In this document: positions 1 through 64,000 of the stretch, one piece after another
Layout of the letters: every line of letters starts with the position of its first letter
How positions within the stretch are numbered: the stretch's first letter is position 1
NCBI RefSeq assembly: GCF_036373705.1
Contig: NC_089867.1
Location: forward strand, 18,465,666-18,529,665
Length of the DNA: 64,000 nucleotides
DNA from: Amia ocellicauda
Lineage: Eukaryota; Chordata; Actinopteri; Amiiformes; Amiidae
Direction: 5' to 3'
Made by a program: the position numbers and the translations under genes
The notes under the pieces: generated by a model
What the model saw: only the letters and a program-made list of their open reading frames with translations
Told to the model about the DNA's origin: nothing
Databases searched by the model: none

Positions 1-3000
1 TGACACATCCTCCAGCCCACAGAGCACTCACGCTGCATGACTATTTAACCGGATGTACCCAAAATCGCTGTGTGATCAGCTGTGGTGTTGATGACCGAAT
101 TGTTGTACCTTCCAATTCCTAGGCATTAACCATTTAACCAGGAAAAACAACATACAAAGGGGGGAAGAAATTATATATAAAGAATGTCCTTTGTATATGT
201 AAGTTTCAAATGTAATGATTTTATCAGTGTCTGTATAGTAACTCTGCCTTCCTCAATTCTTGTTTTCTTTTTCTTTGTATCTTCCTTAATATTCCTGAAG
301 GGTTTTGTTTGGGATTACACTGAAGCAAAGTTTGGCCAAAATGAAACTGGCATTCAAAATGCTGTTCTCACTTCTTCCTGTCTCTGAAACCGCAGTGGCA
401 TTGAGAGACTAGATACATGGAGCAGTGAAGTCTGATCCAATAACAGCTTGGTCCTCTGAGTGGTTGGAATGTCTTTTTGAAAGAGTGTTTCGACGTGGTT
501 GGGTAGGAGAATTGCAATTTTGATGAGGTCCATTCAGGCTAATGAAATGTCCAGGGTATCTTTCCCTGAATGCACTCCACATCCACACTTAACTTGGCTT
601 CCATCCTCACTCGTATTCTTAATCTATTTTTTATATGACCACTTACAACATTATTTTTATGTATATCCCTTAAAGAAATCACACAAACACAAAATGAATA
701 TTAGCAGTGAAGAAGTAAATATGTACAGTGTCTTTTATAGATCAGGTAAGATTGTTTCCACAGCCTCGCTAATTATGAAGTAAACACAAGACCTCTTTGC
801 TTACCTGTTGTGTTTTACAGTGAGGAGATAATTTTTGATTTTTCTAAAGGGTTTAGTATTGTTTGCACATTTCCTCACCAGTAAGAATATGAAGGGATAG
901 ACGTGGATGACCATTTGAACTACTGATAGTGAATTTGAAATTGCATACTTTGCAGGCACTGATTTAAGTATAGTCCAGTCCCTGTCGCATTAATAAGACT
1001 GGGCATGGAGCTGTGTTTTGAATCTGCACCTCTGAATTGTGCAGAGTATAGAAGACATTTCACAGGATATGAAGGGAAAAGAGTGTGAGTGGGGGGGACT
1101 CTGATCAGCTAGTCATTTTTTGTATTTTTTTGGTTTGTTTTTATTTATAGAGACATATTTGAAAGTCTTTGCACTCCATAAATCTGACAAACTGAAATCG
1201 TAGATGCCAATGGAAATTCATTCTGAAAGAACGTGAAATATTTATTGAAGATATAAACCTGTGTCTTTAAGATTGTTCTTCACTTGTTTTTATAGCACTG
1301 TGTTTTTTGTGTGATGTTACTGCAGGTGGGTTGAAGGGGGAGTTGTTTAGTTTCCTCGTGGTGTCAAACTGCCGGGGAGATTGTTGATTGAAGTGTGTGA
1401 CCTTAGGAAATGCATGACTCTGGCCAGCCAACCAGCAGTACTTGCTTGTGGACACACTTACAGAAAGATGGATTCAGATTAGGAGCAGCAGCAGAGAGGA
1501 AGTGAATTGTGTGTGCTTTTTAGTAACACTTCTGTTAATATAGTACTGCAGTTTTTCTTCTGCTTGCATTCCATAGAGAATCTGGTACTATTCCTGAATA
1601 ACCTTTGAAGGGGTGATTTTATTTGTAAATTAGTTTCTTAATTCCCTCAGGTTTCTTGTCAAAGTGTGTTTTCTTATGGGAGATGTGTGTAAATACTGAA
1701 GGAGCGCTCTGTTTCTATGGTCAGCCAGCCTTTAGAACAGAGGTTTGCACCACATAACCTCAAACAACGTTTACATTAACTTTCTGTTGGCAGTTGGGAT
1801 TGATCCCCCGAATGTTTGTTCAGTGTTAACCAGTTTAATACTCAAAGTCTGTTGGACTGAAATTAATCGAATATCTTCTTGTAGAAGATTAGAGAATAAT
1901 GTAATCTTCACTGCGTGGGAGGTAATTTTATATTTCCTCTCTTAAAAATATTGAAGTAGGTTGGGAAACTAAAATGATACATCGATGCAAAACAAGTTCC
2001 ACCAAGTGAGATTTATCAGAGCAAAGATTTTCATTACTATTATTATTTTTCTTGGAGTTACTGGTTTACTAAACTATAGAATAACCTATGGATTCTATTA
2101 ACTGTTTTATTAAATGTATTTATTTTCATTTGCAATGTTTGTGTACATATATACAGTATATATTAGTTTGCAGCTTTTTGCACAAAGTAGGCTGAAACAG
2201 ACAGGTGGATAAATGTTTGCATTTTATCAATATCAGTCATTCCACAAACTCTGCTTAGTAATGATACTTGAACAAAATGAAGCAGTCTTTATTCAAAAAT
2301 GAGGGGATTGTCAAATTGGGAACCAAAAGTGGTAATCTTATAATGGGACAGGCACGAGTGCTGCTGTGAGAGAATGTTGAATGTACTGTCAATAGGATGT
2401 TGCCTGTATGCATCGTTTTTCCATTGTTTTAAAGAAAAAAACATTGTAGTCCAAGATTGCTTTTTATTGGGAGCTGTTTATTTTTGTGCTTCCATTTACG
2501 AGAAAGTCAACTAGTTTCAAACAACATGATTTCTTTAAGAGGTCATTTATTAGTAGAACTTAAATCATATGTGTAGTGATAGCCTAGTTCTATACTATAG
2601 GATTACGATGTTGAAAGTGGGCCTATATTAGGTTTTTAATAGCAGGTAGTATCTTCAAATATTTAAAACTAATCATGGCTAGGGCCTACAACTTGCAGCT
2701 CAACTCCACGGTGTTTATTCACAAACTGTCACACTAAACTGCTTACCATCCCTTATTTTAATTGATTACAGCAGAGTTTCAAAGAGCAACACTCCAGCGA
2801 TCCTGATCTATTAAACAATTTCCCCTACAGGAAGAATTTTATTTGAAACTAAAAAGTTGACATTCTCTTTGACACATTCCTTTAAAGTAACAAAAAATAA
2901 AACATTAACTGTACATTTTTTTTTTTTTTTGTCAGATTTGCTTCATTTTCATACTTATTTTGTAAATATATATGTTGTATGGAGCTTGAATTAAAATGTA

Positions 3001-3160
3001 AATATATTTCATGTATTTGTACTAATTATAATCCATTCGCTGTATAGCCTAGATGTGTAATGCAGATATAGCCTATCTAATTCTGTGTATGGTAATCTTG
3101 CACCATTGAACTGTTTAGTGAACGAGGTAACAATAAAGGTACAACCAGTGCATTAGCAGA
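1..3160 (+). other. AT-rich non-coding stretch, possible KIF1B 3' UTR
   Basis: No coding exon can be recognised here; the short open frames have no family features. The stretch is AT-rich with T runs and ends with a good AATAAA signal at 3132-3137. In human the gene immediately upstream of PGD on the same strand is KIF1B, which has a very long 3' UTR, so this may be that UTR. This is inference from gene order only; nothing in the sequence names the gene. Confidence 0.35.
3132..3137 (+). terminator. poly(A) signal AATAAA
   Basis: A canonical AATAAA hexamer at the end of the AT-rich non-coding stretch. It would mark the 3' end of the upstream gene (KIF1B by synteny). A second AATAAA lies near 3450, so the true end could be further right. 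Confidence 0.35.
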
Positions 3161-4389
3161 ACAAAACACCCGAGTACTGTGATTATTACTGGGTTTAATT
3201 TACTTGTGGAGACCTACAGATTCTCTATCCTCAGAAGCCTAACCAGATGATCTCAAACATGACGGGTATAATGTAAAACACTGCAAAATGATTGTGCATG
3301 CTTGCTATTCAGGCAGGCTGTCATAATGCATACTCAGAAGTTTTTCTATTGTATTTTTTTTATTTTTAACTATGTGAATTGTTGTATACATTAAAACCAC
3401 AACACTACAGATGTGAGATTGTTGAGAAATGTGAGTACTGTTTGAAAAAATAAAACTATTTGCTACATACAACCAAAAATGAAAACAATTACTAGGCTAA
3501 ATGTAATTGTTTTTGGTAGTTTTCATTGCAATTTTGTTTTGCTATATGCTTGGATGTGGGTTAAGCTTATTTTGTTTCTTAAAGTATTAAGTTCAGGCTT
3601 ACAGTTAGCATAAGGAAGACTTAAAGGTGGGCTTGAAAGAGGTAGGTTAGTGAAAATGTTTCATAAACACAATTTTTAAGTATGAAGTTTGAGTTGGGAT
3701 ATGCAATAAATACTCAGCCCATTGTAATCCCCCTCAATAGCCTGGACTCCAAGTCTAGCCATCCCCACAACTGGAAAAACCTCACTTCGCCTGCCTTGAT
3801 GGACTGATTAGAAATACCTAAACCCAGTCTGAACCCTAAAATAATGTGACTACTTTCTGCACAATATCTTATTGAATGTGTATTACTTTGTATAGTAGTA
3901 TGCCGGTTTCTACAAATGATAATTTGTAGGTTAGTGTAAGTAGTATTGTAGTAGTAGAAGGTTAGGAGTAGTATGTGGCAGTACAAAGTAGCAGTAGTAG
4001 TGTAACATCAGGTACGTTAGTGTCCATGAATGTACAGGTTGGATACAGAGTCAAGTTCCATGATAGTTCATGTCTCCTGGATAAATGTGAATAAGTGTAT
4101 CATGGTGGTTGTTGTTTTTTTTGCACTAACATGTTTTTAGCATTTGCTGAGAGAGTGAATGATATGTTGCATTTATTTTGTGATGGTAATTACTCCAGTC
4201 TACAATCTTTTTCACGAATTTAAACATTAAAGTTCTTAAATACTGTTCATGAAAAAATATCTACACCTGTGTGAAGGAAATCCAGTTCTACAGCCGCATA
4301 TAGGCATCACAATGCTCTAATCTTCTACTCTCAACACATACAATCTATAAAGCAAACTCTGATCGTTACAAACCAGTTACAGAGTTTCT
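3161..4389. other. intergenic, nothing recognised
   Basis: AT-rich unique-looking sequence with no coding signature, repeat terminus or RNA gene that I can identify. Confidence 0.5.
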
Positions 4390-4404
4390 ATTTCAAGTTT
4401 AAGG

Positions 4405-4410
4405 TTTATT
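4405..4410 (-). terminator. candidate poly(A) signal of the transposase gene
   Basis: The plus strand reads TTTATT, which is AATAAA on the minus strand, about 250 bases beyond the stop codon of the transposase ORF. It is the first canonical hexamer I noticed downstream and would give a short 3' UTR. Confidence 0.35.
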
Positions 4411-4657
4411 CGCTCCTTCAGTGTGTAATCCTTGAATACGTATATGATACCAACTACATAAGTGAATACCAAGAGAAGTATTCAGTCAAAATGCAAATAC
4501 AGGCCCTTAAAGAACATCGTGATCTAAGTCTTCATTCGCCCTACAGGATTGATTTATAATATGCAGTCCCATTTGAATGCTACCTAAATGTTTTGCAGGG
4601 CTTAAAGGTAGGTGCACATATACACCCAAGGTGAATACAAAACAGGATAAGACCATT

Positions 4658-5683
4658 TCAAAAGCTGGTAGCTTTCCCGCGGGCGTCGTGCAGGGCGAGC
4701 ACACGCTGCTGCATTGAAGCAATAAGGCTCTGGATGAAGGTCTGCTCCAGGTTGTGCCAGAGTCCAGTCAATATGTCCTTCAGAGCTGAAACGGACGTGG
4801 GGGGCGGTTTTGTCTTCTGCAGCTGCCGGTCAAGGTGCTCCCAGATGTGCGTGATGGGGTTCATGTCGGGGCTCCTGGGCGCCCAGGAGAGCACCTGCAG
4901 CCGCTGCTCGCTCTTCCACTGGGTGCTGCTTTTGCAGGTGTGACAGCTGGCGCCCTCCTCCTGCAGCACATGCGTGTCCAGCTGCACGACCCCCTGCTGG
5001 AAACACGGCAGGAGATGCTTCTCGAGAATGGACACGTACTCTGCGGAGGTCAGGGGGCCCTCAGTGAACACCAGCTCGGTCTTCCCAGCGTCCCAAACCG
5101 CTGCCCACACCATCACACTGAAGCCATCCTCCTGCACCGTGGGCTGCAAACAAGCCTCCTGAAACGCCTGGCCAGCCTTCCTCCACGCCCACGACCGTCC
5201 ATTGGATGTGAACTGCTGGAACTGAGTCTGGTCTGAGAACAGGACCGACTTCCAAAATGCCGCCGGCTTGTCCTGCATTTCCTGGGCCCATGCGAAGCGG
5301 CGCTTTATGCTGGCTTTCGTGAGGAGAGGCTTGGGGCGAGCCACGCTGCCGTTGTAGCCCAGTTTGTGCAGGTAGCGCTGCGCCGTCCGCTGGGACAGGT
5401 TGACGCTGCTGGCGATGTCTACCAGCTTGGTGCGCGGATTGGAGCTCACGACGCGGACGAGGGCTTTTTTGGTTCGCTCTGTGAGCATGGATGGCCGGCC
5501 GGGTCGGTGATTGACTGCGGTTTCATTGGACTGGCGATATTTAACAATGATGTTGTGAACTGTCCCATTCGCAAGACCCAGAGTCCTCGCTATCTGCCTC
5601 TCACTGTGACCGCACTCTGACTGCCCAACTACCCGGCCCCGTGTAAATGGCGATATGTCAAAGGCTCCGGCCGTACGAGGCAT
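4658..5683 (-). CDS. Tc1/mariner-type transposase gene, intact ORF with altered catalytic triad (possibly domesticated)
   Basis: An uninterrupted 341-codon ORF, the normal length of a Tc1-type transposase. The N-terminal third (about residues 10-120) is the paired-like double helix-turn-helix DNA-binding region, with a GRP linker inside RPGRPSML near residue 64. The C-terminal part is the RNase H-like DDE domain. The first catalytic Asp is kept (LFSDQTQF). The usual QQDNAPCHT reads QEEGASCHT, so the second Asp is Glu. The usual [11 protein letters not shown] reads SPDMNPITHIW, so the third acidic residue is Thr. Cleavage activity is therefore unlikely, yet no stop or frameshift is present. 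The ORF is rich in GC and CpG inside an AT-rich flank. I found no terminal inverted repeats next to it, and the upstream region resembles a TATA-less cellular promoter. Either a decaying element or a domesticated DNA-binding protein gene; the second fits better. The family assignment is secure, the function is not. Confidence 0.88.
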   Translation of the reverse strand: MPRTAGAFDISPFTRGRVVGQSECGHSERQIARTLGLANGTVHNIIVKYRQSNETAVNHRPGRPSMLTERTKKALVRVVSSNPRTKLVDIASSVNLSQRTAQRYLHKLGYNGSVARPKPLLTKASIKRRFAWAQEMQDKPAAFWKSVLFSDQTQFQQFTSNGRSWAWRKAGQAFQEACLQPTVQEDGFSVMVWAAVWDAGKTELVFTEGPLTSAEYVSILEKHLLPCFQQGVVQLDTHVLQEEGASCHTCKSSTQWKSEQRLQVLSWAPRSPDMNPITHIWEHLDRQLQKTKPPPTSVSALKDILTGLWHNLEQTFIQSLIASMQQRVLALHDARGKATSF

Positions 5684-5749
5684 CTTTTACCATCCAGCTG
5701 CCCTGATGCCAAACCGTTAATTATGAGAACAAGATCATAAACTCCTCCA

Positions 5750-5825
5750 TTTGATTTTACTTCCGCCCTCCCGTACGCTAGGCATTGTGGGAATGTAAAC
5801 TTCCGGAATCGCTCTTTACCATAGA
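5750..5825 (-). promoter_or_regulatory. promoter-like region with two ETS sites and a ZNF143-like site
   Basis: Upstream of the transposase start on the minus strand lie two ETS-type motifs. ACTTCCGG on the plus strand at 5799-5806 sits inside the palindrome TTCCGGAA, and ACTTCCGC is at 5759-5766. Between them GGCATTGTGGGA (5781-5792) resembles the ACTACAATTCCCA core bound by ZNF143. ETS and ZNF143 sites are typical of TATA-less housekeeping promoters. This is a reading of short motifs only. Confidence 0.45.
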
Positions 5826-6059
5826 CTGCAATAACTAGATCGGCTACAATAATGTGAACACATTGTGATATGAAATCGTGTTTATGACAGTTTGAGGCAC
5901 CCGAAGAGAGGAAATATAACTGCTAAAGAATATCTATTGCATCACTGTTTATTTAGTGTGGCAAAATCAATAACACATAAGAAAGCTACACCCTCTAAGT
6001 TGTACATTTCTTATGCTTGTTTTCTGTCATTTGGATTTTACACTTTGTGAGTATGGCTA

Positions 6060-6291
6060 TACACACAGCTCTGGAAAAAATTAAGAGACCACTGCACCAA
6101 TGCATCTCTACATGTATGGCATCCATTCCATTCCATTCATAATTTTATTTGGAATTTGGGAGAAATGTTGTCAGTAGTTTATTTAATAAAACAAAAATGT
6201 TCATTTTACCCAAACACATACCTATAAATAGTAAAACCAGAGAAACTGATCATTTTGCAGTGGTCTCTTAATTTTGCCCAGATCTGTGTAT
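6060..6291. mobile_element. MITE with about 35-bp inverted repeats
   Basis: The left end contains AAATTAAGAGACCACTGCA and the right end contains its reverse complement, TGCAGTGGTCTCTTAATTTT. The outer parts also pair (TATACACA ... TGTGTATA). TA dinucleotides flank both ends, as expected for a Tc1/mariner target site. The roughly 160-base interior is AT-rich and non-coding, so this is a short non-autonomous element. Confidence 0.8.
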
Positions 6292-6296
6292 ATCAT

Positions 6297-6715
6297 CACC
6301 ATCAACATCATCCTATATCAATCCCCTGCTGGATGAAAGCCTCCCAAAGATCTTTCCACTTGCTTCAATCTACAGTTTCTATTTTCCTTGTCATGCATGT
6401 AAAGTGCATGATATCATCTTCCCATCTTCTGTGTGGTTGTCTTTTATTTTCATTTTTTTTAATCCCTTGGGATCCATTCAATAACTTCCTTTGTCCATCT
6501 TTGATCTGTTCTTCTTGCAATGTGTCCGGCCATTGCTATTTTAACATTTTCACTCTTTCAATCATGTCTGGTTTGTTTGGTTTGTTCTCAGATAAAATGT
6601 TCTGTCTCTTCTAGTTATTCCAAGCATACATCTTCCCATGCTCCTTTGTGTAGCCCAAAGTTTCAGTATCACATCCATAAGTGAGCACTGGTAGTATGCA
6701 TTGATCAAATACATT
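6297..6715 (-). mobile_element. non-LTR retrotransposon fragment (reverse transcriptase C-terminus), degenerate
   Basis: Read on the minus strand, the stretch resembles the C-terminal tail of a LINE endonuclease-reverse transcriptase. Around 6440-6500 it reads TKEVIEWIPRD followed by a stop and a lysine-rich run, where related elements have WIPRDKKRKRGRP. Several stops and frameshifts show it is dead. The clade is probably RTE-like; that is from memory of the protein tail, not from a search. Confidence 0.6.
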
Positions 6716-6821
6716 TGGGTAGATTTCCTTTCAATCTACAGTATATAATGAACATTAACGACACTGTATTTTCTCTCCTTTCTTTCTATCTTGCACCCCC
6801 CTCTCTCTATACACCCATATA

Positions 6822-6855
<34 letters not shown>

Positions 6856-6928
6856 TTCTTAGCAGATGCCCTTGTCCAGGGCGACTTACAAAATATAAGT
6901 GCAATGCAAAGTGCAATAATACAGTGCA

Positions 6929-6930
<2 letters not shown>
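6822..6930. repeat. (ATT)n tail plus SINE piece with L2-type core
   Basis: An (ATT)n run at 6822-6855 is joined to TTAGCAGATGCCCTTGTCC, followed by AGGGCGACTTACA and then a GTGCAATAATACAGTGCAG segment. This core is shared by V-SINE and L2-related fish repeats. Related pieces occur near 23.6 kb and 30.06 kb in this window. Confidence 0.75.

Positions 6931-6991
<61 letters not shown>
6930..6991. repeat. (TA)n microsatellite
   Basis: About 30 uninterrupted TA units directly after the SINE piece. Confidence 0.97.
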
Positions 6992-6993
<2 letters not shown>

Positions 6994-7039
6994 GTGTGTG
7001 TACAGAAATAGAAAAGACAGTGTCTTTAATTTTCAATCA

Positions 7040-7750
7040 ACAATTACAAACTTATGTGATATAAAATAGGTCCCCATTGCTTGCATGAGGCAAATGGATA
7101 CCACTGCCAACTTATCTATTGATGAGTGAGGCAGATGAGAAACAACTCGAGCAATAAGGAAATATAACATTTACTTGAACACATCTGTGTATTTTGTTAA
7201 CAGAAAACGTGAAATTGTGTTCTGTGATATTGTTTACTGTCCCAAAGAAAGACAGGAATGAATGTTATCAGAAATAACCCAGATTTGTCCGAAAGGCTCA
7301 GTTTCTGCACTGAAATGCACCCCCCTTTGGTGGTACTCAACAACAGTGCGTATTCATGTCAGGTCCCCAGGTGAACAGCAGCAGAGTCTCCCCAGCATCG
7401 CAAAGCCAGCCCACACATTTAAGATTAGTTGCACTTTGGGTTGCTCCTCCACATCTGCACTATACACTTGCATTGAATCGTCAAAACTCAGGTAACACCA
7501 CAGACCTCCAAAATGTAACGTTTCTGTGAGAATGTAACTTGCATAGACGTAAATAAATAAAAAGGGTAAAGTTGGCATGTTCATCTATAACGAGAGACGT
7601 TTACATTTTGGGCTGTCAAGTGCTGTACGACGCCATTCAGATCAGAAACCAAAGAGTTTAGTAATCTTTGTAATCTTCTCTCGATTACATTGGCCTTTTT
7701 TTCCCTACGCGCCGGATGGAAGGTGAACGCCAGATCCAAGACTGGCATGC
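7040..7750. other. intergenic, nothing recognised
   Basis: No coding or repeat signature identified between the repeat cluster and the PGD promoter. Confidence 0.45.
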
Positions 7751-7754
7751 GGTG

Positions 7755-7974
7755 TAAGCCAATCATTATCCTCCTTTCCTCAGCTCAGCATGTTCCTGCC
7801 AATGAGAATGATTGGGGGCGGGGCTCGAAGCCGGCTACGTCACTCATTTCGGAGACAGCGCTGTCACTGTGAGTCAGTTAGACGGAGCGGAGCGCAAAGC
7901 CAGCCTACGAGGAAGTAGCTGCTCAGATCAGTGCTAGTCTTTCTTTCAGGCGGACCCAACACGCACACATAATC
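7755..7974 (+). promoter_or_regulatory. pgd: PGD promoter and 5' UTR
   Basis: A CpG-rich stretch just upstream of the PGD start. It holds a GC box (GGGGCGGGG, 7814-7822) and CCAAT motifs in both orientations near 7757, 7798 and 7811; no TATA box is evident. This suits a constitutively expressed metabolic gene. The transcription start is probably near 7860-7900. Confidence 0.6.
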
Positions 7975-10900
7975 ATGGCACAGTGAGTATGACTTTACAA
8001 AGCATTGTTTTATTGTTTTGGTCAGCAGTAGTTAAAAATGAATAATGCTTATTCAAACGTGTAAACAAGTGCCGGTTTGCACGGCCGCTTGGGCTTGGTT
8101 TTTAGGAGGATTATAAGTTAATTAGCCTAAGTGTTACCCTAAGTAGATGCTTTCAAAACATTATTGTACTGCTTTTAGGGTAGTTTTATAGTACTAATAC
8201 TATAAGCATCTTAGCAAAGTCTGCGGTATTCCTTCATCTCTAGTTTTATTATAGTCAGCCGAATGATACATGTATCAAGTTGTAGTTATTACAGTTATTA
8301 TTATTAATAGTAGCACTTGTAATGGTAGTTGTAGCTTAAAACCAAATGTATATTGATTTTAAAAGTGGTCACTCTGAAATGTTTTATTCAGTGCAGCTTA
8401 AGGAAGTAACCACGTTAATATAATAATCTAAACACAACTTCCCTGTTAGTAGTGGCAGCCAAAGTATGTATTAAATGTACAAATCAAGTTGAAAGTTTGT
8501 ATTACATTGTGACAATTTCGTCACTTTTGTACTTCTTTAAATTAATACTCTGCTCTCAATTAGCCTATACGTTATGAAGAACGTTTTGAGGATTTCTACT
8601 TTGTATCAGCAACTGCAGCTATGGATTCATTTATTTTAATATTGTGGGCACTTTGTATCTGTAAAGGATTTTAATCAGTACATTGTATAACAAGTTGTAC
8701 TCACACAGGATATTTAGTTTCATCACTTCCCATAAAGTTTTGCAAAATACACCCCCCCCCCATCCCCTGTCTACCTCCACATCCCCTTGGAGCGGCTAAA
8801 AATGATTCCTCTTTTTCAGAAATTGTGTAATTTGTATCTGATTTGAGTGATTCTAAATGTTGGTACATCTTTTTGGCTTTTAAGGCGTGACTTCATTGTA
8901 ACTAGCTTTGCTCTGAAGAGTTAAACATGCTGCCCTAAAATAATTGCAGAATTCCCTGTCTGTCTTTTATATTCCCATCAGTAGGTTTGCATTTGCTCAT
9001 TAAAATAACACACTTGTGAGCTTCTGTTCTGCGGTGTATGTTGGGTCTGGGGAACAGCCTTGTAAAGCTCTTGGAGTGGTCTTTCTGCCTGTTGTTAATG
9101 AGACCGAAGCCCTTGTGTTGACACTACTGTGTGTTCTTACAGAGCAGACATTGCCCTTATTGGCCTCGCTGTGATGGGCCAGAACCTGGTCTTGAACATG
9201 AACGACCATGGTTTTGTGGTAAGTAGACCAAATGCAAGATGCAGTAGAACAAATTGTAAAAATATAGCCTTTCTCCACCAGCAGCACTCCAGTAACTTGA
9301 AATACTAGTCCAAGAATAAGAAACAAAACACTTCTATCTTGCGCTAATTTTTAAACACAGGTGCTTAGTGTATGCATTTTCTTTATATATAGATTTCCTT
9401 GCAATCTGTACTTTGATGTTATTGTTTCAGGTGTGCGCCTTCAACAGGACAGTGTCTAAGGTCCAGGACTTCCTCCAGAACGAGGCCAAAGACACCAAGG
9501 TGGTAGGAGCGCAGTCCTTGGAGGACATGGTGTCCAAGCTGAAGAAGCCACGCCGCATTGTCCTGTTGGTGAAAGCTGGCCAGGCCGTGGATGACTTCAT
9601 TGACAAACTGGTGAGGGATGGGGGGGTGGAGTGGGCTGGAGCTGTGCCTCTGAAGACTTTGTGTCTGTGTTTCATGTCAGATTTCAGTGAAATATTTATT
9701 GTACTTTGTCTGTTGCAGGTGCCTTTACTTGAACCAGGAGACATCATCATTGATGGAGGCAACTCTGAATACAGAGACACTACTGTGAGTAGGACAAGCG
9801 GCAAAGGAAAGAGGAGACAGATGCATAGTTACAACATCCTGAGCTTAGACTTACAGAGAACAAACTGAGCCAAGAAAGTTTATTTTGCAAATGTATTTAC
9901 TTTGACAATAAAACAGCAGTATTTTATATATACGAGTCTGCACTGTACAATGCATTATAACTTTATAATGACAGTTTTCAGTATTTTATGTAAATAGACA
10001 TTATATATTTAATTCTGAACCTAACATATCTTCGGAGCTATGTAAATAGTGTTTCCAAAACCGGGAGAATATTCCAGGCCCGGATTTCAGGGGCACCTGG
10101 GCTTGATGACAAATGATTTACTATGCCTATAAATAGGAAAAATAAGCAATATGGAAACAAAAATATTTAAAAAAGACTAAGCTCACTGTAAACTTTTCCC
10201 ATGGTGCTTCTCTCTCCTCTCACGCTTTCAGCAGAGTGTGCATGCCACGGTACCTTGCAGGCGCACGCCTCACCCTGTCATACACTCTTGGACACATAAA
10301 ACATATTAGTTCACTGAACTCCTGAAATCTTAGATTTTCGCCTTATTTTATTAATTAAACTTGAACCCCTGGCCACGTCAACCAGGTAATACTAAATAAG
10401 TAAAATAATAACACCTTTTTTGTGTCTGTATTTTATGTGGAGCTGAAATTAAGCACAAACTCAGTTATACTGCATTATTATTTATTAATTCACATAGTTA
10501 TTATGTATTGATCATATGTATAAACTGAAGCAACTTTGTAGAGCCCCAAGCTGTTTGCAATACCTTGTTTGCATACTTTTTGCATTTGGCTGCTTGGCCG
10601 TGTACTTCTTATTGGGTTGCGGGGTTGAGAAATAATTTTCAGTGCCATGGGTCCCCGGGCTGGAAACACTATTTGTAAAGGTCTACCAAAGGAAATTACA
10701 TAAATGAAATCCTGAAGTTATCAAACAAGGAAAAAGAGACCTAAGTAATGATTTCTCTCATTACTTTGTTTGTTTTGTCTTTGCAGCGTCGGTGCAAGAG
10801 CCTGAAGGACAAGGGCCTGCTGTTTGTGGGCAGCGGGGTGAGCGGGGGTGAGGAGGGGGCACGGTATGGACCCTCACTGATGCCCGGGGGACACAAGGAG

Positions 10901-13900
10901 GCCTGGTGAGAACGGTGTCTCAGCTTCACGAAAAACCTGTAACAGCAGTGAGCCAGTTCAGGCCTAGAAATTATTATTAAATATTATAAAAAATAAATAA
11001 AAGTGAAAATTGAAATATTTCTTTCCATTTCCGATTGTTGATCTTCGGTACATAGATGTAAATATCACATTCTATTTCTAAAATCATTTTTCTCAGTTTT
11101 TACTTCCTTTGTTGTGTATTTATTTAAAGGTGATGATCCAATCTCTTTTTTAATGTTAAACAGATTTTTAAACTGGATTTTCTGAGCAAATGTAGAGGTT
11201 AAGTGTTTGTAATTGTCTGTATTTGATGTTTGTTTCTCTCTAGGCCACATATTAAAGACATTTTCCAGAGCATTGCTGCTAAAGTTGGAACAGGAGAGCC
11301 TTGTTGTGACTGGGTAAGTATAACCAGATGCATTTCCCTCTGTATTTTAAGTGATTTGTTAAGCATTGAGATGTCGGCTAAATGCTTCTAAAGCCTTTAA
11401 AAAACAAATCACCTTGGACAAGACGGCGGGTATTTAGCGTCAATTTTCATCCTCCGCAGCGCTGAGTCTGAAGCTTTCTCTTGTGGGTGGTGTTGTGTAG
11501 GTGGGCGATGAAGGTGCAGGTCACTTTGTGAAGATGGTGCACAATGGCATTGAATACGGGGACATGCAGCTCATCTGCGAGGCCTACCACCTGATGAAGG
11601 ACGTCCTCAAGATGGACCACGATGAGATGGCCAAGGTGAGACAGATTTTCAACCTGCAGAGGTGAGCTTTCTGCACACCTGCCAACCTGCTTTTAGTAGC
11701 AGATAAATCCTTTATTGGCAAAAAAACTAAAAACGGGGGCATTATTTTAACCGACTTCACATGAAAAGCTGAGATGAACTGTTCTAGAAGTGTTACCCTG
11801 TGTTTGAATTGTCCAGGCATTTGATGACTGGAACAAGACAGAGCTGGACTCCTTCCTGATCGAGATCACCGCCAATATCCTGAAGTATAGGGACTCTGAC
11901 GGGAGCCACTTACTGCCCAAAATAAAGGACTCCGCTGGCCAGAAAGGCACTGGGAAGTGGACAGCAATCTCTGCCCTGGAGTATGGCACCCCTGTCACTT
12001 TAATTGGTATGTTTTCTTTATCAATCATAATTTCTTCACTGACAAATGTTGTTGGCAACAGTGGCTTTTAGTGCCAAGGTGAACCATTGTATTGTGAAAT
12101 CTAAAAAAAACTACTATTTAAGCATTTGAATACCCTTCATGCTTTGGGTTTGTGTGGAACTCATGGCGATGACTTCATTTTAACCAGGTATTTACCTAAA
12201 TTAAAAAAAATATATGCATGTTTCGGATTTGGGGCACTTCTGCACTAAAGCATTTCTGTGACTCTACAAGTCTCTTGATTCTCTGCGTAATGAAAACTAT
12301 TGAATTACACCACTTTTTTTGCAACTTTCCTATTCCAGCTTTGTTTTATCTAGTGTTTAACAAAGAAATAAAGAGCACCAACAATAGCCCACTGACAAAT
12401 AAGATTGCCTGCATAATAAGATTGGTGCCTTCTATACCCACACTATAGTCTGTTGTGACATAACGGGGTTTTCTATTGTCCCTTTGCTCTTTGGCTTTTG
12501 CTGTCGGAGTGTTTCACAAACAACCTTGTTGTTTCATCAGACCTTGGTTAATCCAGGACGAGGCTGTCTGGCTGCAGGGTTATTTTCAGGCCAGTTACCA
12601 TGTCTGCTGCTGGCTGCAATGCGTTACAGCACCTTTAAAAATGAACTTGAACATGGCAACTGTCAAAATGTTGCATCGTGGCTCTCACTGAATGAAATCA
12701 CAAGAACCCATCATGAGCACGATGGGTCGAATGGCCTCCTCTCATTTGTAAACTTTCTTTCTTAACCAGAAAAACCATGGACAGCCAACCTAGCTTAAGA
12801 ATTGAACACATTGTTTGAGTTGTGGGGCGTGTTCATTGAGAAACGCCAAATTGGCCCATGTCACTGATTTGATTTGTTTCTTGGAAGGTAATCAAGATGA
12901 GTTTGGCTGACCTCAAATCAGGAAGATGGAACAAGACTAATATATGAGTTTGATCTGAATGTGGAAAAAAAATGGCCTTTTATTTTAACTTGATAACTTG
13001 ATTTCTGAACTTATTTTGTCCTCCTTGCATGCCTAGTTTTCAACTTTAAACCTCGTCTAACCAGTATTTTGCAACGAACATAAATGGAAGCTTTGTTGCG
13101 GGAGTATGAAACGCGCAGTGTTTTTTTTTCTCTTTTTTTTTTTTTTTACCAGGAAGAAGGGTTGTTTCTAGTAAAACAAGGGAAGTGCTTTTTTTTTCCC
13201 TTGTCGTGGAGTCGCCTTCAGTTGAGCAGGACACTAGGGTTGGATTGTTCGGTGTGTGAGGGTGGGTGGGGCTTGTGTTCTTTAGACTGATTTCCATGCT
13301 GAGAGTTGCCTAATTCACTGTGACGTGTGATTGATCTACTGCAGCACACTGAGATATTTTTTTGCTAAGTCATGCTTACCAAGGTTTTTTAAATCCATTT
13401 ATTTTCCTGCATTTCAGGAGTAAATAAGCCAGAGATGTTTGAACAAAGTTACGATCTTAAGCAGGGCTCAAACCTGTGGGTGGGTCTTTTATGACAATGG
13501 CACTGCAGGCACTTTCTTGTCATCCATAATCTTATTTTCTTTGTACATGACGTCAGCATTATTAAGCACTCTGTAGAAATGTGATTTTTAGAAATCTCTA
13601 ATGGCAATAAAGATGTAATTTACCTTTCACCACATTTAACTGTTTTCAATTTTAAACCCAATGCATGCAATTGGCTGTATAAATATACTTATATTAGAAG
13701 AATTTATAAAATATAATGCTTACAAAATTGCATGAATAAAAATGTATCTTTTTCTTTTTCATTCCCTGTATGTAAACATTTCTTAATGGAGACCCTTTTC
13801 ACATGCATGTATAATTAATGCAACAAGTGTAAATGTATTTCTGTGATGACTGTTGGAAACAGTGTCTCCACATGCTTTTGTCAGTTTTTTATTTATCTCT

Positions 13901-16523
13901 CTCCTATAGGTGAGGCTGTCTTTGCCAGGTGTCTGTCATCCCTGAAAGATGAAAGAGTGCAGGCCAGTAAAATCCTCAGCGGACCCCAGGGAGCGGTGTT
14001 TAAAGGGGACAAGGCTGGATTCCTGGAAGACATCCGCAAGGTGGGTTACTGGAGGCTGAATTGTGGAACTAATTTATTCTGTTTTCTAGTTCATGTGAAA
14101 TGCAATAATGAGAACCAGTCTGTATATTTTCACCAGTATCAGCCTAATCTTTGATTTGTTTTATTTATTTTTAAATTAGGCTCTGTATGCCTCCAAGATA
14201 ATCTCCTATGCCCAGGGATTCATGCTTCTTCGGCAGGCAGCCATAGAGTTTGGCTGGACTCTCAACTATGGAGCCATTGCACTCATGTGGAGGGGGGGCT
14301 GCATAATCAGGAGGTAATTCAGGCCTGTTGTACAAGTTTTGATTACATAATGAATGATGACCGCTGCTAGGTGGAGACCATCACACTCACTATGCCTCTA
14401 GAGGTCAAATATTCTACTGCAGAACAGGCACCTATATCTAATGCATTAATTCTCTCTCTCTCTCTCTCTCTCTCCATATATTTTATATTGTGGGTTTAGT
14501 AAAATAAAAGCTATAGATGGGTAAATAAGTTATTTTGTATTTCAGCATTACTAAAGCCCCCTCTAGTGGAGAAAATGTGTAACATGGTCTTCTATCATTA
14601 ACTGCTGAATTTGTTTCTGCAAAATAAACACTAGATGGCTTTTCTATGTAAGTGTCTTATGCAATTCGTAAATGGAGAAACCACAGTTGTGAAACTATGA
14701 GAAACTGAAGATTGTGCTGATAGGCAAGCAAAACGACTAACTAGAAAAACATGTTACTTTTTGAAGGTGACTAAGGAGAAATCATATTGAGCCCGTTGAG
14801 CTTATCCAGACGGTTACTACAGCTTAATGTTTTGGGGGCAAAACTGAAGAATTACATGTTTTTATTTTCCAATTTGTTGTGCTTATTCTTTTTTATGGGT
14901 GTTTTCTCTGACAGTGTTTTCCTGGGAAAGATCAAGGAAGCGTTTGACCGGGACTCTGAGCTGCAGAGCCTGCTACTCGACACCTTCTTTAGCAATGCAG
15001 TGCAGGACTGCCAGGTACAGGAAATACAAGTGGCAGGACCACTAAACTGGAGACAGTCCAAATAGTACTGTGGAACACTTCAAACACAATGTATATTTGC
15101 TGTGGTTTAATGCCACCTTTTCAAAAGGACGCCTTGGCAATGAGTCAACAACAGAAATTAGATTTTAAAGCAGCTTTCAAACGCTTGTATCAGAAAATGC
15201 ACCAATTCACACCTAGCAACCAAGACAGGCAGTATTATTTACTTTTCCTCAGCGCACGCTTACCTTCCATTTTGGTGTAATGCATTTAGTATTTGGGGAT
15301 CTAATTAATAGTTTATGATGTGCCTAATAGTAAACAATGGATGAATAGACATCCCCACTGTTATACTGGCATCCTATTTTAACAAATTACTGTCTGTGAA
15401 TCTTGGTAGATTTGTCTTCCAAAAAGTAGTTTAGAAGGCTTTTGAAACTCTGACTCTTAATGGTTATAAATGATATCTGTGATTGTTATAACCTTATTTT
15501 AAAAATATGCATAATAATAATACTAATGGTCACATTACTCAAATCAAGTTGCACAATTAAAATGTTATGAATGTGTTTTGAGAAAAATCTAGAGTAGTCT
15601 TATACTAGATGCATGTTGGGTAAATGGAAATAAATACATTTAATTTGTGCTGTCTTGTCTCTTGTAGGAGTCGTGGCGTCGAGCCGTTAGCACAGGAGTC
15701 CAGCAGGGCATCCCCATGCCGTGCTTTACCACAGCGCTCTCCTTCTACGATGGTTACAGACACAACATGTTGCCAGCCAACCTCCTCCAGGTAAGAAGTA
15801 TATGCACATACAGAGACACAGTTCCTCCTGATCAGCACTGAGCTAATATTAATGCAATTGTGAAACTTACACAGAGTCTGTGACCATTTCACCTCTATTT
15901 GCCACTTCTCCATTAAAAACAGTATTTCCCACTTGCCTGTTGGAAATATATCCACTGCTGGAATTATTGGGAGTGTTTGTTTTCTCTTTGTTTCTCACTC
16001 ATGGGCATGTTAGTCAGACTGGTACCTGTGCCTACACAACCCACTCTAATTGTCAGCAGTGAAAGGGTCATAAAAACCCAATCGGCCGTGTTTTGAGTTG
16101 GCAGGTAACATCAGTGGAGTTAGAACAGCTTTCCACAAAACCTCAGATCTCAGAGTGCTGAGTAGGTACCTTGATAACATCAGTTTCCTTTCTTTTTTCA
16201 AACACAACAACCAAATTTGAAGCAGTGGCAAAAATGTGCCCTCGATGTTCATCTGACTGATATTTGCCATCTTGTTGTGATTTATAAAATGTAATGTTAT
16301 TCCATTACTAAATGTATACATGTGTATATGGAATTTATATAATATATAAACAAACACATACACACTCAAAAAATTACAATTGTTTCTTGTGCTTTCTTCA
16401 CAGGCTCAGAGAGATTACTTTGGCGCACACACTTACGAGTTGCTGTCAAAACCTGGAAAATTCATCCACACAAACTGGACTGGCCACGGGGGAAACGTCT
16501 CCTCATCCTCCTACAATGCTTAG
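7975..16523 (+). CDS. pgd: 6-phosphogluconate dehydrogenase, decarboxylating
   Basis: Cytosolic pentose phosphate enzyme that oxidises 6-phosphogluconate to ribulose 5-phosphate and CO2, reducing NADP+. Coding exons: 7975-7982, 9143-9218, 9431-9610, 9719-9784, 10787-10905, 11244-11313, 11501-11635, 11817-12006, 13910-14040, 14180-14313, 14915-15014, 15668-15790 and 16404-16523. All have GT-AG borders with compatible phases and sum to 1452 nt, or 483 aa, the usual vertebrate length. The Rossmann motif GLAVMGQN starts at residue 10. Exon 7 has [15 protein letters not shown] with the catalytic Lys and Glu, and exon 8 has the family signature [12 protein letters not shown]. The C-terminus YFGAHTYEL ... 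NWTGHGG ... SSSSYNA is typical. The first exon carries only eight coding bases, as in other vertebrate PGD genes. The gene appears intact and functional. Confidence 0.97.
12707..12764. repeat. interspersed repeat tail
   Basis: In PGD intron 8, the segment GATGGGTCGAATGGCCTCCT followed by CTCATTTGTAAACTTTCTT matches, from memory, a tail common in non-teleost fish repeats. Only the tail is recognisable. Confidence 0.4.
14451..14475. repeat. (CT)n microsatellite
   Basis: About 12 CT units in PGD intron 10. Confidence 0.95.
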
Positions 16524-16902
16524 TCTGCCTGGAGCCCTCGCACCCCAAGAACCACAAAACAAAGGGCAGCTGAGAGCAAAATGAGAGCCTGTCACACATT
16601 CCTTTTGTAATACTAATGTCTCCAGAATATACATGTATAATATATATATTAAAAAATATTTTGAGATTAGACCCCTCCAGGAAGCAGTGGTACCTGATAT
16701 CCTGTTATTTATAAGAAATTGGAAAATCTTAGTATCAGTAAACAAGTTTATTTCCATGCCCTTTATGCACTGAAGTGTTTAGGTAGGAGCCTGTAGAAGA
16801 TATGAATTTTGATCCCACCAATACCATCTTTGCTTTCTTCAGTCATGTGAGTTCACTGAGTTAACATTGGATTAACAGTAACTATCGCAGTGTACTAGGC
16901 TA

Positions 16903-16908
16903 AATAAA
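16903..16908 (+). terminator. pgd: PGD poly(A) signal
   Basis: AATAAA 380 bases after the PGD stop codon; the 3' end is probably near 16925. Confidence 0.75.
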
Positions 16909-16929
16909 GATGTACATCTCTTTACAATT

Positions 16930-17784
16930 AGGCTGTCTGCTTTGTTTATCTTCAGCATCTCTGAAAGGAGTCAAAGGTACCTGGGTGTCCACAGTATTAA
17001 ATTATATATGCAATATAAATAATACATCTTTAAAAATATAAAGAGTGCATTTAGAATTCCTTTAATGGTCTATACAAAGGATGTGGGATTCAAAAGTACC
17101 CTGCAGATGGCAGTCTAGTTTAAAATATGGAAATATGAAATATTATCAGATGTCTTCATCTGAAAAAAAGGAACTGTAAAAATGACTAAATAGGTAACAT
17201 ATGGAAGTGGTTTTATATAGAATACAATCTAATTCAATGAGTGACACAGTGGAGTAAAAACAGTGCAAGACGCAGAAGGTAAAGGAATACGGTGTGCTTG
17301 AATGGTGAGCACTGACACCTACAATTTAAACAAAAGTCTGTGTGATTTGATCTTCAATAAACTAATAGTACAAAACGAATGGTCAACGCAGAACTGTCAA
17401 GGTAAACGCAAGCTCGGCCCTGGCTCTTCTATTGCCTGGAGCTTTTCGGAAGGAGTTAAGGAAAACTGACTGACTAGAATGGTTACCTCCATCTTTTTTC
17501 TAACGGGCAAGCCGATAATGCAAACATTTTTATCATTGACCATCATTTACAGCTAAGAAAGTCATGGCTGACTTTTAGGAAACAAAAATATATATACTGT
17601 ACATAAAAATTAGTTTACATATGCTTAAAGTCCCGGTGTAATAAAGACAAGCATAACGCAGTAATGGTACAGTAGGTCTGTCCGTGTGGAATAGTCCTGA
17701 GCATTATTGTCCTGAGGTTTGTGGTTTGGCTGCTCACGGTTGACATTTCCTTGAAAGATGAGTGATCCTCATTTGCAGCTCATT
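16930..17784. other. convergent intergenic region and probable 3' UTR of the TNFR-like gene
   Basis: Lies between the 3' ends of PGD (plus) and the TNFR-like gene (minus). The right part must be the 3' UTR of the minus-strand gene. I did not find a clear minus-strand AATAAA, so its end is undefined. Confidence 0.4.
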
Positions 17785-20700
17785 TTAATTTGGAAGAGCT
17801 CTATAAGTGCTAGTTGTAAAATTATGGATGTTCAGGTGTTTCTCCCCTGGTTTGTCCCTTTCAGGTGTCCAGACTCCTGACATGGTACACAGGGTAGGGC
17901 TGGTGGAGCGCAGGGGACCTATGATGCTCTCATAGAGAGACTGTGACCCAGGGGCATGTTCATGGGGGACCTCTTCTATTGGACAGCAGAAGCTGTTGTC
18001 ACAGATCTCCTGCACTGGAAATGGGAACTGCTTAACTGGAGAGAGAGGATAAAGCATTAAAGAGGTAAAACTGCTCTGGTAATGACAGGCATGACATCTT
18101 CTGGATGAAGTATACTTAGTAAATGATAGTGGTAGTGACAAAAGTTAATTTTCTCAAAGCAAAAATTCATTTTTTTCAAGCAGGGATGCACTTTTCTCTA
18201 GGTACATCTTTAATTTGATTCATGCAGATTGGTGAGTTGAACTGAGAAAGTTAATGGTATTTACCTTCAGTTAGTAGCGTGTGTGTTTCCAAGATCCTTA
18301 TCTGATGTTCGGCCTGGCTCTCGCTTCTGTGATCCAGGGTTGTGTTAGTGTTGTTCTCCTCACTGCTCTCTCGCACAATCACTACAGTGTCTTCACCGTG
18401 TCTCACGCTGCACTGCAGTTTCACATCTGTGCCTTCCTGTGTTTCCTCTCCCACAGAATCGTGCTGAAGACATCCTGTGTTATTAATCGCCTCACACACA
18501 GTACCACCACTTCCAGGCTGACTATAATCATTCTCTGATTTAAAGCACAGAGCCTTGGGAAGAACACAGCAGTTTCTTAGTAAATGCACATTTACCAAAT
18601 GTTAGTACTCTGCCTCTAGCTATCTACCAATATGATCGCAAGGCATTATGGGTGGCGATTCTTATCTGATATTTTAAGATTATGATTCCTTAAATCTTCA
18701 TGACACAGAGGTAACAAGGGATTGTTCTTCTCCATCCTACCACCCCACCCCCCACCCAACATCCTCCTTTCTGGAAGAAAACCTCTCAACCACTATATTT
18801 AAAGTTTTTAGTCATGTTTGAAGTGGCACTGTTCATCCTTTCCACAAAGAGGCTGTGGGCAAATTGGATGCACCTGGCAAATTTTCTTCCGGCACCAGCT
18901 GAGAAAATAATAGGGAATGAGAAGCCCATTCAGCTCGCCTCTGTGTGGCAGTGACGTTCCCCGGTCAATCAATTCATCATCACAATTACATATGCACACT
19001 CACCAGCTCGATGCTGCACCAAACCGTGTGTCTGTCAATATACATATTTTGCACTTCAATGAGTTTGCATACATCTCTATTTTTCAGTCATGAAAGCTTT
19101 CTATTCCACTTGCAATGTGGAAGAAGCGGAAGTTAAAGGACTGACGTACTGACAATGTACAGTTGTTAAGATACATTCAGTCTGCTTTAAATGAGACATT
19201 CTGTAGCATGAAATCGTATCGTGACTATTAAATTGAATTTTATCTTGATTTACAGAAAAAAATGAATAATGCGCTGCAAACATGACTCACTCGCTTTTCC
19301 AACACTCAGTTTCAGTTGGCCTTTTGATCTCAGGTCATCCTAAATATGCCTTCAAACTGAATTGCTCTAATTTTCAATCAGAGGGTGGGGCAAAAATGTA
19401 AATGTAAGTACCTTTGTGCATGCTGAAACATTTGTTCCTGTGAAAACAAAATAAAACATGGAAATGTGTTACTTTAAAAATAATCTAGCTAGCATATATA
19501 TCTTTTTACAACTTAATATAAAATGATAGTACAGAATGTACTCCAGAAATGTATCAGATGAATTTGCTTACCTTTCCTATACACAGCCCACAGGCAGAGA
19601 TTCAACAAAACAATGACACAGGCACTGATTCCTGTTGCAGACAGTAAACTGCGATTGTGACACGGATCTGTTAAAGGAAAACACAATCTGTAAAGTTTGT
19701 AAGCTGGTAAAATGATTCTTTAAATAAATATAACATTAGCTTTTTGCACAGACTGCTATTGATAATGGTTGGAAATGGAATCAAAAATTACAAATATGAG
19801 AATATATTGAAAATTATTGTATTGATTAATCGTGACAAGAATGAGCTCAATTGCTAGTCAAAATTGAAATCGATCTTGGCTTTTGTGGTTTGTTTGTTTT
19901 TGTTTGTTAATGAATGACATACACACTTGATTTGGAGACTCAATCGAGAAAAGTTAGAAATGTGAAACACGGATTGACCTATTGACTTTCAGCATACAAA
20001 ATCAGTGACTGAATCATGCTGTGATTAATTTGAATTTGCCTTTATAATAATCCATATTTGATTATTCAATTTCCCATGTCGTGTACACTAGGCACAATGG
20101 AACAAACTAACACACAAACAAGATTCTTCAAAAGAATATCAACATAAATCTTCTTCATGTTAACAAATCTATATGAAATCTCAAATCTCTTTGGTTCTAA
20201 GAGCAGAGCGTCTCTGGTTCATATGCCTTGATACTGCACCTGTGTTTGTGCCATTGGTCCCTGGTTCTATTGGGTCAACCTGTCTACATACTCTGTTGGA
20301 GGAAGCACGGCATGGGACAGATTCTTGGGTACCATCTGTAATACGGCAAAATAAACACAATTATAAAAACACATAGATACATACCAGCATCTGTTTGTAG
20401 ATTGAATGGTTCAGATTCTGTATATCATTGGGAATAATAGAATATCAGGCGATCTCACGCTCTAAAACAGCTGCCTTATAAACAAGGAACTGTATAAAGT
20501 TATGCAACTCGACCGGTTGAACAAAAACAGGAAGATAATACGCATTATGCAGCACAGAGATGCAGAACTTGGCATGAATGCGGTGCATGGTTTTCATATT
20601 CTTCAACAGTGAGCTCTTTGTGGAATTAAGAGTTAAACAAACGTTCCTCTGATCTGATAATCCTGACTGGGCTTCCTGAAGTAGCCGTTCTGTGCTGCTG

Positions 20701-21285
20701 ATAACTGGGGCCACAAGTGTGGTTAAATAGATGAGTTTACAGCAGGCACTTATGTATGTGTAATGGAAACAATCAGTATAAATAAACCATTACTTGTCTT
20801 TTTTACAGATCTAGAGCTCAGCTAACCTTTTCCCCCAACCCAAAGTGAAACTCTTGATGTGAATGAGTAGCATCTGCACAATGTGTAACATAACTACTTC
20901 TCTAGGACTGGTGAATGGAAAGTCTCAGTTAAACAACCAAACATTAAAGAAAAGACTAGGCATATTTATCTCTAGGGATTTATAATCAAACGGGTGAGAG
21001 AAATCATCTGGCTGAAAATGATCAATTAGAGAGTAGACTGTGCATACAAAGTTCATGATTTCATTGGCACTTTGAACAACTGAACTAGAACCACAAAACA
21101 CAGCCTCATCCTGCATCCCTGGTATAATTATACTCCAAAAAAACACTTCCCTGTGCATTTAGACCTGCACCTGCGACACTCCTTCAAAGTATTCACCAGC
21201 TCTGTGTATGTGCCACCTGGGCAGGGCTTGCAGATACAGCCATTTCTGTGATATTCTCCTTAAAAACACACACACACAAAAACAC

Positions 21286-21323
<38 letters not shown>

Positions 21324-21770
21324 AAACACTATTATAGCCCAGAAGAATAACCACCACAATTTAAACATACTTTTAAACAAACAATTATTTATAATGGTTA
21401 ACTACACAAGGGTGTTTAGTGAACTGAACAAAAATGATAAAACAGACACACACACACACACAGTGCGTTTCATTGATTTAGTTGTTAAGAATAAGTAAGA
21501 AAGAATACGTTTCTGACCTGCTTGACACTGGGCAGTACACATCTGCTCGTTTCCAAAAGACACCTTTAAAACAACACAGGGATATTTGACAAATGATCTC
21601 ATAAAAAACAGTGAAGCTTTCTGTCATTTGAGGTAAAAGGAAGAGAGCAGGCTGTTCTCCCAGACAAGCAAGTGCAAAGAACATGTGAAAATGCTTTGAA
21701 GCAGCACTGCGCTTACCCAAATCAGGTCCAAAGAAATCACCAGCAACAAAACAGGTTTGCCTTTATTCAT
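17785..21770 (-). CDS. TNF receptor superfamily member, TNFR2-like (tentative)
   Basis: Probable type I membrane cytokine receptor on the minus strand. Exons in transcript order: 21717-21770 (signal peptide with a KPVLLLVISLDLIW core), 21518-21563, 21171-21258, candidate 20827-20873, 20385-20417, 20240-20335, 19572-19667 (membrane segment), 19412-19437, 18265-18553 and 17785-18035. Phases agree throughout and give 341 aa. Exons 2-3 encode a Cys-rich repeat including CKPCPGGTYTELVNTLKEC; the YTEL-N-EC-C-C spacing recalls TNFR2 (YTQLWN...ECLSC). The membrane exon reads CVIVLLNLCLWAVY. The tail has no death domain but carries PVQE and PIEE, both fitting the TRAF-binding consensus, inside VKQFPFPVQEIC, reminiscent of QVPFSKEEC in TNFR2. 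Only about one Cys-rich domain could be found where TNFR2 has four; exons may have been missed between 20.4 and 21.2 kb. The 47-nt exon is the least certain. Confidence 0.75.
21286..21322. repeat. (AAT)n microsatellite
   Basis: About 12 AAT units in an intron of the TNFR-like gene, preceded by a short CA run. Confidence 0.95.
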
Positions 21771-22549
21771 CTTAAAAAGGCGAGCGATTCACGCTAATCT
21801 GAGGTGTAATATTACGAGTATGACTTTTATTAGTAATAAGACGTGTAGCTCAGGTGTCTTTTGGGTCTGTATTCTCCATGGGCAGAGCATCTCTGAACTT
21901 TGGGCAGAACTGAGACAGGAAATCAAAGCCGCTCATTGACATGCGTGCCGGTATGTCTCACACTGTGACCTTTTTGCCTCTGGTTATTATCTTGTCTTTT
22001 GGGAAACACGCAGTCACTTTCAGTCGCGTCTCTTTTCGATGTTGGGTGGCGGTAAACAGAAAATAAGTAATAATTGCGACTTTAGTTTGACATTTTCAGA
22101 CTGTTTTATATTGCTTTTATTCGTGTTTGTTTTTCTCAGGTCTAACATTTGATAAACACGTGTGCTTTACAGAAGTATGGCTGATATACAGAGCCCCTTT
22201 GTAAGACAGTTTGGGGACTTTAAAATGCATTATTTGATAAGCTATTATGAATATGCGTGGGTGGGATTTGTACATGCTCCACATCTCATTTGTAGATACC
22301 TGTCATATCTAAAGCTGTTGTAGGTTTATTATCGTCCTCTTCCAGGGATGGGTTATTACCTGTTAATACGCTCTGTGTGTCTGTGTAACTCCATATGTAC
22401 ATACAGATTTGATAGAAAACGCGATTCTCGCCCCTCCGTTTATAACCCTTGTCGTTTGGACTTGTCCGGCATCCGTAGATTGCGGGAAAATTAAACCGGA
22501 ACTGTTGTAACCCCAGTATGTACAATAGTTTGTTAGTGTTTTTACGTAC
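21771..22549. promoter_or_regulatory. head-to-head intergenic region (TNFR-like gene / CENPS)
   Basis: About 780 bases separate the start codons of the minus-strand TNFR-like gene and plus-strand CENPS. On the CENPS side GCGGGAAAA (22482-22490) matches an E2F site and ACCGGAACT (22495-22503) an ETS site, 50-70 bases before the ATG. An E2F site suits a gene needed in S phase and mitosis. Confidence 0.5.
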
Positions 22550-23299
22550 ATGGCAAACGATACATTGGTGCAAATGGATGTTTCAGATGAACAAAGTGAA
22601 TTCACTCATACACAGGTTGGGAAATATAATTGTTATCCTAAAATAATGTATGTGAAGATAATGCCAAATATGGTATACGAGTTAGTGGATAGCTACTAAC
22701 GTATGTGCCACGAACTTGAAAACTGCTGTGTGTTAACATAATGAGATACGTCATTACATCTAAAAATAGGTTTGACATCTTGAGTTTGTGTTACCAAATT
22801 GTATGATTTAGCTCGAATTTTATATTTGTGCAAAACTATATTTCCTATGAACGTACAGTAATATGTTTTATGTGTTTCCCTGACGCCTTCGCTCGTCTAC
22901 CACTGTGTGCGTCTCTTCACAGTATCTGTGTTTGTAACGATTACTGCAATTCAACACACCCACTGTGCAGAATACACAATGTATCTCATTTTTAATTTAA
23001 GCTTGTAACCGCTGTATTTAAGGAGACAAAAACCAAACACACATGATTTGAGAATGATGAGACCTGAAATAAGATCACATGCATGCATTTTCATTTTGAT
23101 GCATCAAAAATCGAATGGAGGATACTGCATTTCTGATCAGACCCCTTACTGTTGTAGAAGCTGAAAGCTGCGGTGCACTACACTGTCGGGCAACTTTGTA
23201 AAGAAGTAGAGGAAGAGAACCAAGTGCACTTCAGCAAACAAGTTATCGCAGCCATTGCGGAGACCACATTCAGACAGTGTGGTGGGTGTAATTTAAGCC

Positions 23300-23330
<31 letters not shown>

Positions 23331-26300
23331 TGTGTTTGTGTGTTTGTGATCCCCTTTTGAATCTCTGCAGCAGACAAATCTTACGACATATTGAAGTGAT
23401 TTAACTAGCACAGTACAATGCGCATTTCTGTATTTAGACATTTGCTAACAGTAATTCTGTATTTTTCATGTACAATTTTATATGGACAGCTGTACAAAAA
23501 AATGGAAGAGTACCAACAAAGTGGTTATACATGTGTATGAATGTAGAGTAGAACAGAGTAGCCTGTTTGTTTATGTATTATGCAGGGCGACTTACTGACG
23601 ACTTCAATCAGAAATGTTTAAAAACATTACAAAGTGCATTAATACAATCAGTACAACAAACACCGATCAGCCATAACACTATGACCACTGACAGGTGAAG
23701 CGAATAACATTGATGATCTCGTTATCATGGCACCTGTCAGTGGGTGGGATATATTAGACAGCAAGTGAACATTTTGTCCTCAAAGTTGATGTGTTAGAAG
23801 CAGGAAAAATGGGCAGCGTAAGGATCTGAGCGACTTTGACAAGGGCCAAATTGTGATGGCTAGACGACTGAGTCAGAGCATCTCCAAAACTGCAGCTCTT
23901 GTGCGGTGTTCCCGGTCTGCAGTGTTCAGTACCTATCAAAAGTGGTCCAAGGAAGGAAAAGCGGTGAATCGGCGACAGGGTCATGGGCGGCCAAGGCTCA
24001 TTGATGCACGTGGGAGCGAAGGCTGGCCCGTGTGGTCCGATCCAACAGACGAGCTACTGTAGCTCAAATTGCTGAAAAAGTTAATGCTGGTTCTGATAGA
24101 AAGGTGTCAGAACACACAGTGCATCGCAGTTTGTTGTGTATGGGGCTGCGTAGCCGCAGACCAGTCAGGGTGCCCATTCTGACCCCTGTCCACTGCCGAA
24201 AGCACCTACAATGGGCACGTGAGCATCAGAACTGGACCACGGAGCAATGGAAGAAGGTGGCCTGGTCTGATGAATCATGAGTTCAAGGTGTTGGCTTGGC
24301 CTCCAAATTCCCCAGATCTCAATCCAATCGAGCATCTGTGGGTTTTGCTGGACAAACAAGTCCGATCCATGGAGGCCCCACCTCGCAACTTACAGGATCT
24401 GCTGCTAATGTCTTGGTGCCAGATACCACAGCACACCTTCAGAGGTCTAGTGGAGTCCATGCCTCGTTGGGTCAGGGCTGTTTTGGCGGCAAAAGGGGGA
24501 CCTACACAAAACTGTAGAAGTGCTAACAAAGAAGAACAGAGCAGGAGCATAAGGAAGCAGAGTTTAATATGAAAGTACATAAATGCCGGAGTGTTGAGCA
24601 GCCCAGGCGATTAAGCTGCTGTATTACAGGTCCGTGTCTTCAGCAACCGTTGGAATGTGGTTAAGGACTGTGCAGTCCTGTCCTCAGTGGGAAGGTTGTT
24701 CCACCACTTATGGGCGAGGGGGCAAATTTGTCAAATATCATCTGAAAACTGCTTGGTGGTTATATGGGAGGAACAAAAGAGCTCAGTGCAGATTATGTGG
24801 TACTTCTGCAGTGTTTTTGTTTTAACCACTTATCAGATTAGTGTTATAGTGTCTCCAGAAACCACTGAGTATTTAATGTGGGGGATTGGTGGGTAAGTAC
24901 GTTTAACCATTATGACTCTGACGCTGCCCCCAACCAGCACAGGGGACCTCCGTACTATGTCTGTCCACAGAAGTTCTGTTACGTAATCTCTTTATTACAT
25001 TTTCAAGACTGAGTTAATTTGTTTTAACCTTGAACTGTATTCTATGGAATCCAATTTGTGGAATGGATTAAAACATATTACCAAGGTGTCTTCATTTAAG
25101 CAGTTATTGTCCAGCCCTAGCACAGCATTTCCTTGTGTACAGATTAAGTTTTCTTCTGTATTTAAACTTCCCTCGAGAAAGATACATAATTAAAGCAGAC
25201 CAATTTTAAAATAAATCAACACTAGCCACTTAAACAAATAATGTAGTTCCAGGTAAAACACTGATTAGTTATTGTTTTCTATAGGTATATGAAAATGACA
25301 GACATGGAGATAGGCTTTCAATGAAATTTATCATATTTAATCTATGGTGTTTTTTCCTTTCTAAATGCAGGATGTAGTACTCATATGTGTTACGATAAGC
25401 TTATGAAGAAGCTTCAAGTCTGGTATATCTCAAGATCTAGGTATTGTTTTTCTATCTTTGCAATGTGTACACAGTTCATTTGCAAACAAGTGCTCTTAGA
25501 ATGTTATCCTGCTCAGGTTATAGGAGGACATTGGTGTGTTGAAAGAAAAGGAAATAGAAACATAATTTTAAAATAGCACATATTAGACTTAGAGTTTCAA
25601 AATTGTAAACAAATAAAAAAATTGCTACATTGTAAACCCTAATTAAGCCCCATGTCCCTCTTCCACATAATATCTATCTTTCTGTGTGTGTGTGTGTGTG
25701 TGTTTGCGGCTTTGCACATGTGTACATATGTTTATCTAGACAGAAAGATTATGTTTGGCCTAAAAGTTAGAAACGAGTATAAATGTAGAATCCACTATTT
25801 GTTTTTAATGCATTCCTCTTCATTTCAGATATTTTTGCAAAAGATCTTGAGGCATTTGCAAGGTAATATTCAACTGTCTTTTTCTTCATCCTATTATCCC
25901 CTTCTGTGAGCTGAATTATGGGTCTTATTTGACTCAATCTCTCTTAGATGTAGAGAAAATAAAAGCATGGCGAACCTCTATAGTGTGTGTTGAACATCTT
26001 GCAGTTAAAATACCATCCTGCCTTTTATTAGCTAATGATAGAGCGACTATTGTTACAGATTTCAGAAAAATAATGATTTTAGTTTGAATTGAAAACGGCT
26101 AATATTGCCAGTATACATATACTTCATGTATAGCACTTGTGATTTAGATTATGTGTCTCTGCTCTAGGCATGCAAAGAGAACCACAGTGAACACGGAAGA
26201 TGTCAAACTTGCAGCGAGAAGGAGCAAAGCACTGGTGAGTTTATCTGATCTACATAATGTTATCATCCCTTTTTATCTAATGTGATCAGTTAAGTGGAAA

Positions 26301-27445
26301 GAATACAAGATGCAAAGTAAAAGGAATAAATGTCAAATGCACACTGCCTACAGCACTGTATAACCCTGGTATAACTCATTCAAGTTTTAATCTTCTCAAT
26401 CAATATACAGATATACAAAAATGTATACCTGCTATATTTCAGTTTATCTGACCTTTGCCCCTATACATAATGTTTTTAGCCATCTATAAAAACACTTCAT
26501 ACTGTTCTTATTTATAATGAAATCTAGAGTTACAGTAGCAATGTCTAACCATATACTGCAATAAAACCTACACATGACTCCTTGAGAGTCCTCCTTTATC
26601 TTGTTTAAAAATACAAAAGTTCAGTATTTGTACTATTTTCTCACTGATTCCATTAATGAGAAAACAAAACTTACATAATGCTTTGAAGGCAGATGAGTCA
26701 CTTCTAAGTAAGGGTTTTCCATCATAATTGGGTGAAGCTGCTGTTCTTTTGAATCAATCTCTAGAGATGGGCTAGCTATAGCCAACACAGATAAACTACC
26801 ATCCTCTGAGTTCCTGTGATGAAAGTTCACTCATGTATGACCCCTGTGATAACCAGCAAACCACCTCAGCTTTGCTTTTCGCTTCTCGTAACATCTAGCA
26901 TGAGAAACTTCCTCTCCTGCTTCTGGATGTCCTTATTGTGTCATGTAGGCCTTCATCCTGCCTTGATAGATTGTAGTATTTAGTAAGATAGGCTGCTAGG
27001 GTTTCCAGTGTGTGGGAGGGACCTTATGTTCTCACGGTATGCTCCATCACATGTGTTTACAGGGCAAGCTGAAGGTCTTAGCTGTGTTTTGCAAGGCGCT
27101 GCAGCTGCTGCAAGGCCCAGCAGGGGAGAGTCAAAACCCTGATCAGTAGCCATCATTATTATGTACTAGTTTCAGATAATGGCAGCCTTTCAGTTGGCAA
27201 AGAGCCCCGCCCCCCTGTCATTAGATTATTTACAGTGCTGGCCTGTGGCAATGGCAGTCAGAGAGGAATCCCTTACCATTTTGACTTCTCTGTGGTGTCA
27301 TGTGTCGATGTATTAAGTGACACACCTTTTTTTACAGTCCAGTTACATCACAAAGAAGAGCGAGGAACTGATCTCCAGTAACCAGGAACAGAAGGAGAAA
27401 AGGAAGAAGAATGCAGGGAAAGGGAAGAAAAGCAGCGAGGCTTAG
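22550..27445 (+). CDS. cenps: centromere protein S (MHF1 / APITD1)
   Basis: Histone-fold protein that pairs with CENP-X, acting in the CENP-T-W-S-X complex at centromeres and in the FANCM-MHF DNA repair complex. Coding exons: 22550-22615, 23158-23281, 25829-25862, 26168-26234 and 27338-27445. Phases agree and sum to 399 nt, or 132 aa, close to the human 138. Recognisable stretches are [16 protein letters not shown] (first helix), [35 protein letters not shown] and [15 protein letters not shown], the full histone fold. The last exon gives a Lys-rich tail ([13 protein letters not shown]). The N-terminus is acidic and divergent; the first ATG was chosen, with Met9 as an alternative. The order PGD-CENPS-CORT on one strand matches human. 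Confidence 0.95.
23301..23334. repeat. (ATGT)n microsatellite
   Basis: About eight ATGT units in CENPS intron 2. Confidence 0.95.
23575..23660. repeat. SINE piece with L2-type core
   Basis: GCAGGGCGACTTACT is followed by AAAACATTACAAAGTGCA and TTAATACAATCAGTACAAC, matching the pieces at 6.85 and 30.06 kb. It ends where the Tc1-type element begins, suggesting the DNA transposon inserted into it. Confidence 0.6.
23661..24516 (+). mobile_element. non-autonomous Tc1-type element, copy 1 (truncated at right end)
   Basis: The left terminus is CACCGATCAGCCATAACA. Inside is a broken transposase: a helix-turn-helix part ([20 protein letters not shown]) with a frameshift and stops, then [20 protein letters not shown], and AWSDES with the first catalytic Asp. 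This is followed directly by [18 protein letters not shown], so the middle of the catalytic domain is deleted. The right inverted repeat is missing after CCTACACAA. It lies in CENPS intron 2 and is dead. Confidence 0.85.
24517..24830. repeat. probable continuation of an interspersed repeat
   Basis: After the Tc1 piece the sequence GGAAGGTTGTTCCACCACTT and its surroundings look like a fish interspersed repeat that I know only by impression. It may be the right part of the repeat into which the Tc1 element inserted. Confidence 0.3.
25683..25702. repeat. (TG)n microsatellite
   Basis: About ten TG units, 130 bases before CENPS exon 3. Confidence 0.9.
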
Positions 27446-27519
27446 GTGGAAACACATCTGGCATTGGAGCTCTCAAGTAACTACACTTCTATCATAAAAT
27501 AGGCATTTAGATTAGGCCC

Positions 27520-27990
27520 AATAAAATTCCCATAAAAAATTATACATTCCACAGCCACACCTCTTTCCTTAGCTGTGTCTGAAATGGACTAACAGGTGGT
27601 GTGTATTAATGAATGTTAAATTGATTCTAACAAAGACTTCTGTAGCAAACAGTTTGTTGCTTTGTTACATTTTCCTACATTACTATTTACAATTATTGTG
27701 ATTACTTCATGATACTTTTTAAGAGTTTTGCTTATTTAAGGTCCTTGTACCCTGTTACAGTGTGAGAGGTGATGGTGGCTGTGGTATGACAGACTCAGAC
27801 ATGACTATGGTAAATATATAAATTAAAGAAAAGCATTAGCTTCTAATAATAAACCAATACTTATATTTGCAGCACAAAGAGAACATTTCTGTGGCATGTA
27901 GTATGGAAATGGTACTCAGTGCACTTAGCATAGGGTTGTTGTTTTGTGTTTTTCCTAATGTGTTAATGTTTCACTCTTTATGTAAATAAA
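27520..27990 (+). terminator. cenps: CENPS poly(A) signals
   Basis: AATAAA occurs at 27520-27525, 75 bases after the stop, and again at 27985-27990, 540 bases after it. Either or both could be used. Confidence 0.55.
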
Positions 27991-29525
27991 TGTTACTTTG
28001 CTTGGCATTTCTATTTATGCCTACGGTTTAATTACTTAGCAAAAAAGAAAAAGACAACATAAACGCATTTATGTAATTAAAAGCATTTGAGGCAGGAATA
28101 TGCACTTTATTTACAATAATTGCTGATATCCTGAAGAGGGTGCATTAAAACGGATTAGATTATAATAGGGCCTTGGAGGAAAAACTGAAGGGAGCAGTGC
28201 GCTGCCCTGTGTTTGTGTCAGTACGGGTGCTGGGTGTCGGACAGATGAAGCTGGAAAGGTTACTGTCCCTCTCAGTTACAGGGAAGGAGGCTGTTCAATA
28301 ATGCAGGAAGTAACAGCTGATGAGAGCTGTATACAATGAACCCTGCTCTGGAGTTTACATTTTAGCTCCCAAAAGAGCAACTATCTACCAAAGTTAATGG
28401 CTGTAATTGTAAGTGGATGGAAATTCACAGTATTTATGCAAATCTTGTTACTCTTCTCTGTGCCATCAGCTCATTCTGATTCATCCATATTTCAGCATAT
28501 CAATTGCAATTTGCTTGAGGTCTTGGACTGCAGTAGCTTGTGTTTTTCTGCATGCAAAACCCTTCTCTAAGTGTTTCTGTACATGCATTATATTTAATTC
28601 CAGGCTCTGACTGACCCATGCAAGTGATTAAATGATTTGTTCATCTTTCAACTGCCTAACATGTCAGGCTATGGCAGGGTGTAGTGTCTGAGTTTCGCTA
28701 ACTAACCCTCCTGATGAGATCAAGAGCTGTAACCCTTCAGCTCAGTGGTCCCCAACCTGTCTACTGACCGATCCTGAAGCCTTACAGAGTAGATCTTCAG
28801 ACAACTTGGCAGCAAAACAACAACTTGCAAATCCCCACCCACGCTCAACAGTGTAGAACGCAAGACTTGTGTTAAACATAAAATAGCTCTTCTTCTTGGT
28901 GACCGCTGCTTTAGATATATTGGACAGTACATCACTTAGGCAATCAGAATTCACTGGGTGGTACTACAGTTAGCCTAATATCTCCACAGTATGTGCTGTA
29001 TTTTACATACAACAATCCACCTGAATAGTGAACTGCTGCATTGGCAAGCTAACTTGAATAAGCCATTCCTTTTGTTTATCTTGTTCTAGCACCCCAGTGG
29101 TATGTATTTTGTCACTCTCTTAAATAAATTAATAAATTAAAGTTGTCTGATAATACAATATCAAAAGGTACATTTTTTTGTTTGTTTTTCTTTTTTGCAA
29201 CACCTGTTATTTAATTATTATTCATGCCAGCAGAACATGTTATTGTTAGTAAAATGTACAGGTTCCTGAACCTTGTTCCAAACTTTACTGTTTTATCTCA
29301 GGAGAGTTTCCTGAAAACCCAAGGTCTGTCCTGTTACTTGACAGCTTTCATCTAAAGGAACAGTCTTGGATTGTTTAGTTAGCCATTCAAACTTCTAACC
29401 GGAGATTAATTAAAACCGTAATACCGTTCACAGATGAAGAATGCTTATAATAAAATAAATTTATTCGAAACCCAGAGTTAACGGGTTAATGGTGTACTGC
29501 TTAATTTAGTTAATTAAGCCTACTG
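27991..29525. other. intergenic between CENPS and CORT, nothing firm
   Basis: No coding signature. The phrase CAGTGGTCCCCAACCTGT near 28744 resembles ends of hAT-type MITEs, but no partner end was found. Confidence 0.4.
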
Positions 29526-29530
29526 TAGAG

Positions 29531-29616
29531 TGCGTCACGGCTGCTTGCATGATCGTGTATAAAAGTGGGTGAAATTGTGTTGGAGTACACAGTGCTGGGA
29601 ATACACCACGATCGCC
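29531..29616 (+). promoter_or_regulatory. cort: CORT core promoter: TATA box and CRE half-site
   Basis: TATAAAAG at 29558-29565, with a CRE half-site CGTCA at 29533-29537 about 20 bases upstream. A CREB-bound CRE close to the TATA box is the known hallmark of the somatostatin promoter. The start of transcription is expected near 29590, giving a 5' UTR of about 30 bases. Confidence 0.65.
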
Positions 29617-30646
29617 ATGACCCTGCTGTCCAGTGTGCTCCCCGTGGCTCTCCTGGTGTGGAGTGTGAGGCCAGCTGTGCCTTTGCCTATCGAAGAGAGA
29701 CTGGCTCTGCAGAGCAATGGGGTGAGTCCATTTAAATACAATAACAAAGCAATAATTTGTTGGATTTAAAGTCGGTCCTTTTTGGTTAGGATTTTAATTT
29801 GAGCTCATATTTATATATATTTTTAAATCAAAGCGCACAGTGTGATAAAGCAATGAGTTTTAAAAATCATCAATAATAAAAATGTATACTGAGGAACAAC
29901 TGTAAAGGCTGTTTTTTGTTCCCACTACAAATATATGCTGTGTTAATCTACTTACAGCTGTCTTCTACTGCAAATGCTACTGCCACATTTAAGTGGAGTC
30001 TGAGGTGGAATCTATTTGACCAGCTTAGTTTCCCTATAGACCTTTTTAAATTATTTTTATTAAAATTATTTATTGATTAGCAGAAGGCCATATCCAGGGT
30101 GACTTATAGTTTACACAAGAAGCATTTTAAAGCATTACAAAGCTGCAGTAATACAATCAGTACTACATTACAATAAGCATACTTCCTAGTTCATTGAGCT
30201 AAGCAGTGTGAACATAAAGCAGTCCTAGGTATGTGCTAAAGTGAGGGATAGTCACATTTAATATTGAATGAGCCTTGTCCATCCCTTATTATGAGAAGTT
30301 CAAGATAGTAAACGTATTTTTCCTGTTTAGATCAGAATGCTTATAAAAGTCCATAGGGATACAAAAGCCATGTACAAAAATGCAGATCAGAAGGGAGACG
30401 GCCAAATTAATATGTCAATGTAATACTGTGTTGTTTCAGGACTTGGCTAAAGAAAGAAAAGATTTTCTTCTGAAGATTTTGTCTGGACTGTCTGATTTTA
30501 ACGGGCTGGGGAAAGAGCTCTCGGGTGGGGATCGGGAGCCGCTCAAGTTGTCCCAGCTGGGGGAGAGGTCCCTGTACAGCCAGCCTGTGACCCGAGAGAG
30601 AACTCCCTGTAAGAACTTCTTCTGGAAGACGTTCTCCTCCTGCTAG
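29617..30646 (+). CDS. cort: cortistatin (somatostatin-family prepropeptide)
   Basis: Secreted neuropeptide precursor acting through somatostatin receptors. Two exons, 29617-29721 and 30440-30646, join in phase 0 to give 103 aa. The N-terminus (MTLLSSVLPVALLVWSV) is a signal peptide. The last 13 residues are [13 protein letters not shown], the cyclic peptide with the FWKT receptor-binding core. Pro before the first Cys and Ser-Ser before the last Cys mark cortistatin rather than somatostatin-1 ([14 protein letters not shown]). The mature peptide follows RER, so cleavage would be at a single Arg or an RxR site, giving [14 protein letters not shown]. There is no Lys after the last Cys, unlike human cortistatin. 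Its position next to CENPS matches the human locus, and the single-intron structure is that of the family. Confidence 0.95.
30050..30180. repeat. SINE piece with L2-type core in the CORT intron
   Basis: TTATTGATTAGCAGAAGGCC, then ATATCCAGGGTGACTTATAG and GCAGTAATACAATCAGTA, matching the pieces near 6.85 and 23.6 kb. Confidence 0.65.
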
Positions 30647-30723
30647 CGCTGCCCAGCCCACCAAGACGGCGCTCAGTCCATCACTCTCTCTGTGTCAGCC
30701 ATGTACAGCATGTAAAGCACATC

Positions 30724-30729
30724 AATAAA
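30724..30729 (+). terminator. cort: CORT poly(A) signal
   Basis: AATAAA 78 bases after the stop codon, giving a short 3' UTR as usual for this family. Confidence 0.8.
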
Positions 30730-30739
30730 ATGCAAACCG

Positions 30740-31381
30740 AGCCTGTGGATGTTTGTGTATATGTGTCAGGCTGAGTTTCTTTAAAACACAAGGACATTTT
30801 GCACTTATATATATAGTGGATTTGTTTTTATTAAAATTGTATGTAAACAAATTTCCTCCTTTGCAAATTAAATCTACATCAAGCATATAAAAAAGGTAAA
30901 TCTGAATATTTTAAGTTTTTTTTTTTTATTAAACGGGTGCTGTTTTTTGTTTTGTTTCGTTTTTTGCTTACTGGAATCTTGTAGTCAAGTGACATTTCTC
31001 CTGAAATACATTTGTATTAATCAGGGTTATTTGTGGTACATAAATACTTTTTCTTAGTCATTTGCTGTATTTTAACTTTGATTTAAGATAAGAGAACACA
31101 ACTGGTTAATAATAAGCATCTACAATTTATCTCAGTATCTCTTTGCAGGGTGAGGGGAATTGTACCTGTTTGAGTTAAAGAAAGGACATTCATGCAGTTT
31201 TTAAGATATTTAAATTGTATACACGAAAGCAGTAGTTAAAAATGAAGGAGGTCTTTAGTAGCAGTCACATGTACCTGAATTCCTCGGTGTAGCCTGCCTG
31301 TTACAGTAGCAATAGCTTAATCCTTCCAAATTTAGCTGAATCTATTAAAGCAAAGAGTCATCATTTGTACTTAAACCTCAG

Positions 31382-31435
<54 letters not shown>

Positions 31436-32050
31436 ATTGCTAAGAAGTTAATTAAAATCATGAAAACTGATGTATAAACTAATATCTACATTTAAAGTAC
31501 CTAAATAATCATTATTTTTAAATTAGCCTTCACATAAATATCGTAACATTACTAGCAGAAATGACTAATCCAAATAATTACAGATATTAAATCAGCCAGT
31601 CATTTGCTTAAGTTTGTGCCCTTTGTTTCCATTAGCTGCCTCTTCCCGTGCTTTTCTTTACTACATCAATTACACGTTGTATTATATTGACGCATTGAAA
31701 CCCATTAGCAACAACTTTGAGAATTGGGCTTTGGTTTACAGAGGTCACTAAGCACACTGATGCATGTACCTGTGATACTTGCAAACAATTGATATGCAAT
31801 GTTGCTCATGTGAAGCTTTCTATTTATTTATGTATTTATTTTCATCTTCAAGCCGTATAGAAATAAGATTAAAGGGGTACCGTTGGCCTAATTACAAAGG
31901 CGTGTTTTGAGGGAGTTCAATAAACAAGAACCGGATATCAAAGTCTGTTTTTACCTAACTTTGAATGGCAGGACATTATGTTGAATATATCATAAAGTAC
32001 TTCTTAAAATAAATCTACTAAGCTGTGTCTTCTGAAACGTATTTACTATT
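30740..32050. other. intergenic after CORT, nothing recognised
   Basis: AT-rich sequence with a microsatellite but no coding or repeat signature. Confidence 0.45.
31384..31431. repeat. (TA)n microsatellite
   Basis: About 24 TA units in the intergenic region after CORT. Confidence 0.97.
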
Positions 32051-32069
32051 GAAACGGTGCTTCTGCATC

Positions 32070-32235
32070 CCACACGCGTAAACGACAGTAAAATGAGACG
32101 GGTGCGGCGAAAGGCCGAGCACAGACCCGCAGCATCACTGAGCGGCGCAGCGGCCCCGGACTGCCGCTCCCGGTGGAGGACCGGCGCGCAGCCACGCCTG
32201 TTCTGCTCCGGAAAGCTCGCCGTTAACTCGTTTTG
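32070..32235. promoter_or_regulatory. orphan CpG-island-like block
   Basis: A sharp GC-rich, CpG-dense block of about 160 bases inside AT-rich DNA. It contains clusters such as GGTGCGGCGAAAGGCCG and GAGCGGCGCAGCGGCCCCGG. No known gene starts here. It lies between the 3' ends of CORT and TARDBP, where promoters are not expected. A 63-codon ORF crosses it, but its composition is that of a CpG island and I do not call it a gene. Confidence 0.5.
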
Positions 32236-32239
32236 TGTT

Positions 32240-33900
32240 GTGCTTTAATTTGTGTATATTATTAAATGTACATCGTGGTCTGCGTTTGGTGGGACCATTG
32301 TGCGCCCTGTGACTTTTGCATGAAATCACTTTTTTTTTACAGTCCTTTGTGCTTTGATGTAGAACTGTTGCTTCCGATTGTCGAGGATGAAGCTAAAAAT
32401 AAAGTACATATATTACATGCACTATAAATAATCTTGTGTATGTATATATTTTAAATGCTTAATGAAGGTCGAGGCTTAATGGAAAGACAATATGTGTATA
32501 TTCAGTGAAAACAGGAGACTTAACAAGTATAGCTTGCTTACTTTTGTTTATTTGTATCCAGACTACAATTTCAAGCAAAATCGGAGTAGGCGTTAATTAC
32601 TTAGTCTGTTTTATGCTTGTCACCCTCTATTATGTATATATTTTGCATAGGAAATTTGATTTGTATCATAAACTGAACCGTATGTGCGTATACTGTTAAA
32701 TTGTAACCCCTAGTACAAACGACAAGAGGATACTTCTCTAGGGGCTCCAATGAATGCTGATCTCTGACCTTGGTCCAAGACGCAGCTTTAATATCACTAT
32801 CTTTAAAGAATGATAAAGCTGCAGTAACCTGAACAACAAAGGTAATTGTTTTTGTGTGTATTTAATATACCCCGCCTGCAACACATTACACTTAAATATA
32901 ACATAATGTAGTGTACTGCGCATCTGTGCCTTTGGAGGGGATGTATTCCGTTTCCTATAGGCTGCCCCTCCGAAGACTGCTGGTGCCCAGCGCACATTTG
33001 TATTTAATAATCAGGGCGGCATTATTGGTAGGATATATAAAACACATATATACTTTATTGAATCATCACTTCAACAGTTGAACCCCACCGACTGTAGACT
33101 TACATAATTGTCTTGATTGCCTCAGCTGGTATTGTGTTGGTAAAGCATTTCATTCTTTATGCTGATATAAATATGGTACCATGATCTGTGAATATAGGTT
33201 GTCTGCAGTGAATGAGTTGTCAGCCTATAAGCACATCACGAACCTTTTAATTTCCCTAACCACGTTTCAGAAAGAAGAAACATGTTAATTAATGGCAGTT
33301 CTACACACACAACCTGAGTAATTAAAAATGCTGCTACCAATAAATGTTGCTAAAATGATTATCTGACATACACTAAGAGTGTAATTATTAAATAAATCAT
33401 GTTGCAAGACATTTTAAGCCAAATCCCTTCTTAGGGTGTGTAGAACACAGTGCAGTCACTCGTTTCCCCAAACAATATTTGCATAATATACATGTATATA
33501 TAATAAACATGATCCAAGTTAAATTGTGATTGGAAGATAAGATATCAAAAAGGAGACACTGCTACCATACATAACCTTCAAACCATGGTTTCTCAATCAC
33601 GTGTAAGGAGGCTCACAAAAGAACCAAATCCACCCTTGATGAGGATCTTTGATACAGCATATACAAACATCAATAACAAAACTCTTCTCCCAGTTCATCC
33701 AACAAAGTGAAATAGTCAGAAATGAGGACTCTCATTCTACATTGGCAACATTTGAGTCTGTACAACAGAATACACAGATGTAGATTTAATGCTGAATGTC
33801 TTATGATCTGTGCATCAAAATTGAATTGTAGAATCCATCATAAATATCTTCACCAATTCAACAGGCAAACCAGTGAAAAGGAAGAGAACACACAATACGA
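32240..33900. other. intergenic, nothing recognised
   Basis: AT-rich, with no coding exon or repeat that I can identify. Part may be distal 3' UTR of TARDBP. Confidence 0.4.
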
Positions 33901-34388
33901 TACAATACCCCCCCACCAACGATAGCTTTATCTGTCGTTACAGCTACTAGTATTCAACTAATTTATTAGAATTATGCAATGTTAACATATGTAGAGGTTA
34001 ATGGAAAACATCTGAATCCCAAATGAACCCTCTCGGTTTATTCTTTTCACCTATAATAAATAATGGTTGCAATTCCCACATTTCACAATGCAATAGCCTA
34101 TGGCAGGCAGCACTAATTTAAAACATAAAACAAAGAAAAATCCCACAGGTTCAACAATGACTTCCGAGATGGACACATAAGAGTTCTATTACACAAAGAC
34201 CAAATTAGTTTAGAAAATATATTCCATGGAGTTAAATTAACAGCTTTGGTGTGTATCTCTTCAAAAGCGATTCTAAAATTGGCTTTAGCTTCATGGATAT
34301 ATAGATCTTTTTTTGTACTGGATCAGGCAAGGGCAATTTTACTTTTGGAAAATAAACATTTGCAAGAAAATAATTAAACTGGAATGGA

Positions 34389-34408
34389 TTTTTTTTTTTT
34401 TTTTTTTT
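34389..34408. repeat. poly(T) run
   Basis: Twenty consecutive T on the plus strand within the probable TARDBP 3' UTR. Confidence 0.95.
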
Positions 34409-34595
34409 AAGTATTAACCTCTGACTGGAAATTACATTTCCCTCAGTCACATACAGCCCAAACCAATATGCTTATCAATACAATACTATTGTGTACAAAG
34501 CCAATGTGCTCACATGACTAAGGTACTGAGGCAAACAAAAGTAACAATTGGTAGAAAAAGATTTAAAAATTTATTTTACATTTGTGAGGACCAAC

Positions 34596-34619
34596 AAAAA
34601 AAAAAAAAAAAAAAAAAAA
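34596..34619. repeat. poly(A) run
   Basis: About 24 consecutive A on the plus strand. Confidence 0.95.
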
Positions 34620-35670
34620 TATTGGACAAAATTTATAATACATAAGGGATTCAAGTCCTAAGGGCAAAAGAATGTGGTCTAAAATACCCCTTCCCCAACG
34701 TGGACAGCACCCTTTTAGCCCACCCCTTAAGCCTCACTGAGTGAAATACAAATCACCAACGCTAACATTATTAACAATATTCCTTTCGATATTCTCCCAA
34801 GATCAAGTCTTATTTTATGCCATTTTACATTACCAGCTACCATTTGGTTTGTGATGGAGGGTGTTCATAGCTTAAACCACACATTCCTCAAAAGCAAGGT
34901 GACAGATCATTTCTTTAAAAAAAAATATTTTCTAGTAAGGCCATTGTTTTTTTTGTTTTTTAACGTTAGTGTTTAATTACAACAAAAAACAAAACCATTA
35001 CATAAAAAGCCATTGCAGGTCACAGTATTTAACAACACAAATGATTCTCGTAAAGCAAGTGAATGAAAGCAGTCCTCTCGCTCTTCCCGTGTCACGAGTA
35101 CGCCAGAAGAATTCTAATCGTTGAGGATTCTCGAAACAGAAGATTGAAAATAAAACACTTTGCTTTGCTTTCAAAAGCCAGTCACTTGTGGGGTGGGACA
35201 AGGGTGGTGGGGGTGAATCTGAAGTTGTACAGAAATCATGCATCAAAATACAAGGGTTCTTCAAAGATGTTCAAATTGGCCAAGGTTGTAGATTCTTGCA
35301 GACTTACTTACCCAGATTTGTATAATTCATATATATATATTTTATGGTTATGCATAAGCAAATCCCTCTCTCCCTAGTTTATAAATGTCCATTTAAGAAA
35401 AATAAATTGATAAAGACGAGTTCCCAACGTCTGGTTAAGTGAAGGCAGCCCATTGTTTCAGATCTGAAGCATTCAGCTGCTGTCCCAGTGTTAGAATGAT
35501 TTGGGACCACCCACACTCCACTGGCCTGGGTCTTCAGTCTTCAGAAAAATGACATCTTCCTGGTCCAGATGCAGACCTGCCTCAGCGATGTGGAAGGGGG
35601 GTAAGTTCACTCCAAATCCGAGGTCCCTAAATATGTGAATTAAATAAGGGTTTTTTGCATTTTGTTCAAA

Positions 35671-35674
<4 letters not shown>

Positions 35675-35701
<27 letters not shown>
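35675..35701. repeat. poly(A) run
   Basis: About 27 consecutive A on the plus strand (U-rich in the TARDBP transcript). Confidence 0.95.
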
Positions 35702-37201
35702 TCAAAAGCAGAAAACATTGATTAAAATGACGAAAATACCTATTCAAATTAATTTTATTTGAGAATTCCCTTCAGTGACAAGTCATATAAAATGCATTCA
35801 AACACTTAACAAAAGCAAACTTCCTCAAGGAATTCTTACAGGCTTTCATCACCCTCCTTGAGACACACTGAGCTCACTTGATTCATTCTAGCACACGTCA
35901 CAAGCTCACTCAGTGTACTCATCACAGTCTCCACCAGCATCAGTTCACATTTTCACACTTACAGGTCAATAACAGGGGGGGAGGGGGAGAGGGAGAGGGA
36001 GCAGGGACAAAAAAACAAAACAAAAAAAGGCAAAAAAAAAAACAAAGCACACACCATACAGCATTCACATCAGATAATATAGCAAGAAAGGGTACAAATA
36101 TTCATATCACTAAACATTCCACTACATTTGCAACTACTTTTACGCTTGATCATTAAAGAAAAAGAGAGGAAGAAAGAAAGAAAACAATCCCTAAGGGCCT
36201 CAAAGACAAGTTAATGGATGTCCTTTTGATGGTAAAGAAACACTCGTACTTTTCTTGCAACTGCTGCTCCGTTCACACTCGCTCACCAAAGCCACAGGAT
36301 CGTGCCACCTCTCGCAAAGTCATTAACGTCTCTTTTCAACGCACAACCAGTCCTTTCCACTCGTGCTTTTCTTTCTCTCCGCTCGCTCGCTCATACTCAG
36401 CCTCTCACTCGTGGCACCAACAATCCATCCCACTCAATGTTCTCAAAAAGCGAACCATATACAGCTCGCTGCTTTCACATCACAAACTTGCGTTACAGCG
36501 CAGAAAAGATTCCATGAAATAGTGGATAAAAATGCAACACCCACCGTCTAACACAGTATATGCAGAGTGAAGCTGTGTTCTTTGATGACAAAGCATTTAC
36601 ACATGGGAAGAAGGGAACTGATACTGAGATCGCTCGAACATTGCTGCCAACGAAGGGCTTCTTCCGGGGAAATTGGAAAAGAGATGAACTGCAGAGAGAT
36701 TTTAATGAAGGCTTTTCCGTAAAACTTTAAAAGAACTTTTGCAAACAAAACTTAAAACCAGATTCTCTCAATACAAAATAAATGGAAATCAATATTAATT
36801 GTGGTTGATCGGGTTGATCTAATTAAAAGGGATGAAAATATCCATGCATTTGTTTGTTCTTGAACTTTCAATATTTACAATGCATGCATAGAGAATCTGG
36901 TTTGCCATATACTTAATTTTACCAGGAAATAAAACAAAAACAAAATAAACACTACACATAGTGTTGTAGTTTACCTTCCTGGTAAACAGTGATTCACTTT
37001 CAACCACTCTGTACATCAATCTTTTGCAGATTTAGTCAAATGTACAAAAACATTCAGGTTGCTTCTTTTACAAAAAGAAAGGCAAAAAAATAGTATGTAA
37101 TTTAAATACCCAGGACATTAGAAATGGATCTGGAAAATCATATCTTTCAAAATACTTACCATATAATCTAGAAACGTGAACCCCCTTCAAAATCAAATTT
37201 T

Positions 37202-39860
<2,659 letters not shown>

Positions 39861-41240
39861 TACATCATCGTTTCGGGTGGGATCATTCATTCTAGTAAAA
39901 AGGGATATATCTAAAAACATAACATAATGATCATACACTAATGGTAATATTCCCCTTTCTGTTATCACATAGAATAATAACATACTATTTATGAAACAGT
40001 GAATAAAATAACAATATATATATAAAGATATTTATACAGATATGTTTTCTAATGAACCCCATGCAGTCATATATGGTACATTCCTCAAGTAAGTGCTGCG
40101 CATAACGTAATGACATCACGATACAGACGTAAATGCGTCTGCTGCATGGCGGTGTTTGTTTACGACTGGAATGCAAATGCCTAACACATTTATATAACAT
40201 GCTATGTTCTTATACATATTTCAGTTCATTTGAGGCATTGTTACTGTCTCCACGCAACGTTTTATCACTACTGTTTCAATTAGACCCATTGTGTTTTGTG
40301 TAGCGTTATCTAGTTCCTTCCTCTTCAAATATATTTGAAAACAGAACATGGTGTATGCATCAGTGTATCTTGTACCATACATTACCAAAATGTGCTCAAT
40401 TGAAGGAGATAACTAGAAAATATTACCTACACTATTATATGTCTTTGACATCTGTTTGAAAGGACATTACAAAGTCATACATTTGGCGTCCAAGAGTTTA
40501 ATTTTATAAATGGCTTTCAAACACCTTTCTTTTGTCGTAGAAACAGTACCAGTACGTCTGTGCCAGTAGCATGAATAAGCACAGCTTCATGAGGTAAAAT
40601 GACACCCTTTTCAATAACCAGAAAGGGCAGGCAGAGTTGTTTGTTTCATTGTTTCCATCATCACTTATTAAAGTCCCACAAAGATCAGTATCTTACTGTC
40701 AAGCAAGTATTGCTGTGAGTTTGATATAATTTGAAATGGATGTTCTGTAAAATTCAAACATTGAATTTGTTGATAGCCTACATGTTTAGTTAGGATAAGA
40801 GAGAAAGAAAAATAAAATGTGCTGTTCACTTCCACCAAGTAGCATTATTAAACATTATCAAATACAACAGTAGTGATAATTATAAGAAAAGCATATGTAT
40901 CCAGTACCTGAAGCAGCAGTTTATTCATATTTATGATGTATGTATGTGTATTTGTTTGTTTGTTTGTTTAATTGATTGATTATCCTGTCAACAACAGCCA
41001 TTTTACTTCCAAGATGATAAATTATATTTTATGGTTAACTGGAAATTACTCTCTAATACATGAGTTCATTGACTTTTCACAGAAGACTTCCAGACTGACC
41101 ATCACATTTACATTTAAAACACAAATGCAAGAACCTCTCTTCTTATCTTTACGGAGCTTCCTGTTGTAGTATTTCACAGCTTGTTGAGATCTGTGTGATC
41201 TGCTGCAATGCCACAGCTTCACTTCCACATTACTTTTATT
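39861..41240. other. divergent intergenic region between TARDBP and CIROZ
   Basis: AT-rich, with no coding exon or repeat recognised apart from a short (TTTG)n run near 40950. Confidence 0.45.
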
Positions 41241-41246
41241 TTGGGA

Positions 41247-41349
41247 TGTTTACACACAAGCACAACACACCTGGACTTCCTATAAATACATGTGCATTGT
41301 AGTCATATACCTTAAGGATAGCAAGGACTGATCTAGAGAGAACACAGCT
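41247..41349 (+). promoter_or_regulatory. ciroz: CIROZ core promoter: TATA box, forkhead and T-box motifs
   Basis: TATAAATA at 41281-41288 is placed for a transcript start near 41312. Just upstream are TGTTTAC (41247-41253), a canonical forkhead site, and CACACCT (41266-41272), a T-box half-site. The gene is known from ciliated left-right organiser cells, where FOXJ1 and T-box factors act, so the motifs are plausible; each is short and could occur by chance. Confidence 0.45.
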
Positions 41350-44300
41350 ATGGATCGGAAGACATTGTGTGCTGTTCTTGTTGCTTTGTAAGTATCTGCA
41401 TTTGGTGAACTTTAAATCTAGGATAAGACAGCAGTATGGTTTGATCCCTGTTTCTGTGTCATTGTCACATCGAGCTATTTGTCCGAAACCTCTGTTTTCA
41501 AGGTGGATGAGAAATCCAACTTCAGTGAGCAGTAAGAAGTGATGACACGCTGACTTTTACTGGGTGTCTTTTAGAAATCAGCCATTCATCAAATAAAATT
41601 TCTGACACTTCAAATAAATATGAATGCTTTAGAAATTTGTTTAAGTACATTAAATGCCCCTTTAATTAATAATTTGGTATGGGCTCTGCTGATTCTCTCT
41701 AATTTATGTAATTAAACCTTATTCATTATTTTAATATAATGTAATGGTATCATTCACTGTCTAGATCTACTTTTATTATTGTCCTTATTTATCTATTTTG
41801 TTTTCTCTCCAGCTTCTGTCCCATGTTCACTAGGGGGCGCCCTCTGCAGCTTCAGAAGAGAGAGTGGTTCAGTGAAACAGTACAAAGCGTAGCAGGTAGA
41901 AAGCAAACCAGTCCCGTTCATTTGGTCATTTTCATGCTTGTTGCGAGAACTGATCTGTTTTGTGTAGTTTTAATCCCAAAGAACAGTGAAAAACCCCTAT
42001 AAAAATGTAACATGGATCTGTTTTGAAAAGCATAGGTGTACTTTGTATTTTGGCAACACTACCTTGGTCAATTTTAATATTGGTACTATTATTGGAAAGA
42101 AGGATAAAGAGTTTTATATGAATGTACACTATGTGGTTAGATTCGTTTTCTTTCTTTCTTTTTTTAGTAAGTGTGCTTGTTTTTTGTAGAGGGAGATGTG
42201 GAATGCTTCACAGAATACATGGACCTCTGGGTGCAGCGGAGCAGAATTGAGGGTCTGAGACTGTGGCTTTCTGGAGCTCTAAGAATTCCAGGTATGGGAT
42301 TCTAGACTGTCTACACTAGGAATGGAGATCTGCCTTGAATTATTAGTGATTTAAGTAGCAGCAGTGTCAGAAGAATTAGACTGTTGAATACAGTTTGATG
42401 AATATTTGTGTTTCATGTTTAATTTCTTTCCAGTTTTGCTAGAGGGAGAAACATTTAAAGAAGTCCTGAAATCACTGAAACACGGCCTTAGACATTGATT
42501 GTGTATAAGTCTATCTATCTATGGATACTTACATATGTGGTTTTATAAATTCTCAGGGTACACAGATGAAGAAGTAATACGTTTATTACATAAAAATAAA
42601 TACAGGTTAATACAGAGCCCTCCTCTCACATAAAGTGAGGAAAACAACTAAGGATGTGAGAGCAGGAAGTCTTTTTATATCTTCAGATAGACAATAGGTT
42701 GCAGTCTTATCTATCAGAAGAGATTACATCTTGTTAAAATACAGTTGTACAAATAGATTAACCACATGCATAATAATTAACATAGGTCTGAGTTTGTTAC
42801 TGTTGTTGTTGTTGTTTGATGTGTTGATTGGTGCTGGTCAGTATTCTTCAGGCAGCAGATGTAATCAAATACATTGTTTTAAGTCCTCAGCCAAATGCCT
42901 GTGCCCCAAAACACACAACCTTTACTGTTTTAGCTGATTGAATATACTAAAGACAATAGCTTATTACAACTCCAAGAAACAAATAATTAACGTAGCTCCC
43001 ATAAAGGAGTAAATACAAACAAATGATTGCTAAATAGACAAAACAGAATCCATGAACAATATAAAGAATATAAAGAAAATAATACAATTTCCCCACTACA
43101 GTGTTGTAACTACACTAGTAAGACATACTCTGAGATATTTGTATGCTTTGTGTATCTCAGCCAGCCTGGCTTCCCTGGAAAGTCTGAACCTGCAGCTGTC
43201 GGCCTGTGGGTACTCCCTCCACAGAGACCCAGACAGGAACTACATCTTCAGGGTAATGTACAGCGGATGCTTTGTGCAGCTAGAGGTATGTTTATCTGTA
43301 ATCTGGCAATCCCTATTTGCTTATAAAAAAATAAACACACACTAAACATCAATTGCAATGCCACATAGGTAACAATTTCTACATTTAATGACATTCAGTG
43401 CCTTAAATCACCTGATTTTGGACATTATGAAGTTTGAAGTGTGAAAGAGGTTTAATCTTTCTTCTTTGTTTGTGTTCAAGTCTGTTTCCTGTCTTTATAC
43501 CCTTTCCAGCTCTTTCTGTAGTCCAGCTGTTTAGCAATGCTCTTTGATATGATATTAATGGTCCAGCTGGGAGTTTAATGTAAAACTGTGGGTTGTTCTC
43601 AAATTACTATGTAAGCATAAGCTGTTATGTCTGTTTATCACATTCTTTTTAGTCTTGCATCTATTCCAATATGTATATGTGTGTCCTCTCTTTTATTCAG
43701 TATTAGTCTATTTTAGTCTTTTGTGGCCATATTATCTGTGTGAACTGTGGAGTAATTCAGGGTAAGAAAAAGAATAAACAGTATTTTTGTTCCTCTTTCT
43801 AGCGTGGCAACTACATCCTGTTGCTAAATCTGATGAAGAGATTGGGCAGGTTTGGAGGCCGAAGTCACAATTTTGTCATGAAATGTCCACTTGTAACAGT
43901 ACCACCTGGTGGGGAGCATGTTTATTGCACCCCTGATTACATACAAGTGAGTGATTTTCTGTTTTGCTTAATACATTTTGTGCAGTGGTTCTCAAATGTT
44001 TGTTTCCACCCCATCTTAATCTTGGGGGGAGACTTCTGCAGACCTTAGATCCCTCTGTTTGCTCTACAGTGTACATGAATCTTTGGACGTTTCTTATTTC
44101 TTATGTCATTTCATGTTCACAGGTAACTAGACCAATGCCCCAGGATAGCCTGAATAACAAGGTATGGTCCATTTTAACCATCATACACACCAGTTATTAT
44201 GCAAAAAAAAACGGTAATTGTCCATCTTAGTACAAAATAACATTGCTATTGATTTATGCTATTTTATGTTTTTTTTATTGATTTGATTATAATTATGATC

Positions 44301-47300
44301 TACAATGCATTCATGATTAAGTATTGGTTTAATTATAAACGTGGGTGATTTTGTATTTATTTATTTATACTTGCTCAGCAGAATCATGTTCTGTGCTTTT
44401 ATAGCTGTGTTGCATTTACATTTACACTAGCTGGTGCCCACTATCTTTGGCCAGGCTGTTAAAATATTACATCAAAACCCAAATTGACTAAGAAAGGAAA
44501 TGGGGTGAAATCAATTTGATCTGATTGCATGGTTATGACATTTAGTTTTTTTTCCCTTTATGTATTTTGGGCATTACATTGACTCAAACTTGCCTCTTGG
44601 GTTGCTAGTTCACTTTCTTCAAATTATGGAATGCCCCAAAACCAGTAGTCTTCCTGCCAGCTTGTGCTGATGTAGCTGTCTTTGTTAAATACTGCACACT
44701 GTTTGTAACGCACAGGCACGCAAACAGGATGTGCTGAGAGAGCAGAGTTTGCTGTAAGGATTAAGGATTACTAAACTGAAAACACAGCACTGGTTTAAGA
44801 ATGTCTATTATGAACTGACTTGACTGACTGGTGACCTTGAGATTTAAATGTACGGCTGGAGGGGGGTGACTCACATCGAAAGAGCTCTGTCACAGAAACA
44901 TGTCTGGTGTTGTACTGTAGATACGCTGGTCTTTGGCGCTAAGAGGGGAACTGGTGGTGGCACTGGAAGACTCCAGCTTAATCCAATTGAGGGTTGAATC
45001 CAGTGGATCTAACATTTCTGTCCAGGGCAGGAGGAATGATGCGCTGAACTCTGTGGAGGTGAAGAATTTATCTCACAGAATGTATTATCAATAATGATGT
45101 CGCTGGTACGAGTGTTGCAGACAAGTGTCGATGCTTGAAAATACTAAGTGGGTGAACTATAGTATGTTCTTAACTTTATCTTACATAGCAATATTCTGTC
45201 ATCTAGTGTTTCCTCTAGGAATTACAGAACAAAATATTTGCCAAGGAGAGGAAGTTGATTTTATAAAGCACAGTGTGACAATCATACAGCTCCCCTAAGG
45301 CCTTTAAACACCATGGGAACTAGCGTTGCTTTTCTATTAGAACCGTTACAGTCAGTAGAGTGAGCAATACAGACCTTTGTGCTCATGTAACAGTCTATTG
45401 CATCTATAGATCACATCTCTCTAATGGCACTATTCAAAAAAAGTATACAGCCACTGACCTTTTTCTCAGTCCCTAGCACTCAGATGTTTTTAAAGAAACA
45501 AGTCAAAATTTGCCCCCAGAGAATAAACGATTAACTGTTCTGTAGAAGAGGAATCTGCACTTTGTAATCAGATGGATTCTAATTTTCACATATATCATCA
45601 TTAACAGTCTTACATGTATTGCACAGATCATGGGAAGGACCATTGATATCTTGCCTCTGTCGCTTGTTAGTGGATACTATGCCTACAGCATGGAGGCCAG
45701 TTGCCCTAATGGTATGTAACCACATTTAAACATACACAACAATATAAGATTCTTAATTTAATATGAACTATATACACCGATCAGCCATAACATTATGACC
45801 AGTGGGTGGGATATATTAGGCAGCAAGTGAACATTTTGTCCTCAAAGTTGATGTGTTAGAAGCAGGAAAAATGGGCAAGCATAAGGATCTGAGCGACTTT
45901 GACAAGGGCCAAATTGTGATGCTAGACGACTGGGTCAGAGCATCTCCAAAACTGCAGCTCTTGTGGGGTGTTCCTGGTCTGCAGTGGTCAGTACCTATCA
46001 AAAGTGCTCCAAGGAAGGAAAAGCAGTGAACCGGCGACAGGGTCATGGGCGGCCAAGGCTCATTGATGCACGTGGGGAGTGAAGGCTGGCCCGTGTGGTC
46101 CGATCCAACAGACGAGCTACTGTAGCTCAAATTGCTGAAACAGTGAATGCTGGTTCTGATAGAAAGGTGTCAGAACACACAGTGCATCGCAGTTTGTTGC
46201 GTATGGGGCTGCGTAGCCGCAGACCAGTCAGGGTGCCCATGCAGAAGGTGGCCTGGTCTGATGAATCATGAGTTCATGGTGTTGACTTGGCCTCCAAATT
46301 CCCCAGATCTCAATCCAATTGAGCATCTGTGGGATGTGCTGGACAAACAAGTCCGATCCATGGAGCAAAAGGGGGACCTACACAATATTAGGCAGGTGGT
46401 CATAATGTTATGGCTGATCGGTGTATATTTTAATGTCTATTTTGTATAATGCTGCAAACTTCCTTAGATATGCAAACAGTGTTCTTCTCCAGCACTCCAG
46501 TGTTTCTTTGAGCTTTTGACTTTTTTTCTCATTTCTCCTCCAAAAGCAGTGGTTATTTGTTTACTTCAATGCATAAACCTTAAATGCATATACCCTCATA
46601 CAAACCCTTATCATGCAGGGATATTTGAATTGCTGCATAGTTGAATAACAATTTGCTTTTTCAAGGGCTAAACCTCTCTTTTTTTTTCCTTCTGCAGTGT
46701 CTAGTTCCCCAGCAGAGGAGACAGTGTTACACATCTCAAAACGCAGAATGGGATTAATTAAGAGAGGAGGCTATGACAAAGACAGCTTGACTGTGAATAC
46801 TGTACTTGTGAAGCAAACAAACAGCTTCTCAGTGTTAGAGAACAAAGAGTATCTTCAAATCAGTATCCCCACAGCTCACATCCTTCAAGAAAAGGTCAGT
46901 GTGGTTGCTGAAGTTTAACCAACCCTGTGTGCTGAAGTAAATGTGGATATTTGTAATTCTGAATACAAATATTTCCCTTTTGAACAACAACCTATAGAGT
47001 ATATTGAAACCCAGAGACAGGTATTTCTGTGTTTTTCTCCTTTCTAACAGAACTGCACAGATCCTCCAGGTGAATTGTTTTTGCAGCCGTTCTTCAAAGT
47101 GGATGTAATTGTGACTTTCAAAGAAATGCCCTATAGATTCCCCTGGAGTATAGAGAATGTGTTTCCATGTGTTGGTGAGTATTGATCTTTCGGGGCACTG
47201 AGCAAGCTGACAGTGTGCAGTATTTACGACATCTCAATTAATTGTATACAGCATGTTCCCATTCTTTAGGACAGTGTTTGAAAAACTCTGTTCTCCGACA

Positions 47301-50093
47301 TGTCAGTTTTTCTGAATATTATCAAAGCCATATGTAAAAAACAAAACAAAAACCACAGTGTATTAGCTAAACACATGAGTCATGTGAGTATTGAATACAC
47401 ACAGACATAACAAAACATTTAGCACCGTATAATTTAATAATCACAACTTGTGGTTTGGGGATATAAATAACAGCAAAGCTTCTGACTATGTCAACAATGC
47501 TTTTGCAAACCTGATGTCAATACAGGTGTTGCTTCTGACATCCTCTGGCTGACTGGGCTGCTGTATCCTCTTTGCCACGTTCAAGTGCTATCGCCTTGCA
47601 TTATGGGAGCACTTGCCTCTGTACTGCCTTGAATAGCTATAGGACACCATAACCCAGTCAATTGGTCTCTGCCACATCCTTGAGAATATAGCTGCTATTG
47701 ATTCTCTATTACTCATTTGAATTGCCTTGAATAATTAATTGGAGTTGGAAATAATTAAGCAATGTAATGATACAAATATTTACTTTCCTGTGGAATTAAT
47801 TTATTTTGCCCACCAGGAATTACGGTCTTGCCCTTGGGAACTCCGTGTAATACAATTTCAGGAGTTAAATATAACCTCCAGTTCACCTCAGAACAGGTCA
47901 ATATTTATACTAAATCGAATCAATATTACAAATAAAATGATACATTAAAAGGGTTCTACCAATAACAAACAAATGAATACATTTTGGGGGGGATAATAAT
48001 TATATATAGATATAGATATATAGATAAAAGAGACCTAGTCATACATTTGTTTATTTAGGATCAGCCTGCAGGGGAAAGCTAAAAGTTGTACAAAAGTTTT
48101 TGTTGGTCAAAACAGTGTCCAAATGGCCCTTATATCTATTCTCAAGAAAACATTTACAAATATGCACTATTATATATGTAGTGCACAATGTACGCTGAAA
48201 CTGAACAATACATCCAGTGTTAATTGCACTCTCACATATCATGCATACTAAACTGTTTATGTGATGAGTGCCCCAGGACACTGCAGTTAACACCTGGGAC
48301 AGGCCAACACACACACAGAGAGAGAGAGAGGGGGGAGGGGCGGGACGGCTTCATATCAGTAATGAAACCCCGGTTTTATCTTCTGTGCTCTAAGAACAGA
48401 CTTGGCACCGAAGCTTGGCAGCACTACTGAAAGGGACAAGAAAGGAACACCTGACTGTTGGGGTTGGCAAGCAAATTACAAGAGCGGAGGTCCCTTAGTT
48501 ACATCAGTCGGATTAGGGGGGTTCACCGTTAGATTAGACAGGAAAAGGAGAAGAGAGGAGAGAATGCAGTAAAATACTTTCTTCTTGTAGTTTAAGGGCT
48601 CACACACATACTTCATTCTCATAACAATATCAGTAATTATAGAGATTAGCTACGAGTATGAAGTGATGTGTTGTGGCTGCCTTTGTTTGTCTCATGAGTT
48701 TAGTTTTTTACAAAAGTCACATATTACTTGTCAATTTCTCATGTCTTTTTCTTTTTTCTTTTTCTGGACAGAGTCTCAATCCACAAGCCCATCCTCTGTA
48801 GCAGTGACCCCAGCACAAGAGCACAAGAGCACAACAGCTAATCTCTACGACACAATTAGCACTGCTTCTGCTGCAGCCCGTGTCGGGTCCACTTTGGATC
48901 CAAGGGGACCTACAGATTCAAGTCTGTACAGCAAAGACGCTCGAGCCAGGGAGTCCTCTTCTCCCTCTGCAGAGATGGCCTTGGCTGCTGATCGAGGGGC
49001 CCGAGCAGCAAACCCTACACCTTCCCCCAGGGAGCTGCAGCCAAGTGAAGCTTCCACCGAGGGCCAGGAGAGTTCAACATCCGTGATAGCAGAGTGGAAA
49101 ACGTCGGCAGAACAAGTGACATCCACAGGTGCTCGAGTAGATCCGTCACTTGCATTACCTACAGCCGTGAAGGTTGCTTGGTCTTTGCCAGAGCTGGAAC
49201 ACAACCCATCGTGGCCCTCACCTCTGCTGCTCACCTCTGCCTCCCAACCAACCTCCTCCGATGTTCTGGTTCGCACTGAAAGTGGGGAGTATTCAACAGA
49301 GCCTCACCCCACAGGTTCAGAGACTTCGATCCCATACGGAGATGACCCAGTCTTGCTGACAACCTCACCCCATGTGGGCTCTAAACAATTGCAGGAAGAA
49401 AAGCGTGGAGGTGGAAAGCTCTCCTCAAATTGCTCAGAAGACGAGAGTGGTTCACCCACAGGACTTCAGTCTTCTGCGCGAGTTGAAGAAAGAGTAGTGG
49501 AGGGCAATGAAAATCATCAAATCTCATCACCATGTGGCATGGCACCTCCCCGCATCTCAGACCTCACATCGTTTAATGCGACGAAGTCTCCGCGTTTCTG
49601 GGAGGATAACACAAGTGTTGAAGAAGATGGCAGCTGGACGACAACGCAGCCAGCACCCAGCACTAATAAATCGCCACCACTCATGGCCTCCACTTCGAAT
49701 AATGAAACAACGGCTGCAGTCACTCTACTGCTGTACCGGTTTATTGCTGGAGAGACAGAGATGGGGGACATACCTTCCGAGCCATCACCCCACGGCAACG
49801 CAGAACAAGACAGCACTGACAACAAACAGATGCAGGCAACCGCTGCTCTGCCAGGGACCGCCCTGGGGCAGAGATTATCTACCACCAGTTTAGCGGACAC
49901 GTCGGAATTCCAAACATCTTCAAGCGGGACGACGTCAGCAAACAGGATATCTGTAGATGTCACTGCAGCCATGCAACACAGCAGCTTCAGCAGCGCACCG
50001 TGGGGCTCTCTTCCAGGGCAGAATGGGACTGACAGCCCAGCCCAGGAAACAGGGGCCTCATTTCCAACAGCTACAACTGATCACTGGGCCTGA
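41350..50093 (+). CDS. ciroz: CIROZ (C1orf127), ZP-N domain protein of the left-right organiser
   Basis: Secreted protein; family members act in the embryonic left-right organiser. Coding exons: 41350-41387, 41813-41895, 42190-42291, 43161-43285, 43803-43946, 44123-44161, 44921-45058, 45627-45711, 46698-46894, 47051-47174 and 48772-50093. Phases agree and sum to 2397 nt, about 798 aa. The start (MDRKTLCAVLVALFFCPM) is a signal peptide. A ZP-N-like region follows with cysteines in GDVECFTEYM, LSACGYSL, YSGCFVQL, VMKCPL and VYCTPD. Exons 7-10 carry a second beta-rich region with LPLSLVSGYYAYSMEASCPN and FKVDVIVTFKEMPYRFPWS. The last exon is a 441-codon low-complexity tail rich in Ser, Thr, Pro and Glu with no membrane segment. 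The family was recognised from these patterns and from its position next to TARDBP, inferred without a search. Intron 8 contains a dead Tc1 element. Confidence 0.85.
45773..46426 (+). mobile_element. non-autonomous Tc1-type element, copy 2 (both ends present)
   Basis: Starts TACACCGATCAGCCATAACA and ends with the reverse complement (TGTTATGGCTGATCGGTGTA is the closest reading), flanked by TA on both sides. The interior is a shortened transposase with the same central deletion as copy 1 (GATGAATCATGAGTTCA). Two further deletions remove the segment after GTGCCCAT and the segment between ATGGAG and AAAAGGGGG. At about 650 bases it cannot encode an active enzyme. It lies in CIROZ intron 8. Confidence 0.9.
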
Positions 50094-50265
50094 GGATCCA
50101 GTATATTTGGACTAAATGCCATGATGTCTTGTGGATGATATCCGGCTTCATCATGTTCCATCTTTCACACCATTCACAGGGCAGCTGAAGAAATGTGTCA
50201 GTCAGTGTGACAAACTAGGTTACATGTTTTTGTTGTTGTTGTCGTTGTTTTCCTTTCTTCACATT

Positions 50266-50271
50266 ATTAAA
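50266..50271 (+). terminator. ciroz: candidate CIROZ poly(A) signal (ATTAAA)
   Basis: ATTAAA 173 bases after the CIROZ stop, preceded by a GT-rich run. It is the first plausible signal, but a variant hexamer. Confidence 0.35.
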
Positions 50272-50279
50272 GAGACAAT

Positions 50280-53060
50280 AGTTCACTATCAAGTGTCCCC
50301 TAGTGTCATATGTGGAAGATGCAAGACCGAGCTGCTGTTATTCCAGGAACCTGATCTTTCACAAGGGCGCACATTTTGTTCACACGTATTGGCAAAGACA
50401 GGTGTAGTAGCCCTTTATAGCGACAATGACAGGGGACTGGTCACTGCAGAGATCAGCTGACATGAGCAGGATCTGTAGAGATTAATATAGAGCAAAAGGC
50501 AGAAAACATACACTGAGTGGCCTCTGTGAGTTGTACGGTCTCTTTATTACACAGTGAAATGTCAAGCCTTTCTCCTCAGCCCCAACCACTACTGAATCAC
50601 AACCACTGAATCTGCTTTAACATCACAATACAAAGCCACACAGTCTCTGCCGCTCGAGGCTACAACCCTTGTCGCATCCTCTCCTGTTCCTGTGCTGTGA
50701 TTTGTGGAAAGTAGTTTGTGTGGGGAAAGTTCTGCAATTCAAAGTCAATGACCAAGATTGATTATAAAGTGACTTTTTGATTTTAACATTTCACCTTTCG
50801 TACTGGACTTGATGTTAAAGTGAGAAGAGCAACACTTGAAGCTGCTAGGTAAAAGCTGTCTTTAATCTGGTGTGGTGAGGAGGGGAAGCTGATATCACTG
50901 GAGTGTGTGTAGCTGAAAGTCCAATCCAGATCTCAGATGCTCTTTCTAGTGGCAAGGGAGACATTCACCCCCCATTATTACTGCTGGAATAATACTGCAA
51001 CTTCTTAGATAACACTGTGTTTAGCAGGGGTCTACGTCTTTTCATCACGCACACCTCATCACAAACTCTTCATTAGGGTTCACAGTGCATGCATCACTCA
51101 GTCTGCAGTCAGTGTGAAGCTGAAGGAAGCTGTTTACGTATGATCTAATATTCCAGTAATACATATTGGGAGGAATACTTACATATGAACCAGCATGTAT
51201 ACATAATTTGCAGTACACCAGGTGAATGTTTGTAGTTTGTGGTCACTCAGTGTAAGTTTTTGTTGTTGTATTAAATAATAATAATTAGTCGATAGAGACG
51301 GGGAGGAGGGGGGGGTGTTTAAAATAGAGCTATAGCACAATTATTGTATTTTACAATGTTAAAAAGTGTATATATATTTTATTAAACTTGTAAATTTGAA
51401 ATACATATTTTACTTTATACTTTATACTTTATACAACGTGAAGTGCTTTGAAATGGCTTCGTCTGTCTATTACAGCTGCGTACATCAATGCAGAAAACGT
51501 GCTTTTCAACAGGGCTATATGTGTTGCATTTAGCAGCCTGGCAGTGTCTTTATTCCATGTGGATGAAGGATGAGGGCTAATACAATTAATACAAATAATA
51601 ATAATAATATATGAATGATGTGTAGAAAATCATGTGTTTCAGGAATCAACACGATTATAACTCTTTCACAATGACTAATGTTATTACAAAACCCAGATTG
51701 TATATATTATATCCAGTAGGCCTACCGGATAAACTGCATGTCTGGCAGTTGGAGGAGAAATATTTATAACTTATTAATTTTGAGGTGTTTACAGCTGAAA
51801 TGCAAATATATGTGTTTAATTAAAATAGTTATTAACATATAAGAGCGGATTTGAGGGAGAAAATCAAATATGCAGAGATGTTTACTTTTAAATTGCAAAA
51901 GCTGCACAGCGGCTATGGTGGTTCTAGTTTTAAACTGTTTTCTAATGTTATTGTCTGCTCCTTTCATCTGACCAATTTATTCATTGTATTCTATTGTGTG
52001 AGTAAACTGCTCTTTTGGCCATCTTTTTGAATTACACTTCAATATTCTTACTTTAACCGAAGGGGACCTGTGTGGGGTGACGTTGTTAAATGCTTTATTT
52101 CACTTATATCCAACATCGTATTCATCTATGTAGTTTATTTCATTGTTCCCATATATACAGCAACAAAATAAATAAATACATAGATGACTAAAAAATGAAA
52201 TTGAAATATATATTATCTATGTATTTATTTAAATTTTTATGTATTCATTCATGTTGACCTATGTATTTTGTTATTTATGTATGTATGTATGATTGCACAA
52301 ATTACCCTCTGTATTTCTTTACTGAATTGAATATGTACTAAAAACCGACTACAACTGCCGGTCTAAAAGTCTGTTTTGGAATCGTAGGACATTAATGATT
52401 ATTCGATATAAATTGAAAGAGACAGACTGTGTGTAATTTGTAACTGAATATGCATATTGCTGATGAATATACAAAATAGTGATGAACAGTCGTTGGTGAT
52501 CAAAAGTGGGTGACGAAAAGACGCACTCCCGTTTATCAGTGAGACCACATGCCATCGTACCCCCACTGGCAAACAGCACTGGCACACCAAATAATGGCAC
52601 CAAATACCATCCAGCTCTCCGGTAGACGGGGTCAGATGGAGGGTTCTGTAAGCCAAGGAACTTTGCCGTTTTAAACGTTGTTGATTTGACACCATGCATG
52701 CCACCCAACACCTAGACTGCTGTATGAGAAGACGAGCCAGGACATCGTGTAGATCACACCCCTCTCTTGAATAATGAATATAGTAAAAGAGGAACATCTA
52801 GGACAACCTGCCCCATTGTTTTACTGGCAGCTTCCTTGTTTCTGACATCGTAGGGAAACCCTTAAAATATGTGCATTATTTTATGCCAACCTGTTTTATC
52901 TGAACATAGATGTGATAGCTCAGTCAAAACTCACTTAGGGGGTAGATAAAACAAGGATATATTAGTTTAGTATACTTGAAATCAATGACATGTTATTTTC
53001 TTATTCTCCTTATTACAAATTAAATAATAAAACCATGCATTTCTTGTGGACACTCTTAAT
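50280..53060. other. intergenic after CIROZ, nothing recognised
   Basis: AT-rich, with some short TTTATAC and TATT repeats. No coding exon or transposon end was identified. Confidence 0.45.
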
Positions 53061-53075
53061 GTCACTGACCCTGGA

Positions 53076-53175
53076 GCATGCCAATCAAGCACGGAGTCAG
53101 CTGATTGGTTAGTCATAGACAGGTACGTGACCTTTGTGGGAGGTTAAGCAAATCAAGGAACAGCCAATCAAGGCA
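53076..53175. promoter_or_regulatory. cluster of three CCAAT motifs
   Basis: GCCAATCAAG near 53079, CTGATTGGTT near 53100 and CAGCCAATCAAGG near 53161 lie within 100 bases, with TGACCTTTGTGGG (a nuclear-receptor-like half-site) between them. CCAAT clusters are a promoter feature. No gene is recognised downstream; an unmapped 5' exon of CASZ1 or a non-coding RNA is possible. Confidence 0.3.
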
Positions 53176-53439
53176 GAGCTAACCTGGGGCCTACAGCCTC
53201 ACTGACACATGAGCCCTGAGTTGAGTGGTTTGGTTTGCTCCTTCGAGTGAACCTGGTTTTGAATCCCCAGTCTGTCATCCATGCCTCTGTATGTAATTCC
53301 TGTAAGGGTCCGAGTCCCATGATGGGTGAGTGAGAAGAGCAGCAGCAGTCTGTGTTTTGGGCAGGAGGGGGCGCTGTTGCTTGTATTTCTGCAGGGCTGC
53401 TGTTTGTTGTAGCGGAGACCGAGGTCTGTGAAGGTAAAC

Positions 53440-56400
53440 ACTCCTATCAGAGTCCAATCTCAGGCAGGAAACTCATGTTTGTAATTCTTTTGTTTTCAAT
53501 TAACCCGATTGAGAGCCACTCCAGTGCATGCATCCTTTGGTGATTCCATGACGCAGTGGTATTGTTTGTTTAACAAGTGATTTCAATGAGGGAAGAGAAC
53601 GGACACAACATTTTTAAGATGTGATGTAGTAGGACCCAGAAATAGCCTTCACCCCTGTCTTACATTTGGGTGGTTCTGTATGTGTCGTGGGACACCCAAA
53701 AGGAGATGAAACCTGTTTCAAATTAAGCAAGTGGCAGAAATGGACTGTCTTGTTAATTAAAATGATAAAAATTGGCATGCATTGTAGGCACAGTCCAATA
53801 ACACCACTTTATGTTATTAACTGGTTCCTATCTCAACTCTTTGTACTGATAAGTGTTCCTTACTAATCATATAGTAGAAATAGCCACCAAGACGTATTAA
53901 CCTGTTATTAAGTAACCGATTTAATATTTAAATACTATCCAAATGAGGTACATCATTACACATGGCATAAATTAACTTTTTTAAGAAACACAAAAAATAC
54001 ATTCTAATTTGGCAATCATGTATAAAACAATTCTAGTAGGATAGTTATTTATGGCTTTTTCTGTGTTTGTATTGTCTTTTGTGCTAATGATGTGATGGGT
54101 GTGCCCTCTGTAGACAGATATTTATCCACATGTTATTGTCTTGGGTCAGTTTTTAATAATGGATGGTTCTTATACAGTGTGTGTTGTACTGGACCTATTG
54201 CATAAGATATACAAAATGTACAGGACACACATCAACATGTCATTTTATGATGATGTAATTCCTAATTGCAGTTTCAAATGAGGTGTTTCTGTGTGTAGTG
54301 ACTTGAAGGTAGAAGAAAAAAACAAGCACACAACTAAATTAGGCATGTTTGTCTTCAGTGGTTACAGCAGAGACCACAAAAGCCCAAATGCCTTGGAGAT
54401 AACCTTTACTCTCTCTATGGCAAATAAATTCCCTCCAAAAGTTATTATAATCCCTATCTACTGTGTTTGACAACAAACCCCAAAAGTTAAAGCTTTACTA
54501 GATTGCTTAGGTCAGGATTGGGGGTAAAAAGTTAGAGAAATCAAGATCTTGAATTTAAGGTGGTAGTCCTAATTCAATACTGTACTTTTTGTTTTTGTAA
54601 TTTACACTTGTGGTCCATTCTTAATTATAGCAGTTTTTATTTTAGCAGTAATCTTGGTCAACTATGTACTGTAGCTATCCTAATCCTGAATGCAAGAAAA
54701 CAGGGTTATACCTGCAGGGTGGAAACACACAATCTAGGTACACCATGGCTTTGCAGTGTTCAACACTCCGGTCCCGCCTTGTGTTCCTCCAGATGCCATG
54801 TGTCTGAGGATTATGATCTCTCGGCGGAAGCAGCTGAGGAGATGCAGCAAAAATTACAGAGTTGCTCTCAACCAGACCTCTTGTTTTGTGTGTCATCTGA
54901 AGGCAGGGTACATCTGTTCTAGGTGGCCCTGGTCAGAGTTAATAGTGATATACATTGATAAAAATATACAGTTTTCCCAGATTTTCCCATCCAAGTAAAG
55001 ATGAGTGCCTTTTCAAATAAAAAATTACTTGACTGTGCTGTGAAAGCACGATACGTTACACACGCTAGGACACACCCTGGTGCATATATTTACATTCGGG
55101 ATGCCGAAGCTTGTTAAAAAATCATGACTGCTTTCTTTCCATGCTTAAAGCGGAGTATTGGTGATTTTCCACTCGATGTGCGCTTTCCTATGCTTGAATA
55201 AATTCAATCAGATAGTTTAAGCAGCAGCTGTTTTCATGCAAACCAATAGAAATGTACTTTAAAAGGGTGGTACAGCTTGATTCTAATTAGAGGCCAGGTC
55301 AATTCAAAGTAACCTTTACTAGTGGTTAAGCCATCCTTACCACAGGGTAGCTGTAAAATGCTTTGGAAAGACACAACCCATTAACAACCCATATAAAAAT
55401 CTTTACTATTATTACTGTTATTAACCAAAAATGGTACAGTATTAGTCATAGGATATTTTACAGTCGTTTCCAAAGGAGATGAAACAATGTGCCTCATATA
55501 GCTGCATATCTATATACCTTGTGTTGCTGTTAATAACACACAGCATTTCTTTGGTATGATTGTTAGCTCCAAAGTACAAGGCATAGAGTGCATTGATGTT
55601 GCTTCACCAAGTCTTTACTATATTACATTAAAATGTGTATCCACTTAATCACAAACATTTTTTTCCCAATGGGAAACAGATTAGGACATTTTTTAACATT
55701 TTATCACTTTTTTCCTTTTTGAATCTCTCTCTCTCTCTCTGGTCTGAGGTCTTTTAATACCCCAAATAAATTTTAATTTCAAGGCGCACTGATGACACAC
55801 TACGGACAAGAAGATGAAAAACGCAGAAAGAATGACAAAATCTGTGTGAGGAGCACAGCTCGGAGCCCCTCAGTGGCATGTGGCCTGTGAACTTCTGAAC
55901 AGGAAGCACAATGGGACCACAAAGTGCAACAACATCCTGTGTCCTCCATTCATGTGGTTCTCCTGCCCCCATTATATTATCTGACAACTGTCAGTTTTCT
56001 CAAAGTAAAAAAAATCCCTTTCATGTTTTTTTTGTTTTTTTTTATTCAGTCAAAGCATATGGGATGCACATCTGGCAGACACTGCATGTGTTTTTTGTCC
56101 CTTTGCCTGATCCTGCAAATGGGCCAGCCCTAGCACTCACTGTGACATCGCAAACAGCACAGATGGTACTGAGGTGTCCACTGCTGCTATTGTGAGGTCA
56201 GAGCTGCTCCCTCCTTTTGAGCATCTGGGGAGGCAAGGTGGAGAGGGGCGGAGCAGGGGTGGTGTTTGGGTTGTAATTTTGTAACCTTTTTAATTCTAGA
56301 TTATAATTATATATTAAATGTACCTGATATAGGCAGTTCAGGTGTTTTTGTAGGTGGTAATAAGGATTTTATTCACCCCTTAGTCAGCATGAAGTGCATA

Positions 56401-59400
56401 TTAGACTTTGTCCTTTATCTACTGTAGGGGGAATGAACCCAGCCATGTGAGAACGCTGGGAGCAGCCATTCTAGATTCAGGTGTCCTAGATTGTCTCTGG
56501 TGTTCTGTTCACTTGTGGTAAATTAAACATTATGCTGATGGTCAGCAGTTGTTGTGGATGATTTAGGATGGTGTGTAGGGAGAAGATCACAGAGCTGCTT
56601 TGTTTGTTCAGAACTGGATATCATACACATTGCATAGCATAGATCCATTGTAGGTCTTACAGGCTGTTGTACGAGCTGTGCTGGTGAAGCAGAAAAGTAA
56701 TCTATTTATTATCCTAATGGCACATGCCTACCCATACAAATTTACTCTGAATAAATACATTCACAAACCTGAAATATATGTGAGCCAAGACCAGATACTA
56801 GGAGAGAGATGGCAACCCGTAATTCCCGAGATGGATTAAACGGCGGTGCACTCGGGGTCTGCATTTGGCGTTACTGGTTAGATCATCCTCAGTGTAAATC
56901 ACACTGTCTCCAGCATGCCAGACTGACTGTAAATCTCAAAGCTGTCCCAAAATGAGGGGGAACTCCATCTGTCACCAGTGTGTGCATTGCGCCTCATGAA
57001 GCTCAGCGATCACAACTACTCTACATCACAGTTTTTACTTATTAGACTATTTGAAATACATATCACCTGAGGCAAAAGGCAAGCCAGTCACCAGACAAGG
57101 AATCAGTCAAAACATTATAAAGAAAATGCAAATGAAAACACCAAACATCACTCAAATGCCACGTAAAGATCCAGAAACTGTAAGGAATGACCTATTCTGG
57201 CGGTGTGTAATGTTTGTTGTGATGTGGAATTCTTCTCTTCAAAGGGAAGGCAGATGGCTGTTTATGAACGTTGGTAGAAGCAGTGAGAATACCTCAGAGA
57301 GTTTGAAGTGGTCTGAACTTGAATGTAAAGTAACAAAAACAGAATGTCAAATTTGAGAGCACTGACATTATTGTGATACATAAACCACAACCCCAAAAAA
57401 ACCCAAACCCCCAATAAATAAACCAAAACCCCAAAGCAAATCAAAAGGGATGCATTTAAAGTGATCATTCGCATTTGCAATACATATTTTAAATTTGTTT
57501 TTAAGTTCACAGGCTTTACAATTCTAACAGCTGAAAATTCCCACTTTTTTCCAAATACCTCTTGTAGCCTACTGTGATAATTGTGTATATGGTAGGATAG
57601 ACCCTAAATAACCTCATCATATATAATAACATTACCACATTGTCACCTGTACATGCAGTGCTTGACTGGTGCAGCCTGGTAATGTACTGTTCACAGTAGT
57701 TCATACTAATGTAATGTTTTTACTGTAGTCATAAAAAGCACTATTAGGAAAAAGCAACCTTTGAGTTTTACTATTAAAAACAATAATAAAAACACTAAAA
57801 ACTAGTGCATTTACTTTTTACGTTTGTGGCATATACCTTAATATAGTATTTGTGTAGGAGGGAATGAAACAGTAATTTGGGTTCATGTAACAAAATTATT
57901 TTGTGGTCTGCTTTCGATGAACAGCCACCGTCACTGGCGCTCTGTCACAGTGCCTGGTACTAGGGGTCAGGATGGAAATGATCTTGACCATTTTACCCAC
58001 TCTGCTTCCTACTCTTTTCCTTTTCACATCCTCAGACAGTCTCCTTCAGCCAGGCAGCGGTCTGCCTCCACCAGCCACAACCACCAGGCACGGAGAGCGG
58101 TGAGCAGTCATCATCAGCTGACTGAAGAAAGGAGCTAAGTCCTTGGTTCTGTTGCGTTCTGTTCGCCGGGAAAGATGAAACGAGAGGGTGGCTGTACAGC
58201 ACCCTCTTCTCCGTCGCACAGTAGCACATGCACACATGGCCTGCGAGAGAGAGCGTGAAAGGAAACAAAAACAGATGCGGCCGATTGCCACGGACACCAA
58301 CTCACTTCTTAAATGGTTCCCATGTGTTCTGGGAACGTGCCGCAAAACAGTCAGCAAAAACCTAGACCAGGGTACCATGTTTGAAAGGGAGGTCCATAGC
58401 CTTTCAGTGTATTTCATAACTGTAGACTTTCATCTTGCAGCTTTTTATTTAATTATTTTTTAATACCTTTTTCTTGCCTTTGCACCCATTTTCCCCTCAC
58501 TTTCATTAGTTCCTGTTCTTGTGTGGCACTTGAAACTCAGGTGATCTCTCTGCTGTCTTTTGTCAATCCCTGTGGTAACAATGCATGAAGCAGAGCAATG
58601 GACAATTCCACTGCCTTCCTGTGACACTCAAGTTTGCTTTAAGCATTTGGGGCGGTTTGGATATTTTAGTATTTCAAAGCAAATTTGGTGTAGAGAGATG
58701 TTGGCTGCTTTAACTCGTAGAAAATATTTATTCTGCGATTTGTAGGTAGGTCAAAGATTATATTCGGTCTAGGGAAACCAATTAGATGACACGTTTATTT
58801 TTAATTGAATAAAATGGATTGAATTAAATATAATGGAAACAAAATAAGGTTTCATAACGGCTGGGATGTTGATTCTGCATTGTATCGCTTTTGTTTGCCA
58901 GCTGTGTTTTATTTTATTTTTTTCCCACAGCAGCTTTCATGCGATAGGGCTTGCAGTTGGAGGTGAATTACAGGACTGAATTCAGGGCACTGCAATGCAA
59001 AATACCGACAAGTGCACAGAGTTTTGGAGCAGTAGCTTGAGCTGCAAATCCCTGCTGAAACAAACATTCTCTGGGAAAGTAGAATAATGCAACTGAAATT
59101 CTACGGAAGTCAAACATTAATTTATAATTATAATGCTTCACTTATAAGCTAAGGTTAAGGCACCTTAAGTGATACTTTGCATGTAACAAACATGGGTGAA
59201 ACTTTACTTAAGTATATATGAAATTACAAAGAGCTCATTATATATTTAGTGGAGTTGGGATCCATCTTTTCCAGAGTTTAAATCTTAGTTTTGCATTGTT
59301 ACCTATGTGTGATCTAAGTATAACTAACACCCCAGTAGTGCTGGGAAGTGTCCCGAATGAGGGGAAACTGGAGGTGTGAAGTGGAATGAAGTAGGATGGG

Positions 59401-59690
59401 ATACCTATGTAAAGAGACCTCTCTGCCCATTATTTTGACACTTTTGGGCATTTATTTGTATTATTGGTGAGCTGGTGAGCTGTATTGGTCACTGAATGCC
59501 TGATTAGGCACAATACGAGAATACCAATTCATCCTCTGTGGCTTAGGGTCACCTCAGCTGGTGAAAATGCGCACCAACAAAAAAATAAACATGGAAGTAG
59601 ATCCACAATCACTTTGCTCTGTAAATTCCAACAATCTAAGGGGGTGAAGTGAACCTTTAAAAATATATATATATATCTCTATATTTAACA
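53440..59690. other. gene-free region
   Basis: No coding exon that I can support. Short open frames near 54.7 and 58.0 kb lack family features or splice partners. By synteny the region is probably upstream or intronic sequence of CASZ1. Confidence 0.4.
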
Positions 59691-59699
59691 AGACACACT

Positions 59700-60113
59700 A
59701 ATCAGGGTGGTCGCCACATAGATCTTATCCAGGCCTGCGTTCCACATGATAATTGAGGAAAATGCCAAATATCTGCAATATCCTGTTTGGGGGCTTTCAA
59801 TCGGATAATTTCAAAACACTCACGCCTCCGTGTCTCTGTGCTATCTGAGCGTTAATTACAGACAGGCCACAGAGACACATGGAGAGCCTCTTGAAAAATA
59901 AAGCTTTGGCATTTTTCGAAAAAACATCCCCCCCCCGTTATGTTTTCAGCCTCTTTTGAGCTGCAGTTCTCCGCTCCAGCCCCCCTTTCTGTAGCTGTGA
60001 GCCTCCTGCCAAGGGTGAGCACACTTTCTCTCTTTCTCATTAACCACAGTTGTCAGATCTTTCTGCTGATGAGCAATTAAAGCAGATATTAACGTGCACC
60101 ATCAGATCAGTTC

Positions 60114-60148
<35 letters not shown>

Positions 60149-60800
60149 GTGTTGTCAAGCAGGGCTTTCTATTCCCCCCACCTTGGTGCTAACTAGTACT
60201 ACTGTAACACGCTTCTGTTTGAATGAGTCTCTCGCAGCACTGTGCCAACACTAACAAAGCCTTCTCTGCTCGGCGTAAGGCAACAAATGGATGATAATAA
60301 GGCATGTCGAATGTTAACAATTAGATCTTAATCAAAGCCAGCTCACGAAGGCTGCTCTTTTATCCCTGGGCTTCAGAGGAACCCAAACAAAGAGGCACGA
60401 ACTGCCAAGATAAAATACTACTTCTGAATAATCATGTCACTCCGCTTAAAAGCCAAGTAATCTCAGTACTGTTAAACCTGCTCACGGAGATGATACACTA
60501 AAAGACCCAAATGTTTGCTTTTGTATTATAGCGATAAGACTCCTCGCCATCTTTATAACAGACATATCCCTCAGGCGCTCTGAAGATGGTTTCCATGATA
60601 AAAATTAATAATGGGGAACTTGAAAGCCACAGCAACGCCTGTGTGTCTGTAACAGGCATGCTCAGCTGACTCCCTAGACCTTTGGAAAGGTGTGGATGTC
60701 ACGGGGAGATACTCACTGTCTTCATTTAAAAATTAAAAGTATCTAAAGAAAAGTAGAAGGGAATGAGATTAACCATCCCTTCCCAGAGTCTTCTCCCCCG
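59700..60800. promoter_or_regulatory. candidate conserved non-coding / enhancer block
   Basis: Higher-complexity, less AT-rich sequence with many factor-like motifs: GCGATAAGAC near 60531 and AAGATAAAAT near 60408 (GATA type), GTTAACAATTAGATC near 60312 (HNF1 and homeodomain type), and a GCAATTAAAG near 60073. It is non-coding on both strands. Developmental regulators such as CASZ1 usually sit in such landscapes. Conservation was not tested. Confidence 0.3.
60115..60147. repeat. (GTT)n microsatellite
   Basis: About 11 GTT units. Confidence 0.95.
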
Positions 60801-63398
60801 CTCAAAACCTAAAACCTAATGTAATCTAGGCAGGCACGTGTTTTAAGGTTTCTTGTGTCTTTCCATTTTATGTTCTGACTTCCGCCAGACCCCTGCCTCT
60901 TATCCGTGACCTGACCCAGCAGCTGGCTAGTGCAGGTGTATGGAGATGCATCTCGTTTTTCAAGCGCGCTTCAATGACAGAGACGAACCGGGCGCTCCTG
61001 TTGCAGGGACTGCCGCATCCAGTTGGGGGGTCCTGGCTCAGGTGCTGAGTGTTGGCCGTGCCTGCTGTGTTAGCTCACACTGCCCTTATGTGCACAGGCA
61101 GAGATGTGGGGTTAAAATGATATTAAATATATTGCTTCATTGCTTCAGTTTGTGCAACAGCCCACAGCTCAAGAAACCTGAAATGAATCAAAGTGCTAAG
61201 CAATTGGCCTCTTATTTTTCACCCCCTATATCCACTTTGCTTATTACCCCGGCTATAGTTCTCATAAATAACGATGTTGGATTCATATAGTTTGGCCATT
61301 GAGGGAAAGAGAAACACTCCTGAAACTTTACTGCTGGTGTTATAAAGTTCTTTAACATTATGCGAAGCACTAGGTAGGTGGGTAAAATATTGAAGCTGGG
61401 TGGATTTTACTTTTACAGACACCTTTCATTTTTTTTTCATTCCTCTAAGACAATGTTATCTAGAGTGTGAAAACAAGTTCACAGCAGTGGAACATGGTCT
61501 CTTGACACAATGGCAAAATACAGCAGATATCCATTACAGAGGGGAGGCAGTGCCAGGAAAGTACAGGGGTTGAAGATAGCCTTTTTTTCTAAAATAAAAA
61601 AAAGAGGAAAAACATCTGATTTCCCCTTCTCCATGGAAAAAATACGTATGTCTTGTTTTGAAACCAAATTTCCCTCAAAAACACTTTTAGAAAACTAAAC
61701 AAAATTGACAATCTCTGGATTTATTGTCTTTCCTCTTTTGTTTCGGCCTACAGTGTTTCTGGCTTTACCATGGAAACAGAGGGATTATTTACTCTCCTGT
61801 TACATTACAATAACCTTCCCTTTCCTGCCCAAACAACTCAGGAAATGGCGGGTCAAGCCTTTTTTTCCCCCCTTTATTATCTGGTAAATTTAGCTTAGTT
61901 TTTTATTTTGTTAATCTTTTTTTTTTCCTCCAAAAATGCAATATAAGTAATATATTATTAAAGTTAATTTAAAAAATGCACAGAATAAAATAAACAAATA
62001 ATAAAAAAGTCTGTCCCTTATCCTTGTGTTGGCTTGCTTGAGCTCATGAGCTGATCAGCGGAATACGTCTCATGTCCTTGTAGCCTCACGTATCCCTGCA
62101 GATGTGATTCATTCACTGGCTCTTTGGAGAACGGGACTGTGTTTTTTTGATAACCAGTTATCCATAATGAAACTCACCAGCTTCTCCACTTGGCTGTTCC
62201 CGTGCGAACACGATATCAAAAACCACAACAATCAAGGAAACGGAAACAGTGAAGAGGGTTTGCGTGTGAAATAAGCATCTCATGGCGCAATGTCTCCAAA
62301 AAGGTTCACTACACTATACGATGGGCCAAGAGGCAGCCACCGCGGATCGGCTAATCTGGTATCAATACTGCACTCGCAGTGAGGAGATTAGCGACCTGAA
62401 ATGCAGTGTCTGGATAAGTATTCCTGTCAGTCAAACTCCAGTCTTCTCAACTTCATCACTGTGGTCATGTCTGATATCTGCAGGGGGTTTATTCGAGCAG
62501 CTTCTCTGCCGACTTTGGCCTTTTATATAACGACGGGGCCTGACGATAAAGCTGAATATGTAAAAAGGTTGGGGGTGGGAGGGGGGTATAAACAAAACGC
62601 AGTTAATTTACCGTATTGACAGAAATCCACCAACAGGAAGGCAAGCAATTAGGTTTCATCATTAATGTAAGATATTTATGTTTTAGACAGCCTGGGCTTG
62701 ACAAGGAAGAGTTCTGTCACCATGTCTGGGGGGCAAGCAGGCTGCTCTGCTGGTAAAGGAATAAAAAACATACGGATGGTATTTGCTGATGTCGTCGCAT
62801 CGCATCACTGTCTCTGACCGACTCAACGACCTTGACAAAAGATTTAGTCCTTCTGACACTCCCTGCATAGGCATACTGTAGGACAGCAAACCCGAGGGTC
62901 TGGTCTATTTTGGATGAATAAATGAAAAAATGAATTAATGATTTGGTTGGTAATGAAGGGACTCTAGGATGGGCTCCCCCATAGTGCTGCGATGATGCTG
63001 ATTGACACTTGGCCCAGCTGGGAGTGTGTCTGCACTGTGAGGGCACCAATCAGGGCAGAGACCCTTGTACTGAGCAGAAATGGTACCAGCTTTTGGTGGC
63101 ACGGATTGTAAGCGTTGTGTTCTGACGATAAACTAGAAGGAAAAAACAAATATTGTGTTCCTCCATACAAACAACAATCCCAAACCAAAACTTAGGTATC
63201 AGTTTATGTCAGCAAATAGACCTTCTAGTGGGGAAAGTGAATTTCAGTCTTTAACTTTAAATATTAATACAGTGAAAACATAATTAGATCTTGACTCATT
63301 ACTAAGGCAAAATTGATCTAAACTAGGAAGATGTTTCATTTTGCAAAGCTGAGAGCATTGAACTTGAGTTAAGGATTCACATAATTTCTGCATATACA

Positions 63399-63445
<47 letters not shown>

Positions 63446-64000
63446 GTGTGTGTGTGTTGATTTGTTCTTTTAATTTCACCTCGTAGTTTACAGACCAAGG
63501 CATAAGAGGGGTACAATTTAAGATAGTGTTTTGGTCAAGTTTCAAACTAGAATTCATGATTGATTGGGGTGTGCTTTGGGATAGGAAGAAACAGAACTCA
63601 ACTTGCACTGGGGAGTCTGTACAGTCGAGTTAAGAGCTATATCACTTGTGTGGTTTTGGTTGAAACGGGCCATGAATACCAAGCAATACTGCCCATGTGA
63701 ACAACAGCACCACAGGAGAAGGGAGGGAAAGCAGAAAAAGGTAAAATTATTGTGATCCTTATTTTATCTTTCTCTAGATTTTTAGATGTCAAATAGTTTT
63801 CCTCCTTGTAAAACATTAATCTTGTAAGCGGGTGTCTGTTAGTGTTGTGGCAGATTATCCAGAAGGCCTAGGCATTCTGCAAAGCGCAGCAGTTTGGTAA
63901 GAAAGACCTCGAGAACAGCTAATTATTGTAAAACCTCCAATCTCGCTGTATCTTTCAAGATTATCATAATCACATAATGGTGCTTAATGACTGAAGGCTG
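60801..64000. other. gene-free region to the window end
   Basis: No coding exon supported. It includes a GATA-type inverted pair (GATAAC-CA-GTTATC, 62149-62162) and a relatively CpG-rich stretch at 62.2-62.55 kb. Confidence 0.4.
63402..63458. repeat. (TA)n(TG)n microsatellite
   Basis: About 20 TA units followed by about eight TG units. Confidence 0.96.

What the first reader, a model, noticed from the sequence alone, without database searches (positions are those of the whole stretch)
4658..5683. Intact transposase gene with a broken catalytic triad: probable domesticated Tc1/mariner protein
The ORF is full length with no stop or frameshift, yet two of three catalytic acidic residues are replaced (second Asp by Glu in QEEGASCHT, third by Thr in NPITHIW). 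The paired-like DNA-binding half looks complete, and no inverted repeats were seen nearby. A dead element should collect stops; an active one should keep its catalytic residues. Keeping the frame while losing catalysis fits selection for a DNA-binding role. High CpG content in an AT-rich flank also argues against ordinary methylated repeat decay.
Basis: partly seen in the sequence, partly recalled or inferred. Interest (0 to 1): 0.72.

Follow-up and report, generated by a model that had tools for sequence, protein, structure and literature searches.

The report
Probable domesticated Tc1 transposase gene
A single intact copy of an apparently extinct jumping-gene enzyme, with its DNA-cutting site destroyed and a promoter-like stretch in front of it, has probably been kept by a vertebrate as an ordinary, perhaps DNA-binding, gene.

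Summary
It is a DD34E-spaced Tc1/mariner transposase with triad D151, E243, T278 instead of D-D-E. It is the only full copy found in its 988-Mb genome: the other scored protein matches are 31-32% identical, and the DNA search finds itself and one 160-bp stretch (72%) of a wrecked sibling on another contig. That sibling aligns with 4 stops and 9 frameshifts in 221 codons, so an intact frame of similar age is not expected without selection. No flanking inverted repeats beyond chance were found, and the 5' flank is unique in the genome. The GC-rich block (4665-5709) coincides with the coding frame. A CpG peak covers the 5' end, and an ETS/ZNF143-THAP11-like/ETS cluster lies 76-123 bases upstream of the ATG. 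The gene sits between a KIF1B-like gene and PGD. Best explanation: a domesticated, catalytically dead Tc1 transposase kept for DNA binding (domestication about 0.75; DNA-binding role inferred). Orthologues, dN/dS and RNA, the decisive tests, could not be examined. Domesticated transposases are a known kind; the listings of six paper searches showed no DD34E/Tc1-proper example in a fish.

The parts
4658..5683 (-). Intronless coding frame, 341 aa, DD34E-spaced Tc1 transposase-derived protein with triad D151/E243/T278
5357..5659 (-). Paired-like DNA-binding half (residues 9-109): first HTH at about 14-71 (HTH_29 above its cut-off; HTH_SB below its own), second HTH at 73-136 (HTH_Tnp_Tc3_2, runs on into the linker); GRP motif 'HRPGRP' between them (label recalled)
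4808..5245 (-). RNase H-like DDE_3 domain (residues 147-292) with two of three catalytic acids replaced (E243, T278)
5799..5806 (-). ETS-type site CCGGAAGT, the only one in the window
   Evidence: motif name recalled
5782..5793 (-). TTCCCANNATGC core, ZNF143/THAP11-like, the only one in the window; its ACTACA half is imperfect
   Evidence: motif name recalled
5759..5766 (-). Second ETS-type site GCGGAAGT
5301..5900 (.). CpG peak (o/e 0.84-0.99) over the promoter-like region and the 5' end of the frame
4405..4410 (-). AATAAA polyadenylation-type hexamer about 250 bases past the stop (a second at 4172-4177)

Best explanation
A Tc1-type (DD34E) transposon inserted long ago between KIF1B and PGD. 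Its transposase gene was kept by the host as a single-copy, intronless gene. The ends of the element were lost or worn down, the active site was lost (D-E-T), and the gene now sits behind a CpG-rich, TATA-less-type promoter with ETS and ZNF143/THAP11-like sites. Most likely mechanism (inferred): the two helix-turn-helix units still bind a specific DNA sequence, originally the transposon ends, and the dead RNase H-like domain serves as a dimerisation or protein-contact module, so the protein acts as a sequence-specific chromatin or transcription factor. Shown here: single copy found, intact frame, lost triad, no ends beyond chance, decayed sibling, GC block matching the frame and CpG peak at its 5' end. 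Inferred: promoter activity, expression, DNA binding and the regulatory role.
For: Single copy: protein search of the 988-Mb own genome gives itself and 117 other scored matches at 31-32% identity; DNA search gives itself and one 160-bp, 72% stretch; a distinctive 92-aa segment gives itself, the relic (46%) and 148 others at 29-43%. Decay control: the relic (L012) aligns over residues 86-321 with 94 of 221 identical, 4 stops and 9 frameshifts; score 267 against 35-52 for 6 shuffles. At its rate about 20 disabling changes are expected in a frame of the same age, P(0) about 2e-9, and 0.007 at a quarter of the age. Of 36 aligned CpGs of the frame the relic keeps 1; 18 are TG or CA. Differences by codon position are 90/78/134 (chi-square p 0.0002). 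The maximum-likelihood GC segment is 4665-5709, almost exactly the frame. The promoter-like cluster occurs in 0 of 200 first-order Markov shuffles of the window. CpG o/e peaks at the frame's 5' end (0.84-0.99) and before PGD's first exon (0.88-1.03), with 0-0.50 between. The 367 bases upstream of the ATG are unique in the genome. Catalysis: Sleeping Beauty E279D serves as a catalytically inactive control (PMC4820933, passages), so Glu to Thr at that place should be dead.
Against: No orthologue, dN/dS or RNA could be examined. Two scans outside the genome found no relative, though these collections hold prokaryote and viral contigs. The age comparison assumes that relic and gene are of similar age; only one relic was found, and the number of frameshifts depends on my alignment penalties. 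Two other Tc1 pieces in the window, of another family, decayed far less: 1 frameshift in 155 codons, and 1 stop plus 1 frameshift in 122; at those rates an intact 341-codon frame has P 0.11 and 0.004. The codon-position excess may partly date from the time when the element was active, and the protein-guided alignment favours matches at positions 1 and 2. The second HTH scores lower than in an intact family (49.5 against 61.1 bits). A short possible end pair (4196/5828) exists, reached by 199 of 2000 shuffles; if real, the promoter-like cluster lies inside the old element. CpG o/e as high as the frame's occurs in 73 of 1218 overlapping windows elsewhere in the 64 kb. The promoter pattern has 2 matches in the genome against 1 for its backward control, so no enrichment is shown. 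The 3' flank search did not complete. The structure model is too poor to use (mean pLDDT 45.9).
Confidence: 0.75

Rival explanations
1. A young, single, horizontally acquired Tc1 copy that lost catalysis by chance and has not yet had time to collect stops; no host function.
For: Tc1 elements are often transferred horizontally (general knowledge). Only one full copy is found and no orthologue could be checked. The genome carries another abundant Tc1 family with many open frames. Two other Tc1 pieces in the window are only mildly decayed.
Against: A young copy should still have near-perfect inverted repeats within a few hundred bases; none beyond chance are found. Two catalytic replacements (plus Asn to Gly beside the second) without a stop or frameshift are unlikely. 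A relic of the same family is wrecked. A host-type promoter cluster and CpG peak would not come with a fresh insertion.
Confidence: 0.12
2. A dead, neutrally ageing copy that happens to be intact because local mutation is slow or GC-biased conversion protects the block.
For: The genome may evolve slowly; GC and CpG are unusually high in the block.
Against: The GC block ends within 7 bases of the end of the stop codon and about 26 bases upstream of the ATG, and the adjoining sequence is AT-rich; regional protection would not know the reading frame. The sibling relic lost nearly all aligned CpGs.
Confidence: 0.07
3. A domesticated dominant-negative repressor: the dead transposase binds ends of surviving elements and blocks their mobilisation.
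For: DNA-binding half present, catalysis lost; the genome has an abundant Tc1 family with many open frames.
Against: That family's transposase is only about 32% identical and end recognition is family-specific (general knowledge); the gene's own family is represented only by one relic found.
Confidence: 0.06

Closest known systems
SETMAR (Hsmar1 mariner transposase fused to a SET gene, anthropoid primates)
   Same: Host gene from a Tc1/mariner-superfamily transposase; described in passages of PMC7325037. That it kept DNA binding is recalled
   Different: mariner rather than Tc1; a fusion protein; a 3' inverted repeat is still present. Here the transposase stands alone and no repeat beyond chance was found
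Pogo-derived vertebrate genes (CENPB, JRK, JRKL, TIGD2-7, POGK, POGZ)
   Same: Mostly whole transposase frames kept as host genes, several with lost triads, told from elements by absence of inverted repeats and target duplications (PMC7386202 passages)
   Different: Different superfamily (pogo; mostly CENP-B_N/HTH_Tnp_Tc5 and DDE_1 domains). This protein has HTH_Tnp_Tc3_2 and DDE_3
Sleeping Beauty transposase (5cr4)
   Same: Alignable over residues 110-341, E=1.3e-33, same residue places for the triad
   Different: Second Asp and the Glu are replaced; single copy; no ends beyond chance
F-box genes with a captured Tc1/Mariner HTH domain (PMC12062965, start of abstract in a search listing)
   Same: Tc1/mariner DNA-binding part reused in host genes
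   Different: Only the HTH was captured, into F-box genes (in nematodes, as I recall; the listing breaks off before the host). Here the whole transposase is kept in a vertebrate

Membership tests
Tc1 (DD34E) transposase protein family | Paired-like HTH DNA-binding domain and DDE_3 domain in this order | tested here: met
   HTH_Tnp_Tc3_2 49.5 bits, DDE_3 51.3 bits, both above cut-off
Tc1 (DD34E) transposase protein family | 34 residues between second and third catalytic positions | tested here: met
   E243 to T278
Active Tc1 transposon | D-D-E catalytic triad | tested here: not met
   D151, E243, T278
Active Tc1 transposon | Terminal inverted repeats flanking the gene | tested here: not met
   Best flank matches no better than shuffles near the gene (37 of 60 and 135 of 200 reach them); one 7-base CAGTCTA pair at 4196/5828, reached by 199 of 2000 shuffles
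Active Tc1 transposon | Several closely related copies in the genome | tested here: not met
   Only itself and one 160-bp, 72% relic stretch by DNA; other scored protein matches 31-32% identical; the tool warns that counts are lower bounds
Active Tc1 transposon | TA target-site duplication | tested here: inconclusive
   Element ends cannot be located with confidence; no TA adjoins the weak candidate pair at 4196/5828
Domesticated transposase gene | Intact single-copy frame without inverted repeats | tested here: met
   with the reservation on the weak pair
Domesticated transposase gene | One-to-one orthologues at the same place under purifying selection | not testable with these tools
   No relatives held for this genome; scans of prokaryote and viral contigs found none
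Domesticated transposase gene | Transcribed from a host-type promoter | tested here: inconclusive
   ETS/ZNF143-THAP11-like/ETS cluster and CpG peak at the 5' end; no expression data

The most novel reading that the evidence does not exclude
A DD34E/Tc1-proper transposase was domesticated whole, as a stand-alone intronless gene with a housekeeping-type promoter, deep in a ray-finned fish lineage, and now works as a sequence-specific factor whose target sites began as the ends of its own extinct transposon family. Fish genomes are rich in Tc1 copies, so other such genes could be hidden among sequences masked as repeats.
Probability: 0.3. Interest if true: 0.68.

Novelty: new member of a known kind. 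Interest (0 to 1): 0.5.

Why it matters
Vertebrate genes from the Tc1/mariner superfamily are few: PMC7386202 names only SETMAR and CENPB as previously known from it, besides pogo genes (passages). A domesticated Tc1-proper gene would show that this very abundant fish transposon group also feeds the host's gene set. It also suggests a cheap screen: look for GC- and CpG-rich, single-copy, triad-lost frames without ends, which repeat masking normally discards.

Tried and rejected
Rejected: ordinary multicopy element. Clear inverted repeats around the frame: one search showed 25 of 43 pairs, 24 in a TA run; its one other pair, 6059-6096 and 6256-6293, lies wholly on one side and is a separate small palindromic element. 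In one search one of 10 pairs spans the frame (4187-4202 and 5822-5837, 81% complementary); it holds the CAGTCTA pair and is not beyond chance. Promoter cluster belonging to PGD: PGD exon 1 (ATGGCACA followed by GTGAGT, 7975, read by eye) has its own CpG-rich region at 7501-7900. Fusion to an upstream exon: a stop codon lies one codon before the ATG.

Led nowhere: single-sequence structure prediction (mean pLDDT 45.9), so no fold search was made. Scans of genome contigs (14 pattern stretches, none a relative) and viral contigs (2, none). Rfam and tRNA gave none. Inverted repeats around the relic (25 of 43 pairs shown): mostly A/T-run matches; one pair, L012:1107-1134 and 2771-2798, 75% complementary, brackets the relic and was not tested further. 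Paper searches: listings (25 of 214; 20 of 92; 10 of 13; 12 of 29; 8 of 164); none.

Full report
What is there. The frame is at 4658-5683 on the minus strand, 341 codons from an ATG at 5683 to a TGA at 4660-4658, with a stop one codon before the ATG. It matches HTH_Tnp_Tc3_2 (49.5 bits) and DDE_3 (51.3 bits) above cut-off, HTH_29 just above, and HTH_SB below cut-off. The only PDB sequence match at E up to 0.001 is the Sleeping Beauty catalytic domain (5cr4, E=1.3e-33). An intact member of an abundant Tc1 family in the same genome scores 61.1 and 50.3 bits for the first two models. So the DDE_3 fold signal is as good as in an intact protein, while the second HTH scores lower.

The triad. In the 5cr4 alignment the first Asp is kept (SDQTQ), the second falls on Glu (QEEG against QHDN) and the Glu falls on Thr (NPIT against NPIE). 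The positions are 151, 243 and 278, with 34 residues between the last two. From loci L002-L008, eight full-length frames were found, six of them distinct and aligned; all six have the ordinary motifs. Sleeping Beauty E279D is used as a catalytically inactive control (PMC4820933, passages), so Thr at this place should abolish catalysis.

Copy number. The genome has 988 Mb in 385 contigs. With the whole protein, 118 of 72008 first-look candidates were scored. The first is this frame; the other 117 are 31-32% identical, most with 346-aa open frames. With the frame's DNA only 2 matches appear: itself and a 160-bp stretch, 72% identical, on contig C2. With a distinctive 92-aa segment, 150 of 31166 candidates were scored: this frame, the C2 relic at 46%, and 148 others at 29-43%. 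The tool warns that only the best candidates are scored and that common words are skipped in DNA searches, so these are lower bounds.

The decayed sibling. The C2 place (L012:1262-1952, about C2:30973564-30974254) aligns with residues 86-321. Of 221 aligned codons 94 are identical, with 4 stops, 9 frameshifts and 13 gaps; 6 shuffled controls score 35-52 against 267. It has GC 0.43 and CpG o/e 0.16 over L012:1251-1950, against 0.60 and 0.72 for the frame. Of the frame's CpGs that could be aligned, 1 of 36 is CpG in the relic, 18 are TG or CA and 17 are other. Codon-position differences are 90, 78 and 134 over 217 codons, stop codons dropped; p is 0.0002 against equal shares. If the frame were neutral and as old as the relic, about 20 disabling changes would be expected (P of none 2e-9; at a quarter of that age 0.007). 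This assumes similar ages, rests on one relic, and counts frameshifts under my own penalties. Against it, two Tc1 pieces of another family in the window show only 1 frameshift in 155 codons, and 1 stop plus 1 frameshift in 122, against the L002 family; at those rates an intact 341-codon frame would have P 0.11 and 0.004. The relic could also be an old copy of the gene itself rather than of the transposon; either way the frame has outlived it.

Flanks. The best ungapped inverted match between 4108-4657 and 5684-6056 scores 11, and 37 of 60 shuffles reach that. The best gapped one is reached by 135 of 200 shuffles, or with wider flanks (3158-4657 and 5684-6900) by 11 of 200. One search lists 10 inverted pairs in 4108-6058, one of which spans the frame: 4187-4202 and 5822-5837. 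It holds an inward CAGTCTA at 4196 and at 5828, which would make an element of 1633 bases. Tc1 ends often begin with CAGT (recalled), so this could be a vestige, but 199 of 2000 shuffles give an identical CAGTNNN pair and no TA adjoins either end. If real, the promoter-like cluster arose inside the old element. The maximum-likelihood GC segment in 3000-7300 is 4665-5709. GC at codon position 3 is 0.75, against about 0.61 for PGD exon pieces and 0.41-0.42 for L002-L008. No other 1026-base window tested reaches its GC (0 of 1218 overlapping windows), though 73 of 1218 reach its CpG o/e. The 367 bases upstream of the ATG are unique in the genome. The 3' flank search did not complete.

The 5' end. 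On the coding strand, 76 to 123 bases upstream of the ATG, lie CCGGAAGT (5799-5806), TTCCCACAATGC (5782-5793) and GCGGAAGT (5759-5766). The first two are the only ones of their kind in the window, and 0 of 200 Markov shuffles hold an ETS site within 40 bases of the TCCCANNATGC core. The names ETS and ZNF143/THAP11 are recalled; PMC11118474 (passages) states that THAP11 and ZNF143 bind nearly identical motifs and that ZNF143 and ETS motifs overlap at regulated promoters and transcribed regions. Genome-wide the pattern CCGGAAGT, 0-20 bases, TTCCCANNATGC has 2 matches, this place and one on C20, against 1 for the backward control. The C20 match lies in a CpG-rich region (o/e 0.40-1.56 in 200-base windows across 3 kb). 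That is consistent with promoters but is no enrichment. CpG o/e is 0.84-0.99 at 5301-5900, 0-0.16 at 5901-6700, 0-0.50 at 6701-7500, and 0.88-1.03 at 7501-7900 before PGD's first exon. A 9-codon upstream frame (5750-5721) lies in the presumed leader, read by eye. AATAAA occurs 250 and 483 bases past the stop.

Neighbours. Upstream, + strand frames in L010 look like the PH-domain end of KIF1B; I recognised them by eye and made no database match. The order is therefore KIF1B forward, this gene reversed, PGD forward.

How it probably works. Steps shown: one intact frame found, no ends beyond chance, triad lost, sibling wrecked, promoter-like 5' end. Steps inferred: it is transcribed, its two HTH units still bind a specific sequence, and the dead RNase H-like domain acts as a contact surface, giving a DNA-binding regulator. 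A role as repressor of living elements is less likely, since the resident abundant family is only about 32% identical.

What is known. PMC7386202 (passages) names SETMAR and CENPB as the previously known genes derived from the Tc1/mariner superfamily, besides pogo genes; it uses absence of inverted repeats and target-site duplications as its criterion. PMC7325037 (passages) covers SETMAR, CENP-B and TIGD genes. PMC7731502 (passages) on DD38E elements reports no domesticated gene in the passages seen. PMC10027918 (passages) lists six transposon-derived transcription-factor families, none of them Tc1-proper. PMC7599744 (passages) mentions domestication in ray-finned fish only in general in the passages seen. 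Searches of the open-access library showed no DD34E/Tc1-proper domesticated gene of a fish in their listings (65 rows of titles and abstract starts out of 499 hits; searches had none). Subscription papers are not covered, and a gene model at this place may already exist in public annotation, which could not be checked.

Verdict. It remains unproven without orthologues and RNA. The checks added at the end brought a weak candidate for old ends and milder decay controls; the odds already allowed for an element origin with worn ends and are left as they were. It is a new member of a known kind.

Noticed in passing
window 6059-6296: Small palindromic, MITE-like element with 38-base arms, 89% complementary, 159 bases apart, just upstream of the gene.
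   Followed up: no
window 4196-4202 and 5822-5828: Inward-facing CAGTCTA pair, 1633 bases apart end to end: possible worn Tc1 ends, but 199 of 2000 shuffles give such a pair.
   Followed up: partly
window 23942-24506 and 45909-46365: Two partial Tc1 pieces of another family, with one frameshift, and one stop plus one frameshift, in the stretches aligned to the L002 family.
   Followed up: partly
window 37202-37714 and 39053-39454 (-): Frames that look like the last and first coding exons of TARDBP (TDP-43), recognised by eye; the highest CpG o/e among the windows tested outside the gene starts at 39151.
   Followed up: no
window 48591-50093 (+): A 500-residue open frame rich in Ser, Thr and Pro, possibly a mucin-like exon.
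   Followed up: no
L026 1501-1528 (C20:20325758-20325785): The only other genome match of the ETS plus TTCCCANNATGC pattern, in a CpG-rich region with AAATGGCGG (YY1-like, name recalled) shortly downstream.
   Followed up: partly
loci L002-L008 and the listing: An abundant 346-aa Tc1 family; the frames of L002-L008 have ordinary triads, and most of the 117 listed matches have no stop inside, suggesting recent activity in this genome.
   Followed up: no
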